From NCBI GenBank assembly GCA_903924485.1, contig CAIYBL010000084.1, positions 1 to 53,358 on the forward strand: a stretch of 53,358 nt of DNA, written 5' to 3'. Both the position numbers and the translations under genes were made by a program. Source of the DNA: an uncultured Actinomycetes bacterium (GTDB lineage Bacteria; Actinomycetota; Actinomycetes; Nanopelagicales; Nanopelagicaceae). The notes below the pieces were generated by a model. It had not been told where the DNA came from, did not search any database, and worked only from the letters and a program-made list of their open reading frames with translations. Each line of letters starts with the position of its first letter. Position 1 is the first letter of the stretch. Below, in pieces: positions 1 to 53,358 of the stretch.

Positions 1-1674
1 CCATATCAAGTTAACCCAGATAATTTAGCGTTAAAGATTGCAGAATTAGTAAAAGACGGAAAAATCAAAGGTATTGCAGATGTGCGTGATGAAGGAAATG
101 AGCGCCTTGGGCAACGGCTAGTCGTTGTTCTACGCAATGATGCGATCCCTAAAGTGGTTCTCAATAATCTCTACAAACAGACCCAATTACAAGACACATT
201 CGGAGCCAATATGTTGGCTCTTGTAGATGGTGTTCCTCGCACCTTACGTTTGGATGAGTTTGTCCGGTACTACATAGATCACCAAGTAGAAGTGATTGTT
301 AGGCGCACCCAATATCGTTTAACTGAGAAAGAACGCCGCGCACATATCTTGCGCGGATATTTAAAGGCGTTAGATGCACTTGACGCGGTCATTGCATTAA
401 TCCGTGCAAGCACAACGCCAGAAGAAGCGCGCACAGGATTGATGAAGTTACTTGATGTTGACGAAATCCAGGCTAATGCAATCTTGGATATGCAACTTCG
501 TCGTATTGCCGCACTCGAGCGCCAAAAGATCAATGATGAGTACGACGGACTCATGACTGACATTGTTGAGTTGACTGCAATTCTGGCTAGCACTTCAAAA
601 CAGCGTGAAATAATTAGAGTTGAACTCTCTGAACTGGTTGCTAAGTACGGCGATGAGCGACGAACACAAATTGTTGCAAGCGAGGGAGACTTCTCCGCTG
701 AAGATCTAATTCCAGACCAAGAGGCTGTAGTTACAATCACACACAGCGGGTATTCAAAGCGCACTAAAGCCGATCTTTACCGCTCACAAAAGCGCGGAGG
801 AAAAGGCGTTAAAGGGGCAATGCTCAAACAAGATGATGTTGTCGATCATTTCTTTATCGCATCAACACATGATTGGTTGTTGTTCTTTACAAACCAGGGA
901 CGCGTCTACCGAGCAAAAGTTCACGAATTACCTGATGCCGGACGGGATGCTCGCGGCCAACACGTCGCCAACCTTTTGGCATTTAAGCCAGAGGAGCGCA
1001 TTGCTCAAGTTTTATCTATTAAGAATTATGAAGCTGCGCCTTACTTGGTGCTAGCTACAAAAAATGGTTTAGTGAAGAAGACGCCATTGAGTGAATACGA
1101 TTCACCACGAGCAGGTGGATTAATTGCAATAACTCTTAAGAGTGAAGATGAAGTTGTTAGTGCTTCACTTGTAGACGGAAAAGATGAACTTTTGTTAGTT
1201 TCTCAAAAAGGTATGGCAATGCGCTTTACCGCCGATGACGAATCCCTCCGCCCCATGGGCAGGTCCACCAGCGGTGTTATCGGAATGAAATTCCGGACAG
1301 GCGACATGCTTTTAACTATGGCGCGTATTAATTCTCAAGATTCAAATCTCTTGGTATTTACTGCCACTGACGGTGGATACGGCAAGAAAACTCCCCTTGA
1401 GGAGTATCGACTACAAGGGCGCGGGGGCATTGGGATTAAGGCTGCCAAGATCGATGAGGATTCTCGCGGTGTTCTTGTAAGCGCCTTGGTATTACGTGAC
1501 GAGGACGAGGTTCTTGCCATTACATCTGCTGGTACTGTTATGCGCACTCCAGCAGCCGAAGTACGCCAAACCGGGCGTGATTCGATGGGAGTTCGGCTAG
1601 TAAACCTCAGCGATGGGGTGCTGGTTGTTTCAGTCACTAAAAGCGCGGAGGTGGATTCAGCTGTAGAAAGCTGA
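1..1674 (+). CDS. gyrA: DNA gyrase subunit A, 3' part (5' end outside window)
   Basis: This is the C-terminal 557 residues of GyrA, the DNA breakage-reunion subunit of the type II topoisomerase that introduces negative supercoils. The reading frame is open from base 1, so the gene is cut by the window edge and the GTG at 82 is internal. The segment covers the end of the breakage-reunion core, the coiled-coil tower ([15 protein letters not shown]) and the six-bladed C-terminal DNA-wrapping beta-pinwheel. The GyrA-box, QKRGGKG at bases 787-807, separates gyrase from topoisomerase IV. The repeated blades (for example [28 protein letters not shown]) continue to a short acidic tail. Directly downstream are tRNA-Ile and tRNA-Ala, as in mycobacteria; the DUF3566 gene often found after gyrA in actinobacteria is not here. 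Identification is secure. Confidence 0.97.
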
Positions 1675-1732
1675 GCACAATTTCTCGTTTTGGGTCTAAC
1701 TCAACTTACCTGTAGCCTTACGCAGGTTTTCG

Positions 1733-1807
1733 GGGCCTTTAGCTCAGCCTGGTTAGAGCGCTTCCCTGATAAGGAAGAGGTCGGAGGTTCAAGTCCTCCA
1801 AGGCCCA
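1733..1807 (+). tRNA. tRNA-Ile (anticodon GAT)
   Basis: A complete cloverleaf can be folded. The 7-bp acceptor stem GGGCCTT pairs with AAGGCCC, the D-arm is GCTC/GAGC, the anticodon stem CTTCC/GGAAG holds loop CTGATAA, and the T-arm GGAGG/CCTCC holds TTCAAGT. The discriminator is A1807 and CCA is not encoded. It lies 58 bases after gyrA and 14 bases before tRNA-Ala, probably as a two-tRNA transcript. Confidence 0.97.
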
Positions 1808-1821
1808 CTCCCGTTAACCAC

Positions 1822-1894
1822 GGGGACTTAGCTCAATTGGTAGAGCACCGCCTTTGCAAGGCGGGGGTTAGGGGTTCGATTCCCCTAGTCTCCA
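1822..1894 (+). tRNA. tRNA-Ala (anticodon TGC)
   Basis: Acceptor stem GGGGACT pairs with AGTCTCC (one G-T wobble). The D-arm is GCTC/GAGC, the anticodon stem CCGCC/GGCGG holds loop TTTGCAA, and the T-arm AGGGG/CCCCT holds TTCGATT. The discriminator is A1894 and CCA is not encoded. A strong terminator follows after two bases. Confidence 0.97.
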
Positions 1895-1896
1895 CA

Positions 1897-1926
1897 AAAG
1901 CACCCAAAGAAATTTGGGTGCTTTTT
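1897..1926 (+). terminator. Rho-independent terminator of the tRNA-Ile/tRNA-Ala unit
   Basis: The stem GCACCCAAA pairs perfectly with TTTGGGTGC around a GAAA tetraloop and is followed by five T residues. Flanking A residues extend the stem by pairing with the T-run. Its position just after tRNA-Ala makes it the end of that transcript. Confidence 0.9.
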
Positions 1927-2034
1927 ATTGCCCGTAATCGAATAGACCCAGAACACCCATCACTACGCTATTTTAGTGAAGTCATCAGGAGCCGCGAAAT
2001 GTGCCCTAATAATTTATAGAAATCGGAAGTAACT

Positions 2035-2838
2035 ATGAATGATTTAAAAGGGCGAAGAGCACTTATTACCGGCTCATATCAAGGAATTGGCTTAGGGATT
2101 GCAATCGCATTAGCCCAAGAAGGTTGTGACGTAGTTTTACATGGCCTTGCCGATCAAGCAACGATCGATAGCGCAGTATCTGCAGTGCAAGCGGCAGGGG
2201 CTGCAAAGGTTGAAACCTTTGTCTCGGATTTACGAGATTGCGCAGCGACAGAAGATCTCATAAAAACAATTCTTAGTAGCGGACCAATTGACATTTTATG
2301 TAATAACGCAGGAATTCAATTCACGGCGCCAACCGCGCAAATGCCACGAAGTAAATGGGATGACATAGTCGGGATTAACCTTTCTTCAGTTTTCGACACC
2401 ATGCGCTTACTCTTGCCACAAATGGCGCAACGAGGATATGGACGTGTTATTAATGTCGCCTCAGTTCATGGCTTGGTTGCCTCTGTTGCCAAAGCTCCTT
2501 ATGTTGCTGCCAAACATGGAGTCATCGGAATGACGCGAGTTGTAGCGCTGGAATATGCAGAGACGGGCAGCAAGGAATCCGGTGGAGTCACCATCAATGC
2601 GATATGTCCTGGATTTGTTGAAACCGCACTTATTGAATCACAAATACAAGAACGTGTCGCAAAATTCAATGGCGATCGGACCGCAGGAATCGCTGATCTA
2701 CTCTCGGAAAAGCAACCTTCCAAACGGATGTCCACACCCGAAGACATAGGCCAAGTTGCGCTTTTCCTCTGCTCTAAAGCCGCCCACAACATCACTGGCG
2801 CTGCCATCCCTGTAGATGGTGGCTGGACCTCTCAATAA
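2035..2838 (+). CDS. Short-chain dehydrogenase, probable D-3-hydroxybutyrate dehydrogenase
   Basis: A 267-residue classical SDR that would interconvert D-3-hydroxybutyrate and acetoacetate with NAD in the cytosol. The Rossmann motif TGSYQGIG is at residues 12-19, NNAG at about 90-93, and the catalytic Ser143, Tyr156 and Lys160 are all present. The assignment to 3-hydroxybutyrate dehydrogenase rather than a general FabG-like SDR rests on the C-terminal region: the loop after NAICPGFVETALIESQI, then KQPSKRMSTPEDIG and the ending TGAAIPVDGGWTSQ, which match that family closely. ATG at 2035 is preceded by a GGAAG ribosome site. The gene stands alone between the tRNA terminator and the cyclophilin gene. 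No polyhydroxybutyrate or CoA-transferase genes are nearby, so the physiological substrate is inferred. Confidence 0.8.
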   Translation: MNDLKGRRALITGSYQGIGLGIAIALAQEGCDVVLHGLADQATIDSAVSAVQAAGAAKVETFVSDLRDCAATEDLIKTILSSGPIDILCNNAGIQFTAPTAQMPRSKWDDIVGINLSSVFDTMRLLLPQMAQRGYGRVINVASVHGLVASVAKAPYVAAKHGVIGMTRVVALEYAETGSKESGGVTINAICPGFVETALIESQIQERVAKFNGDRTAGIADLLSEKQPSKRMSTPEDIGQVALFLCSKAAHNITGAAIPVDGGWTSQ

Positions 2839-2954
2839 CTCTCAACCATTAGCCTTAAGAACTTCCCAATTGAGTGGTAGTGAGCTGAATGTTGTAAAGT
2901 AGGGCCATTGCGTTATCACGACTACTAATCTTTAATACCTATCGAAAGGCCATC

Positions 2955-3464
2955 ATGTCTACTGCAACCTTGCACACCTCATCGGGCGACATCATTATCG
3001 AGTTGTTCCCGAATCACGCTCCAAAGACAGTGGCTAACTTTGTTGAATTAGCAACAGGTGCACGTGAGTGGACAGATCCTCGTGATGGCAAGAAAAGCAC
3101 AGCCAATCTTTATGACGGCACTGTCTTTCACCGTGTTATCGAGGGTTTCATGATTCAAGGTGGAGACCCACTTGGCCGCGGAACTGGCGGACCTGGTTAT
3201 CGCTTCGCAGATGAATTCCACGGCGAATTAGTTTTTGACCGTCCATACATTTTAGCAATGGCCAATTCTGGACCAGGAACAAACGGGTCACAATTTTTCA
3301 TCACACTCGCTCCAACAACATGGCTTAATCGCAAGCACACAATTTTTGGTGAAGTAAAAGATAAGGCAAGCCAAGGCGTTGTTGACGCAATCGGTCAGGC
3401 TAAGACCGATGCCCAAGATCGTCCCGCGACACCGATAACGATTAACTCAGTCACCATCGCGTGA
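2955..3464 (+). CDS. Cyclophilin-type peptidyl-prolyl cis-trans isomerase
   Basis: A 169-residue single-domain cyclophilin that catalyses cis-trans isomerisation of Xaa-Pro bonds. Family motifs run in order: [10 protein letters not shown], the active-site segment [20 protein letters not shown] (catalytic Arg after FH, and the FMIQGGD block), [16 protein letters not shown], and TIFGEV. No signal peptide is visible, so it is cytoplasmic. ATG 2955 has a GAAAGG site nine bases upstream. The next gene (rhomboid) starts inside this stop codon, so the two are translationally coupled. A cyclophilin (ppiA) occupies the same place between gyrA and crgA in Mycobacterium. Confidence 0.95.
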
Positions 3465-4015
3465 AACGTACAGCCACAAACCTCTTAATCACCGTAATCT
3501 GCGGTTTCTATTTACTGCAGTTACTTATTCCATCGCTGCAAGAAAAGCTCTTCCTTATCAATAAGGCAGCTTTTGCTGATGGAACTATTCACGGTGTCGG
3601 AACTGGTGAGTGGTATCGCTTGCTTACAGTTGCTCTTATCCATGGCGGCCTGTTGCACTTAGGTTTCAATATGTACGCGCTGTTAATTCTAGGAAATCCG
3701 ATTGAACAAGCTTTCGGACGAAATAAATTTCTCATCATTTTCATCTTTTCATTGATTACAGGCTCATTGGCTTCCTTGGCTCTCAATGCAAGTAATCAAC
3801 CATCAGTTGGCGCCTCTGGCGCAATCTTCGGGCTTTTTGGGGCGTTGCTTATTTCGGGCCGCAGAATCGGAGTGGATGTAAAAAGCATCGCAGTCATTAT
3901 CGGAATTAACTTCGCGATGAGTTTTGTATTACATGGAATTGATTGGCACGCCCACCTAGGTGGACTCATAGGTGGAGCGCTGATCTCTAAGGTTCTGTTG
4001 CGCAAAAAGGTTTAA
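3461..4015 (+). CDS. Rhomboid family intramembrane serine protease
   Basis: A 184-residue polytopic membrane protein of the rhomboid family, which cleaves substrates within the membrane. Six hydrophobic segments are visible. The catalytic serine lies in GASGAIFG (Ser119), the partner histidine in [10 protein letters not shown] (His165), and HLGFN with Asn70 matches the oxyanion-hole HxxxN motif. All catalytic elements are therefore intact. Translation starts at GTG 3461, overlapping the cyclophilin stop by four bases (GTGA). Substrates cannot be inferred from the neighbourhood. Confidence 0.9.
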
Positions 4016-4016
4016 C

Positions 4017-4038
4017 TTATCCACAGGAGTTATCCACC
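4017..4038 (+). promoter_or_regulatory. Two closely spaced DnaA-box-like sequences
   Basis: TTATCCACA at 4017-4025 is an exact consensus DnaA box, and TTATCCACC at 4030-4038 differs in one base. Both face the same way with a 13-base centre spacing. They lie in the 48-base gap between the convergent rhomboid and crgA genes. A small dyad (TCCAC-CAT-GTGGA, 4033-4045) overlaps the second box. Function is inferred only. Confidence 0.45.
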
Positions 4039-4063
4039 ATGTGGAGGAATTACAACGGTGTAA

Positions 4064-4321
4064 TTAGCGCCATTTCGTAGCGAGTGAGAAACCAACACCA
4101 ATGAAGGCAAAGCCCACGACCATGTTCCAGGCGCCAATGCCAGGAATTGGATAGTTGGTTGAGGTTACATAAAAGACCACAATCCACGCTAAACCAATGA
4201 GAAAACCGCTCACCATGACAGGTGCAAGCCAGCGAGGACTCTCTGTTGGCAAGGAGACCGGATGAAGAATGTCGGCCGGGATTACAGGCTTATCTTTTTT
4301 GCGCAATTTCGACTTTGGCAT
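4064..4321 (-). CDS. crgA: Cell division protein CrgA
   Basis: An 85-residue protein of the CrgA family, a small two-helix membrane protein of actinobacteria that takes part in septum formation and interacts with FtsZ and penicillin-binding proteins. The start MPKSKLRKK is the family's usual beginning, so ATG 4321 is chosen over a GTG eight codons upstream. After a short basic cytoplasmic tail come two membrane segments (about residues 34-55 and 62-80) joined by the conserved loop containing TNYPIPGIGAWN. The position between a rhomboid gene and a trpG/pabA-type gene, near pknB, matches the mycobacterial arrangement. Confidence 0.93.
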   Translation of the reverse strand: MPKSKLRKKDKPVIPADILHPVSLPTESPRWLAPVMVSGFLIGLAWIVVFYVTSTNYPIPGIGAWNMVVGFAFIGVGFSLATKWR

Positions 4322-4405
4322 AGTGCAGAGGGTAACACGGGCCAAGGGGTCTTAGCCAAAGGCTTTTCAGCGCATAAATAGCAACGGATAGTACAGACTT
4401 AGGCC

Positions 4406-5035
4406 ATGCCTGCACGCAAAATCCTGGTCATCGATAACTATGACTCCTTTGTTTTCAATTTGGTCCAATATCTTGGCCAACTAGGGGCGCAGTGCACCGT
4501 GGTCCGCAACGATGAAATTGGTGTTGAAGAGGCTGACAAATATGACGGAGTGCTTATATCTCCAGGGCCTGGCACTCCTGAGCGAGCCGGCATCAGTGTG
4601 GAGATGGTCAAATATTGCGCAAAGAAAAAGATTCCGCTTTTCGGAGTATGTCTAGGACACCAAGCGATCGGTGTTGCTTATGGAGCCACTGTTTCTCAAG
4701 CACCGGAATTACTTCATGGCAAAACTTCACAAGTACATCACCAAAACATTGGTGTTTTAAAAGATATCCCTTCACCTTTTCAAGCAACGAGATATCACTC
4801 ATTAGCTGTAGAGAGATCGACACTTCCTCCGGAAATTGAAATCACAAGCGAAACTGATTCTGGTGTTGTGATGTCGATGCGCCACAAAACATTGTCTATA
4901 GAAGGCGTGCAGTTTCACCCAGAGTCAGTACTCACCGAACACGGTCATCACATGTTAGCTAACTGGCTTAATGAATGTGGAGACCCATCCGCATTAAACA
5001 AAGCGGTCGGTCTTTCACCAGTTGTCGGAAGGTAG
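4406..5035 (+). CDS. pabA: Glutamine amidotransferase, anthranilate/aminodeoxychorismate synthase component II
   Basis: A 209-residue class I glutamine amidotransferase that releases ammonia from glutamine for a chorismate-using partner (TrpE or PabB). The triad is present: Cys82 in GVCLGHQ, and His171 and Glu173 in QFHPES. The N-terminal signature ILVIDNYDSFVFNLVQYL and the oxyanion block SPGPGTPE are typical. Sequence alone does not settle whether it serves tryptophan or folate synthesis, because the partner subunit is not in the window. The same gene (called trpG or pabA) sits beside pknB in Mycobacterium. It is divergent from crgA and convergent with pknB, whose stop lies two bases away. 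No clear ribosome site precedes ATG 4406. Confidence 0.9.
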   Translation: MPARKILVIDNYDSFVFNLVQYLGQLGAQCTVVRNDEIGVEEADKYDGVLISPGPGTPERAGISVEMVKYCAKKKIPLFGVCLGHQAIGVAYGATVSQAPELLHGKTSQVHHQNIGVLKDIPSPFQATRYHSLAVERSTLPPEIEITSETDSGVVMSMRHKTLSIEGVQFHPESVLTEHGHHMLANWLNECGDPSALNKAVGLSPVVGR

Positions 5036-5037
5036 TT

Positions 5038-6582
5038 TTACGGCGCTTTGTTAACGGTGATTGTTACTGAAGATCCGATTGTGTGAGTACTACCTGCTTC
5101 AGGGGCCTGAGCTAAAACAATTCCAATTGCTTGATTTGGATCATAAGCTTCTATCTCATTAACAAGGAAACCTGCTTGTACAAGTTCGGTGCGCGCTTGA
5201 ATTCCATCAACACCAACAAGAGCAGGAACCTCAATGTCTCCGCTTGCGATTTGAAGTGCAACTCCACTGCCTGCGGCTATTACAGATCCTCCGACAGGGT
5301 CTACCTGCAAGACGGTTCCTTGTGGTTTATCAGAAGGAACAGCATTCGTTTGTGCAATTACCAACCCTGCTGCGGTCAAACTGGCGCGGGCATCAATAAG
5401 TAACATTCCCACTAAATCAAGGGGAACTGTTGCATCACCCGGACCGTCAGAAAGTGTGAGGATTACACCGGAATTCTTCTTCACCATTGAAGTTGGTAGC
5501 GGAACTTGGCTTGCTACACGATCTTTAGGTATGTGCCCATCGTGAGAGTGTTGAATAGTTACCGTATAACCAACCAACAACGACCGAGCTTCTGATTCCG
5601 TAAGTCCAACAACGTTCGGCAAAGATGAAAGAACGTTTAATTGCGTGGTACCTGTCTTGGCGATTCCAAAGGCAAGCCCTCCACCCAACGCAATCACCAA
5701 AGTTGCAATAAGCACGAGACGTCCGCGGTTAACGGGCTTGCGCGCGATCTTTGTCTTCACAACTTGTCCAGCACGAAGTTTTCGCACATCAGAGAGCATT
5801 TCTGCCGCGCTCTGATATCGGTCGATAGGTTTCTTCGCCAGCGCAACCGCCAACAAAATGTTTATGCCTTCAGGCAACTCTGGGTTTAAAGAACTCGGTT
5901 TAATAAAGTCACCAGATACGTGCTGGAATGCAATAGATACTGGAGTATCTCCAGTGTAGGGAGGGCGTCCAGTAAGTATTTCAAACAACAAGCAGCCGAG
6001 TGAGTAAATATCACTTCGATAATCCGCGCTCTCACCCATTGCTTGTTCAGGCGAGAGATACTGCGCAGTACCAACAATGTTCCACGTACTTGTAAGGGTC
6101 GCACCAATGTCGTCCAGAGCGCGAGCAATTCCAAAATCCATAACCTTCACATCGCCCTGATCGGTGATCATGACGTTGGCTGGCTTAATATCTCGGTGAA
6201 CAATTCCTCGCTCGTGAGAATATTCGAGGGCGGCTAAAACACCCTCTGCTATCTCTAGTGCGCGATCCAATGGCAGCTTCTCGCCTTTGTGAATAAGTTC
6301 TCGCAGGGTGTGTCCAGAAACTAATTCCATAACAATGTAAGGCGCAGGCACTTCGCCGGAATCATAAACAGCAACAATTCCGGGATGATTTAATCCAGCC
6401 GCAGCCAGTGCTTCTTTTCTAAAGCGGGCAACAAAGGAAGGGTCACGCGCCAGATCACTTCGTAATACTTTTATCGCAACTTGTCGAGAAAGTCGTTGAT
6501 CTTGGGCAGCATAGACATCGGCCATACCGCCAGTACCGATCATCTCACCAAGTTTGTAACGATCCCCAAGAAGGTCTTTCAT
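5038..6582 (-). CDS. pknB: Serine/threonine protein kinase with three PASTA domains (PknB type)
   Basis: A 514-residue membrane receptor kinase controlling growth and cell-wall synthesis in actinobacteria. The kinase domain covers about residues 8-270, with glycine loop GTGGMADVY, Lys38 in VAIK, catalytic HRDIKPANV (Asp131) and DFG (149-151). Activation-loop Thr164 and Thr166 lie before GTAQYLSPEQ. A basic juxtamembrane stretch precedes one membrane helix (about 288-306). Three extracellular PASTA repeats follow (about 320-380, 385-449, 452-514), which in the family bind muropeptides or lipid II. Mycobacterial PknB has four. The gene overlaps pstP by four bases (ATGA), so kinase and opposing phosphatase are co-translated. 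Confidence 0.96.
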   Translation of the reverse strand: MKDLLGDRYKLGEMIGTGGMADVYAAQDQRLSRQVAIKVLRSDLARDPSFVARFRKEALAAAGLNHPGIVAVYDSGEVPAPYIVMELVSGHTLRELIHKGEKLPLDRALEIAEGVLAALEYSHERGIVHRDIKPANVMITDQGDVKVMDFGIARALDDIGATLTSTWNIVGTAQYLSPEQAMGESADYRSDIYSLGCLLFEILTGRPPYTGDTPVSIAFQHVSGDFIKPSSLNPELPEGINILLAVALAKKPIDRYQSAAEMLSDVRKLRAGQVVKTKIARKPVNRGRLVLIATLVIALGGGLAFGIAKTGTTQLNVLSSLPNVVGLTESEARSLLVGYTVTIQHSHDGHIPKDRVASQVPLPTSMVKKNSGVILTLSDGPGDATVPLDLVGMLLIDARASLTAAGLVIAQTNAVPSDKPQGTVLQVDPVGGSVIAAGSGVALQIASGDIEVPALVGVDGIQARTELVQAGFLVNEIEAYDPNQAIGIVLAQAPEAGSTHTIGSSVTITVNKAP

Positions 6583-7373
6583 ATCGCTGCACCAAGAAAA
6601 GTTGCAGAATGATCCTTCAAGGAGCCCATTTGAATATCCGCTATAAGAACCGTGACATTATCGGGCGCTCCTAATGCATATGCGGCATCAACTAGAAAAG
6701 TTAATGAATCCTCACGGTTTTCAATTTTCAAACCGTTTTTGATTTCTTTTTCACTCACAACAGATGAGAGACCATCGCTACATAAAAGATAGCGATCACC
6801 GGGTTCGACCTCATAAACCATTAACGCTGGCGCTAGGAGCCCTTCACCCATGATTGCTTGCGTGAGTAGTGAGCGTTGTGGATGTTCGCGAGCTTCACTA
6901 ATAGAAAGAGTGCCCTGATCCAAAAGTTCTTGTAACACTGTGTGGTCACGACTCAATTGCATCAAATCATTACCTCGAAGGCGATAACAACGCGAATCAC
7001 CCACATGAAGTAGCCCGACATTTTCGCCATTGTTATACAACATCAAGGCGCTCAGTGTTGTTCCCATTCCAGTGAGGTCACTGTCTTCGGAAGCTACGCG
7101 TCCAACTTCTGCATCAATATCATGCAATGAATTAAGCAATAGATCCTCTGCGGAATCAGGATCTATTCCAGCCCCGTCCAAAATTACACATAACTGCGAA
7201 AGAGATTTGATTGCACTGGCAGAGGCGACTTCGCCGCCAGCATGCCCACCCATTCCATCAGCAACCGCAAGAAGATGAGGATGTACTAGCGCAGAGTCTT
7301 CATTTCCTGAACGCACTAAACCAACAACCGATCGCGCGGAAGTGGAAAATAACGACTCTGATTTAGACGACAC
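6579..7373 (-). CDS. pstP: PP2C-type serine/threonine phosphatase (PstP/Stp)
   Basis: A 264-residue PPM/PP2C phosphatase expected to dephosphorylate PknB and its targets. Metal-binding aspartates are seen in VADGMGGHAGGE, in CSDGLSS and in the C-terminal APDNVTVL; HVGDSRCYRL and RDHT complete the family pattern. Mycobacterial PstP is about twice as long and has a transmembrane helix and extracellular domain. This protein ends after the catalytic domain and should be soluble. It starts at GTG 7373 with a strong GGGGAGAG site just upstream. It is the first gene of a two-gene unit with pknB; rodA, pbpA and pknA, which separate the pair in many actinobacteria, are missing here. Confidence 0.93.
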   Translation of the reverse strand: MSSKSESLFSTSARSVVGLVRSGNEDSALVHPHLLAVADGMGGHAGGEVASASAIKSLSQLCVILDGAGIDPDSAEDLLLNSLHDIDAEVGRVASEDSDLTGMGTTLSALMLYNNGENVGLLHVGDSRCYRLRGNDLMQLSRDHTVLQELLDQGTLSISEAREHPQRSLLTQAIMGEGLLAPALMVYEVEPGDRYLLCSDGLSSVVSEKEIKNGLKIENREDSLTFLVDAAYALGAPDNVTVLIADIQMGSLKDHSATFLGAAI

Positions 7374-7465
7374 ACTCTCCCCTTACGAGATCTATTGGGT
7401 AATCGAATCTGTGAGCGTAAGCCTAATGGTGCTAATCTTTGGCAAGTCTTACACATTGGAAGATC

Positions 7466-7548
7466 GCGTGAGTGGCGGAACGGCAGACGCGCACGGTTCA
7501 GGTCCGTGTACTCGCAAGGGTGTGGGGGTTCAAATCCCCTCTCGCGCA
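7466..7548 (+). tRNA. tRNA-Leu (anticodon CAG)
   Basis: A class II tRNA with a long variable arm. Acceptor GCGTGAG pairs with CTCGCGC (one T-G wobble), the anticodon stem CACGG/CCGTG encloses TTCAGGT, and T-arm GGGG/CCCC encloses TTCAAAT. Discriminator A7548; CCA is not encoded. In Mycobacterium a tRNA-Leu also closes the pknB-pstP-fha cluster. The next gene's ATG begins only one base after the tRNA 3' end. Confidence 0.96.
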
Positions 7549-7549
7549 C

Positions 7550-8281
7550 ATGAAAAGTAACCACAAACTAAGCACGCCGAAAATCTATGCCCATCGCGGG
7601 GCCTCCTATGATTTTCCAGAACATACCCTTGCCGCGTATATGGCTGGGATTGAACAAGGGGCTGACGGATTTGAGTGCGACCTTCGCCTAACTAAGGACT
7701 CAGTCCCAATCTTGTGGCACGACGCAACTATGGACAGAACCGCTGGTTGCTCAGGAACTATTGCCGCACTCACCTATGAAGAGATATTTGAACGCTACCC
7801 ACAGGTTATGCGCCTGGATGAATTCCTAACCTTGGCAATCACTCAACGAAAAGATCTTGCTCTTGAAACAAAGCATCCCGTTGCCACAAGTAGAGAGGTA
7901 GAGGCCGTCCTGGCAAAGGAACTCATTTCGCGACAAACAGAGATCCTCGCATCAGGAATTGAAATATCAGTGATGTCTTTTTCCTGGCTGGCTATTGAAA
8001 GTGTTCATCGCTCCATGCCAGATATAAATACGGTCATGTTGCTGGGTTCACTCAGAGCCAAAAAACGCAGACGGTTCACTTCTGCTCAAACAATTGGTCC
8101 AGATATTGAAATGATCAAATCTCGACCAGAATTTATTACTGATGCCAAGAATGATGGAAAACGACTCTTTGTTTGGACAGTGGACGAAGCCGCTGATGTT
8201 GAATTTTGCGCCCAAAATGGCGCTGATGTCGTGATTACCAATAAACCGGCTCAAGCGCGGAAGGTGCTCGGCTATCCTTAA
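7550..8281 (+). CDS. Glycerophosphodiester phosphodiesterase
   Basis: A 243-residue GDPD-family enzyme that hydrolyses glycerophosphodiesters to glycerol-3-phosphate and an alcohol. Hallmarks are YAHRGASYDFPEHT (catalytic His and Arg near residue 14), GFECDLRLTKD with the metal-binding Glu and Asp, and LWHDATMDRT (second catalytic His). The C-terminus has FVWTVDEAADVEF and NGADVVITNKP. There is no signal peptide, so it is cytoplasmic. The only sensible start is ATG 7550, one base beyond tRNA-Leu. An upstream in-frame extension would run through the tRNA. No Shine-Dalgarno sequence can be separated from the tRNA, implying leaderless or tRNA-processed translation. pheA follows after three bases. 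Confidence 0.9.
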   Translation: MKSNHKLSTPKIYAHRGASYDFPEHTLAAYMAGIEQGADGFECDLRLTKDSVPILWHDATMDRTAGCSGTIAALTYEEIFERYPQVMRLDEFLTLAITQRKDLALETKHPVATSREVEAVLAKELISRQTEILASGIEISVMSFSWLAIESVHRSMPDINTVMLLGSLRAKKRRRFTSAQTIGPDIEMIKSRPEFITDAKNDGKRLFVWTVDEAADVEFCAQNGADVVITNKPAQARKVLGYP

Positions 8282-8284
8282 CCA

Positions 8285-9199
8285 ATGAGCACATACGCCT
8301 ACTTAGGTCCTTCGGGAACTTTTACTGAGGCAGCGCTCCGAAAAATCACTACCGATAGCGATCAGCTAATCCCTTACGCGAATGTCACCGCCGCTCTTAA
8401 TGCCGTGCGAACAGGCAAGGCGGAATTTGCCCTGGTCCCCATCGAGAATTCAGTGGAAGGCGTCGTTGCACGCACCCTTGATGAACTTGCCACAGGTGAA
8501 CCTTTAGTAATTGTTGCCGAGGTGACACTTCCGGTGACCTTTGCCCTAATGACAAAACCCGAAACGGTTGTTATCAATCGAATCGCGACACATCCCCATG
8601 GTGAATCCCAATGCCGCACCTATATCGCCAATAACTATCCAAACGCCGAAGTAATCGCTACGAATTCAACGGCAGCGGCAGCTGAAGCTCTTTCACGTGG
8701 AGAGTTTGACGCAGCTATAGCCTCACCTACAGCGGCAGCCCAGTACGGATTGAAGATTGTGGCCGATGATATAGGTGATACTCAAGGCGCGATCACGCGA
8801 TTTGTTCTTGCATCCAAACCCGGCACTCATCCATCTCCAACAGGTCATGACCGCACCTCGTTAGCGGCATTTATTGGAAGAGATCACGCAGGAGCGCTAC
8901 TAGAAGTCTTGACTGAGTTTGCAGTGCGCGGAGTAAATCTAACTTTCATTCAAAGCCGCCCAACTGGCGGCGAACTTGGTCAATACCATTTCATTATTGA
9001 TGCAGAAGGTCACATCGACGAAGCAAGAGTTGGTGATGCCCTTACTGGCCTACGCAGGATTTGTGAAGATATTCGATTCTTGGGCTCGTACGCACGCGCA
9101 GATAAGATGGAACCCACAACACCTAAGAATATGAACGATCGATCTTTTTCTGAATCCAGAGAATGGTTGAGCGAAGTTCGAAACGGACGTGCAACATGA
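8285..9199 (+). CDS. pheA: Prephenate dehydratase
   Basis: A 304-residue monofunctional prephenate dehydratase converting prephenate to phenylpyruvate in phenylalanine synthesis. The catalytic domain (about 1-185) begins with [14 protein letters not shown] and includes [12 protein letters not shown] and the catalytic Thr region of GAITRFVL. An ACT regulatory domain (about 195-272) follows, with the phenylalanine-binding blocks GALLEVL and LTFIQSRP, so feedback inhibition is likely. No chorismate mutase domain is present. The ATG lies four bases after the GDPD stop. Its TGA overlaps the serS ATG, indicating a co-translated operon. Confidence 0.96.
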
Positions 9200-10464
9200 T
9201 CGATATAAAGTTTCTTAGGGAAAACCCAGAAGCAGTTCGAATCTCACAACGCGGACGCGGAGAAGACCCGACGATTGTCGATCAGATTCTTACCGCAGAT
9301 GAGGCTCGGCGCCAAGCAATTGTCGAATTTGAAGCACTGCGCGCTGAACAAAATATCTTTTCTAAAACCATGGGCGCGGCTAAACCAGATGAGAAATCAG
9401 CAATGCTCGAGCGCGGAAAAGAATTATCTACTGCTGTAAAAGCAGCGGATACGCGTCGCTCGCTGGCAGAGGAAAAATCTGCACAACTGACATTGCTGCT
9501 ATCTAATCTCTTAGATCCCGCAGCACCCATTGGCGGAGAAGCTGACTTTGTTGTTCTCGAACATGTCGGCACACCTAGAGATTTCAGCAAGGATGGATTT
9601 GCGCCTAAAGATCACGTAGAACTTGGCAAACTGCTAGGGGCGATCGATACCGAACGTGGTGCCAAGGTTTCAGGTGCACGCTTTTATTACCTCACGGGCG
9701 TGGGTGCGCTTTTGGAGTTTGCGCTCGTCAATTACGCGATTTCCAGCGCGGTAAAAGCTGGCTTTATACCTGTCATTCCTCCAGTTTTGGTCAAACCTGC
9801 AGCGATGGAGGGAACGGGCTTTTTAGGTCAAGCTGCTGAAAATGTTTTCACTTTAGAAAAAGATGACTTCTATTTGGTTGGCACAAGTGAAGTTCCATTA
9901 GCCGCGTATCACATGGACGAAGTTCTCAATGCAGAGAAGTTGCCTTTGCGTTACGCCGGGTACTCCACATGTTTCCGACGCGAAGCAGGTACTTACGGAA
10001 AAGACACTCGCGGAATTATTCGAGTTCATCAATTCGATAAAGTAGAAATGTTTGTTTTTTGTAAACCAGAGGATGCGGTCGCCGAGCACCAACGTTTACT
10101 TCAATGGGAAAAAGATTTCCTTAATGCGATGGAAATTCCGTTTAGAGTTATCGATGTTGCCTCTGGCGATCTTGGATCTAGCGCTATTCGAAAATTTGAT
10201 TGCGAAGCATGGATTCCAACACAAGATGCATATCGCGAAGTTACGAGCACATCTAATTGCACCGAATTTCAAGCTCGTCGCTTAAATATCAGAATGAAAG
10301 ATTCGCAAAGCACGAAGCACGTTTCAACTCTTAACGGAACGCTCGTGGCAATACCCCGAATGATTGTTGCGATTCTTGAAAATCATCAAAACGAAGATGG
10401 CTCTGTTAACGTTCCAGCCGCACTTCAACCATTCCTAGGAATGACAAGATTTGAGCTTGTGTGA
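9196..10464 (+). CDS. serS: Seryl-tRNA synthetase
   Basis: A 422-residue class II aminoacyl-tRNA synthetase charging tRNA-Ser. The start [15 protein letters not shown] is canonical, so ATG 9196 (overlapping pheA as ATGA) is chosen over an in-frame codon 33 bases upstream. An N-terminal antiparallel coiled coil for tRNA binding covers about residues 25-105. Catalytic motifs follow: motif 2 as [18 protein letters not shown], with [10 protein letters not shown], and motif 3 in the C-terminal segment with [35 protein letters not shown] is also typical of SerRS. A tRNA-Ser gene lies at the end of the same gene string. Confidence 0.97.
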
Positions 10465-11279
10465 AATTTCGTCCCAAATTAATTGCAACTGACCTAGATG
10501 GCACGATCGTCGCGAACTATGGCGCTATTTCCCAACGCACGATTGATGTTTTTCTCAAAGCACACGCAATGGGTGTCGAGGTCTTCTTTGTCACCGGACG
10601 GCCTCCTCGTTGGATGCCGGAGATAAAGGATGCGTTCGGAATTGGATCTGCCATCTGCGGTAATGGTGCAATGCTTTATGACTTACAAGCAGGAGTAGTT
10701 CTGGAAGAGTGGCTTATCCCTATCAGCGCTCAATTGCAGGCGGTGGCAAAACTTCGCGCAGCAATACCAGGCATTTCCTTCGCCGTTGAGTCCCATGAAT
10801 ATTTTCACCGCGAGAAAAGCTACATTGCACGTTGGGATGTAGGACTCGATAACGTTGGTGTTGATTCAATTGAAGAAATTATTACCTCACCTGCGCTCAA
10901 ATTATTGGCCCGGTGCTCAGAGCAAGAACTTTCATCTGATGAGATGCTGGATATCGCTATCCGCGAACTTGATGGGATTGTTACAGCCACTCACTCCAAC
11001 CCTCATGAATCGTTACTGGAGATTTCTACCCTTGGTGTGTCAAAGGGTGCAACGCTTGCCAAAATGGCGGGCCGGCTAGGAATTAGCGCATCAGATTGCG
11101 TCTCATTTGGCGATAACCCCAATGATTTCTCAATGTTGGAATGGTGTGGGCGATCCTTTGCGATGGCAGATGGACACACCGACGGTAAAAATCACGCTAA
11201 AGGTGTCGCGTTGCCTCATACCGAAGATGGAGTAGCAGTCATTCTTGAGCAATTGCTTCAACTTCCGTCTCGGCCCTAG
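10461..11279 (+). CDS. HAD superfamily hydrolase (Cof-type, HAD-IIB phosphatase)
   Basis: A 272-residue Cof-type HAD phosphatase. Motif I is ATDLDGTIV with the nucleophile Asp and general-acid Asp, motif II is FVTGRPP, the lysine of motif III lies in SKGATLAK, and motif IV is [14 protein letters not shown]2b cap is inserted between motifs II and III (about residues 85-190). Such enzymes dephosphorylate sugar phosphates, flavin precursors or phosphoglycolate; the substrate is not deducible. It starts at GTG 10461 overlapping the serS stop (GTGA) and ends 20 bases before tRNA-Ser. Confidence 0.88.
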
Positions 11280-11299
11280 TTTCAGGTAGATTACGCCGC

Positions 11300-11382
11300 G
11301 GAGGACTCGCATAGCGGCCGAGTGCACCGGTCTTGAAAACCGGCAAGGGAAACCTTCGAGGGTTCAAATCCCTCGTCCTCCG
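11300..11382 (+). tRNA. tRNA-Ser (anticodon TGA)
   Basis: A class II tRNA. Acceptor GGAGGAC pairs with GTCCTCC, anticodon stem CCGGT/ACCGG holds CTTGAAA, a long variable arm follows, and the T-arm GAGGG/CCCTC encloses TTCAAAT. Discriminator G11382 is the serine identity base. CCA is not encoded. A CTCTTTTT run directly follows, possibly aiding transcript ending. It lies just downstream of the serS operon. Confidence 0.97.
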
Positions 11383-11403
11383 CTCTTTTTACTTACTTGG
11401 CGG

Positions 11404-11500
11404 TAGGCGTGTGGCTGAATTCATAGCCATTTACGCCTAAATGCGCCTATGCGCCCACTCCTTCCCGCGAGAAACTTCTCCCTGAGGCGTTTTTAACGCC
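11404..11500 (+). promoter_or_regulatory. Structured leader upstream of the succinate dehydrogenase operon
   Basis: Two inverted repeats occupy the 148-base gap between tRNA-Ser and sdhC. The first (11404-11439) pairs TAGGCGT with ACGCCTA and, inside an asymmetric loop, TGGCT with AGCCA. The second (11486-11500) pairs GGCGTT with AACGCC around TTT. Neither has a T-run, so neither is a classical terminator. They could be operators or 5'-UTR structures. A good ribosome site (AGAAGGAGAG) lies just before the sdhC ATG. Confidence 0.4.
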
Positions 11501-11530
11501 ATGCGTGAAAAGGCAGAAGGAGAGATTTAG

Positions 11531-12346
11531 ATGTCTGGAGTTTTCTCAGCGACGAGAGCCAAGATTTCGGAAAGAACACTTCGCACCGACCATTGGTGGT
11601 TACAACCAGCGTTCATCGTTCTGGTTCTTACCTCTTTCATTATTTACTCAACTTTCCGCGCATTTGAAAATGATAATTATTTTTCAGCCAGCAATTCCTT
11701 AATCTCACCTTTCTATTCACCGTGCCTATCTAAGGCATGCGTAGATGGGGCATCACTTGTCGGAACCCCATTTGGAATCCTTCACATCTTCGGTGCCACC
11801 GTTTCCCCATCGCTTTTCATCTTGCTCTTCCCACTCGGTTTTCGACTTACTTGCTACTACTACCGCAAAGGTTATTACCGCTCTTTCTGGATGTCTCCAC
11901 CTGCATGCGCAGTGGCAGAACCACATAAGACTTACACGGGTGAAACTCGCGCTCCACTTATCCTGCAAAACGCTCACCGCTATTTCTTTTACGCTGGCTT
12001 AGTTCTCAACGTTTTTCTTTCTATCGACGCCGTGTTGGCATTTAGACGGCAAGTAAATGGCCAGATGGAATGGGGCCATGTTTCCGTTGGCTCGCTTGTT
12101 TTGCTAGCGAACGCCACTTTCTTATGGCTGTATTCGCTGTCGTGTCACACATGCCGACACACAATCGGTGGACGGTTGCGCAATTTCTCTAAGCATCCAG
12201 TGAGATACAAGGCATGGACATATGTCTCAATCCTTAATCACAAACACCAAAACTTCGCATGGATTTCACTATTCGGCGTTGCGTTTGCAGATATATATGT
12301 ACGCCAAGTTTCATCCGGATCCATTACTAACTTCTTCTTCTTCTAA
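11531..12346 (+). CDS. sdhC: Succinate dehydrogenase membrane anchor subunit (actinobacterial SdhC-like)
   Basis: A 271-residue polytopic membrane protein that should anchor the SdhAB dimer and carry electrons to quinone, probably through haem. About five hydrophobic segments are visible, with histidines in or near them (ILHIFGAT, LQNAHRYFFY, MEWGHVSVG) as candidate haem ligands. A cysteine-rich stretch SLSCHTCRHTIGG is notable. Sequence similarity to classical SdhC/D is low. The call rests on its place directly before sdhA and on similarity to the large single anchor subunit of actinobacterial Sdh operons. The ATG has a strong AGAAGGAGAG site. No separate sdhD exists here. Confidence 0.75.
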   Translation: MSGVFSATRAKISERTLRTDHWWLQPAFIVLVLTSFIIYSTFRAFENDNYFSASNSLISPFYSPCLSKACVDGASLVGTPFGILHIFGATVSPSLFILLFPLGFRLTCYYYRKGYYRSFWMSPPACAVAEPHKTYTGETRAPLILQNAHRYFFYAGLVLNVFLSIDAVLAFRRQVNGQMEWGHVSVGSLVLLANATFLWLYSLSCHTCRHTIGGRLRNFSKHPVRYKAWTYVSILNHKHQNFAWISLFGVAFADIYVRQVSSGSITNFFFF

Positions 12347-12358
12347 GGGGCGCTCATA

Positions 12359-14242
12359 ATGTCTACTATCGAACGCCACGAATACGATGTAATTGTTATT
12401 GGCGCAGGCGGAGCAGGATTGCGCGCTGCGGTAGAAGCACGTGAAGCCAATCTCCGAGTCGCCATCATCTGCAAATCACTCTTTGGAAAAGCACACACAG
12501 TTATGGCTGAAGGTGGCGCTGCTGCATCGATGGGCAATGTGAATGAGAAAGATAATTGGCAGGTCCACTTTAGGGACACGATGCGCGGTGGTAAATTTCT
12601 TAACCACTACCGAATGGCAGAACTTCACGCTAAAGAATCACCAGATCGCATCTGGGAGCTAGAAACATGGGGCGCGCTTTTTGACCGCACCAAAGAAGGA
12701 AAGATTTCACAGCGCAACTTTGGTGGACATGAGTACCCACGCCTTGCCCACGTTGGAGATCGCACTGGTCTAGAACTTATCCGAACCATGCAACAGAAAA
12801 TTGTTGCTCTTCAACAAGAAGACGGAAAGAAAACTGGATCTATGGAATCCAATATCAAAGTATTCGCTGAGCTGACTGTTACTGAGATTCTTAAGGAAGA
12901 CGGGAAGATCGCTGGTGTTTATGGATATTGGCGCGAGACTGGCGCCGAGGTTCTCTTTGAAGCACCAACGGTAATTATCGCAACAGGTGGCGTCGGCAAA
13001 ACATTTAAAATCACTTCCAATTCCTGGGAAGGCACAGGAGATGGTCACGCACTAGCGTTAAAAGCCGGGGCCAACTTAGTTGATATGGAATTCTTGCAAT
13101 TTCACCCAACAGGAATGGTGTGGCCTCCATCGGTACGCGGAATTCTTGTTACAGAATCCGTTCGCGGTGAAGGTGGCGTCCTCACCAACTCATTAGGTGA
13201 GCGTTTTATGTTCAAGTACATTCCCGATGTTTTTATTGACAAGTATGCAGATAATGAAGCAGAAGCAGATCGCTGGTATCTCGATCAAGATAACAACCGC
13301 CGCCCTCCAGAACTATTGCCTCGCGATGAAGTTGCGCGTGCAATTAACTCTGAAGTAAAAGCCGGTCGTGGCACAGAGCACGGTGGAGTCTTTCTCGATG
13401 TTTCAAAACGTCTGAGCGCTGAAGTTATTAAGAAGCACCTTCCATCTATGTGGCATCAGTTCTACGAATTAGCAGGGGTAGATATCACTAAAGAGGCAAT
13501 GGAAGTTGGCCCAACATGTCACTATGTAATGGGTGGCGTTGAGGTAGAACCAGATACCGCTGCCGCAGTGGGAGTTCCTGGACTATTTGCAGCTGGTGAA
13601 GTTGCTGGCGGAATGCATGGATCCAACCGTCTCGGCGGCAATTCACTTTCCGACCTTTTGGTATTTGGGCGCCGCGCAGGAATTGGCGCATCAACATATG
13701 CCAAATCAGCTAAACGAGTTCCAGTAAGTGATGCAACTATTAAAGCTGCATCCGCACGAATTGAAGCGCCATTTAGCCGTAAAGGTGGAGAGAATTCATA
13801 TTCACTCCACGCAGAACTACAAGAGATAACTCACAACCTTGTAGGAATTGTTCGAACTGGCGCCGAACTCAGTGAAGCGATCGTAAAGATTGCGGAGATT
13901 CGCAAACGTAGTGCGAATGTTTCAGTGAGTGGCGATCGACATTTCAATCCTGGATTCCACCTTGCTTTCGACTTAGACAACATGTTGCTAGTCGCTGAAA
14001 GTACGGCTAAGTCGGCGGTGCTCCGCGAGGAATCTCGTGGTGGTCACACCAGAGATGATTTCCCTGGAATGAATAACAAGTGGCGCCAAATCAATCACAT
14101 CTCAAGTTTCGACGGCACTCAAGTTAATATTAAAGCCCAAGCACTTCCAGCAATTCCTAAAGAGTTGTTCGACTTATTCGACGTTCACGAACTCGAGAAA
14201 TACTTGACCGCAGATGAAGTTGCGAAAGGCGGATCCAACTAA
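12359..14242 (+). CDS. sdhA: Succinate dehydrogenase / fumarate reductase flavoprotein subunit
   Basis: A 627-residue flavoprotein of the TCA cycle and respiratory chain that oxidises succinate to fumarate (or the reverse). The dinucleotide motif VIGAGGAGLRAAVEA lies near residues 13-27. The FAD-attachment histidine is in KAHTVMAEGGAAA. Substrate-site blocks include EFLQFHPTGM, LVTESVRGEGGVL and the catalytic Arg region DEVARAI. The capping motif GLFAAGEVAGGMHGSNRLGG and C-terminal SRGGHTRDDFP complete the family pattern. It begins 12 bases after sdhC and its TAA shares one base with the sdhB ATG. Confidence 0.96.
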   Translation: MSTIERHEYDVIVIGAGGAGLRAAVEAREANLRVAIICKSLFGKAHTVMAEGGAAASMGNVNEKDNWQVHFRDTMRGGKFLNHYRMAELHAKESPDRIWELETWGALFDRTKEGKISQRNFGGHEYPRLAHVGDRTGLELIRTMQQKIVALQQEDGKKTGSMESNIKVFAELTVTEILKEDGKIAGVYGYWRETGAEVLFEAPTVIIATGGVGKTFKITSNSWEGTGDGHALALKAGANLVDMEFLQFHPTGMVWPPSVRGILVTESVRGEGGVLTNSLGERFMFKYIPDVFIDKYADNEAEADRWYLDQDNNRRPPELLPRDEVARAINSEVKAGRGTEHGGVFLDVSKRLSAEVIKKHLPSMWHQFYELAGVDITKEAMEVGPTCHYVMGGVEVEPDTAAAVGVPGLFAAGEVAGGMHGSNRLGGNSLSDLLVFGRRAGIGASTYAKSAKRVPVSDATIKAASARIEAPFSRKGGENSYSLHAELQEITHNLVGIVRTGAELSEAIVKIAEIRKRSANVSVSGDRHFNPGFHLAFDLDNMLLVAESTAKSAVLREESRGGHTRDDFPGMNNKWRQINHISSFDGTQVNIKAQALPAIPKELFDLFDVHELEKYLTADEVAKGGSN

Positions 14243-15003
14243 TGGCACGCAAGATCAATATGAGAATCTGGCGCGGTAATGCCACAGATGGCGGCCTCGA
14301 GAACGTTGTCGTTGAAGCAAATGAAGGTGAAGTGGTTCTGGATGTAATCCACCGGGTACAAGCGACTCAAATGGGCGATCTTGCTGTTCGCTGGAACTGC
14401 AAAGCTGGAAAATGTGGGTCCTGCTCGATGGAAATTAACGGACGACCACGTCTTGCTTGCATGACTCAAATCTCCTCATTTGAAACCGATGAGACGATTA
14501 CTGTCACACCTTTACGAGCCTTCCCTGTCATCAAGGATTTGGTTACGGATGTCTCGTTCAACTATCGCAAGGCGATGGAAATACCTTCATACGCCCACCC
14601 TGCGGAGCTAGCCCCCGGTGAAGCTCGAATGCAGCAAGTGGATGTAGAGCGCAGCCAAGAGTTTCGCAAATGCATTGAGTGTTTCTTGTGCCAGGACACC
14701 TGCCACGTAATCCGCGATCACGAAGAGAATAAGAAGTCCTTTGCCGGGCCTAGATTCTTCATCCGCATCGCAGAACTCGATATGCACCCTTTAGACACAT
14801 TGCGTAACCGCAAAAAGACTGCGCAAGAAGAGCACGGCCTTGGAATGTGCAACATCACCAAATGCTGCACGGAGGTATGCCCCGAGCACATCCGCATCAC
14901 CGACAATGCGATTATCCCTATGAAGGAGCGTGTTGTTGACGTGAAATATGACCCGCTTCGGTGGTTGGGCTCCAAGATCAGCAAGCGCGAGGGTATTATT
15001 TAA
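14242..15003 (+). CDS. sdhB: Succinate dehydrogenase iron-sulfur subunit
   Basis: A 253-residue iron-sulfur protein linking SdhA to the membrane anchor. The N-terminal 2Fe-2S ferredoxin domain carries NCKAGKCGSCSMEING followed by RLACM. The C-terminal ferredoxin domain carries the clusters CIECFLCQDTC and CNITKCCTEVCPEHI. In the second group the residue spacing matches the 3Fe-4S plus shared 4Fe-4S arrangement of SdhB. It overlaps sdhA by one base (TAATG), implying coupled translation. Confidence 0.95.
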   Translation: MARKINMRIWRGNATDGGLENVVVEANEGEVVLDVIHRVQATQMGDLAVRWNCKAGKCGSCSMEINGRPRLACMTQISSFETDETITVTPLRAFPVIKDLVTDVSFNYRKAMEIPSYAHPAELAPGEARMQQVDVERSQEFRKCIECFLCQDTCHVIRDHEENKKSFAGPRFFIRIAELDMHPLDTLRNRKKTAQEEHGLGMCNITKCCTEVCPEHIRITDNAIIPMKERVVDVKYDPLRWLGSKISKREGII

Positions 15004-15006
15004 TAC

Positions 15007-15360
15007 ATGCGTTTGATCTTTCGTTGGGCCGCACTGACGCTAGCGTTCTGGGCAGCTACCTCGTTGGTTCCTGGAATTACTGTGCACGGCGGTTTTCGCA
15101 CCTATCTTTGGGTTGCTCTTCTCTTCGGTTTGATTAATGCCTTTTTAGGCTCACTCGTCAAACTGCTGACTTTTCCCGCAACACTTATTACTTTCGGGTT
15201 ATTTATCTTCGTCATTAACGCTGCAATGTTGATGCTTACAGCCCGCTGGAGTAGCGCCCTGGATGTATCGGGTTTTTGGTCTGCACTATTTGCCAGCTTA
15301 ATAATTAGTTTAGTGACTAGCCTTCTCCGAAGTTTCTATAAAAAGGCTACTCCATTCTAA
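15007..15360 (+). CDS. Small membrane protein, phage holin 4 / PF04020-like family
   Basis: A 117-residue protein made almost wholly of four hydrophobic segments. The pattern of LVPGITVHGGF after the first helix, then ALLFGLINAFLG and PATLITFGLFIFVINAAML, matches the PF04020 family (named for a mycobacteriophage holin but widespread as a bacterial inner-membrane protein of unknown function). No lysis genes are near, so a phage lysis role is unlikely. It begins three bases after sdhB and its end overlaps the proposed start of crcB1. Confidence 0.8.
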   Translation: MRLIFRWAALTLAFWAATSLVPGITVHGGFRTYLWVALLFGLINAFLGSLVKLLTFPATLITFGLFIFVINAAMLMLTARWSSALDVSGFWSALFASLIISLVTSLLRSFYKKATPF

Positions 15361-15737
15361 AATCTGCTCGCTGGGTAGCACTCGGTGGAGTTGTAGGTTC
15401 CCTTCTTCGATGGGCCTTAGCTACATCCTTTGATGAAAATCGCGCAGGTACTCTCAAAGCAAACTTGTTGGGCGTTGCTCTGGCTTCCTTTTTCTTAGTA
15501 TTCATGGAACGTCAAGGCAGTGACACGATGCGGCACTTCTTACTTCCAGGATTTTGTGGAGGGTTAACAACTTTCTCGGCAGTTATGTTGCTCTCCCTTC
15601 AATCCATGAATTCTGCAATTTTGCCGATTCCCATGGGGGTAGGGCTGAGTTATTTACTAGAAACACTGGTCTTTAGTTTGGCAGTTGTCGCTGTGTGCAT
15701 CCCTATAGCTCGATTTTTCATTCCGGAGCGTTCATGA
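15354..15737 (+). CDS. crcB: Fluoride channel CrcB/FluC, first subunit (non-canonical start)
   Basis: A four-helix fluoride exporter subunit of about 127 residues. The conserved N-terminal helix (ALGGVVGSLLRWALA), the NLLG pore segment and GFCGGLTTFSAVMLL (the Phe/Thr track) are present. The frame opens after a TAA at 15339, and no ATG, GTG or TTG precedes the conserved first helix. The first usual start codon, TTG 15465, would delete it. I therefore propose ATT 15354, which overlaps the previous stop (ATTCTAA) and fits translational coupling. A sequencing or assembly error is the alternative. It overlaps crcB2 as ATGA. Confidence 0.8.
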   Translation: MLKSARWVALGGVVGSLLRWALATSFDENRAGTLKANLLGVALASFFLVFMERQGSDTMRHFLLPGFCGGLTTFSAVMLLSLQSMNSAILPIPMGVGLSYLLETLVFSLAVVAVCIPIARFFIPERS

Positions 15738-16108
15738 CCGCTCTCTATATTATTTTGGGCGCTGGCGTTGGCGCACCATCGCGATTTCTTGTAGATCAAT
15801 ACCTTCGTAAATACATTGCCTACCCGTATGGAATTTTGCTCGTTAACGTTCTTGGCTCATTTGTTATCGGGTTAACAGTCGCGCAACCCAGAGGTTCAGT
15901 TGCTTATTTCACCGCGGGATCTCTCACGACAACGCATGCCTTGGTTGCAGTTGGATTCGCAGGTGCGTTTACAACATGGTCAACTTTTATCCTTGACTTG
16001 TATTTAGCATTTGAAAACAAGCAGTACAAAAAAGCAATCACAAACCTGCTTTTATCGCTCGTTTTTGGCCTTATTGCAGTGTCACTTGGAATGCGCTTAT
16101 CGAGCTAA
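15734..16108 (+). CDS. crcB: Fluoride channel CrcB/FluC, second subunit
   Basis: A 124-residue CrcB/FluC protein. It shows GAGVGAPSRFLVDQYL in helix 1, LLVNVLGSFVIGL in helix 2 with the pore Asn, and VGFAGAFTTWSTFILD in helix 3. Tandem crcB genes usually encode the two halves of a heterodimeric dual-topology channel that lowers cytoplasmic fluoride. ATG 15734 overlaps the first subunit's TGA and is preferred to an upstream in-frame codon. The 3' end overlaps the convergent aminopeptidase gene by 12 bases. No fluoride riboswitch is possible immediately upstream because there is no spacer. Confidence 0.93.
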   Translation: MTALYIILGAGVGAPSRFLVDQYLRKYIAYPYGILLVNVLGSFVIGLTVAQPRGSVAYFTAGSLTTTHALVAVGFAGAFTTWSTFILDLYLAFENKQYKKAITNLLLSLVFGLIAVSLGMRLSS

Positions 16109-17533
16109 GTAGGCCATCCAGGCTTCGATTTCATCAGGGTGACGAGGCAAGGATTGACTCAATACTCTGCAGCCATTCTCGGTGACGACGACGTCATCCT
16201 CAATACGAATTCCGATTCCGCGAAACTCTGGCGCAAATAGTTCATCATCACTTTGGATATACAGGCCTGGCTCAACAGTAAGGACCATGCCGACTTCAAT
16301 GATGCCCTCTATATATTGATCTTTGCGCGCTTGTGCGCAGTCATGGACATCCAAGCCCAACATGTGGCTCACCCCGTGCAGCGTCCAACGACGATGCAGG
16401 GAGACTTCTGGCTGCATAGATTCCTCTGCAGTTACGGTGAGTACGCCCATATCTGCAAGTCCTCGTGCCAGTACTGCCTGCGACGCACGGTTGATATCAG
16501 CGAACTTAGCGCCAGGTTTTACTGCAGCAAATCCCGCTAATTGCGCTTCATAGACCAACATAGATAAAGAACGTTGGGCAGGTGAAAACTTTCCATTGAT
16601 TGGCAAGGTGCGAGTGATATCTGCCGTGTAGTACGAATCCATTTCCACACCAGCATCTACAAGAATTAATTCTCCTGGACGAACCTCACCATCGTTATTA
16701 ATCCAATGGAGTACGCATGCATGAGATCCGGATGCAGAAATTGTGGGATACCCGATGTCGTTGCCTTCAATACGGGCACGACCAAAGAATGCCGCCTCTA
16801 CAACGCGTTCTCCACGTTTAGTAGCAACTGCTGCAGGGAGTGCGCGCACGATATCTGCAAAGCCACGCTCTGTTGAGTCACACGCGGCCTGAAGTTCGGC
16901 TATCTCGTAGTCATCTTTAATGAGGCGCTGTGCGGAAACAAAAGCAGTGAATTCTTCTTCACGATCATGCTTATCTATTTTGGAATCAAGATCAGCATCA
17001 TGTGTTCGCAATACCAGAGTTGCCTTTTTGTCACTCAATAATTGATCTAAAGAATCTAACGCCTTGGTTTGAATCTCATATCGAATTTGCGCCTCATCGA
17101 GCGTGAAGCGGCGTCCAACCCACAGCTCTCCATATCTAGCGTCTCGATAAAAAGCATCAGTGTCGCGCGAGGAACGTGGATGTAAATAAAGCAGCGGTTG
17201 ATGTCCCACGCCGTTAGGTTCCATAATGAAAACGGCGTCAGGTGTTGCTTCCACTCCTTGTGCGCCGGTGTAGTACGCAAATGCAGATTGCGGACGGAAT
17301 CTAAAGTCGCTATCTCCTGCGCGTGCTTTCAAAGTTCCTGCAGGTATAACTAAGCGAATCCCAGGAAAGGCGGCAGAGAGCGCATCGCGTCGCGATACAC
17401 ACCATGCTGCTATTTCAGCAACCGTGATTCCATTAAGCGGGGAAGGCGCCCATCCAGATTTCATAAAATCTGCGAAAACCGTGGAGGGCACGACGTCATG
17501 AGTACGTTTGTGTGTTGCGGGGAGTTCAGCCAT
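16097..17533 (-). CDS. pepP: Xaa-Pro aminopeptidase (M24B family)
   Basis: A 478-residue metallopeptidase that removes N-terminal residues preceding proline. An N-terminal domain (about 40-200, with FAYYTGAQGVEATPDAVF) precedes the pita-bread catalytic domain. The dinuclear metal ligands appear in order: Asp in ILVDAGVEMDSYYTADITRT (both aspartates), His in HGVSHMLGLDVHD, Glu in TVEPGLYI, and Glu in GIRIEDDVVV. The start at ATG 17533 (MAELPATHKR) is preferred to one eight codons upstream. No export signal is seen. It probably recycles proline peptides, perhaps those brought in by importers such as the dpp system in this window. Confidence 0.92.
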   Translation of the reverse strand: MAELPATHKRTHDVVPSTVFADFMKSGWAPSPLNGITVAEIAAWCVSRRDALSAAFPGIRLVIPAGTLKARAGDSDFRFRPQSAFAYYTGAQGVEATPDAVFIMEPNGVGHQPLLYLHPRSSRDTDAFYRDARYGELWVGRRFTLDEAQIRYEIQTKALDSLDQLLSDKKATLVLRTHDADLDSKIDKHDREEEFTAFVSAQRLIKDDYEIAELQAACDSTERGFADIVRALPAAVATKRGERVVEAAFFGRARIEGNDIGYPTISASGSHACVLHWINNDGEVRPGELILVDAGVEMDSYYTADITRTLPINGKFSPAQRSLSMLVYEAQLAGFAAVKPGAKFADINRASQAVLARGLADMGVLTVTAEESMQPEVSLHRRWTLHGVSHMLGLDVHDCAQARKDQYIEGIIEVGMVLTVEPGLYIQSDDELFAPEFRGIGIRIEDDVVVTENGCRVLSQSLPRHPDEIEAWMAYLAR

Positions 17534-17636
17534 AGACCTAGCGTACACAATTGTCACCTACAAGGGACAGCACTTCTTCTCTCGAAAACTTGAACATTCT
17601 CTGTTAATTAAGGGTGTATCTGCCTAGGCTCAAACC

Positions 17637-18521
17637 ATGCGAAGCCCTGCTTCTTGGTTTGTCCGCCGCAGGAAAACCAAGATTGCTTTCATTCTAATTC
17701 TCATTTTCTTGATGATCGGCTCGCAGCTCGCAAAAAAATCGATGAACGCTTTGGAAAGTTTTGGTCCTAAAGAGATGTCGCAAATCCCAGCAGTTACACA
17801 TTTACCTTGGGATGTAGACCGTGTATATGCGCTAACACCATATCGATCTAATGTTGGACACGATTACACGTATAAGTCTTGGGACGGCGAGACCTGCAGG
17901 ACACTCAATCACTATGCAAACTACGGTCATTTCAAAAATGGAAAGGCATATCGCTCAAAACCGACTCCGAAAAATCCCAACATTAATCTCTATGCGCCTT
18001 TTGACGGCGAGTATTCAACGCGCGATGAAGGAATAAATCCCAATAATCCTTCAAGTAAAGAAATTGGACTTCAAATCATCATAAAAGCAAAATCCAATTC
18101 TCATTGGGTAGTGCGTTTATTTCACGCAGATGCACTTCCAGGTCTTAAGCAAGGTACTCAAGTGAAATCCGGGCAACTGGTGGGGACCGTCGGGCCCATG
18201 GACGCCATTCAAATTGCCTATGAAGCGAATTTGGCAGGTGGAAAAGTTGTTTACCAATCGATTTTTGAGCACGTTACAACTCAAGCCTTCGAGCCTTATG
18301 CAAAATTGGGATTTACACCTTCCAGTTTTGTGATTTCACAAAAAGCCGCTGATGCTAAGAATTACAAATGTGTTGGCCCTGGCGGTTATCAACTCTATGT
18401 ACCAACTGCACCAGTTGCATGTGGAACCCCGTGCGTCCGCCCTGGATTTATTTACATACGCGATGACCCCTTTTATGCCCCGCCAGTTGAGGGATATGTA
18501 GATAACTACGCGGTTAATTAG
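17637..18521 (+). CDS. Exported or membrane-anchored protein with degenerate M23 peptidase-like domain
   Basis: A 294-residue protein with a basic N-terminus and one hydrophobic segment (about 16-33), acting as signal anchor. The exported part (about 50-240) resembles an M23/LytM fold. NLYAPFDGEYS matches the strand before the active site, and the stretch from LFHADALPGLKQGTQVKSG to QLVGTVG matches the family's His-x-x-x-Leu...G-x-x-V-k-x-G-q-x-x-G-x-x-G strand. The paired HxH zinc motif is not seen; only one His remains in FHAD, and HDYTYKSWD only loosely matches the first ligand. It may therefore be inactive. Cysteines (GETCRTL, NYKCVG, CGTPCVR) suggest disulfides outside the cell. It is transcribed divergently from pepP. 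True function is unknown. Confidence 0.55.
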   Translation: MRSPASWFVRRRKTKIAFILILIFLMIGSQLAKKSMNALESFGPKEMSQIPAVTHLPWDVDRVYALTPYRSNVGHDYTYKSWDGETCRTLNHYANYGHFKNGKAYRSKPTPKNPNINLYAPFDGEYSTRDEGINPNNPSSKEIGLQIIIKAKSNSHWVVRLFHADALPGLKQGTQVKSGQLVGTVGPMDAIQIAYEANLAGGKVVYQSIFEHVTTQAFEPYAKLGFTPSSFVISQKAADAKNYKCVGPGGYQLYVPTAPVACGTPCVRPGFIYIRDDPFYAPPVEGYVDNYAVN

Positions 18522-18594
18522 TCTTGTAGTTCAACGGCAACCAAAAGGAATTCCCTTATACTGAATTATCCAAAGAGCTTTATTAAGGAACCTT

Positions 18595-20283
18595 TTGTCG
18601 CGATTTAAAAATGCTCATCCAGAACGTTATAAGTGGGTGGCCCTGACCAACACGACGTTGGGTATCTTGATGGCGACCATCAACTCCTCCATCATTCTCA
18701 TCTCGTTACCCGCAATCTTTATCGGGATCGGAATAAATCCGCTATCTCCAGGAAATATCGGCTACTTACTCTGGTTGATGATGGGCTATATGTTGATCAC
18801 TGCCGTATTGGTGGTAAGCCTCGGGCGCCTCGGTGACATTATGGGCCGAGTCAAGATTTACAACTTCGGCTTCGCAGTCTTCACCGCCGCATCAGTGATA
18901 CTCGCTTTAGATCCATTTACTGGTGGCAAAGGTGCACTCTGGCTTGTCGGTTGGCGTTTAGTTCAAGGCGTCGGTGGCGCGATGCTTTTTGCAAATTCCA
19001 GTGCCATTATTGTTGACGCATTTCCTTCAAAACAACGCGGCTTGGCTATGGGCATCAATCAAGTTGCCGCCATTGCTGGTTCGTTCATTGGACTCATCGC
19101 TGGCGGACTTTTATCAGTATTAGATTGGCGTTGGATTTTCTGGGTCTCAGTTCCATTTGGAATTCTTGGAACTGTTTGGGCCTATCACAGCCTTCATGAC
19201 AATGGGCGACGAGCGAATGCAAAAATTGACTGGCTCGGCAATATCGTTTTTGCCGTCGGATTAACATCACTACTTACGGGAATCGTCTATGGAATACAAC
19301 CGTATGGTCATAGCTCTATGGGGTGGACCTCTCCTAAGGTATTAACTTTCCTTATTACTGGAGTAGTTTTTCTAGCCGTTTTTAATGTTATCGAACTCAA
19401 AGTGGCCCACCCAATGTTTAACTTACGCCTTTTTAAGATACGAGCATTTGGTACAGGTAGCGCTGCTGGATTACTAGCAGCCACTGCGCGCGGCGGTTTG
19501 CAGTTTATGTTGATCATTTGGTTGCAAGGAATTTGGTTGCCTTTGCATGGCTTCACATACGAACGCACTCCATTATGGGCGGGCATCTACATGTTGCCTC
19601 TGACGCTTGGATTCCTTATCGCTGGGCCATTAGCGGGATTCCTATCGGATCGACACGGAGCACGCGTACTTTCAACAGCAGGCCTACTCATATTCGGCGG
19701 AAGTTTTATTGGTTTACTTATGGTGCCAACAAACTTCACATACTGGATATTTGCCCTGCTAATTATTTTAAACGGAATCGGTGGCGGGCTATTTACTGCA
19801 CCGAATTCAACGGCTGTCATGAATAGCGTGCCACCGGATCAACGCGGAGGTGCTGCTGGTATACAGGCAGCACTCATGAACTCTGGCATGGTTCTTTCGA
19901 TGGGACTTTTCTTTTCGCTCATGATTATTGGACTGGCGCGATCACTCCCACACTCACTTATGACGGGCTTAACCAGTCAAGGAGTTAGTTCAACTCAAGC
20001 AACGGCGATCGCGGCGCTGCCACCTGTTGCAACTCTCTTCTCCTCCTTCTTGGGTTACAACCCACTTGCCACACTTCTAGGTTCACAAGCACAGGCAGGG
20101 GTAAGCACCGCACAGTGGCAAATCCTCACGGGCAAACACTTCTTCCCACAAATGATTACCGCGCCGTTTCATGATGGCCTAAAGATTGTCTTTGGCATGG
20201 CTTTTGTCATGTCGATCATTGCCGCTGTATTTTCGGTACTTCGCGGAAAACGTTACATTCATGATGAAGTTGCTGCGCCCTAG
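18595..20283 (+). CDS. Major facilitator superfamily transporter, DHA2-like (14 TM)
   Basis: A 562-residue membrane transporter of the 14-helix drug:H+ antiporter type. Motif A is seen as [13 protein letters not shown] between helices 2 and 3, and again in [13 protein letters not shown] in the second half. [17 protein letters not shown] and the motif C-like [12 protein letters not shown] are family features. The gene starts at TTG 18595, with an AAGGA site seven bases upstream; no ATG fits the N-terminus. It probably exports a drug or metabolite. Substrate cannot be told from sequence. Confidence 0.88.
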
Positions 20284-20331
20284 CCCTAACCCAAAAGATC
20301 AATACATCAAGAAAGGCGGTATCTTTCCACT

Positions 20332-21306
20332 ATGGAATATACAAATCTTGGACGCTCTGGACTTTCCGTAAGCAGACTCTGTTTAGGAACAATGAATTTT
20401 GGCCCCGAGACTGACGAAGCAACCTCGCATTCAATTATGGATGCAGCCCTTGGCCATGAAATCAATTTCTTTGACACTGCCAATAGATATGGCGGCGGCG
20501 AAGGTAATTTTGGAAAGACTGAAGAGATTATCGGCCGATGGTTTGCAAAGGGCGGCGGACGTCGCGAAAAAGTTGTCCTTGCTACAAAATTGTTTGGACC
20601 TATGGATCCCTGGCCAAACAATAAAGGGGTCTCTGCGTTAAATATTCGTAGAGCGTGCGATGCAAGTCTGAAAAGGTTGCAAACCGATTACATTGATTTA
20701 TATCAAATGCACCACATTGATCGTTCAACACCGTGGGAAGAAGTTTGGCAAGCGATGGAAGTATTGGTTGCCCAAGGAAAGATTTTATATGTGGGTAGTT
20801 CAAATTTTGCTGGCTGGAATCTTGCCCAAGCACAGGCTGAGGCAAAATCTAGAAACTTCATGGGGTTAGTCTCGGAGCAATCAATTTACAATTTGATCGT
20901 TAGAGATATCGAACGCGAAGTAATTCCCGCTGCACGCAATCTTGGAATCGGAATAATTCCTTGGTCTCCACTTAACGGTGGAATTTTGGGCGGCGTAATT
21001 AAAAAGGAACGCGATTCAAGCAGGCGCCTTGTTTCACGCTCAAAAGAGGCTCTGGATGCACGTCGTCCCCAAATTGAAGCCTATGAAACTTTCTGCGAAG
21101 GCTTAGGTCACGAACCTGCAGATGTTGCACTCGCCTGGCTACTTGCACAACCTGCAGTGACCGCTCCAATTATTGGTCCACGAACAATGGATCAACTCAC
21201 ACAATCCTTGAAGGCGCTGGATGTTCACCTCTCAGCCGATAACTTGGCTACGCTGGATGAAATTTTCCCTGGCTATAAGACAGCCCCAGAAGACTACGCC
21301 TGGTGA
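20332..21306 (+). CDS. Aldo/keto reductase
   Basis: A 324-residue NADPH-dependent aldo/keto reductase with a TIM-barrel fold. The catalytic tetrad is intact: Asp and Tyr in FFDTANRYGGG, Lys in VVLATKLFG and His in YQMHHIDR. The NADPH-binding end has the NFAGWNL and PIIGPRTMDQL segments. The family reduces aldehydes, ketosugars or related carbonyls; similarity is to the YajO/Tas-like sugar-oxidoreductase branch, substrate unknown. AAGAAAGGCGG upstream of ATG 20332 supplies the ribosome site. tRNA-Ser follows 39 bases later. Confidence 0.9.
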   Translation: MEYTNLGRSGLSVSRLCLGTMNFGPETDEATSHSIMDAALGHEINFFDTANRYGGGEGNFGKTEEIIGRWFAKGGGRREKVVLATKLFGPMDPWPNNKGVSALNIRRACDASLKRLQTDYIDLYQMHHIDRSTPWEEVWQAMEVLVAQGKILYVGSSNFAGWNLAQAQAEAKSRNFMGLVSEQSIYNLIVRDIEREVIPAARNLGIGIIPWSPLNGGILGGVIKKERDSSRRLVSRSKEALDARRPQIEAYETFCEGLGHEPADVALAWLLAQPAVTAPIIGPRTMDQLTQSLKALDVHLSADNLATLDEIFPGYKTAPEDYAW

Positions 21307-21345
21307 AAAACTGGCTAATTAGCCTGTAAACTCCGCTTACCACTT

Positions 21346-21437
21346 GGAGACGTCGCATAGCCCGGTCGAGTGCGCCTCACTGCTAACGAGGTAAGGTTTA
21401 ATCGCCTTCAGGAGTTCAAATCTCCTCGTCTCCGCCA
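21346..21437 (+). tRNA. tRNA-Ser (anticodon GCT), CCA encoded
   Basis: A class II tRNA. Acceptor GGAGACG pairs with CGTCTCC. The anticodon arm CCTCA/CGAGG (one A-C mismatch next to the loop) holds CTGCTAA. A long variable arm is followed by a T-arm GGAG/CTCC region enclosing TTCAAAT. Discriminator G21434 is followed by an encoded CCA (21435-21437), unlike the other five tRNAs of this window. Confidence 0.93.
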
Positions 21438-21474
21438 GATTGGCCAACGTTGCCGATTTTGAATTGGAGCACTC

Positions 21475-22659
21475 GTGGAGAACATCGAAGCATTTAATAA
21501 TCATTTACCTGTAAAGGTTCGCTTTGGTGAAGGTAGAGCTCTTGCACTTGCTGACGTGGTTGCTGAATGTGGCGCCACCAAAGTCTTCTTAATGGTGGAT
21601 GAAGGTATTGAGAAGTTCAATCCCGCAGCAAAAGCATGCATTGACAATCTACTTGCTCAATCAGCAATCACAGTTACAACGTTTGAAAAGCCAGCAGGTG
21701 AACCAACAATCGATATGGTCGATGATGCTACAAAAGCACTTGTTGCCTCTGGCGCTCAAGCAATCGTTGCACTCGGTGGCGGGTCTGTTATTGATACCGC
21801 TAAAGCCGCGCGACTATGTGCCCAACTTGGTATTACCTTTCGCGAATTCCAATCACGCAAACCTGAATATCCGATCCCAACTGTTGCGCTGATTGCAATG
21901 CCAACATCAGCGGGTACGGGTTCTGAAGTTTCTGGTGGTTCAGTAATCTCTGATCCAGCCGCAGGACGTAAAGCTGGCATTGCAAACGGAAACCTACGTG
22001 CACAATTTGCGATCGTGGACCCGGTACTTACATATTCAATGCCACCATCAATGACCGCAAACACTGGAATTGATGCGCTCGCTCAAGCAATTGCAGGAAT
22101 CATCGCTAAATGCAGCACGCCAATTGGTGATGCAATCGGTTACGAAGCTATCCGCATGATGACACCAGCACTTGTTGGTGCGTATAAAGATGGAAATGAT
22201 AAAGCTGCACGTGCCGGAATGGCCGCAGGTTCCATGATGGCTGGCTTAACAATGAATATTTCAGATTGCACCGCAGAGCATTCACTTGGCCAAGCAATCG
22301 GCGGGCTAAAGCATGTTCCGCACGGTCTCACAATCGGATTAGTTCTTGTTGAGACGCTAACCCGTGAGGCAAAGGTAGTTCCTGCAAAAATGGAGCGCGT
22401 TGCCGATGCGATGGGCGTTGCCGATGATGGCAGTAAAGACGGATCTCGCGCGGTAAAAGCTGTCCGTAAGATCCTTGCCGAACTTAACTTCCCAGTGCTT
22501 TCTAGCCTTGGATTTGTTGAGGCCGACATCGATAATTTGGCCGACATCGCACTAGAGGATTTCTTCATTACCCAGGCACCTACTCCATGGAGCAAGGCAG
22601 AAGTTGTCGAAGCATTTATGTCCGCCCTAAAGTTGCAGGAGCGCGTCGCCGTTTCCTAA
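21475..22659 (+). CDS. Iron-containing alcohol dehydrogenase family protein (altered metal site)
   Basis: A 394-residue group III dehydrogenase. The N-terminal Rossmann-like domain has VALGGGSVIDTAKA (nucleotide-binding GGGS). The all-helical C-terminal domain normally binds Fe or Zn through Asp-His-His-His. Here Asp200 is present in GIDALAQAI, the His four residues later is Gln204, and the two later His are present in AEHSLGQ and HVPHG. PTSAGTGSEVS is conserved. It starts at GTG 21475 with GGAG upstream. It is followed 38 bases later by a transaldolase-like gene, suggesting a joint role in aldehyde or sugar metabolism. Enzyme family is sure; substrate and metal are not. Confidence 0.85.
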   Translation: MENIEAFNNHLPVKVRFGEGRALALADVVAECGATKVFLMVDEGIEKFNPAAKACIDNLLAQSAITVTTFEKPAGEPTIDMVDDATKALVASGAQAIVALGGGSVIDTAKAARLCAQLGITFREFQSRKPEYPIPTVALIAMPTSAGTGSEVSGGSVISDPAAGRKAGIANGNLRAQFAIVDPVLTYSMPPSMTANTGIDALAQAIAGIIAKCSTPIGDAIGYEAIRMMTPALVGAYKDGNDKAARAGMAAGSMMAGLTMNISDCTAEHSLGQAIGGLKHVPHGLTIGLVLVETLTREAKVVPAKMERVADAMGVADDGSKDGSRAVKAVRKILAELNFPVLSSLGFVEADIDNLADIALEDFFITQAPTPWSKAEVVEAFMSALKLQERVAVS

Positions 22660-22697
22660 TAGGCTTACACACATAACCAGTAGTTTCGGGGGGCCAA

Positions 22698-23774
22698 ATG
22701 TCAGATTCACCCTTTCTTTATATGAAGCAGAACTCAAAAACAGTGCTGTGGAATGACTCGGCAGACCCGAAGGAACTCAAAGATGCACTGACCTGGGGAA
22801 TCGTGGGCGCCACGTGTAATCCAGTAATTGCCCTGTCTGCGATCAAGGCAGATAAAGAACATTGGGTATCACGGATCCGAGATTACGCAAAGGAAAACCC
22901 AACCCAGACCGATGATCAAATCGGTTGGGCAATGGTAAAAGAACTTTCGGTCAATGCCGCGAAATTACTGGAGCCAGAATTCGAAAAGTACGCTGGCAAG
23001 AACGGCCGCTTATCCATACAGACCGACCCTCGTAATTTCCGCGATGCAAAGGCGCTCGCAGATCAAGCCTATGAGTTCTCCACGTTGGCAAAAAACATGA
23101 TTGTAAAAATCCCAGTGACAAGTGAAGCCATTTCAGCTTTCGAGGAAGCCACTTACAGAGGTGTCAGCATCAATGCAACGGTTTCTTTCTCTGTCGCTCA
23201 AACAATCGCAGTAGCCGAAGCAGTAGAACGTGGCTTAAAACGACGCGAAGCCGAAGGTTTAGATATTTCTCATATGGGCCCAGTCTGCACAATTATGGTG
23301 GGACGAGTCGATGATTGGGTGAAGGTTTCAGCGGAGAAAGCTGGAGTCAGCATTGATCCAGGAGTTATGGAATGGGCCGGTGTTGCGGTTTTCAAAAACG
23401 CTCACCAGATTTATAAAGCGCGCGGATATCGAACACGCCTTCTCTCGGCTGCATTTCGCAACCACATGCACTGGAGTGAAATCATCGGAGGAGAAGCTGT
23501 TATCTCCCCTCCATATAGCTGGCAAGTACGCATCAACAATTCAGGGATCACACCAGATCTCAATAGCGTCGAAGTCCCAGTAGAGCCACACATCTTGGAG
23601 CCAATGTTGGATAAGTTGCCCGAGTTTCGCAAGATGTATGAACCCGATGGATTAAAGGTTTCGGAGTTCACAAATTTAGGGGCAACACTCCGAACTTTGC
23701 GGGGATTCCTCCAATCAGTGAACGATCTTGAATCTTTCGTGCGTGATGTCACCCTTCCAAACCCCGATAAGTGA
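22698..23774 (+). CDS. Transaldolase-family enzyme with aldolase-type Gln substitution
   Basis: A 358-residue TIM-barrel Schiff-base enzyme of the transaldolase superfamily. Asp20 in VLWNDSADP, TCNPVIAL, Lys137 in MIVKIPVTSE (Schiff-base lysine), and SINATVSFSVAQ match transaldolases. At the position of the transaldolase glutamate (SxEVD motif) this protein has Gln108 in GRLSIQTDPR. Fructose-6-phosphate aldolase also has Gln at this position, so aldolase chemistry is possible. At 358 residues it is longer than TalB (about 317) because of a C-terminal extension. It sits behind the iron-ADH-like gene in the same direction, probably co-transcribed. Confidence 0.78.
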   Translation: MSDSPFLYMKQNSKTVLWNDSADPKELKDALTWGIVGATCNPVIALSAIKADKEHWVSRIRDYAKENPTQTDDQIGWAMVKELSVNAAKLLEPEFEKYAGKNGRLSIQTDPRNFRDAKALADQAYEFSTLAKNMIVKIPVTSEAISAFEEATYRGVSINATVSFSVAQTIAVAEAVERGLKRREAEGLDISHMGPVCTIMVGRVDDWVKVSAEKAGVSIDPGVMEWAGVAVFKNAHQIYKARGYRTRLLSAAFRNHMHWSEIIGGEAVISPPYSWQVRINNSGITPDLNSVEVPVEPHILEPMLDKLPEFRKMYEPDGLKVSEFTNLGATLRTLRGFLQSVNDLESFVRDVTLPNPDK

Positions 23775-23858
23775 GAGTTATTTCTCATAGCCAGCGCTTA
23801 ATAAGGCTCGGTAGGATGGATGCAATAGTTAAGTATTAATTGAAAAATGGGAGAAGCG

Positions 23859-25163
23859 GTGTCTACTTTTCGAATTGCCATTGTTGGAGCAGGTCCTGCT
23901 GGTTACTTTGCAGCTCAAGCCTTACAAAATAGCGCGACAGAAGATCGTGACTTTGCAATAGATATGTTTGAACGCCTTCCAACTCCTTGGGGTCTTGTTC
24001 GAAGCGGTGTTGCCCCTGACCATCCCAAAATCAAGACCGTTGCCAAAGTCTTCGAGAAGATTGCAACCGCTGGAAACTTTCGCCTATTTGGAAATGTTGA
24101 ACTAGGTACCGACATCACAGCCGAGCAGTTGCAGTCGCACTACGACGCCGTAGTTATTTCGACAGGATCCGCACTTGGCAGAAAACTCGGAATCCCCGGC
24201 GAAGGTCTTTTCGGATCGCTCTCTGCTGCAGATTTTGTGCCTTGGTACAACGCCCATCCTGATTTTGCCGACCTTGAGGTTCCACTCGATTGTGACACGG
24301 CAGTGATTATTGGTGCGGGAAACGTTGCGATGGATGTTGCTCGCATGTTGGCACTGGAGCCTTCCGAGCTAGATTCAACCGATACCGCAGACCACGCCAT
24401 CGCAGCCTTGCGTAAGAGTTCTGTACGACAGGTCTACCTGTGCGCTCGCCGAGGACCAGAACATGCGGCATTTACCTCGCCAGAATTACGCGAACTGCCC
24501 AAACTAGAGCACACAAATGTCTTGATAAATAAGGCCCAAGTCACTGATGCACAGGTGCGCCTTGGGGAAGGCGCAGAAAAAGATGTGCGAAGCAATCTTG
24601 AAGCAATGTCACTCATTGCGGGACTAGAGGAGACGCATCACGAGCGCACCATGCACCTTGAATTCTTTTTAGCTCCTCAGGAGATTCTCGGAAATGGCCG
24701 TGTGGAAGAAATGGTTTTCGGCATCAACACATTAGTGAATGGTGAAATCGTTCCAACAGGTGAAACACGATCCATCAAGTGCGGATTGGTTATTTCCGCA
24801 ATCGGCTATCAAGCCGAGTCCATTGATGGGGTCCCTTATAAATCGGGCAAGATTGCAAATGTTGATGGCCGCATTGAAGGCACAAATATGTATACCGTTG
24901 GTTGGGCAAAGCGTGGACCATCTGGGGTTATCGGTACAAACAAGAGTGATGCCAGCGACGTTATGAAATTGCTTGTTGGTGACCTTGCTACTCAACCAAA
25001 GCAAGAGTCAGATCTAGCGCAGTCCCTGGTCGGTCACAGAGTTGTCACCCAAGAAGGCTGGGAAAAAATTAATGCTGCAGAAGTTGCAGCGGGTGAGTTG
25101 TTAAATAAACCGCGTCGCAAAGAATCAAAAGCAGATGAACTTCTAAAGATGGCCGGACTTTAA
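23859..25163 (+). CDS. fprA: Ferredoxin/adrenodoxin-type NADP+ reductase (FprA family)
   Basis: A 434-residue FAD- and NADPH-binding reductase that moves electrons between NADPH and ferredoxin. The FAD motif IVGAGPAGYFAAQAL is at the N-terminus, followed by RLPTPWGLVRSGVAPDHP, which is diagnostic of the FprA/adrenodoxin reductase family. The NADPH motif VIIGAGNVAMDVARML lies mid-protein, and VGWAKRGPSGVIGTNKSDA is near the C-terminus. GTG 23859 is chosen because GGGAGAAG sits correctly before it; ATG 23847 is the alternative and adds four residues. In actinobacteria such enzymes supply electrons to P450s or iron-sulfur biosynthesis. Confidence 0.93.
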   Translation: MSTFRIAIVGAGPAGYFAAQALQNSATEDRDFAIDMFERLPTPWGLVRSGVAPDHPKIKTVAKVFEKIATAGNFRLFGNVELGTDITAEQLQSHYDAVVISTGSALGRKLGIPGEGLFGSLSAADFVPWYNAHPDFADLEVPLDCDTAVIIGAGNVAMDVARMLALEPSELDSTDTADHAIAALRKSSVRQVYLCARRGPEHAAFTSPELRELPKLEHTNVLINKAQVTDAQVRLGEGAEKDVRSNLEAMSLIAGLEETHHERTMHLEFFLAPQEILGNGRVEEMVFGINTLVNGEIVPTGETRSIKCGLVISAIGYQAESIDGVPYKSGKIANVDGRIEGTNMYTVGWAKRGPSGVIGTNKSDASDVMKLLVGDLATQPKQESDLAQSLVGHRVVTQEGWEKINAAEVAAGELLNKPRRKESKADELLKMAGL

Positions 25164-25170
25164 AGGCAAA

Positions 25171-25473
25171 CTATTCTGGAGTTGAAGTTTCTTCTTCAGA
25201 AGTTTGGTCTACTTTTTTAGTCTGCTCGTGAATCATTCTGTAAGCGGTGTACATCAAAAGGTTCACAACGACGACTACAAGAATCTCCCATTTAAATTTC
25301 TCAGCTTGGGAGATGCAATGCAAATATTTGAAGCAGAACTTACGAGCAATGTTCGCCCTGTCCCTATGGTTGACTTCAATTTGCCAAATAACGGTGGCAT
25401 CAATAACCAACCATAAGAAAACAGTCGCCTTCACTGTCCGGGAAAACGATTGCCACTTCTCGATTGGATTCAT
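25171..25473 (-). CDS. Hypothetical small membrane protein
   Basis: A 100-residue frame that I do not recognise. It has two hydrophobic segments (about 17-31, VFLWLVIDATVIWQI, and about 61-78, WEILVVVVVNLLMYTAY), a basic loop between them and an acidic C-terminal tail ending EEETSTPE. That membrane-plus-charged-tail design is more like a real protein than a shadow frame. There is no competing gene on the other strand. It is convergent with fprA, with seven bases between the stops. No clear ribosome site precedes ATG 25473. Confidence 0.5.
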   Translation of the reverse strand: MNPIEKWQSFSRTVKATVFLWLVIDATVIWQIEVNHRDRANIARKFCFKYLHCISQAEKFKWEILVVVVVNLLMYTAYRMIHEQTKKVDQTSEEETSTPE

Positions 25474-25824
25474 CTGTGAAGGTTAGGTGCCAGCACTTTA
25501 AAAAGCAAAGTTTTGCAAGCGTGCAACCATAAACTTTAAAGTGAGAGTTGAAGGTTGTAATTACACCTGTGTAACCCACGCTCAATTTATACACGCGTAA
25601 AAGTCGCCACGCATTTCGGGGTGCTACTACCCACGGTTTTTGATTGTGCTTGAGGGGTACTAATCGCTAAATTTCCAATCCGCTCAGCATCCGTAGAGCG
25701 CAAAAAATGTTTACGAGGTTGATCGAGGCTTTGTAGTTGAAAAGCCTTATAAATCAAGTGAATTTCGGCGTAAATCCTGCAAAGGATTTTTTTTACGCTA
25801 TCAGGGTGAGAGGCAGGGGTGACT
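25474..25824 (+). promoter_or_regulatory. Long non-coding leader upstream of pilB
   Basis: This 351-base stretch holds no convincing gene. Read on the + strand it contains successive hairpins: 25681-25700 (CGCTC/GAGCG), 25726-25747 (AGGCTTT/AAAGCCT) and a terminator-like hairpin at 25772-25794. All three lie within about 145 bases of the pilB start. The left part should also carry the promoter of the divergent small membrane protein. The arrangement resembles a transcription attenuator or riboswitch, but no known aptamer consensus was recognised. Confidence 0.5.
25772..25794 (+). terminator. Terminator-like hairpin just before pilB
   Basis: AAATCCT pairs with AGGATTT around a GCAA tetraloop. 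A run of eight T residues (25787-25794) begins in the right arm, and outer GCGT/ACGC could also pair. It points toward pilB and ends 30 bases before the pilB ATG. There is no + strand gene between fprA (600 bases upstream) and this site. It therefore either ends a short leader RNA or switches pil expression. Confidence 0.6.
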
Positions 25825-27372
25825 ATGAAGGGCGACCTTCTATCGCGACGCGGCAACCGTGGGGGCAATACCCCAGAGACCGTGGATGCTGATTTGCTCT
25901 CTGTCGAGATCCCTGAGGATCTAACTTTTGAAACCTTTGTTTCAGATCCATACGCCGAAGCCCATAACGCACTACCTCGTCAGAAAGTTCTTGAACTTGA
26001 TTGCTTAGGCCTTCGTTGGGACGGACAAACACTTCTCGTTGGAGCACCTAAAGAATCTTGGGACAAAGTAAAAGAACTCGCTACTCAGCTGGGCATTAAA
26101 GTTAAATTGATCGAGGCATCGCGTGAGGAAATTCGCGAAGCACTCTCTTTGACAATCACAATTGAAAAAGCTTCTTTCGGTACAGCGCAAATTTCAAAAA
26201 GCGATGCGGGCGAAGCGCCTATCTCAAGTCTTGTTCAGCAAATTGTTGAACGTGCATTTTTAGAACGTGCAAGCGATATTCACTTTGAGACCTACGAAGA
26301 CCACGTACTTGTACGCGCACGTATTGACGGACGACTTCGCAACATTCTTGAACTCCCTGCACGACTAGCACCGGCTATCAGCAGCCGTATCAAGGTTCTT
26401 TCAAAGATGAACATCGTCGAGCGTCGACGACCACAGGATGGGCAGTTCACTGCAGTAATTGATGGCCATCCCCTGGATATCCGTGTTGCATCAGTTGCCA
26501 CAGTGTTCGGTGAAAAACTTGTACTTCGTCTTCTTGATGGACGTCGCCCAAGTGTTGACCTTGAGTCACTTGGTATGAGCGCGCACCAGCTAGAGCTCTT
26601 CACCAAAATGATCACAGCAAACAACGGACTTGTTCTTGTGGCTGGTCCAACTGGAAGTGGAAAGACAACGACACTTCACAGTGCGATTCAGTCAGTAGCT
26701 GTAGAACACAAGAATGCAGTGACCATCGAAGACCCTGTTGAGTATGTTGTTCCTGGCATCACTCAGATTCCAGTTTCAGAAGCAAACAACTCAGGATTCG
26801 CTGTTCAACTTCGTGCCGTTCTTCGTCAAGATCCAGACATCATCTTGGTTGGCGAAACTCGCGATGCTGAAACTGCTCGTATCTCAGTTCAAGCCGCACT
26901 CACCGGCCACTTAGTTTTCACATCAATCCACGCAACAGATTCTGTTGGTGCTCTTTACCGTTTATTACAAATGGATATCGAACCCCACTTGGTGGCCTCA
27001 TCGGTTCGTGGAGTTGTCTCACAGCGCCTTATCCGCAAAAACTGCAGATTCTGCACCGTGAAGTACCAAGCAAGCACGGACGAAAAAGTAACTCTTCGGG
27101 CATACGGTTTTTCTAGCGACTCTCTAGCTAAAGGCGTCGGATGCACCCTTTGTGGCGGAAGCGGATACCGCGATCGCATCGCCGCTTACCAAATTTTAAG
27201 TATCAACGAATCACTCACTGAGTTGATTGTTTCTCGACCAGACCCACACGTATTTCGTAAAGCAGCAACGAAGGCAGGAATGACAACGATGGATCAAGAA
27301 GCAGTTCGTTTGGCAGTGGCTGGAATTACCACACTGGATGAGGCAATGACTTTGTTGGTGGGCGATGAATAG
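25825..27372 (+). CDS. pilB: Type IV pilus assembly ATPase PilB (GspE/PulE family)
   Basis: A 515-residue cytoplasmic hexameric ATPase that powers pilin assembly. After an MshEN-like N-terminal region come the Walker A box GPTGSGKTTT, the Asp box (TIEDPVEY), the Walker B-like RQDPDIILVGETRDAET and the His box GHLVFTSIHATDS. A zinc tetracysteine, CRFC...CTLCGGSGY, near the C-terminus is typical of extension ATPases rather than PilT. ATG 25825 with AGGCAGGGG upstream is preferred to GTG 25819. pilC follows directly. No retraction ATPase pilT is in the cluster. Confidence 0.95.
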   Translation: MKGDLLSRRGNRGGNTPETVDADLLSVEIPEDLTFETFVSDPYAEAHNALPRQKVLELDCLGLRWDGQTLLVGAPKESWDKVKELATQLGIKVKLIEASREEIREALSLTITIEKASFGTAQISKSDAGEAPISSLVQQIVERAFLERASDIHFETYEDHVLVRARIDGRLRNILELPARLAPAISSRIKVLSKMNIVERRRPQDGQFTAVIDGHPLDIRVASVATVFGEKLVLRLLDGRRPSVDLESLGMSAHQLELFTKMITANNGLVLVAGPTGSGKTTTLHSAIQSVAVEHKNAVTIEDPVEYVVPGITQIPVSEANNSGFAVQLRAVLRQDPDIILVGETRDAETARISVQAALTGHLVFTSIHATDSVGALYRLLQMDIEPHLVASSVRGVVSQRLIRKNCRFCTVKYQASTDEKVTLRAYGFSSDSLAKGVGCTLCGGSGYRDRIAAYQILSINESLTELIVSRPDPHVFRKAATKAGMTTMDQEAVRLAVAGITTLDEAMTLLVGDE

Positions 27373-27412
27373 TCACGACGTAGAGCAGTTACAGATAATG
27401 GAGGATTTTGAG

Positions 27413-28753
27413 ATGACAGCAGTGGTTGACACCGTTGCCGAGAGCAAGAGTGATTCCAAAGTTCGTGGCATAAACATGCCGAGTGTTAGCATGCCGAAAC
27501 TTTCCTTTGGAAAACCAAAAGGTAAAAAGAGCGACCCTGATGCCCCTAAAGCCCTTAAGAATTATAAGTACACAGGCATTAGCGCTGAAGGAGAGCCTGT
27601 TTCAGGAAAGCTCAAAGCAGCAGCCCACAGCGATGTAGATTTCAAACTTCGCAATGAAGGAATCAAAGATCTGCACATCCAGGTTGCACAAGCTTGGTAT
27701 GAACTTGAATTTGGAAAGACCGTTCCGCCAGATGTGCTTTTGCAATTCACACGTCAACTAGCCTCTTTCAGTTCCGCCGGAATTCCAGCGGCTCGCGGAC
27801 TATCTATTTTGGCCGAAACAACTGAGCACAAGAAGATGAAGGAAATCCTCGAGAGCCTTGTTGTTGAAATCGAGGGCGGCGCGACTCTTAGTGAATCAAT
27901 CGGACGACACACACATGTCTTCCCAGATTATTACTCAACCATCTTAAGTGCCGCCGAAAGAAGCGGTGACCTACCCGGCGCCCTTCGTACTCTCAATTCC
28001 TACATCGAGCGCGACTTGCGTTCACGTCGCGCAGTGCGTTCGGCAATGTCCTACCCAATCGTTCTCGTTCTCTTGGCTGGTGTTGCGGTAACAGTACTTT
28101 CTGTAATCGTTCTACCTCGCTTTGAGAGCTTCTTCAACACACTGGGAGTCGAACTTCCACTAACAACCAGAATCCTCCTTAGCGTTACCCGCTTTGTTGG
28201 GTCCTACTGGTGGATTATGGCAATTCTTGCTATCGCTTTTGTGGTGTCACTTGTATTGATGTCACGAAATCCAAAGGGGCGCGTCATTCTTGATGCGTTA
28301 CTACTGAAGACCCCAATTTTCGGCAAGATTTTTAGTCTTATTGCCCTAGAGCGTTTTTGCCGAGTTCTTTCGACGCTGGTACGTACCGATGTTCCTTTGC
28401 CAGATGCTCTAGACCTTGCAGGTCGGGCCACAGGAAACAAAGTTTTTGAGAACGTCATTGAAACAGCTCGCGTTCAAGTACTTAACGGTGAAGGCCTTGC
28501 AGCCCCATTGGGTGAGTCTGGCCTCTTTCCTTCAGCGGCAATTCAGATTTTCCGCGTTGGTGAAGAATCCGGTGAGCTTGAAGCACAGTTAGAACAAGCT
28601 GCTAGTTACTACGGTGACGAGCTTGATCACAAAATGAAAAACTTCACCGCACTCATTGAGCCAATCACATTGATTGTTCTCGGTGGTGGCGTTGGATTCG
28701 TAGCCGTTGCGCTGATTTCAGCCATGTATGGAATTTACTCGGGGATCAAATAA
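27413..28753 (+). CDS. pilC: Type IV pilus inner-membrane platform protein PilC (GspF family)
   Basis: A 446-residue membrane platform protein that works with PilB. Two T2SF domains are visible: the first begins near LLQFTRQLASFSSAGIPAARG and the second near ALERFCRVLSTLVRTDVPLPDAL. Three or four membrane helices lie at MSYPIVLVLLAGVAVTVL, WWIMAILAIAFVVSLVL and the C-terminal PITLIVLGGGVGFVAVAL. A lysine- and proline-rich cytoplasmic extension of about 50 residues precedes them. ATG 27413 is chosen because GGAGGA is placed seven bases upstream; in-frame upstream codons would overlap pilB. The TAA shares a base with the next pilin ATG. Confidence 0.93.
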   Translation: MTAVVDTVAESKSDSKVRGINMPSVSMPKLSFGKPKGKKSDPDAPKALKNYKYTGISAEGEPVSGKLKAAAHSDVDFKLRNEGIKDLHIQVAQAWYELEFGKTVPPDVLLQFTRQLASFSSAGIPAARGLSILAETTEHKKMKEILESLVVEIEGGATLSESIGRHTHVFPDYYSTILSAAERSGDLPGALRTLNSYIERDLRSRRAVRSAMSYPIVLVLLAGVAVTVLSVIVLPRFESFFNTLGVELPLTTRILLSVTRFVGSYWWIMAILAIAFVVSLVLMSRNPKGRVILDALLLKTPIFGKIFSLIALERFCRVLSTLVRTDVPLPDALDLAGRATGNKVFENVIETARVQVLNGEGLAAPLGESGLFPSAAIQIFRVGEESGELEAQLEQAASYYGDELDHKMKNFTALIEPITLIVLGGGVGFVAVALISAMYGIYSGIK

Positions 28754-29481
28754 TGACGACTATAAAGAAAATTCAATCTGACGCAGGAGACTCTCTTGTC
28801 GAAGTAATCATCGCGATGATGATCATGGGACTATTTGGTCTTGCACTTGTTGGTGCGCTCATTTCTGCTCAACCAATGGCGCTCGCCTTTAACAAGACAT
28901 CAGCGGCAACAACACAATTGACGTTAGCCACTGACCAAATTCAATTGCAGCCATTTGCTGCTTGCTCATCAACTACTCCACAGCCATACATTTTGACTGG
29001 AGCAGCTACGACCGATAATGGCCAAGGTGGCTTCTCAGTCACGACATCTGCGCTGCCTGTTGCGATTGCTCCAATAGCAATCTCAACTACCAATACAACT
29101 AAGGTCTCTTTTACATACGCGGCAACTCTTGCAGCCACCGGCGGCACTGGACCGTACACATGGACCGTCACACCAGCACTTCCTAACGGACTGACGCTGA
29201 GTTCTGCAGGAAATATTTCAGGGTCACCTCAAACTGAGATGGCCTCGAACTACCTTTTCACTGCAACATCAGCAACTGGCGCTACCGCGATCCGAATCAT
29301 CAATCTCACGGTGGCAACAATTCAGCCGCTTGTCCACAACCCAGCCGATACGACCTATGTTCAAACAAGCTGGACACCATGTGGCGATTACGCCACAGCG
29401 GCAACACAGGTGCAGCAAGTGAACATCACGACAACCGTGGGTAAGCGTCAAATTTCCCGCACGATCGTGAAGTCGGCATAA
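28753..29481 (+). CDS. Type IV pilin-like protein with Ig-like domain
   Basis: A 242-residue prepilin. The leader ends with DAG, followed by DSLVEVIIAMMIMGLFGLAL, which fits prepilin-peptidase cleavage after Gly with Glu at mature position 5. The exposed part contains a putative-Ig (He_PIG-like) module: GGTGPYTWTVTPALPNGL, then TLSSAGNISGSP. Such modules are common in adhesins. It overlaps pilC by one base and is followed by another pilin with one base of overlap. It is likely a minor or tip-proximal pilin; the exact role is inferred. Confidence 0.8.
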   Translation: MTTIKKIQSDAGDSLVEVIIAMMIMGLFGLALVGALISAQPMALAFNKTSAATTQLTLATDQIQLQPFAACSSTTPQPYILTGAATTDNGQGGFSVTTSALPVAIAPIAISTTNTTKVSFTYAATLAATGGTGPYTWTVTPALPNGLTLSSAGNISGSPQTEMASNYLFTATSATGATAIRIINLTVATIQPLVHNPADTTYVQTSWTPCGDYATAATQVQQVNITTTVGKRQISRTIVKSA

Positions 29482-30386
29482 TGAAAAAGAATCTATTGCG
29501 CCGCATGGCCAACGATGATGCAGGGGTAACCTTGATTGAAATCATCGTTTGCCTTGTTTTGAGTGCAATTTTGGCTGTCGGGATTACTCAATTGCTCACG
29601 GCATCAACTGGCGCGATGGATCTATCAGCCACTGCGGCTACATCAGGAAACATGCAGTCAAACCTTGTTTCATATTTTACAAGCGATGTAAACATGTCAA
29701 ACGGTTACACCGTTCCATTTTCCAGCGCGTCAAGTGCAGCACCAAACGTTAACAACATGTGCACCTCGTGGGATGCCACTGACACCTCGTACGCAAGCGT
29801 AGTTCCGCTAGTAACCATGAGTGTCCCTGTCGCCGAGGTTCTCAAGAGCGCAACATGGAATGGCACCAGCGCCACCTACACAAGTTCCACCACGGGAATC
29901 TTCGTTCCAGGACAGATTGTCAATATCACTGACTTTGTAAACGTCGGCTTAAACCTAGTGAGCGCGACCATTACAAGTGCAACAGGTAACACGTTAACTG
30001 TTCCAAACGTGACAACACCTTCCGGTTCAGTCACTGAAGACGCCACGCTGTACATGAATCAAAATGTTGGCTACGAAATCCGCACCATTAATGGTGCGGG
30101 CCAACTCTGGAGAGTTACCTGCGCAATGATCGGTGCAAACCCGATTGACGCACTTTCAGTTCAACTTCGTTCAGGTTTGCCAGTCTCATCGAGTGCGGTG
30201 TGGTTGACAAGTATCAAATGCTTATCGTCCACAGGAGCAACAATCTCTTCAACAGATTGCCCTGTGAACACGTTTCTCAATACACAAGCCACATACCCAG
30301 GTATCAGCTTGGCAATACCAGCAACAACTATCACAACTCCGAACTATCCGTCACAAACACTAATAGCATCAAGGAGCATGTCATGA
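29481..30386 (+). CDS. Type IV pilin-like protein
   Basis: A 301-residue prepilin with leader MKKNLLRRMANDDAG and mature start VTLIEIIVCLVLSAILAVGI (Glu at +5). The globular region is Thr/Ser/Ala-rich and includes a beta-type insert, TGIFVPGQIVNITDF then VSATITSATGNTLTV, similar in layout to the insert of the pilin gene at 33492. Cysteines in NMCTSWD, RVTCAM and IKCLSSTG...TDCPV may form disulfides. Its stop overlaps the next ATG by four bases. It is probably a minor pilin. Confidence 0.78.
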   Translation: MKKNLLRRMANDDAGVTLIEIIVCLVLSAILAVGITQLLTASTGAMDLSATAATSGNMQSNLVSYFTSDVNMSNGYTVPFSSASSAAPNVNNMCTSWDATDTSYASVVPLVTMSVPVAEVLKSATWNGTSATYTSSTTGIFVPGQIVNITDFVNVGLNLVSATITSATGNTLTVPNVTTPSGSVTEDATLYMNQNVGYEIRTINGAGQLWRVTCAMIGANPIDALSVQLRSGLPVSSSAVWLTSIKCLSSTGATISSTDCPVNTFLNTQATYPGISLAIPATTITTPNYPSQTLIASRSMS

Positions 30387-32758
30387 AATTATGGATGAAG
30401 AAGGATCACGGATCATCGTTAGGTCTTGTCCTAATATTTGTGACCATCGCGGGTATGTGGCTAGGAGCAATTTTGCTCTTGCTACAGGTAACTTCGAATG
30501 GTCCAAGCCTCACCAATAATGAGGCTGCGGCGGCCGCGAAAGTAACCGCAGGCGTCCTCGATCAACTTAAGAAAGACCCAACCATTGGCTCGGCTGCGGT
30601 TAGCCCGACCAAGTGCACTGGCCTAACTACTGCTGTTACTTCAGGTTACACAGTCACATGCGTGCCTGTTTCACCTTCAGGTAACTCTGGCTCGCCAGCA
30701 GGAGTTGTCACAACAGGAACCGGAGCCAACCCTGGTGTTGACTTCGGTACAACTGTCACTGGTCCACTTACATTTGATAACGGCCTTACAAGTACAGGCC
30801 CAATCACTGTAGATCCAGCCGCCTTCGTACCTGTTGTTACTCCTAATACGCCAACATGTGCGACCAACCCACTCTTGTGCGGTTCAAACCCATCTGGAGG
30901 CACACCACAACTTCTGGACCCAGTCATTACGATTACCGCAACGACTCCGTGGATAACAACCACGAATGCAACGCAGCCAATCTCAGCGACTTCGACAAAC
31001 ACGGTAACTCCTATAGTTCTTTCCTTATCGGCGAACAGCACGAACTGCAGTCTCTCCGGAACGACACTAAAGGCACTTAGCCAAGGAGCATCCTGTGTTA
31101 TTGTCGCCGATCAAGCTGCTTCATCGACGTACAACGCAGGCTCAAATTCTCAAACGATTACCATTGATATCTCTAGCGTTTCAAACAGCGGCCTACAACA
31201 AGTTAAATTCAACCCTAACCCACACTCCATGGAGGTTGGCGAAGGAACTCAGGCTGTGAGTGCTAGTGCTTACTTATTCGCAACTAATACAGGAATCAAC
31301 ACAGGTACCATCACTTACTCCTCTTCTCCATCAGGAGTTTGCACAAACAGCGGTGCTGTAGTGACTGCAGTTGCAGTTGGAACATGTACATTGACTGCAA
31401 CTTCACCAGCAGGAACGGTTAGTTCGGTTTCTTACACCTCCGCATCGACACAGGCAGTCATTAAGATCTACGCAGCGGATGGCGACGAGAGCGGTGGAGA
31501 TACTTCTGGTTGTTCCTCAGACCGCTCTAACAAGGGTGCTAACTCTGGTAAGAAGAATTCAGACTCTTCTACCAATAGCTACTACGCAGGTAACGGCGCA
31601 TCTGGTAACTCATGGAATAACAACACCGACTCAAATTCGAATTCCTGGAACAACAACAAATACTTCACAACAGGAAGTAGTTCAAGCGCCTGGTCAGGTG
31701 CCGATAACTATTCTGGCTTCTCATACGGTCAAGATGGATCTCAATACATTGAAGACCATTGCGGCGATCAAGGTGGCGATGGCTCATCTGAAGGTGACCA
31801 CGCACATCACCGCTACGGGGACAACGACTGCGACATCAGAGGTACTTCATGTACTGAAGAAGATGAATCAGATAACGTCTCAAGCCACACAGCTCAGACT
31901 GTAACTTCCAAGTGCACATCTGGAGCTGTGACAATCGCTCTAACAGCGGGAGATTACGATTCGACAGATATTATCGAGTTGAATAAGTTCCTGAGCCCTA
32001 CTGGCTTCACGTCAAGCACGACTTACAGCACCACCTCAGGTAGCGGTTGTAAGCCATCATCATCAACCGTCACTGTGACGCTTGGCGATGGTGAATACCA
32101 GTTCAGTGGATCAACAGCGCTAGTTCTGAACAATGCCTTGGCATTGGTAAAGAATGCAAACGCAACCATGAACGGTAGAACTTGTACCTACACAGGCGGC
32201 GTTTCAACGATGCCAAAGCGTACAAATGGAAAGTCAGCCGGAGTTCTTCAAAGTCAACTTCATGGAGTTGTCGTGAACATGGCTGTCGATCTAACAATTA
32301 CCGCTGGAGAATGGGACCTTTGCGGTCTCAATAACCCAACGGGATTGAATTACGCCTTCAAGAATGCCACACCTACACAGGGAGATCTTGTTACATCCCG
32401 TGAAGGTTCAACATTCCGCCCAGTTACATCCTCTACCTACAACACACTTACTGTTGGTCCTAACGGAACCTTCCGTATTGTTGGTGCAGTCGATGCCCAG
32501 TGGACTTCATTCCAATGGACACAGAATCCAACTAAGCCAAGCTTCATCACTCAGGAAGCCATCTTTAAGGCAGCTCACCTCACAACAACAGCTGCCTCTT
32601 CCTACTCTGTGCCATTTGGTCCAGGGTCGGGTCGCGAAGTTCAGATAACACTTATTAACACCAAGACTGGCGTTAAGAAGTCAATGATCGTGTTCATCGA
32701 TGACGTTAATGGTGCATCTGTAGGTAACAGCGTCAGAATCTTGAGCTCTACTCTCTAA
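30383..32758 (+). CDS. Large pilus-associated surface protein with Ig-like and Ser/Asn/Gly-rich regions
   Basis: A 791-residue protein encoded among the pilins. The N-terminus (KKDHGSSLGLVLIFVTIAGM) has a pilin-like basic stretch, Gly and hydrophobic helix, but Leu replaces the usual Glu at +5; PilX-like proteins also vary here. Two Ig-like modules follow, each with a Cys pair (NSTNCSLSG...GASCVIVAD and PSGVCTNSG...VGTCTLTATS). Then comes a low-complexity stretch of about 140 residues rich in Ser, Asn, Gly, Asp, His and Tyr (coding bases about 31490-31900), and a Cys-containing C-terminal domain. ATG 30383 has AAGGAG upstream and overlaps the previous stop. It is a good candidate for a tip adhesin, by inference. 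Confidence 0.72.
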   Translation: MKLWMKKDHGSSLGLVLIFVTIAGMWLGAILLLLQVTSNGPSLTNNEAAAAAKVTAGVLDQLKKDPTIGSAAVSPTKCTGLTTAVTSGYTVTCVPVSPSGNSGSPAGVVTTGTGANPGVDFGTTVTGPLTFDNGLTSTGPITVDPAAFVPVVTPNTPTCATNPLLCGSNPSGGTPQLLDPVITITATTPWITTTNATQPISATSTNTVTPIVLSLSANSTNCSLSGTTLKALSQGASCVIVADQAASSTYNAGSNSQTITIDISSVSNSGLQQVKFNPNPHSMEVGEGTQAVSASAYLFATNTGINTGTITYSSSPSGVCTNSGAVVTAVAVGTCTLTATSPAGTVSSVSYTSASTQAVIKIYAADGDESGGDTSGCSSDRSNKGANSGKKNSDSSTNSYYAGNGASGNSWNNNTDSNSNSWNNNKYFTTGSSSSAWSGADNYSGFSYGQDGSQYIEDHCGDQGGDGSSEGDHAHHRYGDNDCDIRGTSCTEEDESDNVSSHTAQTVTSKCTSGAVTIALTAGDYDSTDIIELNKFLSPTGFTSSTTYSTTSGSGCKPSSSTVTVTLGDGEYQFSGSTALVLNNALALVKNANATMNGRTCTYTGGVSTMPKRTNGKSAGVLQSQLHGVVVNMAVDLTITAGEWDLCGLNNPTGLNYAFKNATPTQGDLVTSREGSTFRPVTSSTYNTLTVGPNGTFRIVGAVDAQWTSFQWTQNPTKPSFITQEAIFKAAHLTTTAASSYSVPFGPGSGREVQITLINTKTGVKKSMIVFIDDVNGASVGNSVRILSSTL

Positions 32759-33447
32759 TGAAACTAAAGAAGAGGATCAAAGGGGATATGGGGATGACTC
32801 TCGTAGAAATCCTCATAACCCTGATGATCATCGGCATCATGAGTGGGATTGCTTACGTGGGCCTTGCCGGCGCACGTAAGTCTTCCGCGCAGAATGCTTG
32901 CAGAACAAGTTATCAAGCAGTGTCGTTGGCAGTGGCTAATTATCAAGCCGATAATCAGTCACTGCCACCTTCACTGGCAGCACTTACGTCAACAAACCCG
33001 GTTTACCTAAACCCAGGATTGTTGTCGACAACTGCAACAAGCTTCGGCTTAACACTGGGTACCTTCCAGATAACTAAATACCAGTCAAGTGGAACCACCC
33101 GCACGATCACTTATTCATCCACAATTTCGCCAACAATGATGGGTAACGTCTTACAATTGGGCGATCAAATATCAATCGCTGGCGTTGATTCAACGAACTT
33201 TGATGGAACGTGGCACGCATTAGCCGCACCAACATCTCTCGGATCTTCGCTCTTTACAATTACATATACGGGCGCAGCTAGCTATACGTTGGCTAGCACC
33301 GTGGCCCCAACAACCGGAGCAATTCTCAACGCTGTCACAAACGCAAGTTCACCTTTCGAGGTGTACGTGTGGACCCCCACTGGGACCTTAATTGCCACAA
33401 CTAATGATCTCTCTGCTGCACCCGCAGCATGTGCGCTAGTCGGCTAA
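32758..33447 (+). CDS. Type IV pilin-like protein with tail-fibre-like insert
   Basis: A 229-residue prepilin. Leader KGDMG is followed by MTLVEILITLMIIGIMSGIA with Glu at +5. The helix continues into QNACRTSYQAVSLAVANYQ and SLPPSLAALT, the usual alpha-1 and loop of pilins and pseudopilins. The C-terminal half holds a beta module with GNVLQLGDQISIAGVDSTNF followed by DGTWHAL and SLFTITY. This is the G-D-x-V-x-I-x-G-V...G-T pattern seen in phage tail-fibre and adhesin repeats. It overlaps the upstream stop (TAATG). Confidence 0.8.
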   Translation: MKLKKRIKGDMGMTLVEILITLMIIGIMSGIAYVGLAGARKSSAQNACRTSYQAVSLAVANYQADNQSLPPSLAALTSTNPVYLNPGLLSTTATSFGLTLGTFQITKYQSSGTTRTITYSSTISPTMMGNVLQLGDQISIAGVDSTNFDGTWHALAAPTSLGSSLFTITYTGAASYTLASTVAPTTGAILNAVTNASSPFEVYVWTPTGTLIATTNDLSAAPAACALVG

Positions 33448-33491
33448 AAAAGATAAACCTCAACCCTACGAATCCCAGAAAAGGAAACACG

Positions 33492-34262
33492 ATGATTAAG
33501 ACAATTCACCGCCTCATTAAGAAGCGCGACGCCCTGCGACTTGCCGGCGATGATGGCTTTACACTTCTAGAACTTCTTGTCGTAATTCTGATTATCGGAA
33601 TTCTTGCCGCAATCGTTGTTGTTGCCCTTTCTGGTACCAGCCAAGATGCAGGCGCAAAAGCATGTGGTCAGGACGCTTCTAACCTTTACAGCGCCCTCTC
33701 TTCTGCTAGTTCTACTAGCCAAACGACATCACAGACTCTTACTGTGCAGACAGTGGCAAACACTCAGGTCGGCACAACTGGTGTCTACACCTCCGCTGCA
33801 CTAACTATTCCTAATGGTTCTGGAATTTTCCCAGGACAAACCGTAACTGGTGCAGGACTTCCTTCCGGAGTAGTCGTCAATACAACTGACTTCTCGACAG
33901 CAGGAACTTCGAAGATCACTCTTAAGAGTTCATCTTCTGCATCGTTTACAACAACAGCCACCGCATACTCCTTCTCAGGTAATGCGAACTACCCATCTAC
34001 TGCCGCCACCATAACCGCAGCTGCTGCCGTTATTCCAGGTGCAGCATCAACCACCACTTACAAGTGGCAGGCATACAACACAGCTTACGAACTAAACGGC
34101 TTGATCCCTGGCTTCATCACCAAGATCCCAAGTGAGCTTGCCGTTTACTACATAACTGTTCAAGGTACTTCAACGCTAGCAACACCAATTGTGGCTGTAG
34201 GACCAACCGCAACATGGATTGCTGCTAACCAAGGACAGACCTGCACAGTCGCAGGTATCTAA
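33492..34262 (+). CDS. Type IV pilin (possible major pilin)
   Basis: A 256-residue prepilin with the most canonical signature of the set: leader ending AGDDG, then FTLLELLVVILIIGILAAIV with Glu at +5. ATG 33492 has AAAAGGAAA upstream and is preferred to an extension 21 codons longer. The body carries a Thr/Ser-rich beta insert with GIFPGQTVTGAGLPSGVVVN and repeated SSSSASFTTTATA. Two Cys (AKACGQD and QGQTCTV) may close a C-terminal loop. Its separate ribosome site and 44-base spacer could let it be made in larger amounts than its coupled neighbours. Confidence 0.85.
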   Translation: MIKTIHRLIKKRDALRLAGDDGFTLLELLVVILIIGILAAIVVVALSGTSQDAGAKACGQDASNLYSALSSASSTSQTTSQTLTVQTVANTQVGTTGVYTSAALTIPNGSGIFPGQTVTGAGLPSGVVVNTTDFSTAGTSKITLKSSSSASFTTTATAYSFSGNANYPSTAATITAAAAVIPGAASTTTYKWQAYNTAYELNGLIPGFITKIPSELAVYYITVQGTSTLATPIVAVGPTATWIAANQGQTCTVAGI

Positions 34263-34268
34263 AGAACT

Positions 34269-35063
34269 ATGAGGGATGCGGTGTCAGCAATTGGGTTGGC
34301 ACCGCATAACTTTCTTTTATCTTGGATTGCTATTGGTTTAGCTTGTGGCTCTTTTGTTACAGTCCTCGTCGCTCGGATCCCCGAGCGAAAAGGAATCCAA
34401 GGTAGGTCGCAATGCATTTCATGTAAAGCGACAATTCAAGTGCGAGACAATATTCCAGTTGTTAGTTATCTACTTCTTAAAGGTAAGTGCCGTTTTTGTA
34501 AGGTTCCAATTTCAATGCGGTACCCACTTACAGAATTAGCAGCTTTGCTTCTGGTAGCAGTGGCAGTAGAAAGTTTTCAAGGTTGGTGGAAAGTTTTAGC
34601 ATGGGTCGTCTTTAGTGTTTTGGGGTTAGCGTTAGCAATCATTGATTTGCAAACGCATCGGCTTCCAAATGTATTAACGGCGTGGCTTTTCGGTTTAGTC
34701 GCAGCGTTGTTGCTCGGAGATATTCTGGCAAATCATCATGCGGATCGAATCAAGATGGCCGTCATCTCATCTGTTGCTTTAACTTTCTTTTATTTTCTCC
34801 TTAATATTATTTCGCGCGGCGGAATGGGAATGGGAGATGTAAAGCTAGCTGCATCTATCGGATTAATACTCGGATATATAAACGGTTCGTCGGTAATTGT
34901 CGGAACTTTTTGCGGATTCTTTTTTGGATCCACGATAAGTGTGATGTTGATGGCTACCGGCCGCGCAACGAGAAAGAGCCAAATCCCATTTGGCCCATTC
35001 ATGTTGCTAGGCGCATTCGTTGCTCCATGGCTGACACCACATCTAGTGTCTATCTTTCTATAG
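34269..35063 (+). CDS. pilD: Prepilin peptidase / N-methyltransferase PilD (A24 family)
   Basis: A 264-residue polytopic aspartic peptidase that removes pilin leaders. The two active-site aspartates are in LALAIIDLQTHRLPN and GGMGMGDVKLAASIG. The zinc-binding pairs CISC and CRFC in the N-terminal cytoplasmic loop (SQCISCKATI, KGKCRFCKVPI) belong to the methyltransferase region, so the protein should be bifunctional. ATG 34269 starts six bases after the last pilin; GTG 34281 with AGGGATG upstream is an alternative start. It closes the pil gene string. Confidence 0.93.
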   Translation: MRDAVSAIGLAPHNFLLSWIAIGLACGSFVTVLVARIPERKGIQGRSQCISCKATIQVRDNIPVVSYLLLKGKCRFCKVPISMRYPLTELAALLLVAVAVESFQGWWKVLAWVVFSVLGLALAIIDLQTHRLPNVLTAWLFGLVAALLLGDILANHHADRIKMAVISSVALTFFYFLLNIISRGGMGMGDVKLAASIGLILGYINGSSVIVGTFCGFFFGSTISVMLMATGRATRKSQIPFGPFMLLGAFVAPWLTPHLVSIFL

Positions 35064-35090
35064 ACCCCCATACCTCGTAATTAGGGGGGT
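35064..35090 (+). other. Inverted repeat after pilD
   Basis: ACCCCC at 35064-35069 pairs with GGGGGT at 35085-35090 across a 15-base loop, starting at the base after the pilD stop. There is no following T-run beyond TTGTATTT. It may be a weak terminator or RNA-stability structure separating pilD from the secreted-protein genes. Confidence 0.35.
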
Positions 35091-35107
35091 TGTATTTAAG
35101 GGGATAG

Positions 35108-36547
35108 TTGTGTCACCCTTTACGCGTGCGTCTTCCCCAAAGACGGCTAGTGCTGTTGTCGGCACTTGCCATTTCGCTCGTGGCCTCTGCCACCTCGATT
35201 TCTTATGCCCAAATGAATACGGGCTTTGGCATGGATTCGGCCTTAAAAAACAGCGAAATTCAACAAGTTTCCTATTCAAGCGAACAGCGCGTTGCTTCAC
35301 ATCTGAAAAAGACAACCGTTGCCGCGGTTGCCAAGAAAGCACCCCTCGTAAAGAGCGTTAAGAAAAAAGCCTCCACTCCGACCAAGAAATCTTCTTCCAC
35401 CAAGCCAGTTGTAAAACCCACCCCTGAGAAAAAGCGCGATACAACAGGGCCTCTTCCAGGCTTTACTCCAGATGCGCCACCAAAGACCAGCTCCCAGGAA
35501 AATCAAAACGAGAGCGGTTCTGAAACTCCAGCGGTAGTGGTTCCGGATCTAGTGTCCCCTCAAGTTAATCCTCAAACGCAACCAACTGCGGTGACTACAG
35601 AAGTGACCAGTAGCGCGCCATCACTACCACGCGTTGTTTGCCCAGTGAAGGGCGCGACTGTTGTTGAATCAGGAACAAACCTGACACTTACATGTGCTCC
35701 GTATTCAAAACTAGGAACACTCGGATACGTAGAGAATCGTTGGTCAGTTGTTTATCCGCAAGACGGATCAATTCACGCAATTGTTACCAAGACCCTTACT
35801 GCGTATCAACGATCATTCCCGTCACCAGCTGATCAAAAAGTTTATGAAGATCGAATCACCACTGATCTGGAACTTGCGGCGTTCATTGATCTTCTTGTTG
35901 CGATGGATAAGAAAGCATTCCCTGGATTTGCTGATGTGATTTCGCAAAATACTTCACTAGTAGATGCAATCAAACCTTGGGCCGCGGCATTGGCGCAAAG
36001 ACGCGGTGTACCTGATGACACCTTTAATGTTATGGGTGAAGGTTTCATGGTTGCCCTGGGTGCAAATTCGCAAACAGTAAAACAAGATGCCTTCGAGACA
36101 CTTTATGCCCGAACTAAAACAATTCAAGATTATGCAGATCTCGTTGACAAAGCTTATTGGCTGAACTACCCCAACCCTTCACTTGCACAAGTTTCACAAC
36201 GCTTTACTTTCATAGATTCACTTCTATCCATGACGGTAACAAATGCGCAGAACGCTTATCTAAAGAAGGCGCAGGCGGCTGCGAAATCCATTTATCCTGC
36301 ATACGCATCTGCTATTGATCAAGGTCAAACGATCGATCAGATCATGGCACCGTGGGTTGCACATTTCGCCGATCAACTTGAGCTGTATCGCGGCGGGATT
36401 AATCCAATTCAAGAGCGCACATTGATTCTGACCGCTATTACTCCTCCATCATCGATGGCGGAATTTGATGCAACATTGACCCATGACCCTCGATGGGTAC
36501 TCACCAAGAAGTCTAAAGACGCCACGGCAGGGAAGCCTTCTTACTAA
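35108..36547 (+). CDS. Exported protein of unknown function, paralog 1
   Basis: A 479-residue protein with an N-terminal signal sequence (RRLVLLSALAISLVASATSI, cleavage near SYA|Q). A Lys/Pro/Ser-rich linker of about 100 residues leads to a C-terminal region (about 175-479) shared with the next gene. Common blocks are DLLVAMDKKAFPGFA, AYWLNYPNPSLAQ and the ending AGKPSY. It has an internal duplication: PGFADVISQNTSL...IKPWAAALA near 272-296 and PAYASAIDQGQTI...MAPWVAHFA near 397-421. The end includes LTHDPRW. The start is uncertain: TTG 35108 with AAGGGGA upstream, or GTG 35126. Co-orientation just after pilD suggests a pilus- or surface-related job. Confidence 0.7.
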   Translation: MCHPLRVRLPQRRLVLLSALAISLVASATSISYAQMNTGFGMDSALKNSEIQQVSYSSEQRVASHLKKTTVAAVAKKAPLVKSVKKKASTPTKKSSSTKPVVKPTPEKKRDTTGPLPGFTPDAPPKTSSQENQNESGSETPAVVVPDLVSPQVNPQTQPTAVTTEVTSSAPSLPRVVCPVKGATVVESGTNLTLTCAPYSKLGTLGYVENRWSVVYPQDGSIHAIVTKTLTAYQRSFPSPADQKVYEDRITTDLELAAFIDLLVAMDKKAFPGFADVISQNTSLVDAIKPWAAALAQRRGVPDDTFNVMGEGFMVALGANSQTVKQDAFETLYARTKTIQDYADLVDKAYWLNYPNPSLAQVSQRFTFIDSLLSMTVTNAQNAYLKKAQAAAKSIYPAYASAIDQGQTIDQIMAPWVAHFADQLELYRGGINPIQERTLILTAITPPSSMAEFDATLTHDPRWVLTKKSKDATAGKPSY

Positions 36548-36550
36548 TTG

Positions 36551-36570
36551 GCCATCCCAGGCCATCCCAG
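36551..36570 (+). repeat. Tandem 10-base repeat
   Basis: GCCATCCCAG occurs twice in direct succession in the 145-base gap between the two exported paralogs. The rest of the gap has a short GCCC/GGGC dyad (36668-36680) close to the next start and no gene. Confidence 0.6.
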
Positions 36571-36692
36571 GCTCGACCGGTTTTGAACTCGATTCAAGGC
36601 GCGATGAGAGGTAGCACCACGAAGTCACCCCCGAAGTAAGGTAATCCCCAAAAAATCTGGTCTTTTTGCCCAAATCGGGCTATTTTGGACCT

Positions 36693-37928
36693 ATGTCTTT
36701 GGAGAGAGATGGCAAAAATGGGGTACGAGTACCCCTGATTCTTCTTTCCCTGCTTTTTCTTATCGGAACAGTTGGACAACAAACGGCATTTGCTGGAGCA
36801 ACAAGTGGGGGGTTAACTCTTAACCCAAAACCACCTCTTGTTGCACCAAAAGTACCGGCCTTGATTACAAATCCAACTCCTCCAGCACCAGTTGCTGGAG
36901 AGCCGATTATTCCACCAACGATTGCTCCCACAAGCTCCATTGTTGCTGTTGCTCCAGTACCTGTAATTCAAGATTCAGGATCCGCACTTAAAGCAACTGT
37001 TCTGGTTGATGCGTGTAGCAAAGTTGGAACAACAAAAATTGATGCAGAAACAGCTGAGACACTTACTTGTGTTCTCTACACAAAACTCGGTGCGCTTAAA
37101 GATTCAAAAATAGAAACTCGCTGGGCGAATGTTTATGCAAACAGCAAGGTAGTTCATAAACTACTAACCGACGCTCTAGTTGCTTACCATCGCTCTTTCC
37201 CAACAGAGGATCAACAATTGGCTTACGAAAAACTTGTTGTTGACAACTTAGAGTTCGGTGCATTTGTCGATTTGCTAGTTGCTATGGATAAGAAGACATT
37301 CCCTGGTTTCGCTGAATATCTTTCACGAGATACTTCACTTGCTGAGGCGATAACACCATGGGCTCAAATGCTTGCACAGCAACGCCAACTGCCATTAGAC
37401 ACCTTCAATACGACTGGTGAAGCATTCCTTACCGCTCTAGGCGATAGTCCAGTAACTGTTACCCAGGAAATATTTGACAAGTTGTTCTTAAAATCAGAAA
37501 CATTGCGTGTTTACGCCGATTCGATTGATGAGGCCTACTGGCTGAATTTCCCAAATCCAACTCTTGCTCAAATTGCCCTGCGTTTTGGCTATATCGACTC
37601 ACTATTAACCCTTCCTGCGGAGCAAGGCAAGGCCGCATACTTGAAGAAGATGCAAACCAATGCCAATAACCTGTATCCAAAATTTGCCCCAGTAATGGCT
37701 CGCGGAAGCACAATGGCCACGATTATGGCGCCTTGGGTTTCCTATTTCGCTGCGAAACTCGAGTTGTATCAGTCTGAGATTGTTCCAATTGGAGAACGAA
37801 CTTTGCTTAAGGTTGCAATGTCACCTCCAGCAACAATGGCTGAATTCGATGCGATAATTGCTCAAGATGCTCGTTGGCCGCTCACAACAACAGCCAAGGC
37901 GCTTGCAGCCGGGAAGCCTTCCTTCTAA
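36693..37928 (+). CDS. Exported protein of unknown function, paralog 2
   Basis: A 411-residue secreted protein, tandem paralog of the preceding gene. The signal sequence is VRVPLILLSLLFLIGTVGQQ with cleavage near AFA|GA. A Pro/Ala/Val-rich linker (about 40-90) follows, shorter than in paralog 1. The conserved region has LDLLVAMDKK-type FVDLLVAMDKKTFPGFA, IDEAYWLNFPNPTLAQ, LYPKFAPVMARGSTMATI, then MAPWVSYFAAKLEL, IAQDARW and the terminal AAGKPSF. The same two internal repeats as in paralog 1 are visible. ATG 36693 is chosen because the longer TTG start would place ten residues before the basic n-region. The family is not one I can name from bacteria. Confidence 0.7.
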   Translation: MSLERDGKNGVRVPLILLSLLFLIGTVGQQTAFAGATSGGLTLNPKPPLVAPKVPALITNPTPPAPVAGEPIIPPTIAPTSSIVAVAPVPVIQDSGSALKATVLVDACSKVGTTKIDAETAETLTCVLYTKLGALKDSKIETRWANVYANSKVVHKLLTDALVAYHRSFPTEDQQLAYEKLVVDNLEFGAFVDLLVAMDKKTFPGFAEYLSRDTSLAEAITPWAQMLAQQRQLPLDTFNTTGEAFLTALGDSPVTVTQEIFDKLFLKSETLRVYADSIDEAYWLNFPNPTLAQIALRFGYIDSLLTLPAEQGKAAYLKKMQTNANNLYPKFAPVMARGSTMATIMAPWVSYFAAKLELYQSEIVPIGERTLLKVAMSPPATMAEFDAIIAQDARWPLTTTAKALAAGKPSF

Positions 37929-38001
37929 TCTTTTAGCATTAAGGCGTAAATCGTTCAGTCGCAATTCCTGACCGAGCGAACAAATTACTAACCTGGACTA
38001 G

Positions 38002-38015
38002 TTATCAATTGATAA
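38002..38015. other. Perfect 14-base palindrome upstream of tRNA-Arg
   Basis: TTATCAATTGATAA reads the same on both strands. It lies in the 150-base gap between paralog 2 and tRNA-Arg, 64 bases before the tRNA. It could be a regulator operator; no regulator gene is nearby and chance cannot be excluded. Confidence 0.35.
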
Positions 38016-38078
38016 TCAGCGTTTTCCGAGGTCTTTCCTAGGTCAAAACCCCTGATAGGATTCAGTTTCTCAATACAC

Positions 38079-38151
38079 GCGCCCGTAGCTCAACGGATAG
38101 AGCATCTGACTACGGATCAGAAGGTTAGGGGTTCGAATCCCTTCGGGCGCA
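38079..38151 (+). tRNA. tRNA-Arg (anticodon ACG)
   Basis: Acceptor GCGCCCG pairs with CGGGCGC. The D-arm is GCTC/GAGC, anticodon stem TCTGA/TCAGA holds CTACGGA, and T-arm AGGGG/CCCTT (one wobble) holds TTCGAAT. Discriminator A38151; CCA is not encoded. The A34 of ACG would be edited to inosine by TadA. A strong terminator follows. Confidence 0.97.
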
Positions 38152-38153
38152 CT

Positions 38154-38199
38154 GTTCGACCTCCGTCGCCTTTCACTTCGGGGGTCGAACTTCTTTTTT
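38154..38199 (+). terminator. Rho-independent terminator of tRNA-Arg
   Basis: GTTCGACCTCCG (38154-38165) pairs with CGGGGGTCGAAC (38179-38190), 12 base pairs with one T-G wobble, followed by TTCTTTTTT. It begins three bases after the tRNA. Its last bases overlap the stop codon of the convergent dppF gene. Confidence 0.9.
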
Positions 38200-38986
38200 A
38201 ACCCTTGAGACGAGGCAAGCTCTCGATGAGTTTCTTTGTATAGGGGTGGGATGGAGCCCCCAGAACTTGAGAAGTGAGCCCTTGCTCAACGACAACACCC
38301 TTTTCCAAAACGATCGTCTCGTTACATAGAGAGGCGACAACAGCCAGATCATGGGAAACAGTGACAATAGTTAGATTGTTCTTTTCGCCTAAATCACGCA
38401 GTAATTCAATAATATGAACGCGCGTTGTGACATCCAAGGCGCTGACTGGCTCATCTGCTAACAAAATGCGAGGTTTACAAACAATCGCACGCGCGATAGC
38501 AATTCTTTGCCGTTGTCCACCAGAAAATTCATCGGGATAGCGTTTGGCAAGATCAGCGGATAAACCAACCGATTCAAGGGCGCCAATAACTTGCTCTTCA
38601 ACCCAGGCGCTTTGAAGTCTCTTTTCCGCACTGACTTGCTTGCTCAACCGGAGTGAAATAAGGGGTTCGGCAATCAAGTGATCGATGCGTTGCCTTGGAT
38701 CTAAGGATGAATATGGGTCTTGAAAAACTACCTGCACCTGGCTTCTAAACTCTTTGGCCTGAATCTTGTTACTGAGTTCGAGATTGCTGCCCTCAAAAAG
38801 AATCTCTCCTGCGGTTGGCGATAAAATTCCGAGAAGAAGACGGAGCAAAGTGCTTTTACCTGATCCAGATTCCCCCACCAGGCCGACATTCGACCCCTCT
38901 GAAACGTGAACATTGACGTCTTTTAAGATAGGCACGCCTGTGCGATAAGAAAAATTGAGGTCCCTTGTTTCTAGAAGATTCGTCAT
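38198..38986 (-). CDS. dppF: Dipeptide/oligopeptide ABC transporter ATP-binding protein (DppF-like)
   Basis: A 262-residue ABC ATPase. Walker A is [12 protein letters not shown], the signature is FSGGQRQRIAIARAI, and Walker B is ILLADEPVSALD followed by the H-loop TVSHDLAV. The C-terminus GAPSHPYTKKLIESLP is the start of the peptide-transporter C-terminal region. The cysteine-bearing tail of full-length DppF (about 330 residues) is missing. ATG 38986 directly follows the dppD stop (TGAGATG) and is preferred to a longer start inside dppD. It is the last gene of the importer operon. Confidence 0.9.
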   Translation of the reverse strand: MTNLLETRDLNFSYRTGVPILKDVNVHVSEGSNVGLVGESGSGKSTLLRLLLGILSPTAGEILFEGSNLELSNKIQAKEFRSQVQVVFQDPYSSLDPRQRIDHLIAEPLISLRLSKQVSAEKRLQSAWVEEQVIGALESVGLSADLAKRYPDEFSGGQRQRIAIARAIVCKPRILLADEPVSALDVTTRVHIIELLRDLGEKNNLTIVTVSHDLAVVASLCNETIVLEKGVVVEQGLTSQVLGAPSHPYTKKLIESLPRLKG

Positions 38987-38987
38987 C

Positions 38988-39800
38988 TCACCGACCACCC
39001 TTTGCGATATCAAGAGCATCATCGAGAATTTGCGCATTTCTTACTAAATCTTGGGTGTAAGGATGTGTGGGCTTCTTCATAATCTCTTGAAGCAGGCCAG
39101 ATTCAACGATCGCTCCATCTTTAAGAACAATAACGTTGTCAGTGATTTGTCCTACCACCGCTAAGTCATGGCTGATGAAGAGAAGAGCCATTTTTCTTTC
39201 TGCGACTATCGAATCTAATAGCGCAAGAACTTCAGATTGAACTGTTACATCCAGGGCGGTTGTTGGCTCATCTGCAATTAACAAGGAAGGCTTACATGCG
39301 AGAGCCATTGCAATTGCTGCGCGTTGGCGTTCACCCCCAGAAATCTGGTGAGGAAAGGAGGTCGCAATTCTTGAAGGATTATTGATTCTTACCTCAACCA
39401 ACGCCTGGATTATTGCCATTTCAAGGGCGTCCCCGGATAGCCCTTGGTGCCTGCGCAGTGGCTCGGCTAACTGACGTCCAATCTTCATAAGCGGATCCAA
39501 CGCAGTAATGGGTTCTTGAAAAACAATACTGGCAACTCTTCCGCGGATGGAGTTAAGCACTTTGTCGGAGACACCAATGATCTCTTGAGGGTTGATACCT
39601 CCCAAGAGGACACTTCCCGTTGCGTTCAGTTGTGATGGAAGGAGCCCGATGGAAGCTAGCGCCGTTAATGATTTTCCAGACCCAGATTCCCCAATGACCC
39701 CTAAGCGCGCACCTGGAGCAATTGAAAGTGAGACATCCGATACGACTTTCACGTTGGCCGAAGTAGTTATCGTTAAGTTTTTAATCTCGAGGATGTTCAT
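38988..39800 (-). CDS. dppD: Dipeptide/oligopeptide ABC transporter ATP-binding protein (DppD-like)
   Basis: A 270-residue ABC ATPase that pairs with DppF. Walker A is [11 protein letters not shown], the Q-loop region is [15 protein letters not shown], the signature is [15 protein letters not shown] and Walker B is [12 protein letters not shown], with FISHDLAV as H-loop. The ending [12 protein letters not shown] is typical, but the usual extra C-terminal tail is short. The ATG overlaps the dppC stop by four bases (ATGA). Confidence 0.92.
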
Positions 39801-40624
39801 CGCGCCCGCCTTAGCGTTGGATCGGCTACTTCACGCAAACCATCGGCAATGAGATTGACGCTTATAACAAGGGAGACGAGCAATAATCCGGGTGCAATTG
39901 CAGCAATAGGTGACGTCATTACCGTGGCTTGGGCTTCCTGGAGCAAGCTTCCCCACGATGCGTTCGGTGGCGGTGCTCCAAGTCCAAGGTAGGACAAGCT
40001 GGCTTCAGCAAGACCAGCTAAACCAAATTGCAATGCAAAACTAACAATCAATGTTGGCCAAATATTAGGTAAGACATGCAAAGCAATAATCCTGGGCCAA
40101 GAAGTGCCGGAGGCGCGTGATGCGGTGATGAAATCTTTTGAGAGAACGCGCTTAACAAGTAGTCGCGTAAGGCGTGCGATTATCGCTGACATTCCAAAAC
40201 CGATTGCAAAAATAGCTGATGTTAAAGATGATCCGCGCGCTGCAACGATCAGCATTGCGAGCAATAGGGTAGGGAAAGCAATCAAAATATCAAGGAGTGC
40301 CGAAAGTGATTCATCCAGCCATTTCTGGGCAAAGCCAGCTGCCATACCCAGAGTCAATCCGACAACTCCTGCAATCAACACCGCCGAAAAACCGACTGTT
40401 AAAGCAATACGTGCACCCACCATTAGTCGGGAGACTAGATCGCGCCCTAGCTTGTCAGTTCCTAGCCAGTGTGCTGCACTAGGTTGAGATAGGCGCCCAC
40501 CATCAGTGTTGTCGAGCGAATAAGGCAACCAGATCCACGATATAAGAGCAACCAAAATAATTGTAGAAATTATTGCCAACCCGATAATGAGTGACCAAGA
40601 GCGATGAGCTTTCGAGGCTTTCAT
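39797..40624 (-). CDS. dppC: Dipeptide/oligopeptide ABC transporter permease (DppC-like)
   Basis: A 275-residue permease with about six membrane helices. The family signature GTDKLGRDLVSRLMVGARIA follows the first helix, and the EAA-type coupling loop is EASLSYLGLGAPPPNASWG. It overlaps both neighbours by four bases (with dppB at its start and dppD at its end), showing tight co-translation. Confidence 0.92.
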   Translation of the reverse strand: MKASKAHRSWSLIIGLAIISTIILVALISWIWLPYSLDNTDGGRLSQPSAAHWLGTDKLGRDLVSRLMVGARIALTVGFSAVLIAGVVGLTLGMAAGFAQKWLDESLSALLDILIAFPTLLLAMLIVAARGSSLTSAIFAIGFGMSAIIARLTRLLVKRVLSKDFITASRASGTSWPRIIALHVLPNIWPTLIVSFALQFGLAGLAEASLSYLGLGAPPPNASWGSLLQEAQATVMTSPIAAIAPGLLLVSLVISVNLIADGLREVADPTLRRAR

Positions 40625-41586
40625 GTAAGACCACCGGAAAGATTAGTGATCAATCGTGGATCTACTAGACGTTGAATGAGGTCGGCGAAGAAACCAATAA
40701 TGAGTACTGCGAAGGTGCTAATAAATAGAACGCCTTGAATAACTGGGTAGTCGTGTTGAGCAATGGCGCGCACTAGCAAACTTCCGAGGCCGGGTAGTGC
40801 AAAGACGCTCTCGACGACGACAGCACCAACGAACGTTGTGGCCAATTCAATTCCGACAATAGAAATGACAGGGGCGGCAGCATTACGTAAACCGTGGCGA
40901 ACCATGGCTTGGGTAAAGGTGGAACCCAATGAACGAGATGTGCGTAGGTAGTCGCTGCCTAGAACATCAAGGGTTGCTGATCGGACATAGCGAGTCAAAG
41001 AAGAAGACATCACCAAAGCAATTGTGGCTACTGGCAAAATGAGGTATTTCAGCATGCCTGGGAAGTTCGCCCAACCTTCAGGCGGGATACCTCCAGAAGG
41101 CAGAACCATCATTTTGAGCGCAAAAATGAAGATAAAAATGACGCCGACCCAGAAGACGGGAATAGCTATACCTAGTTGTGAGAAGCCATTGAGAAGTGCT
41201 CCGTACCAAGTCTTCGCTTTAAAGGCTGCGATGAAACCCAATGGAATTGCGATTGCCACCGCGACAACAAAGGCAATGAGTGTGAGTGGAATAGTCAATG
41301 AAAGACGTGAGGCAATCTCTGGGCCAACTGAGTAGCTACTAATTATTGATGTACCAAAGTGGAAGGTAGAGAGATCGCGAATCCAGTGAAGAAATTGAAC
41401 AATCAAAGGAAGGTCGGAACCTACCTCGTGCTGAGCCGCGGTTATCTGCTCGGGCGTGGCACCTACAGGTAGCAGCGCATTTGCAGGATCTCCAGGCATG
41501 ATTCTTAAGAGAACAAACAAGGTGACGCTTGCTAACGCTAGGGAGACAAGTAAGAAAGCAAGACGGCGGATTATGTACTTACGCAC
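40621..41586 (-). CDS. dppB: Dipeptide/oligopeptide ABC transporter permease (DppB-like)
   Basis: A 321-residue permease that forms the translocation channel with DppC. The N-terminus RKYIIRRLAFLLVSLALASV and RIMPGDPANAL are characteristic of DppB/OppB. The EAA loop lies in TSRSLGSTFTQAMVRHGLRNA. It starts at GTG 41586, 97 bases downstream of dppA, after a hairpin terminator-like structure that would lower its expression relative to dppA. Confidence 0.92.
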   Translation of the reverse strand: MRKYIIRRLAFLLVSLALASVTLFVLLRIMPGDPANALLPVGATPEQITAAQHEVGSDLPLIVQFLHWIRDLSTFHFGTSIISSYSVGPEIASRLSLTIPLTLIAFVVAVAIAIPLGFIAAFKAKTWYGALLNGFSQLGIAIPVFWVGVIFIFIFALKMMVLPSGGIPPEGWANFPGMLKYLILPVATIALVMSSSLTRYVRSATLDVLGSDYLRTSRSLGSTFTQAMVRHGLRNAAAPVISIVGIELATTFVGAVVVESVFALPGLGSLLVRAIAQHDYPVIQGVLFISTFAVLIIGFFADLIQRLVDPRLITNLSGGLT

Positions 41587-41620
41587 ACCAGCTCCTTACC
41601 TTCATCTCACTAGAGTAACG

Positions 41621-41662
41621 AAAATCCGGCTCATATACCCATGTCGGATATATGAGCCGGAT
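41621..41662 (-). terminator. Hairpin between dppA and dppB (partial terminator)
   Basis: ATCCGGCTCATATA (41624-41637) is a perfect 14-base inverted repeat of TATATGAGCCGGAT (41649-41662) with an 11-base loop. Read on the - strand it ends in TTTT. Its position right after dppA suggests it lets most transcripts end there or protects the dppA mRNA, giving more binding protein than permease. Confidence 0.75.
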
Positions 41663-41683
41663 CATTCGACTAATTGGTTCTAT

Positions 41684-43183
41684 TTAACCTTTTACGATGT
41701 TGTATGCGTAGAACTGAGAGTTCAGTCCATTGATTGGATACCCCGAAAGTGTTGACGATGCAACGACAATCTGTGGATAGAGGTAAATCCAGTCACTAGC
41801 AGCTTCTGTCGCGATGATTCGGTTAGCACGCTTCAAAAGCGATGCCTGAATACGTGCGTTAGGAGCTTGTTCTGCTTGGTTGACCAAGCTAGTAACCGTC
41901 GTGTTGTTATAGCCCCAGTAGAAATCTGGATTGCCATACCAAACAACGTCGCGGTCATTGACATGCTCTTGCATGGTTGCTGCAAAATCATGCTTCTTGT
42001 AAACATTGTTGTACCACTGATCATCGGTTACAGAGTTGATGTTTACAGTGATTCCAACTTTTGCAAGCTCTGACTTAATGAAAGCCGCGGCTGCAGGGTG
42101 TGGATCATATGTTGGTGTGTCTAAGCGGAATGTGAATCCCTTTGCATAGCCGGCAGCAGCAAGTTCCTTCTTAGCAAGTGCAAGATCATAAGGATTAACA
42201 CCTGTTAGATCTTCATACCATGGATCTGTAGGAGGAACCATTGATCCGATCAATGTGCCGTAGTCGCCCCAGATGGATGAAAGAAGCTTGGCATTATTGA
42301 TCGCAGAAGTTACAGCTTTACGAACGAGCTTGTTATTAAATGGTGCAACACGATCGTTGAAAACAAGAAGTAACTTTGTTGTCGACTGTCCGTTGCTGAT
42401 CTTGTATGCGCTGCTCTTGAATTGAGCCAAAGCATCTGGACTCTGAGCGCTAGTGATTACATCAACAGCACCTGTAAGTAGAGCATTATTTAGCGCAGTT
42501 GCGTCATTAAAGTAGTGATAAACAACGGTTTTATTCTTTGGAGCAGCGCCCCAATAAGAATCGTTGCGTGTCAAGGTAAGAGTAGATCCACGCTTCCACG
42601 CGGAGAACTGATATGGACCGGTTCCATCAGCTGCGGCTGCGAAATCCTTAGCTGATGAATTCATAATCCAGATGTATGTCAGGTTGTAAATGAAGGAGAT
42701 GGATCGACTGGAAAGTGTTACAACAACAGTCTTTGCATCTGGTGTCGCGATCGACTTAACAACCTTGAAGCTGCTCTTACGTGCAGACTTTGAATCAGTT
42801 GCAGATACCTTCTCAAGACTGAATTTCACATCAGCTGAAGTCACTGCTTTGCCGGAATGGAAAGTGACGCCACTGCGTAATGTGAAGGTATATGTAAGAC
42901 CATCTCTGCTGATCTTACTAGCTGTTGCTAGAACGTTTTCAACTTTTCCAGCATCAGTGAGTCGGTAAAGACCTTCGTAAACATTTCCGTTGAGTGCTTC
43001 GACGACGCCTTGTCCGCCTCCGCCTGTGTTGTCTAGATTCTGTGGCTCATAGAGAGACCCAATATTAATTGTGGCATCAGCAGATGCTGCGTTCGCTGGT
43101 GCGCTTGTTGCAATGAGTCCGAGAGTTACCGCGAGGGCGACTCCTATCACTCCTAGTTTTCTTCCGTGCTTAGCTGCTTTCAC
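41684..43183 (-). CDS. dppA: Dipeptide/oligopeptide ABC transporter substrate-binding protein (family 5)
   Basis: A 499-residue extracellular solute-binding protein of SBP family 5. Signal sequence KLGVIGVALAVTLGLIATSA ends in PANA|AS. The family pattern includes GLTYTFTLRSGVTFHSGKAV, VKFSLEKV and DGTGPYQFSAWKRGSTLTL. There is no lipobox cysteine in the signal region. It starts at GTG 43183 with AGAAGGAG upstream. The first gene of the operon; peptides are the likely ligands, but family 5 proteins also bind nickel, haem, glutathione or sugars. Confidence 0.92.
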   Translation of the reverse strand: MKAAKHGRKLGVIGVALAVTLGLIATSAPANAASADATINIGSLYEPQNLDNTGGGGQGVVEALNGNVYEGLYRLTDAGKVENVLATASKISRDGLTYTFTLRSGVTFHSGKAVTSADVKFSLEKVSATDSKSARKSSFKVVKSIATPDAKTVVVTLSSRSISFIYNLTYIWIMNSSAKDFAAAADGTGPYQFSAWKRGSTLTLTRNDSYWGAAPKNKTVVYHYFNDATALNNALLTGAVDVITSAQSPDALAQFKSSAYKISNGQSTTKLLLVFNDRVAPFNNKLVRKAVTSAINNAKLLSSIWGDYGTLIGSMVPPTDPWYEDLTGVNPYDLALAKKELAAAGYAKGFTFRLDTPTYDPHPAAAAFIKSELAKVGITVNINSVTDDQWYNNVYKKHDFAATMQEHVNDRDVVWYGNPDFYWGYNNTTVTSLVNQAEQAPNARIQASLLKRANRIIATEAASDWIYLYPQIVVASSTLSGYPINGLNSQFYAYNIVKG

Positions 43184-43224
43184 CTATTTCTCCTTCTCGT
43201 CTATGGCCATCATGGTTTGATCTT

Positions 43225-43920
43225 TTAGTGGATGTTGTATCCGTCTGTAAAAATGGGAAACTTTTCTCCTGCCTCAACCGCCAGGTGTAGGCGATTTTGA
43301 GGTGGAGGCATGGGGCAGTTGTAATGGATTGAGAAACCGCAAGGTGGCACGAAGGCTTGATTGAAGTTCAAAATTACTTTGTTTGAACCTTCTTCTTGGT
43401 AAACAAAAAGAAAACGTCCTGCTGGGTAAGTATCAGATTGATTAGTTTTATCTCCAAAGACCAAAAGCAAGACGCCGTCGTCATCAAAAGCGCTAAACGT
43501 ATAATCAACCCCGTCGATAGTTGCTTTAATGTCTCCGGGTACAACAAGGTCACGAGTGCCACCGTTATCGCGTATGTACTCAAAGGCGACGGCGCGGTTT
43601 TCTGGATGAGGGGTGAACGTTGCCTCGATAATCCATTCAGGATTAAATGGGTAAACATCAATGGTTTTAAATGCTTGGATACTTTCTGAATTGGAGTCCC
43701 AAAGACGAACCCCTTTGGCAATTACATTTCCGCTGAAATCCTTGCGATCGAGCTCAGTTGCTATAACACTCGGGGGTTTACCTTCAGTTGCTTGTGCGAG
43801 TGAAAGATGTTCACCCTCATCGAGCCAGTTAGTTTCGATAAGCGCAAGATTTCCTAAGGGTGCGACAACGCCAGCCAGACGATCTGCTCGCCATTGATCC
43901 CACTGCGTCTTGTTGGTCAT
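43225..43920 (-). CDS. DUF1684 family protein
   Basis: A 231-residue protein matching the DUF1684 family. The diagnostic C-terminal blocks are DTYPAGRFLFV, VILNFNQAFVPPCGFSIHYN and CPMPPPQNRLHLAVEAGEK, together with an earlier ATIDGVDYTFSAF. No signal or membrane segment is seen. The biochemical role of the family is not established. It lies upstream of dppA on the same strand, 41 bases away, and could be part of that transcript. Confidence 0.85.
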   Translation of the reverse strand: MTNKTQWDQWRADRLAGVVAPLGNLALIETNWLDEGEHLSLAQATEGKPPSVIATELDRKDFSGNVIAKGVRLWDSNSESIQAFKTIDVYPFNPEWIIEATFTPHPENRAVAFEYIRDNGGTRDLVVPGDIKATIDGVDYTFSAFDDDGVLLLVFGDKTNQSDTYPAGRFLFVYQEEGSNKVILNFNQAFVPPCGFSIHYNCPMPPPQNRLHLAVEAGEKFPIFTDGYNIH

Positions 43921-44028
43921 TCAGAGAACCTAGCAGAGTGGGGATTTCCATACATGCTTGCAGGGGGCAAATGAGAATTCGTTGCACAATCGTTGTACTT
44001 GCTCCCCTAGCGGCTACATCGACAACGC

Positions 44029-45726
44029 CTACTGCTGACTCAAACACTCCTCGGGTAGTTCAAACCAACGTAGTAATTCAAAATCATCACCCATAAGGGT
44101 GGTTAAAGGTAGCTCCGCCTCACCCTTTACGTGGCCTGCCCTCTCTAGCGCCAACTTTTTTGCTTCCGCGATGTAACCCTTTAAGGAACTTTCAGGAGTT
44201 CGATCGTGCGCTATCGGATAAGTCATTTCGCCAGCGCCATTGTAAGAAATTGCACTGAGGCGAATAGGAGGTTCAATAGTTCCGCCGCGATGCCGCCATA
44301 ACCCTGTATCTGGATTGAAGTGATAATCGGTTAGGAAAAGATGACCGTGTTCTGCAATAAACAAAACTGAATCAATAATGTGCGAGACAACTGCTTCTGA
44401 GACGAAGTAGTTCAAATTTATTCTTACCCAACCTGGCTTAATTCCTTCGCAACCACCAAGAATTTGATTTTCAAACTCGTGGCTCTTTTCTTCGCCAATT
44501 CCGAGTAGCCGGTGGCCGTAGGGCCCTGCGCAAGAACACCCACCCCGTGATTGAATCCCGAAGAGATCATTTAAAAGGGCAACGACAAAGTTGTGATGGA
44601 GATACTTTCCTGATGGACCCCGCAAAATAAATGACAGGATGGATAATCGTTGTGCATGAATATTGCCCAGTAATTCAATACGAGGATCTTTGCTAAATGC
44701 TTCAATCGCCTGACTTAGATACTTCGCTTCATGAGCATGAATCGTAGGAATTCCTACAGCTTCTTTTAGTTGAAACACTAATCCAGCTCGAATCGATTCG
44801 ATGATTGCAGGGGTGCCTCCCTCTTCACGATGTTGAATATCGGAGAGGTATCGATGGTCGTTGGTGTTGACATAAGCAACGGTGCCGCCTCCTGGGACAG
44901 CAGGCACCGAGTTGGTAACAAGACTGCGATTAATTACCAGTATTCCAGGAGTCCCTGGTCCGCCTATGAACTTATGTGGGCTAAGAAAGATCGCATCCTT
45001 TCTAGCCATAGGATCCGTTGGATGCATATCTATCTGCACATATGGGGCAGCGGCGGCATAATCCCAAAACGATAAAGCTCCATGCTCATGCAATAGTCGA
45101 GAAACCGCATCTGTATCAGTAATAATTCCTGTCACATTGCTGGCCGCAGAAAAAGACCCAATCTTCAATGTGCGAGAGGCATATTTTACTAATTCCTCTT
45201 GCAAATGTCCTAGATCAATATGTCCATCAATGTCTTCATGAATGGTGACGACATCAGCAATGGATTCGCGCCAAGGAAGTTCGTTGCTGTGATGTTCGAA
45301 AGGGCCAATAAATACAACAGGGCGACCTTCAGGTGGGATGTGATCAGATAGGTGCCATTTCTTATCCAGATCAAAAGGAATACGAATATTAAGAATTCCG
45401 ATTAATTTGTCGACCGCGCCGGTAGTTCCTGAACCGGCAAAAATAAGCGCATCATCCTGGTTTGCACCCACCGCTGCACGAATAATATTTCGAGCATCTT
45501 CGCGAAGGCGTGTGGTTTGCAGACCTGTTCCACTGCTTTCTGTATGGGTGTTTGCGTATCGAGGCATAACTTCATCACGTATGAAATCTTCAATGAATGA
45601 AAGCGATCTGCCACTAGCCGTGTAATCGGCATAGGTAACTCTGCGTTCGCCATAGGGACCATGCATAACCTGGTCATCACCAATAACGCTTTGGCGTATC
45701 TGCTTCAGAAGTGCGGAGTCGTCCAT
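44029..45726 (-). CDS. PLP-dependent aminotransferase class V-fold protein
   Basis: A 565-residue protein of fold-type I, class V (cysteine desulfurase/isopenicillin epimerase-like). The PLP lysine is in DAIFLSPHKFIGGPGTPGIL. FAGSGTTGAVDK holds the phosphate-binding region, FEHHSNELPWRE the His stacked on PLP, and SFWDYAAAAPYV the PLP-binding Asp. RGGCSCAGPYGHRLLG resembles the cysteine-bearing loop of desulfurases. A long C-terminal extension (about 430-565) is unusual for NifS/SufS (about 400 residues). ATG 45726 is preferred; an in-frame start lies six codons upstream. Substrate unknown. Confidence 0.8.
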   Translation of the reverse strand: MDDSALLKQIRQSVIGDDQVMHGPYGERRVTYADYTASGRSLSFIEDFIRDEVMPRYANTHTESSGTGLQTTRLREDARNIIRAAVGANQDDALIFAGSGTTGAVDKLIGILNIRIPFDLDKKWHLSDHIPPEGRPVVFIGPFEHHSNELPWRESIADVVTIHEDIDGHIDLGHLQEELVKYASRTLKIGSFSAASNVTGIITDTDAVSRLLHEHGALSFWDYAAAAPYVQIDMHPTDPMARKDAIFLSPHKFIGGPGTPGILVINRSLVTNSVPAVPGGGTVAYVNTNDHRYLSDIQHREEGGTPAIIESIRAGLVFQLKEAVGIPTIHAHEAKYLSQAIEAFSKDPRIELLGNIHAQRLSILSFILRGPSGKYLHHNFVVALLNDLFGIQSRGGCSCAGPYGHRLLGIGEEKSHEFENQILGGCEGIKPGWVRINLNYFVSEAVVSHIIDSVLFIAEHGHLFLTDYHFNPDTGLWRHRGGTIEPPIRLSAISYNGAGEMTYPIAHDRTPESSLKGYIAEAKKLALERAGHVKGEAELPLTTLMGDDFELLRWFELPEECLSQQ

Positions 45727-45747
45727 GCGAACATGGTAACTCAATTA

Positions 45748-46530
45748 TTAGCCGCGTTCTTCAGGAAGTGCGTTTCCTCCATCAATGACTATGCACTGCC
45801 CCGTTATGTATGAGGCGCCTGTGCTTGCGAGCCAAACAATTGCGGAGGCAACTTCATCAGATGTTCCGCGGCGCTTCATTGGTGCTGCAGCACCTTGGCG
45901 AATTTCATGCTCTGACTCAGTAGAACTCGCAATCCAACCAGGCGCTACAGCGTTCACTGTTACTGGTAGATGTGCGTAATCCAAGGCTACGGCGCGAGTA
46001 AACCCAATGAGCGCGGTCTTGGCTGTTGCATAGGCAACTGTTTCGCGCATTACCAAAACGGGTCCTGTTGCACTAGCTACATTGATAACACGACCTGCTG
46101 CACTTTTCTTAATAAAGGCAATAGCAGCTTTTGTTACCAACATGGTGGTGTCGATATTTCGAGCAATAGCTTTATGCCAACTTGTTAACGAGTAATCCTC
46201 AAGGGGTCCTTCATCAGATTCCGAAGGAGCCGACACGCTTGTCATTCCTGCGTTATTTACGAGTACGTCCAAGGTTTTAAACTTTGCTATAAACCCAGCG
46301 ACCAAGTCATCAGCTTGTGATTCAACAGTGAGATCGGCTACAAATCCAAAAGTTTCAATCCCTAGCGCTTCCAATTCCTTTACCCGATCCCAAATGCGAT
46401 CAGTTGTAGAAGTAATACCTACGCGATAACCCGCGGCGCCCAGTGCCTTTGCGCTAGAAAAACCTATTCCAGTGGGATTTCCAGCACCTGTTACAAGCGC
46501 AGTTCTTGTTTCTGAAGGATTTGATGTCAT
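45748..46530 (-). CDS. Short-chain dehydrogenase/reductase (FabG-like)
   Basis: A 260-residue classical SDR. LVTGAGNPTGIGFSSAKAL is the dinucleotide motif (slightly lengthened), LVNNAGMT the structural motif, NVASATGPV holds the catalytic Ser region, and YATAKTAL supplies Tyr and Lys. The C-terminal PGWIASST and ITGQCIVIDGGNALP complete the fold. The reaction cannot be told from sequence. It sits between the aminotransferase-like gene and the molybdoenzyme gene, all on the - strand with gaps under 30 bases, suggesting one operon. Confidence 0.87.
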   Translation of the reverse strand: MTSNPSETRTALVTGAGNPTGIGFSSAKALGAAGYRVGITSTTDRIWDRVKELEALGIETFGFVADLTVESQADDLVAGFIAKFKTLDVLVNNAGMTSVSAPSESDEGPLEDYSLTSWHKAIARNIDTTMLVTKAAIAFIKKSAAGRVINVASATGPVLVMRETVAYATAKTALIGFTRAVALDYAHLPVTVNAVAPGWIASSTESEHEIRQGAAAPMKRRGTSDEVASAIVWLASTGASYITGQCIVIDGGNALPEERG

Positions 46531-46557
46531 GGCGCCAGCGTAGCTAATTAATGCAAA

Positions 46558-47646
46558 TCAAGACACTTTGACATTAATGGTATGCCAACCTTCGGCCCCA
46601 TTTGGAACTGTTCCTACGATATTGCTTGTTTGAACTTCTCCAGAGCTATCTATTGCTCGCACAGTTATCGATGACTTCCCCTTTGTTGCATTCCAATCTA
46701 TCCACCATTGTCTCCATGTTGTAGCGGCAAGCTCTGGTCCGAGTGTTGCGCTCATCCAGGCATCATTGTTTACGCGCACTTCAACACGAGCGATGCTTTT
46801 TAAGGAAGACCAAGCGACTCCCGCAATTACATTTTTTCCAGCGACAACTGGTTTCGCACTTGGAAAAAATCCTGAACCTTGTGGTGTATCGATACGTGAC
46901 TGAAGTTTTATTGGACCTTTTGCCGACCATCCTCGTGGGATCCAGAAACCCTGTTGTTGATCAAAGCGCGTGACATCTATTCGATTGACCCATTTAGTTG
47001 CTGAAACATATCCATATAGACCTGGAACTATGACTCGTGCTGGATAGCCATTTTCAAGAGGAAGGACATCGCCATTCATTCCGAATGCAATCATTGCGCC
47101 TCTGCCATCAAGTGCTGCAATGGGAAAGCCTGCAGAAAACCCATCGTCAGAAAAGCTCATAATCTGATCGGCGCCCTTTGTTGGACCCGCCTCACGGATC
47201 AAATCATCCAGACTGATGCCTGTCCAACGCGCATTGCCCGCTAATTTCCCGCCCACCTCGTTAGATACGCAAGCAATAGTGGCGTCGAGTTCGTAGATCG
47301 GACGACTTGTTAGTTCTCTGTATGAAAATTCGGCTGGGTGATCTACTAGCCCGCCAATTTTTAGTTTCCAGGTATCCAATGTGATGTTTGGGATCCCGTT
47401 TCCAATATCAATTCGAAAGAAATCTTTGTTTGGCGTGAAAAGTGGCGTTAGACCAGGTGTCGTGAGAGCTGGATCAATAGGAGGAGCAGGCAAGAATTTC
47501 AGCGCTTTAGGAAGGGCAGAGTTGAGCTTCTTTATTGGAGCTGCAGCTGGTGAGGCCATGATTTTGTTGACTGCGAAGCCAGTGGCAGTTGCTGCTGCGG
47601 CAATACCTGTGAACTTGAATATATCTCGACGGCTCATATGAATCAT
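46558..47646 (-). CDS. Molybdopterin-dependent oxidoreductase, sulfite-oxidase-like, probably Tat-exported
   Basis: A 362-residue protein of the sulfite oxidase superfamily. An N-terminal Tat-type signal (MSRRDIFKFTGIAAAATATG) is followed by the molybdopterin domain, with the Mo-ligating Cys in TIACVSNEVGG and the substrate-site block ENGYPARVIVPGLYGY. A C-terminal dimerisation beta domain (about 255-360) contains VRVNNDAWMSATLGPE and WRQWWIDWNAT. It starts at ATG 47646, placed after GGGAGGAG. No haem partner or membrane subunit gene is adjacent. The physiological substrate is uncertain; MsrP-like or sulfite-type chemistry is possible. Confidence 0.85.
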   Translation of the reverse strand: MIHMSRRDIFKFTGIAAAATATGFAVNKIMASPAAAPIKKLNSALPKALKFLPAPPIDPALTTPGLTPLFTPNKDFFRIDIGNGIPNITLDTWKLKIGGLVDHPAEFSYRELTSRPIYELDATIACVSNEVGGKLAGNARWTGISLDDLIREAGPTKGADQIMSFSDDGFSAGFPIAALDGRGAMIAFGMNGDVLPLENGYPARVIVPGLYGYVSATKWVNRIDVTRFDQQQGFWIPRGWSAKGPIKLQSRIDTPQGSGFFPSAKPVVAGKNVIAGVAWSSLKSIARVEVRVNNDAWMSATLGPELAATTWRQWWIDWNATKGKSSITVRAIDSSGEVQTSNIVGTVPNGAEGWHTINVKVS

Positions 47647-47713
47647 GCTGTGGGCTCTCCTCCCGAACAAGTCTTAACTATAACCTGGTGCCAAATTGAT
47701 CGCCTTGTGAAAA

Positions 47714-49957
47714 TTAAGGGTTAATGCCTAGGTCCATACTCTTACGCGTTCTTTGCTCAAGCTTTTCAGATTCTGAGAAGACTTTGAGGAGAAAAGGATT
47801 CTGCCACGTAACGGCCGCTCCAACTCTTACTAAATCACCAGTTGTCGCGGTTACATTCCTTATCTCTGCTGTTCCAAAAAAGCGACTATCCACTGCAATC
47901 GGGATGCGAATGCCCACTTGTCGATCACCCCAGTCAGCTTCGCTAGCGACAAATGAAGCGCCAGAGGTGCTTACATCCACACAGTTTGCGTCAATTCCAT
48001 CTAAGTGCGCGGGTAGTAATACAACTCGCCGTCTTTCATTACGCAACCAAAAATGTTGACGAGCGACATATTGTTCAACAACATAACATTGCATAATAAC
48101 TGCAGTTTTGGATTCGGCGTTGTCCCAGGTGATTCGCCCTCCTGCGCGTACTGTCTCTTTAGTCCCTTCGATACGTTTCTTTGATCGAATTCGGAATTGC
48201 CCTGTTGCCCAGACAATTTTTCCAGATAAATCATGACACGCTATCTCCACCCGTACATTTGAATTCTTTCGCAGAGCTGCCTCGGTAGTAATTATTCCTG
48301 CGCCATTTTGATGCAGATCCACACATTGGCTGAGCAATCCATTCACCCGGGCCTCGAGGCTCACCGGGAATCTCCACAAGGTTCTCTCCTGGCTTCTGTG
48401 ATACATCGACCAAGCGGATCGAGAAATGATGGTGACTTCCATAATTCCAAAAAAGGAAACAATTACAATGGTTGAAGTGGAATGAAGTGTCAGATAGTGC
48501 CATGAGAAGAAGTGATAAGAAATGTAGCTAATCCAAATATTGATTACCGAAAGCAATGAGACAGCGCCAATAACAATTGCAAAGCGCATTTGCCGAACCG
48601 ATGCCCACCCACCAAGGTCCACTTCGTTCTTTGGTGTAACGAGAAATGGGACTTTCGCTTTAGTCCATAAAACGGAGGTGGCTCGGAAATAGGCTTCAAA
48701 GGCCAGGAAGAGGTTGCGGATGCCTTCGACTGGGCTCGTAGTCCCTCGCTCTAGCGCTGTAACAGCCAGGATATTGGTGAATGAAGCGATTCCCCAGAAC
48801 ACGATAAACCAACCACCAACGTAGCCAACGGGTAAGACGCCAAAGAAAACGACTACAACGAGGTTTGCAGAATAAATAAGTTTTTGAAAAGGAGAAAGAT
48901 AGTAGAGCAGACCACCAGTATTAGAGACTCGTTCTAGAACACCTAACTCTTTGCGCCAAGGCAACCGCATGCCTGGGCGGAACAGTTGTAAATTTCCTTG
49001 AGCCCATCTAAACCGTTGAATTACATAGGACGTTAGATTGTCGGGAGCTAGGCCTTGAATCAGATGCTCGTTATGGTAGATGCCGAGGTAACCTTTTAGG
49101 CGCAAATGCAAGGAGGTTTCATAGTCCTCCGTGACGGTCACTGTTGCCAGACCGCCGATCTCCATGAGAGCGCTTCTTCGCAAGATAGCAGCTGAACCGC
49201 ACCAAAAAACTGACTTCAGGCGATTTCGTCCCGGTAAAAGTACATCAAAGAAGAGAGACTGCTCGTTTCTTCCTTGCTCCTCATGCATGATCGAGTTGTG
49301 ATTTCGGAAAGAGTGAGCAGTTTGAACGAGGGCGACTTTAGGATTTACAAAGTAGCCACTGGTTGCTTCGAGAAAATCTGGAGCTGGTACATGATCTGCA
49401 TCGAGCACGAGAAGTAATTCACCCGTTAAATGAGGAAGTGCTGCATTGATATTTCCGGCCTTTGCATGTTCGTTGCTCGTGCGAGTTAGATACTTAATAC
49501 CATAGCGCTCCGCCAGCGCCTTCATCTCTGAGCGATTGCCATCATCGAGTAACCAGATAGTTGTTCGCCCCCGAATTTGTAGCGCACCAATAATCGTGGG
49601 TTCAAGAATATCAATGTCTTCGTTGTACGTCGGGATGATGACATCGCATGTGCTGTCATAAATTGGCAATCTCGGTGAAGATGGTAATCGCCACGAATCT
49701 AAAACAAAGATGAGGAAACTTATGTATCCGTAGAGTTCGGCTATGAATAGCGGAGCAAATGCCCACAGTGGGACGTTGTGAGAGGTTACAAGTAAGCGCC
49801 AGATCAAATAACTTCCACCGCAGATGATTGCAATGATCGCAAGTATTTGCGCTAGGCCCTCACGCTTTTGAAACCAGGATCCGATTGAAACACGCGAAGG
49901 CGAAAGAGATGAAGGTATAGGTGCGTAAGGGACTCTTGGGACTCCTCTTACAGCCAT
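47714..49957 (-). CDS. Family 2 glycosyltransferase, BcsA-like, with PilZ-like regions
   Basis: A 747-residue membrane polysaccharide synthase. Two helices (about 36-58 and 64-87) precede the GT-A domain with VIIPTYNEDID, DDG (138-140), DADH (186-189), TED (276-278) and QRFRW (314-318), the processive cellulose/hyaluronan-type motif set. Further helices follow at about 345-500. The C-terminal part has a PilZ domain with RNERR and DVSTSG, matching the c-di-GMP-binding RxxxR and DxSxxG motifs. An earlier, less perfect copy has RTLWR and DLHQNG. No BcsB or other export gene is adjacent, so the polymer is unknown. Confidence 0.88.
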   Translation of the reverse strand: MAVRGVPRVPYAPIPSSLSPSRVSIGSWFQKREGLAQILAIIAIICGGSYLIWRLLVTSHNVPLWAFAPLFIAELYGYISFLIFVLDSWRLPSSPRLPIYDSTCDVIIPTYNEDIDILEPTIIGALQIRGRTTIWLLDDGNRSEMKALAERYGIKYLTRTSNEHAKAGNINAALPHLTGELLLVLDADHVPAPDFLEATSGYFVNPKVALVQTAHSFRNHNSIMHEEQGRNEQSLFFDVLLPGRNRLKSVFWCGSAAILRRSALMEIGGLATVTVTEDYETSLHLRLKGYLGIYHNEHLIQGLAPDNLTSYVIQRFRWAQGNLQLFRPGMRLPWRKELGVLERVSNTGGLLYYLSPFQKLIYSANLVVVVFFGVLPVGYVGGWFIVFWGIASFTNILAVTALERGTTSPVEGIRNLFLAFEAYFRATSVLWTKAKVPFLVTPKNEVDLGGWASVRQMRFAIVIGAVSLLSVINIWISYISYHFFSWHYLTLHSTSTIVIVSFFGIMEVTIISRSAWSMYHRSQERTLWRFPVSLEARVNGLLSQCVDLHQNGAGIITTEAALRKNSNVRVEIACHDLSGKIVWATGQFRIRSKKRIEGTKETVRAGGRITWDNAESKTAVIMQCYVVEQYVARQHFWLRNERRRVVLLPAHLDGIDANCVDVSTSGASFVASEADWGDRQVGIRIPIAVDSRFFGTAEIRNVTATTGDLVRVGAAVTWQNPFLLKVFSESEKLEQRTRKSMDLGINP

Positions 49958-50016
49958 GATTACAGTGTAGAAAGTTACCTTCGTATGTAAACCAGAAATC
50001 CAGTGTTGTTACAGAG

Positions 50017-50060
50017 AACAAGGGAGGTTTCTCGCACGGATGCGGGGAACCCCCCTTGTT
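50017..50060. other. Long imperfect hairpin between two - strand genes
   Basis: A 44-base inverted repeat: AACAAGGGAGGTT (50017-50029) pairs with AACCCCCCTTGTT (50048-50060) with a single mismatch, and inside it CTCGCA pairs with TGCGGG around CGGA. It sits 17 bases after the class III aminotransferase stop (- strand). There is no T-run on either strand, so it may be a Rho-linked terminator or an RNA-stability element. Confidence 0.6.
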
Positions 50061-50077
50061 GTCTACCTACAAATGGA

Positions 50078-51472
50078 TTAACTGCGAAGTGCGACAGCCA
50101 ATTCTCTGAAGTCTTCGACGAGTAAATCGATCTCAGTTTGGCCATGAGCCAAGCTGATTAACCACTGTTCATCGAGTCCCGGAGGCGTAATGATTCCGCG
50201 GTTAAGTGACCATAGCCATGAAAGTTCGGCAACTTTGAAATCTGTTGCTTTGTAGTCACGGTAATTTCTTACAGGTTTTACTGACCAGGTGATGCATCCT
50301 TTGACTCCGAAACCAACAGTGTGCGCTGGCAATTCGTACTCTTCAATGATGTCACTAATGCGATGTAGCGCCTGAAGATTGAACTCTTCGGCGGATGCAA
50401 GTGCCTCATCAGTACAAATTGTGTCTACAGCGCGGATACCAGCCATTGCTAGCGGATTACCGTTGAATGTTCCAAAGTGCGCAAGGCGCCCATCAGTAAC
50501 TGCATCCATATATTCCTTCTTGCCACCAAATGCAGCAAGTGGAACTCCGCCACCAATTGATTTCGCGAGGCAGATTAAATCAGGCCGCACACCTAAACGT
50601 TGCGCGGCTCCTTGTGGGCCAGCAGTTAACCCCGTTTTCACTTCATCGAAAATGAGAACTACCTTGTATTGATCGCACAGCGCACGGACACCTTCGAGGT
50701 ATCCAGCATCTGGCAGAACAATTCCAAGGTTTTCAAGGACTGGTTCGAGAATGAAACATGCAATTGTTGAGGCGTTCTCTTTAAAGATCTTCTCAACAGC
50801 AGGCAGGTTATTGAAAGGAACGACATACACATTTCCAGAAACTGCTCCAGTTTGATAGACAGGTGTTGGCTCATCTGCCGGACCTGCGTTCTCCAGCGAT
50901 GGCTTACTGGAAGTCATGAGTGGGTCATAGCTTCCGTGGTAGCCGCCCTCAATCTTGAGCACGTCGGTCTTGCCTGAAACGGCGCGCGCCAAACGAACGG
51001 CATACATTGTTGCTTCGGTACCAGAATTCGTGAAGCGAACCTGATCGATAGCAAAACGTTTGCAGACACGCTGTGCTGCGTCGCGCGAAATTGGTGAAGG
51101 CGTTACAAACAACATTCCAACACTGAGTGACTTCTTGACCTCTTCAACAACTACGGGGTTGAGGTGCCCAACGAGCATCGCACCAAATCCCATAGAAAGA
51201 TCTAGGAGGCGACGTCCATCAACATCTGTCATCCAAGCACCTTGAGCTGATGCGATTGAAATTGGATATGGATCCCAGTGTTGAAAGCTTGAGGTAACAC
51301 CAAGTGGAAGAGATTCGTGAGCTAATTGATTTTCTAGACCAGAGGCGGTAGTTCCTTCTTTAAAGCGAGCCCACTCTTGAACTAAAAGAGCGTCGACCCT
51401 GTCCTCTGATATTGGTTTTGAATGCGTAGGAATTGAACGAAATGTATGTGCATGATTAACATTGGTTAGCAT
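50078..51472 (-). CDS. Class III aminotransferase, glutamate-1-semialdehyde aminomutase-like
   Basis: A 464-residue PLP enzyme of fold-type I. The PLP lysine lies in LICLAKSIGGGVPLAAFGG, and VLIFDEVKTGL holds the PLP-binding Asp. RFTNSGTEATMYAVRLAR is the phosphate-binding region, and the N-terminal GAWMTDVDGRRLLDLSMGFG is GSA-AM-like. An N-terminal extension of about 60 residues and details such as LAKSIGGG differ from HemL, and no haem genes are nearby. It may act on another amino ketone or beta-amino acid. ATG 51472 with AGGAAG upstream is preferred to a start 13 codons further up. Confidence 0.82.
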   Translation of the reverse strand: MLTNVNHAHTFRSIPTHSKPISEDRVDALLVQEWARFKEGTTASGLENQLAHESLPLGVTSSFQHWDPYPISIASAQGAWMTDVDGRRLLDLSMGFGAMLVGHLNPVVVEEVKKSLSVGMLFVTPSPISRDAAQRVCKRFAIDQVRFTNSGTEATMYAVRLARAVSGKTDVLKIEGGYHGSYDPLMTSSKPSLENAGPADEPTPVYQTGAVSGNVYVVPFNNLPAVEKIFKENASTIACFILEPVLENLGIVLPDAGYLEGVRALCDQYKVVLIFDEVKTGLTAGPQGAAQRLGVRPDLICLAKSIGGGVPLAAFGGKKEYMDAVTDGRLAHFGTFNGNPLAMAGIRAVDTICTDEALASAEEFNLQALHRISDIIEEYELPAHTVGFGVKGCITWSVKPVRNYRDYKATDFKVAELSWLWSLNRGIITPPGLDEQWLISLAHGQTEIDLLVEDFRELAVALRS

Positions 51473-51603
51473 TTTTTGTACTTCCTGTTGTCTGGATCTG
51501 CCAGAAATCAAGAAATACGCTCCTTACCGAGCCTATTTATGGCCCTATTCTACCCGACTATAAATTAACAGCAAGTACCCCAAAATCAAGAAAAGGGATA
51601 TTT

Positions 51604-52479
51604 ATGGCTCTTTTTTCGTTATTTCGCATTAATATTTCACGCATGAAACGTTTCGGAATTGGAGTTTTATCCTTTTTTGCGTGGCTTTTTCTCTTTATTG
51701 CAGCAATTTCTGTAACGGTTTCCCTAACTATGGGACAAATAAACAACGCCGGCGCAATTGCACAAAACGCAATGAAAGATTTCTCCACTAATCCCACAGC
51801 GATAAATAGCCTGATCGATCAGTTGAAGATAAATTCTGATCCACAATTTATTAAAGCGATAGACGATAACCGTGCGGCCATCAATAACACAATCAGGGCT
51901 CTTGCCAGTTCCGTTCAATTCCAAGCCGATGTAAAGAGCGCTCTAAATCAAATTGGGTCCGGAATATCTGCTGGCAAGTCCAGTGTTAACGTAAATTTTC
52001 GAGAATTAGCAAATTTAGCCGCCCAGAAAATAAATGCGGCCGCTAAATCTCAGATTGTTACCCAGAAGGATCTTGCATCTATCAAGCCCTTTAAAGTAGA
52101 TATTCATAAGCAATCTGATGTAGTTAATAAAGTGAAGAAATATGCACACTTGGCGATGCTCTTCTGGGTTGCGTGGTTGTTACTCTTGGTTGCTTGCTGG
52201 CGTCTTGGTGCGAAGAGTATCTTCACAAAAAGTGGAAGCCAATTGATCTCAGTTGGGGTGCTAATAATTCTGATCCGAGTCGCTGCACCAATTATTGGAT
52301 CCCGTATTGCATCGAAGAATTCGGACTCCCAATTTACTTCATCGCAGATCACAAAAATTTCAGGTGAAATTTTAAGCCCAATGCTGACTGCAGGCGTGGG
52401 CTTTAGCGTGTTAGGGCTATTGCTTATTCTCGTTCCGAGATTTACTAGAAAGAGAAAGCAGCAAGAACTACCGCTTTAA
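51604..52479 (+). CDS. Membrane protein of unknown function
   Basis: A 291-residue protein I do not recognise. One N-terminal helix (about 17-41) is followed by a hydrophilic, helix-rich outside region of about 140 residues (Asn/Ala/Ile-rich, with DPQFIKAIDDNRAAINNTI), then three helices (about 185-203, 214-232 and 262-283) and a basic tail (RKRKQQE). The layout resembles a sensor or transport-associated protein without known catalytic motifs. ATG 51604 follows AAAAGGGA. It is divergent from the aminotransferase gene and abuts the convergent TIG-repeat gene with no gap. Confidence 0.75.
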   Translation: MALFSLFRINISRMKRFGIGVLSFFAWLFLFIAAISVTVSLTMGQINNAGAIAQNAMKDFSTNPTAINSLIDQLKINSDPQFIKAIDDNRAAINNTIRALASSVQFQADVKSALNQIGSGISAGKSSVNVNFRELANLAAQKINAAAKSQIVTQKDLASIKPFKVDIHKQSDVVNKVKKYAHLAMLFWVAWLLLLVACWRLGAKSIFTKSGSQLISVGVLIILIRVAAPIIGSRIASKNSDSQFTSSQITKISGEILSPMLTAGVGFSVLGLLLILVPRFTRKRKQQELPL

Positions 52480-53358
52480 CTATTTAATCGAGAAACTTCC
52501 TGTACTCGTCACCGAGCCAGCAGGGGTGACCACGGTAAATTTGGCCGTGGTCGAGGTGCTTAGTGTGGTTGGTAAAGTGAAGGTGACAACTAGAGATGTT
52601 GCAGTGCCTCCCGATTTAATTGTCACGCCCGATACACCGGTAAGAGTTACAGAAGTAGCACCTAATAAGTTAGTGCCAGTGATTGTCACCGTATTAACCG
52701 TCGTGGCGCTCCTAGTACCACTCGTTGGGGTGAAGCTAGCAATGGTAGGAGCGATGGCGAAGCTCACACTTGGCGAAACACCTGCTGGAGTTGTCACAGT
52801 GATTGTTCCGCTAGGTGCTCCAGTGGGGACCTTCACTGTCAGGCTTGTTAGCGTCGCAGTGGTTGCTGGTGTAGCGCTCACCGTTGTGGTTGCTCCAACG
52901 AAATTCACCTTCGTGGCACCTAAGAGGTTGGTGCCTGTGATCGTGATTGTTGCTCCTACTGCTGCACTTGCAGGAGCAGTTATGCCAGCGGCTGGGAAGT
53001 AGTAGATAGCTGTACTGGCAGCACTTGTGCCTCCAGGGGTTGTCACTGTGATTTTGCCGCTTGTACCAAGTGCAGGTGGTGTGGCAGTAAGAGAAGTTGC
53101 TGTTGGTGTTCCGGTAATAGTTCCCGCCACTCCATTGAAGCTAACTCCTGTTGCACCAAGAAGGTTTGTGCCCGTAATTGTTACCGGTGAACCAAAGGTA
53201 GGTGTGAAGCTTGAGACTGTAGGTGCAGGTAGCACAACAGCGAAGCTCACACTTGGCGAAACACCTGCTGGAGTTGTCACAGTGATTGTTCCGCTAGGTG
53301 CTCCAGTGGGGACCTTCACTGTCAGGCTTGTTAGCGTCGCAGTGGTTGCTGGTGTAGC
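52480..53358 (-). CDS. IPT/TIG-repeat surface protein, 3' end (5' part outside window)
   Basis: The last 292 residues of a larger protein, open to the window edge. The sequence consists of IPT/TIG Ig-like modules of about 80 residues. Each has a P-x-I/V-x-S-F-x-P-T-x-G start where visible, a central VTITGTNLLGATSV core, and a closing strand such as GTITVTTPAGVSPSVSFA. Three to four modules are visible. The C-terminus ends with GSFSIK and no sorting signal or membrane anchor, so anchoring, if any, is elsewhere. Composition is Thr/Ala/Gly/Val-rich with almost no charged residues. Probably a secreted or surface adhesin. Confidence 0.82.
   Translation of the reverse strand, partial: ATPATTATLTSLTVKVPTGAPSGTITVTTPAGVSPSVSFAVVLPAPTVSSFTPTFGSPVTITGTNLLGATGVSFNGVAGTITGTPTATSLTATPPALGTSGKITVTTPGGTSAASTAIYYFPAAGITAPASAAVGATITITGTNLLGATKVNFVGATTTVSATPATTATLTSLTVKVPTGAPSGTITVTTPAGVSPSVSFAIAPTIASFTPTSGTRSATTVNTVTITGTNLLGATSVTLTGVSGVTIKSGGTATSLVVTFTLPTTLSTSTTAKFTVVTPAGSVTSTGSFSIK
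52757..52875 (-). repeat. Exact 119-base direct repeat, copy 1
   Basis: Identical, base for base as far as I can read, to 53240-53358. The spacing is 483 bases, or 161 codons, so reading frame is kept and the unit spans two TIG modules. Neighbouring modules between the copies differ much more. Confidence 0.9.
53240..53358 (-). repeat. Exact 119-base direct repeat, copy 2 (runs into window edge)
   Basis: Second copy of the repeat at 52757-52875. The match continues to the last base of the window, so the true repeat may be longer. Confidence 0.9.

Follow-up and report, generated by a model that had tools for sequence, protein, structure and literature searches.

Here we show that the type IV pilus genes beginning with pilB are preceded by a structured leader whose hairpins are kept in related genomes, downstream of a predicted promoter that carries a conserved palindrome as its candidate operator. 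The best explanation, to which we give about an even chance, is that a palindrome-controlled promoter drives the operon and that the structured leader affects the stability or the translation of the RNA. The results below support a structured leader, while transcription attenuation and riboswitching, the two roles proposed for it in a preliminary description of this DNA, are unsupported.

The window (the whole stretch analysed, 53,358 nucleotides, which is contig C84 of a 1.92-Mb source genome) carries pilB on the + strand at 25825-27372. It encodes the type IV pilus assembly ATPase (Pfam T2SSE, 361.8 bits) and is the first gene of a cluster that continues with genes for a PilC-like T2SSF protein, proteins with a prepilin methylation motif and a prepilin peptidase. 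Since a minus-strand gene of 100 amino acids (25171-25473) sits to the left of pilB, positions 25474-25818 form a divergent intergenic region shared by the two genes. The product of the divergent gene had no match in a Pfam search; it is 39-59% conserved, and the gene adjoins pilB in all four other pilB-bearing genomes of the genus. The preliminary description held that no + strand gene lies ahead of the leader, which is right for the nearest upstream gene, the conserved minus-strand one, but an oxidoreductase gene on the + strand ends at 25163, ahead of the divergent gene.

PilB matches at an E value of 1e-150 or better were found in 5 of 21 genus genomes (the window's own counted). The family search gave 15 genomes out of 296, and an order-level search, over the same number of genomes as the family one, added none. 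The five genus leaders (window, G019, G009, G010 and G020) can be aligned, and the region of the Shine-Dalgarno sequence and the pilB start (25803-25827, + strand; GTG at 25819 or ATG at 25825) is conserved in all of them. The PilB proteins are identical to that of the window at 89% (G019 and G009), 76% (G020) and 72% (G010) of positions. G019 and G009 are nearly identical to each other, and there are therefore four distinct leaders. In these two genomes, a long middle stretch that holds hairpins P2 and P3 is absent, and about 50 extra bases are found near the start. Of the genomes with pilB, the three next in similarity (G025, with two copies, G254 and G087) contain neither the palindrome nor the conserved core in the 550-650 bases upstream, and a search of viral contigs for more leaders returned none. 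The predicted untranslated leader, about 240 nt long, stands ahead of the type IV pilus genes of a few related actinobacteria.

A consensus fold of the window, G010 and G020 gives, in order, hairpins P1, P2, P3 and P4. P2, P3 and P4 have identical positions in these three of the four distinct genus leaders and are maintained by compensatory changes. P2 to P4 (131 columns) have an alifold energy of -26.1 compared to -6.9 (sd 2.7) in column shuffles that preserve gap and identity patterns but not dinucleotides (z -7.0, 0/500 shuffles). Taken singly, P2 (25681-25700, + strand) has a z of -3.9 (5/500), P3 (25709-25763, + strand), which consists of two stacked helices, -5.9 (0/500), P4 (25767-25798, + strand) -6.0 (1/500) and the P1 region -1.5 (33/500). 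Nine of the 39 named pairs are changed on both sides, compared to 3.9 in shuffles (0/500). Paired bases occupy 89.7% of the cells of these pairs, and a shift of the partners by 1-3 columns lowers this to 31-50%, a control that is inflated because these rows had themselves supplied the structure. Within P2-P4, changes were less frequent at paired than at unpaired columns in each of the three comparisons (14/68 versus 28/61, 31/68 versus 34/59 and 25/68 versus 37/59). The P1 pairs are nearly invariant, and P1 therefore offers no covariation. These results show that the three hairpins of the preliminary description are real, beyond chance, with the support for P2 and P3 coming from three lineages only, of which G010 and G020 are close.

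Folded by itself, the window leader is only slightly more stable than its shuffles (z -1.4; z -1.2, 21/150), and single leaders against dinucleotide shuffles reach a z of only -1.2 to -2.6. The fold of the whole leader falls to a z of -1.9 (10/200) with G019 added, and to -1.6 (12/200) with both G019 and G009. As G019 and G009 are close relatives that do without P2 and P3, these two hairpins are dispensable. A covariance model of the structure matched the window, G010 and G020, the last two also in their named copies, and gave weak matches to G019, G009 and their named copies (E 0.026). Its other weak matches lay on the reverse strand, in G010 (E 0.018) and in the window (E 0.71), and at one place each in L013 (E 4) and L006 (E 4.6). 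Across 48 sources, consisting only of pilB loci and the window, the model found no pilB leader outside the genus, and it found nothing upstream of pilB in G025, G254 and G087 or in seven loci of genus g7 (L042-L048).

P4 lies directly upstream of the Shine-Dalgarno region and contains what had been called a textbook terminator. The letters of the stem, the T run and the distance to the pilB ATG (25825) are as originally given: AAATCCT at 25772-25778, the loop GCAA, AGGATTT at 25783-25789 and eight T at 25787-25794. Its reading as a terminator is weak. The stem has 2 G-C pairs out of 7 and an energy of -6.2 kcal/mol and is not G+C-rich, and it is absent from the list of a standard terminator scan in which three G-C pairs are required. 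The T run directly follows the stem, as in a terminator, in the window only; none of the four other genus leaders has a T run at this position, where they carry other hairpins (in G019 and G009 a different one). In addition, a longer hairpin encloses the T run, because GCGT at 25768-25771 pairs with ACGC at 25795-25798, which brings the whole to -12.4 kcal/mol. When an antiterminator was sought in the window leader, the best helix competing for the 5' arm reached -7.8 kcal/mol, compared to -11.8 kcal/mol for P4 itself.

A species-specific attenuator, in which P4 and the T run stop some of the transcription near 25794 unless a signal or protein intervenes, could draw on the rarity of these letters. 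The run is the sole T8/A8 run of the window, where shuffled windows average 5.2, and a perfect 7-bp stem followed by at least seven T in eight occurs twice on the + strand and not on the - strand (shuffle mean 0.14, at least one in 27/200 shuffles). P4 can also form before the distal ACGC has been made, as seen in folds ending at 25790 and 25796. Against this stand the A-T-rich stem, the pairing that continues beyond the T run, the lack of a competing helix in the search and the restriction of the T run to the window, and we consider attenuation unlikely. For the same reasons P4 is better read as a hairpin kept as such, into which T residues were inserted in the window species, and what was taken for a terminator is probably no more than one of the conserved hairpins. 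It is more likely that the leader works through RNA stability or translation than through termination.

The best-conserved sequence of the leader is a core, GGGGTnCnACnACCnnCnGTTTTTGnTTG, which together with the short hairpin P1 (25618-25633) occupies 25618-25646 on the + strand, between the predicted promoter and P2. When searched with up to 3 mismatches in its long form or 1 in its short form, the core occurs once in each of the five pilB-bearing genus genomes, always in the pilB leader, and in none of the 55 other relatives or the 291 other family genomes (5/60 and 5/296 in total; 0 for the control). In the leader at L005 (reverse strand, about 3200-3300), the repeats GGTGATCCAGCC, GGGTGACTAGACC, GGGTGATTAATC and GGGGTACCACC follow one another with a period of 12-13 bases just before the core. 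Masking of the start site by the core had been suggested by alifold and was rejected, since in none of the five leaders did the expected pairs rise above the level of shuffled cores (shuffled cores pairing at least as strongly, of 100: window 71, G019 84, G009 84, G010 27, G020 42). The accessibility of the start region bears on our preferred reading of a leader acting on stability or translation: the number of shuffled leaders with equally low values, of 60, was 0 for G010, 9 for G020, 21 for the window, 38 for G009 and 48 for G019, and it weighs against this reading that masking does not exceed that of shuffled leaders in three of the five. A leader peptide was also rejected. In G010 and G020 an open frame of 65 codons runs over the core, but it ends early in the window, and the leaders have no common start codon; the differences by codon position are 13, 21 and 18 (p 0.39), the third position is not favoured, and the conserved stretch is therefore not a hidden reading frame.

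A conserved unpaired sequence that adjoins conserved hairpins, ahead of genes for a costly surface structure, would also fit a riboswitch, and pilus genes of Clostridioides are under c-di-GMP riboswitches. In such a case P1, the core and P2-P4 would form the aptamer and expression platform of an undescribed class of ligand-binding RNA. However, no Rfam family matched the window leader in cmscan, at gathering thresholds or at E values up to 5, and therefore no known second-messenger aptamer was found. Among the relatives' leaders, Rfam matches were confined to L003 and were all below gathering; at 838-917 of this locus, on the far side of the start of the divergent gene, several Rfam hairpin families match weakly on both strands. 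The core found at pilB only, the loss of P2-P3 in two close relatives, a covariance model without a match among the pilB leaders searched from other genera and the lack of a clear switching helix likewise speak against it, and we regard a riboswitch as very improbable.

The preliminary description had also pointed to a PilZ protein in the window as a sign of c-di-GMP signalling. The protein is probably a cellulose-synthase-like glycosyltransferase (47714-49957, - strand), whose PilZ domain scores 23.1 bits with a cut-off of 22.5 bits. At the level of the cell, a role for c-di-GMP is conceivable, given three GGDEF matches in the genome and an orthologue of the regulator BldD with the published c-di-GMP motif, but the spacer of the promoter palindrome is one base too long for a BldD box. 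If there is a second-messenger input, it more likely acts through a DNA-binding protein at this palindrome than through the RNA.

The predicted pilB promoter (25548-25575, + strand) consists of a -35 element TTGAAG at 25548-25553, a 16-bp spacer and a -10 element TGTAAC at 25570-25575, with a predicted start at about 25582. It is absent from the list of a promoter scan of the window; promoters read by eye in the relatives have TTGTTT, TTGAGA or TTGATT, 18 bp and TGTAAT/C, and the layout matches that of the whiB promoters. The candidate operator is the palindrome TTACACCTGTGTAA at 25561-25574, which covers the spacer and the -10 element. Its pattern, TTACAnnnnTGTAA, is present in all five genus pilB leaders with varying central bases (CCTG, TCTG, CCGC, CCCG). 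At 25541-25548 lies GTGAGAGT, an element conserved at a varying distance from the palindrome, with TTGAGA as its form in the remaining four leaders; one pilB of G025 is likewise preceded by TTGAGAG. In the 1.92-Mb genome TTACAnnnnTGTAA has three sites (two for a control pattern), one of them upstream of a WhiB-like gene. The third, at 4050-4063 of the window, lies between rhomboid-like and crgA-like genes near TTATCCACA (4017) and TTATCCACC (4030), which resemble DnaA boxes, and similar palindromes occur beside TTATCCACA in several other genus genomes.

In all 21 genus genomes TTACACGCGTGTAA lies upstream of whiB, and the promoters carrying it are as a rule of the form TTGACT-17-TGTAAT (read by eye, the spacing not counted in every copy). 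WhiB matches were found in 83 of 89 class genomes, and after omission of one (G347) 82 were counted, of which 77 do not belong to the family; the scan took in about 400 to 470 bases ahead of the gene, fewer at one contig end. Outside the family, 31/77 genomes have TNAC(N6)GTNA upstream of whiB, compared to 0-9 for other spacings between 2 and 11, and the N5 spacing is at background (7/77). The class-wide operator TNACAnnnnTGTNA (L098-L180) is found as two adjoining copies in L111, L164 and L165. As the palindrome is found at both genes, the pilB operon and whiB share an operator type. The pilus operon is thereby tied to the operator of whiB, a regulator central to actinobacteria, and a six-base spacer seems to mark the whiB operator throughout the class.

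We next consider which protein may bind this site. BldD with c-di-GMP, acting at 25561-25574 instead of via the RNA, was first favoured. An orthologue is encoded at the pyrR-nusB-efp locus (L083, 1228-1746) and matches the solved structures of BldD, at 7.4e-16 for the DNA-binding domain and at 5e-4 for the c-di-GMP domain; its RSD-X8-RKAD, which reads RGD-X8-RQDD in the Streptomyces protein, fits the signature RXD-X8-RXXD of PMC4151990. TTACAC, the half-site, agrees with TNACNC, and whiB is a published target of BldD (among PMC7026642, PMC5650626 and PMC11215152). The BldD box is TNAC(N)5GTNA (PMC7374567), however, and the pilB site is TTAC(N)6GTAA, with a spacer of six at whiB as well. BldD was lowered because of the class-wide spacing test, in which six rather than five bases are enriched, and it is now an improbable binder. 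The response regulator MtrA, which would link pilus expression to the control of the cell cycle and envelope, is a somewhat better candidate, possible though on balance doubtful. Its Streptomyces site is given as GtnAcC-n5-GTnAcn in PMC13189361, with repeats 11 bp apart (also PMC6265350), and the window sequence ATTACA-CCTGT-GTAACC fits except for A instead of G at position 1 and A instead of C at position 6. According to PMC5845573, whiB is a ChIP target of MtrA in S. coelicolor and MtrA is highly conserved in actinobacteria, in keeping with the class-wide N6 site. Against MtrA, M. tuberculosis whiB2 is not among its targets in the available portions of the sources (among PMC7026642, PMC5650626 and PMC11215152), and most whiB sites end in GTnAt, so that the second direct repeat is without its C and the site resembles an inverted repeat. 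MtrA appears to fit best, yet most copies are symmetrical as inverted rather than direct repeats. The BldM group I site, TCACcCgnncGgGTGA (PMC4125116), is also a palindrome with whiB as a target, but it is not matched at pilB: its TCAC-GTGA halves are eight bases apart, those of the pilB site six. Judged from sequence, the best reading of the palindrome is promoter control by a regulator common to whiB, with a spacing that fits neither BldD nor BldM.

Taken together, these results suggest the following course of events. Transcription of pilB would start at the predicted promoter (about 25548-25582), with on/off control at the palindromic operator that is also present at the whiB promoter. The resulting untranslated leader of about 240 nt would fold into local hairpins, and in P2, P3 and P4 it is the RNA structure that is conserved, with P4 directly before the ribosome-binding site. 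After initiation the leader would most likely influence the stability or the translation of the RNA; it could serve as a barrier, offer a docking site to an RNA-binding protein or be a spacer fixing the fold of the start site. A further proposal, which we think quite unlikely, is a genus-specific class of cis-acting leader RNA on type IV pilus operons, in which the core (25618-25646) and P1-P4 sense a ligand or protein and set pilus output, layered on a promoter switch common to the division and development regulator whiB. The promoter, operator and hairpins provide a testable map of pilus control in a group known here from genomes only.

Compared with known systems, the pilB leader resembles intrinsic-terminator (rho-independent) attenuators of 5' leaders in having a hairpin and then a T run before the first gene, but its stem is A-T rich, its T run belongs to one species and is enclosed by a longer hairpin, and no antiterminator was found. 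It shares with the c-di-GMP and c-di-AMP riboswitches of Rfam the placement of a structured leader on surface-structure genes, while matching none of them at E values up to 5. The palindrome is like the BldD box in its half-site TNACNC, with an orthologue in the genome, and differs in having six bases instead of five between the half-sites; it is like the MtrA site in its two TnAC-type repeats 11 bp apart, whereas the pilB and whiB copies are mostly inverted. It is also like the actinobacterial whiB promoter operator, with which it shares the palindrome TTACAnnnnTGTAA at the same position over the spacer and the -10 element, and from which the pilB site differs in that its four central bases vary and that it is followed by a long structured leader.

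Follow-up and report, generated by a model that had tools for sequence, protein, structure and literature searches.

Background

Type VI secretion systems and tailocins are known examples of bacterial machines with homology to parts of phage tails. Among pili, those of the competence type assemble without PilM, PilN and PilO, and competence pili also lack PilT. PilMNO is reported to be specific to type IVa pili (PMC6916266), and in Myxococcus, PilY1 and minor pilins together form a priming and tip complex (PMC7541494). Isolated phages of the Nanopelagicales, the order from which the DNA analyzed here derives, are described in a further report (PMC10202952).

In the current study, we analyzed two paralogous genes, P1 and P2, that follow a pilus operon in a stretch of 53,358 nucleotides (i.e., the window) from an uncultured actinomycete of the Nanopelagicaceae. 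With a probability of roughly 0.45, we interpret the P proteins as secreted, minor-pilin-associated tip or adhesion proteins, PilY1-like in action and outside the PilY1 family.

Architecture and internal repeat of the P proteins

Both open reading frames are present where an earlier note on this DNA placed them (35108-36547 and 36666-37928, both on the + strand). Orthologs and codon conservation point to probable true starts at a GTG at 35126 for P1, which is 473 aa long from this codon and 479 aa from the listed TTG at 35108, and at an ATG at 36693 for P2. P1 (35126-36547, +) combines a signal peptide, a basic linker of 140 aa (11% Lys), a two-cysteine mini-domain (35639-35743, +) and two phage-lysin-type modules, of which copy 1 (35876-36064, +) is the weaker and copy 2 (36254-36529, +) contains DPRW. 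P2 (36693-37928, +) has a P1-like architecture with a shorter, Pro-rich linker (70 aa, 21% Pro), its own mini-domain (37014-37124, +) and module copies at 37257-37445 (+) and 37635-37907 (+), the second with DARW. The signal peptides were predicted by inspection, both linkers are P/T/S/V/K-rich and disordered, and the CxxxG...LTC...W stretch of the mini-domain is predicted to form three short strands in the AlphaFold model, followed by about 240 conserved helical residues. P1 and P2 are 48% identical over the C-terminal ~330 aa, and the alignment of eleven relatives from five genomes has a mean column identity of 70%. Sequence inspection, composition and alignment bear out the signal peptide, disordered linker and conserved C-terminal region that the earlier note had described for both proteins, and the C-terminal DPRW/DARW and the AGKPS[FY] ending that it gave are also present in the pair.

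The repeat copies span residues 257-319 and 383-474 in P1 and residues 198-260 and 324-414 in P2. Compared as profiles, copy 1 and copy 2 scored 40.9 over 48 columns, the best of 60 column-shuffled controls reaching 22.0, and a mixed phage/bacterial profile recovered copy 1 alone in two paralogs of the related genome G010 (E 3.6e-4 and 7.4e-4). In the P proteins, one module is present twice in diverged form, and the internal repeat noticed earlier is beyond chance. The motif proposed for it holds in that both copies occur in each paralog, while its regular expression is loose, copy 1 of P2 having L and D at the positions written as [IM] and [GN].

Searches against Pfam and NCBIfam gave no enzyme domain in P1 or P2, and no cut-off in either collection is passed by the module or by the family. 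DUF6712, DUF459 and DUF4423 were dropped as Pfam identities, being weak and below cut-off; DUF6712 reached 19.7 bits, with the curated Pfam cut-off at 25. The AlphaFold model has a mean pLDDT of 86, and the fold matches in the PDB were low-scoring and helical only (Foldseek best E 1.5; VIA best Z 3.8), which is uninformative for a helical protein.

Homology of the module to phage virion lysins

The suspected likeness to phage virion proteins was confirmed, with matches to PHROG 6654 (E 5e-11 for P1 and 2.9e-5 for P2) and nine viral Foldseek matches (BFVD) at probabilities of 0.97-1.00, in which the named ones are phage proteins, including tail proteins such as the FlowerPower minor tail protein. 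P1 also matches phrog_34303, an unannotated phage family, through the same C-terminal module (E 1.3e-5). Normalized by query length, the TM-scores to the phage models were low, at 0.31-0.37, and the fold match between models supports homology without full superposition; besides, the helix order of copy 2 is the same in the bacterial and phage AlphaFold models. In a profile-profile comparison of 38 diverse phage sequences with the bacterial family, copy 2 scored 76.1 and copy 1 40.4, the maxima of 60 shuffles being 21.8 and 20.4, respectively. Tblastn against 50,697 phage records matched Streptomyces phages only, at marginal E values (0.03-0.8); most of the genes hit are annotated as minor tail protein, peptidase or glycosylase. 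When the phage collection was searched with the module, all matches were to Streptomyces phages except for one Caudovirales record. The viral_contigs search with P1 alone gave no match because the P1 patterns are too specific; the phage relatives were reached through PHROG, tblastn and phage queries. A mixed alignment of 13 rows proved too divergent to be scanned by pattern.

The module-bearing genes of phage Manuel are two neighbors, both ending in the module, one of which carries NlpC/P60, while the model of the other has a lytic-transglycosylase fold (VIA Z 13.0, 121 aligned residues, 3.2 A). Since the module is common to two different enzymes in one virion, it is in phages best read as a module for attachment rather than catalysis. 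Judged from the sequence comparisons, the module of P1 and P2 is homologous to the C-terminal module of the virion lysins of Manuelvirus-type Streptomyces podoviruses. The likeness initially suggested, i.e., to repeats in large virion proteins of aquatic tailed phages, needs correction, as the phage relatives are podovirus tail lysins (NlpC/P60 peptidase and lytic transglycosylase) and the named ones infect soil Streptomyces. In a phage-like locus of another actinobacterium (L019:7452-10339), an M23 plus SLT lysin adjoins a stand-alone copy of the module.

The earlier note had further raised the possibility of a surface or phage-interaction system. As a phage-interaction system, the module would act as a decoy, receptor or interference protein against phages using the same module. 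The homology to the virion module is the one argument in favor of this role, and we consider it very improbable, with no defence genes noticed beside the P genes, no sign of rapid turnover, named phages that infect Streptomyces, and a genomic linkage that is to minor pilins. The interpretation of the P proteins as tip or adhesion proteins draws on this linkage, described below.

Distribution of the family

Of 296 genomes of the same taxonomic family, 7 matched the family profile. Five of them are the P-bearing members of the window's genus, and the other two, both from a single further genus, contain distant and incomplete relatives (G254 and G255; L113:6868-7896 and L114:6899-7447), the copy in G254 being cut by a contig end and that in G255 broken. 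The genes leuC/leuD lie near the L114 copy and also near a third paralog in L018. Among 396 genomes drawn from the phylum, the only match was in the window's own genome. Of 395 genomes from the class, G055 and G402 alone matched outside the genus; both matches lie beside phage-like genes, a location for which they were not counted as cellular members. The related named records are metagenome-assembled genomes of uncultured actinobacteria, likely of freshwater origin judging by the record names. The module is widespread in phages and in cells confined to one lineage, which suggests a capture from phage to host, transfer in the reverse direction being the other possibility.

A pilus operon linked to the P genes

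The operon lies on the + strand and encodes, in order, a PilB-type extension ATPase (PF00437; 25819-27372), a PilC-type platform protein (PF00482; 27365-28753), the minor pilins mp1 (28753-29481) and mp2 (29481-30386), a large pilin-like protein with a hydrophobic N-terminus and no Pfam match (30200-32758, its real start probably downstream of 30200), a pilin-like protein (32758-33447), a probable major pilin (33429-34262; N-methylation motif, E 6e-7), the prepilin peptidase PilD (A24; 34269-35063), P1 and P2. The large pilin-like protein is 852 aa long here and 1,229 aa in G020. The same order is kept in G009 and G020; in G010 the operon is split over two contigs, and in G019, P2 borders the end of its contig and the pil genes lie on a different one. 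A tRNA-Arg gene (acg; 38079-38152) is located directly 3' of P2, and in G009, G020 and G010 the P genes are likewise followed by this tRNA sequence. As the genes beyond it differ between the window genome and G020, it may mark a rearrangement boundary.

The proposed linkage to pil genes thus extends to other genomes, and a close PilC (at least 72% identity) and the P family coincide in the same five of 21 same-genus genomes, a small and phylogenetically clustered sample from one genus. Seven other same-genus genomes have a PilC at 30-33% identity. PilM (PF11104) was found in none of the five P-bearing genomes vs 10 of the 16 others, and in these ten relatives with a canonical type IV pilus the P family is absent; all the genomes with the P family are draft assemblies, which makes absences provisional. 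P-bearing genomes also lack a PilT-like third T2SSE ATPase, their only T2SSE ATPases being PilB and one of about 350 aa common to nearly all of the genus. No PilN or PilO was seen among the Pfam matches within the window operon. The canonical same-genus operons continue after PilD with PilM and two small PilN/O-like genes, a place that P1-P2 occupy here, and the two pilus types, i.e., canonical PilB-T-C...D-M-N-O (L115-L118) and PilB-C...D-P1-P2 (window 25819-37928), are mutually exclusive in the genomes seen. With PilM missing and PilMNO reported as specific to type IVa pili, the P-linked system falls outside that type IVa definition. In the deeper homologs the pilus linkage is not absolute, because the copies of G254 and G255 lie away from visible pilus genes.

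A third paralog, P3, occurs in G010 and G020 in a separate mini-operon P3-mp1-mp2 (L017:1650-4331 and L018:6836-9598), in which mp1, carrying a putative Ig domain (He_PIG), is 72-77% and mp2 66-69% identical to the copies in the main operon of G020. In the main operon, mp1 and mp2 are several kilobases away from the P genes. Three genes that lie apart in one locus but side by side in another likely act together, and this co-travel of P3, mp1 and mp2 is the strongest functional clue.

The position of P1-P2 after pilD also allows their interpretation as a wall-embedded collar or assembly scaffold, which would be bound to peptidoglycan via the lysin-derived modules and direct the pilus across the wall in place of PilM-N-O. 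The long, basic linker of P1 and the occurrence of the phage module in peptidoglycan-attacking enzymes would be in line with this role. We regard it as unlikely, since the signal peptide of the P proteins is of the cleavable type and they lack a cytoplasmic portion that could contact a PilM-like ring, P3 travels with the minor pilins and not with the motor, and competence-type pili dispense with PilM-N-O. On the other hand, the lack of PilT and PilM, generally known from competence pili, could point to secreted pilus-operon products for DNA uptake, or to soluble surface proteins that play no structural part at a tip. ComEC is indeed encoded in 19 of 21 same-genus genomes, but it is present whatever the pilus type and was discarded as an uninformative competence marker; the P proteins have no DNA-binding signature, no competence gene was noticed beside the operon, and this alternative appears improbable.

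Conserved signal-peptide codons of P1

The segment coding for the P1 signal peptide (35126-35212, +; 87 nt) is near-identical DNA in genomes with a protein identity of 58% over the rest of P1. Between G020 and G010, all 29 codons of the stretch are identical vs 42% of the matching residues elsewhere (Fisher 5.5e-11), and between G009 and G020 this holds for 28/29 codons vs 41% (Fisher 1.7e-9). G009 and G020 share their longest exact match (63 nt) in this stretch, the next non-tRNA match being 29, and the stretch is single-copy in each genome. Its predicted RNA fold (-31.4 kcal/mol, z -3.3) contains hairpins, and the few within-genus differences either fall outside the predicted pairs or keep them intact. 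Two genomes of another genus have CATCTTCCCCAAAGATG where the first hairpin is otherwise CGTCTTCCCCAAAGACG, i.e., G-C to A-T on both sides, an exchange that also alters two amino acids. As a single covarying pair, this compensatory change is no more than suggestive, with gene conversion as an alternative explanation. No Rfam family was found over the stretch, and viral contigs gave no exact match to it.

Proposed function

The P proteins are, by sequence, exported non-pilin proteins encoded with minor pilins, as is PilY1, and the PilY1/minor-pilin tip complex serves as the analogy for proposing them as tip proteins. We infer that exported P1, P2 and P3 would act together with a dedicated pair of minor pilins in a minimal type IV pilus-like system that lacks PilM and PilT, most likely forming or capping the filament tip and binding cell-wall or surface polymers. 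The binding or docking part would be the two tandem helical modules, which in podoviruses are placed behind tail-lysin enzymes. A phage is the most likely source of the module, which would have been duplicated after its capture and joined downstream of a signal peptide, a wall-spanning linker and the two-cysteine domain. By analogy, such a mechanism is plausible. Its fullest version, in which a virion lysin-attachment module has been domesticated as the working part of the tip complex in an undescribed filament type (phage-module tip proteins combined with PilB-PilC-PilD but no PilM/PilT) and the P1 signal-peptide codons double as a conserved RNA or DNA element, seems rather doubtful as a whole.

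Overall, a phage-type module in constant within-genus company of a pilus suggests that a phage part has been reused on a bacterial surface fiber. If true, a pilus-linked exported protein with a reused phage lysin attachment module would represent a new route, and little-cultured actinobacteria would have a second pilus type that, in the genomes seen, never occurs together with the canonical one. The P proteins could also reveal what the module does in phages.

Comparison with known systems

The Manuelvirus (Beephvirinae) lysins of PHROG 6654 (phages Manuel, Immanuel3 and WRightOn) share with the P proteins a C-terminal helical module of about 90 aa, its pattern YPxxAxxIxxGxTxxxIxxPY/W...DPRWxxT and its helix order in the models. 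While these lysins combine an enzyme with one strong module, the P proteins have a signal peptide, two modules and no enzyme, and with no peptidoglycan-cutting domain they are not themselves tail lysins. The lysin genes lie within virion gene clusters, whereas the P genes stand beside pilus and chromosomal metabolic genes, with no phage genes seen among the neighbors.

The canonical type IVa operon of the same genus (PilB-PilT-PilC-pilins-PilD-PilM-N-O) likewise encodes PilB, PilC, pilins and PilD, with pilD late, but its PilC is only 30-33% identical, and in the P-linked operon PilM and PilT are missing and P1-P2 occupy the position of PilM-N-O. PilY1 is much larger than the P proteins, which have no PilY1/PilC domain among their Pfam or NCBIfam matches, only weak sub-cutoff DUF hits, and occur in an actinobacterial host without PilM or PilT. 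Like the PilY1/PilC tip adhesins of type IVa pili, however, the P proteins are exported non-pilin proteins encoded with minor pilins, and the genomic logic of the two is analogous.
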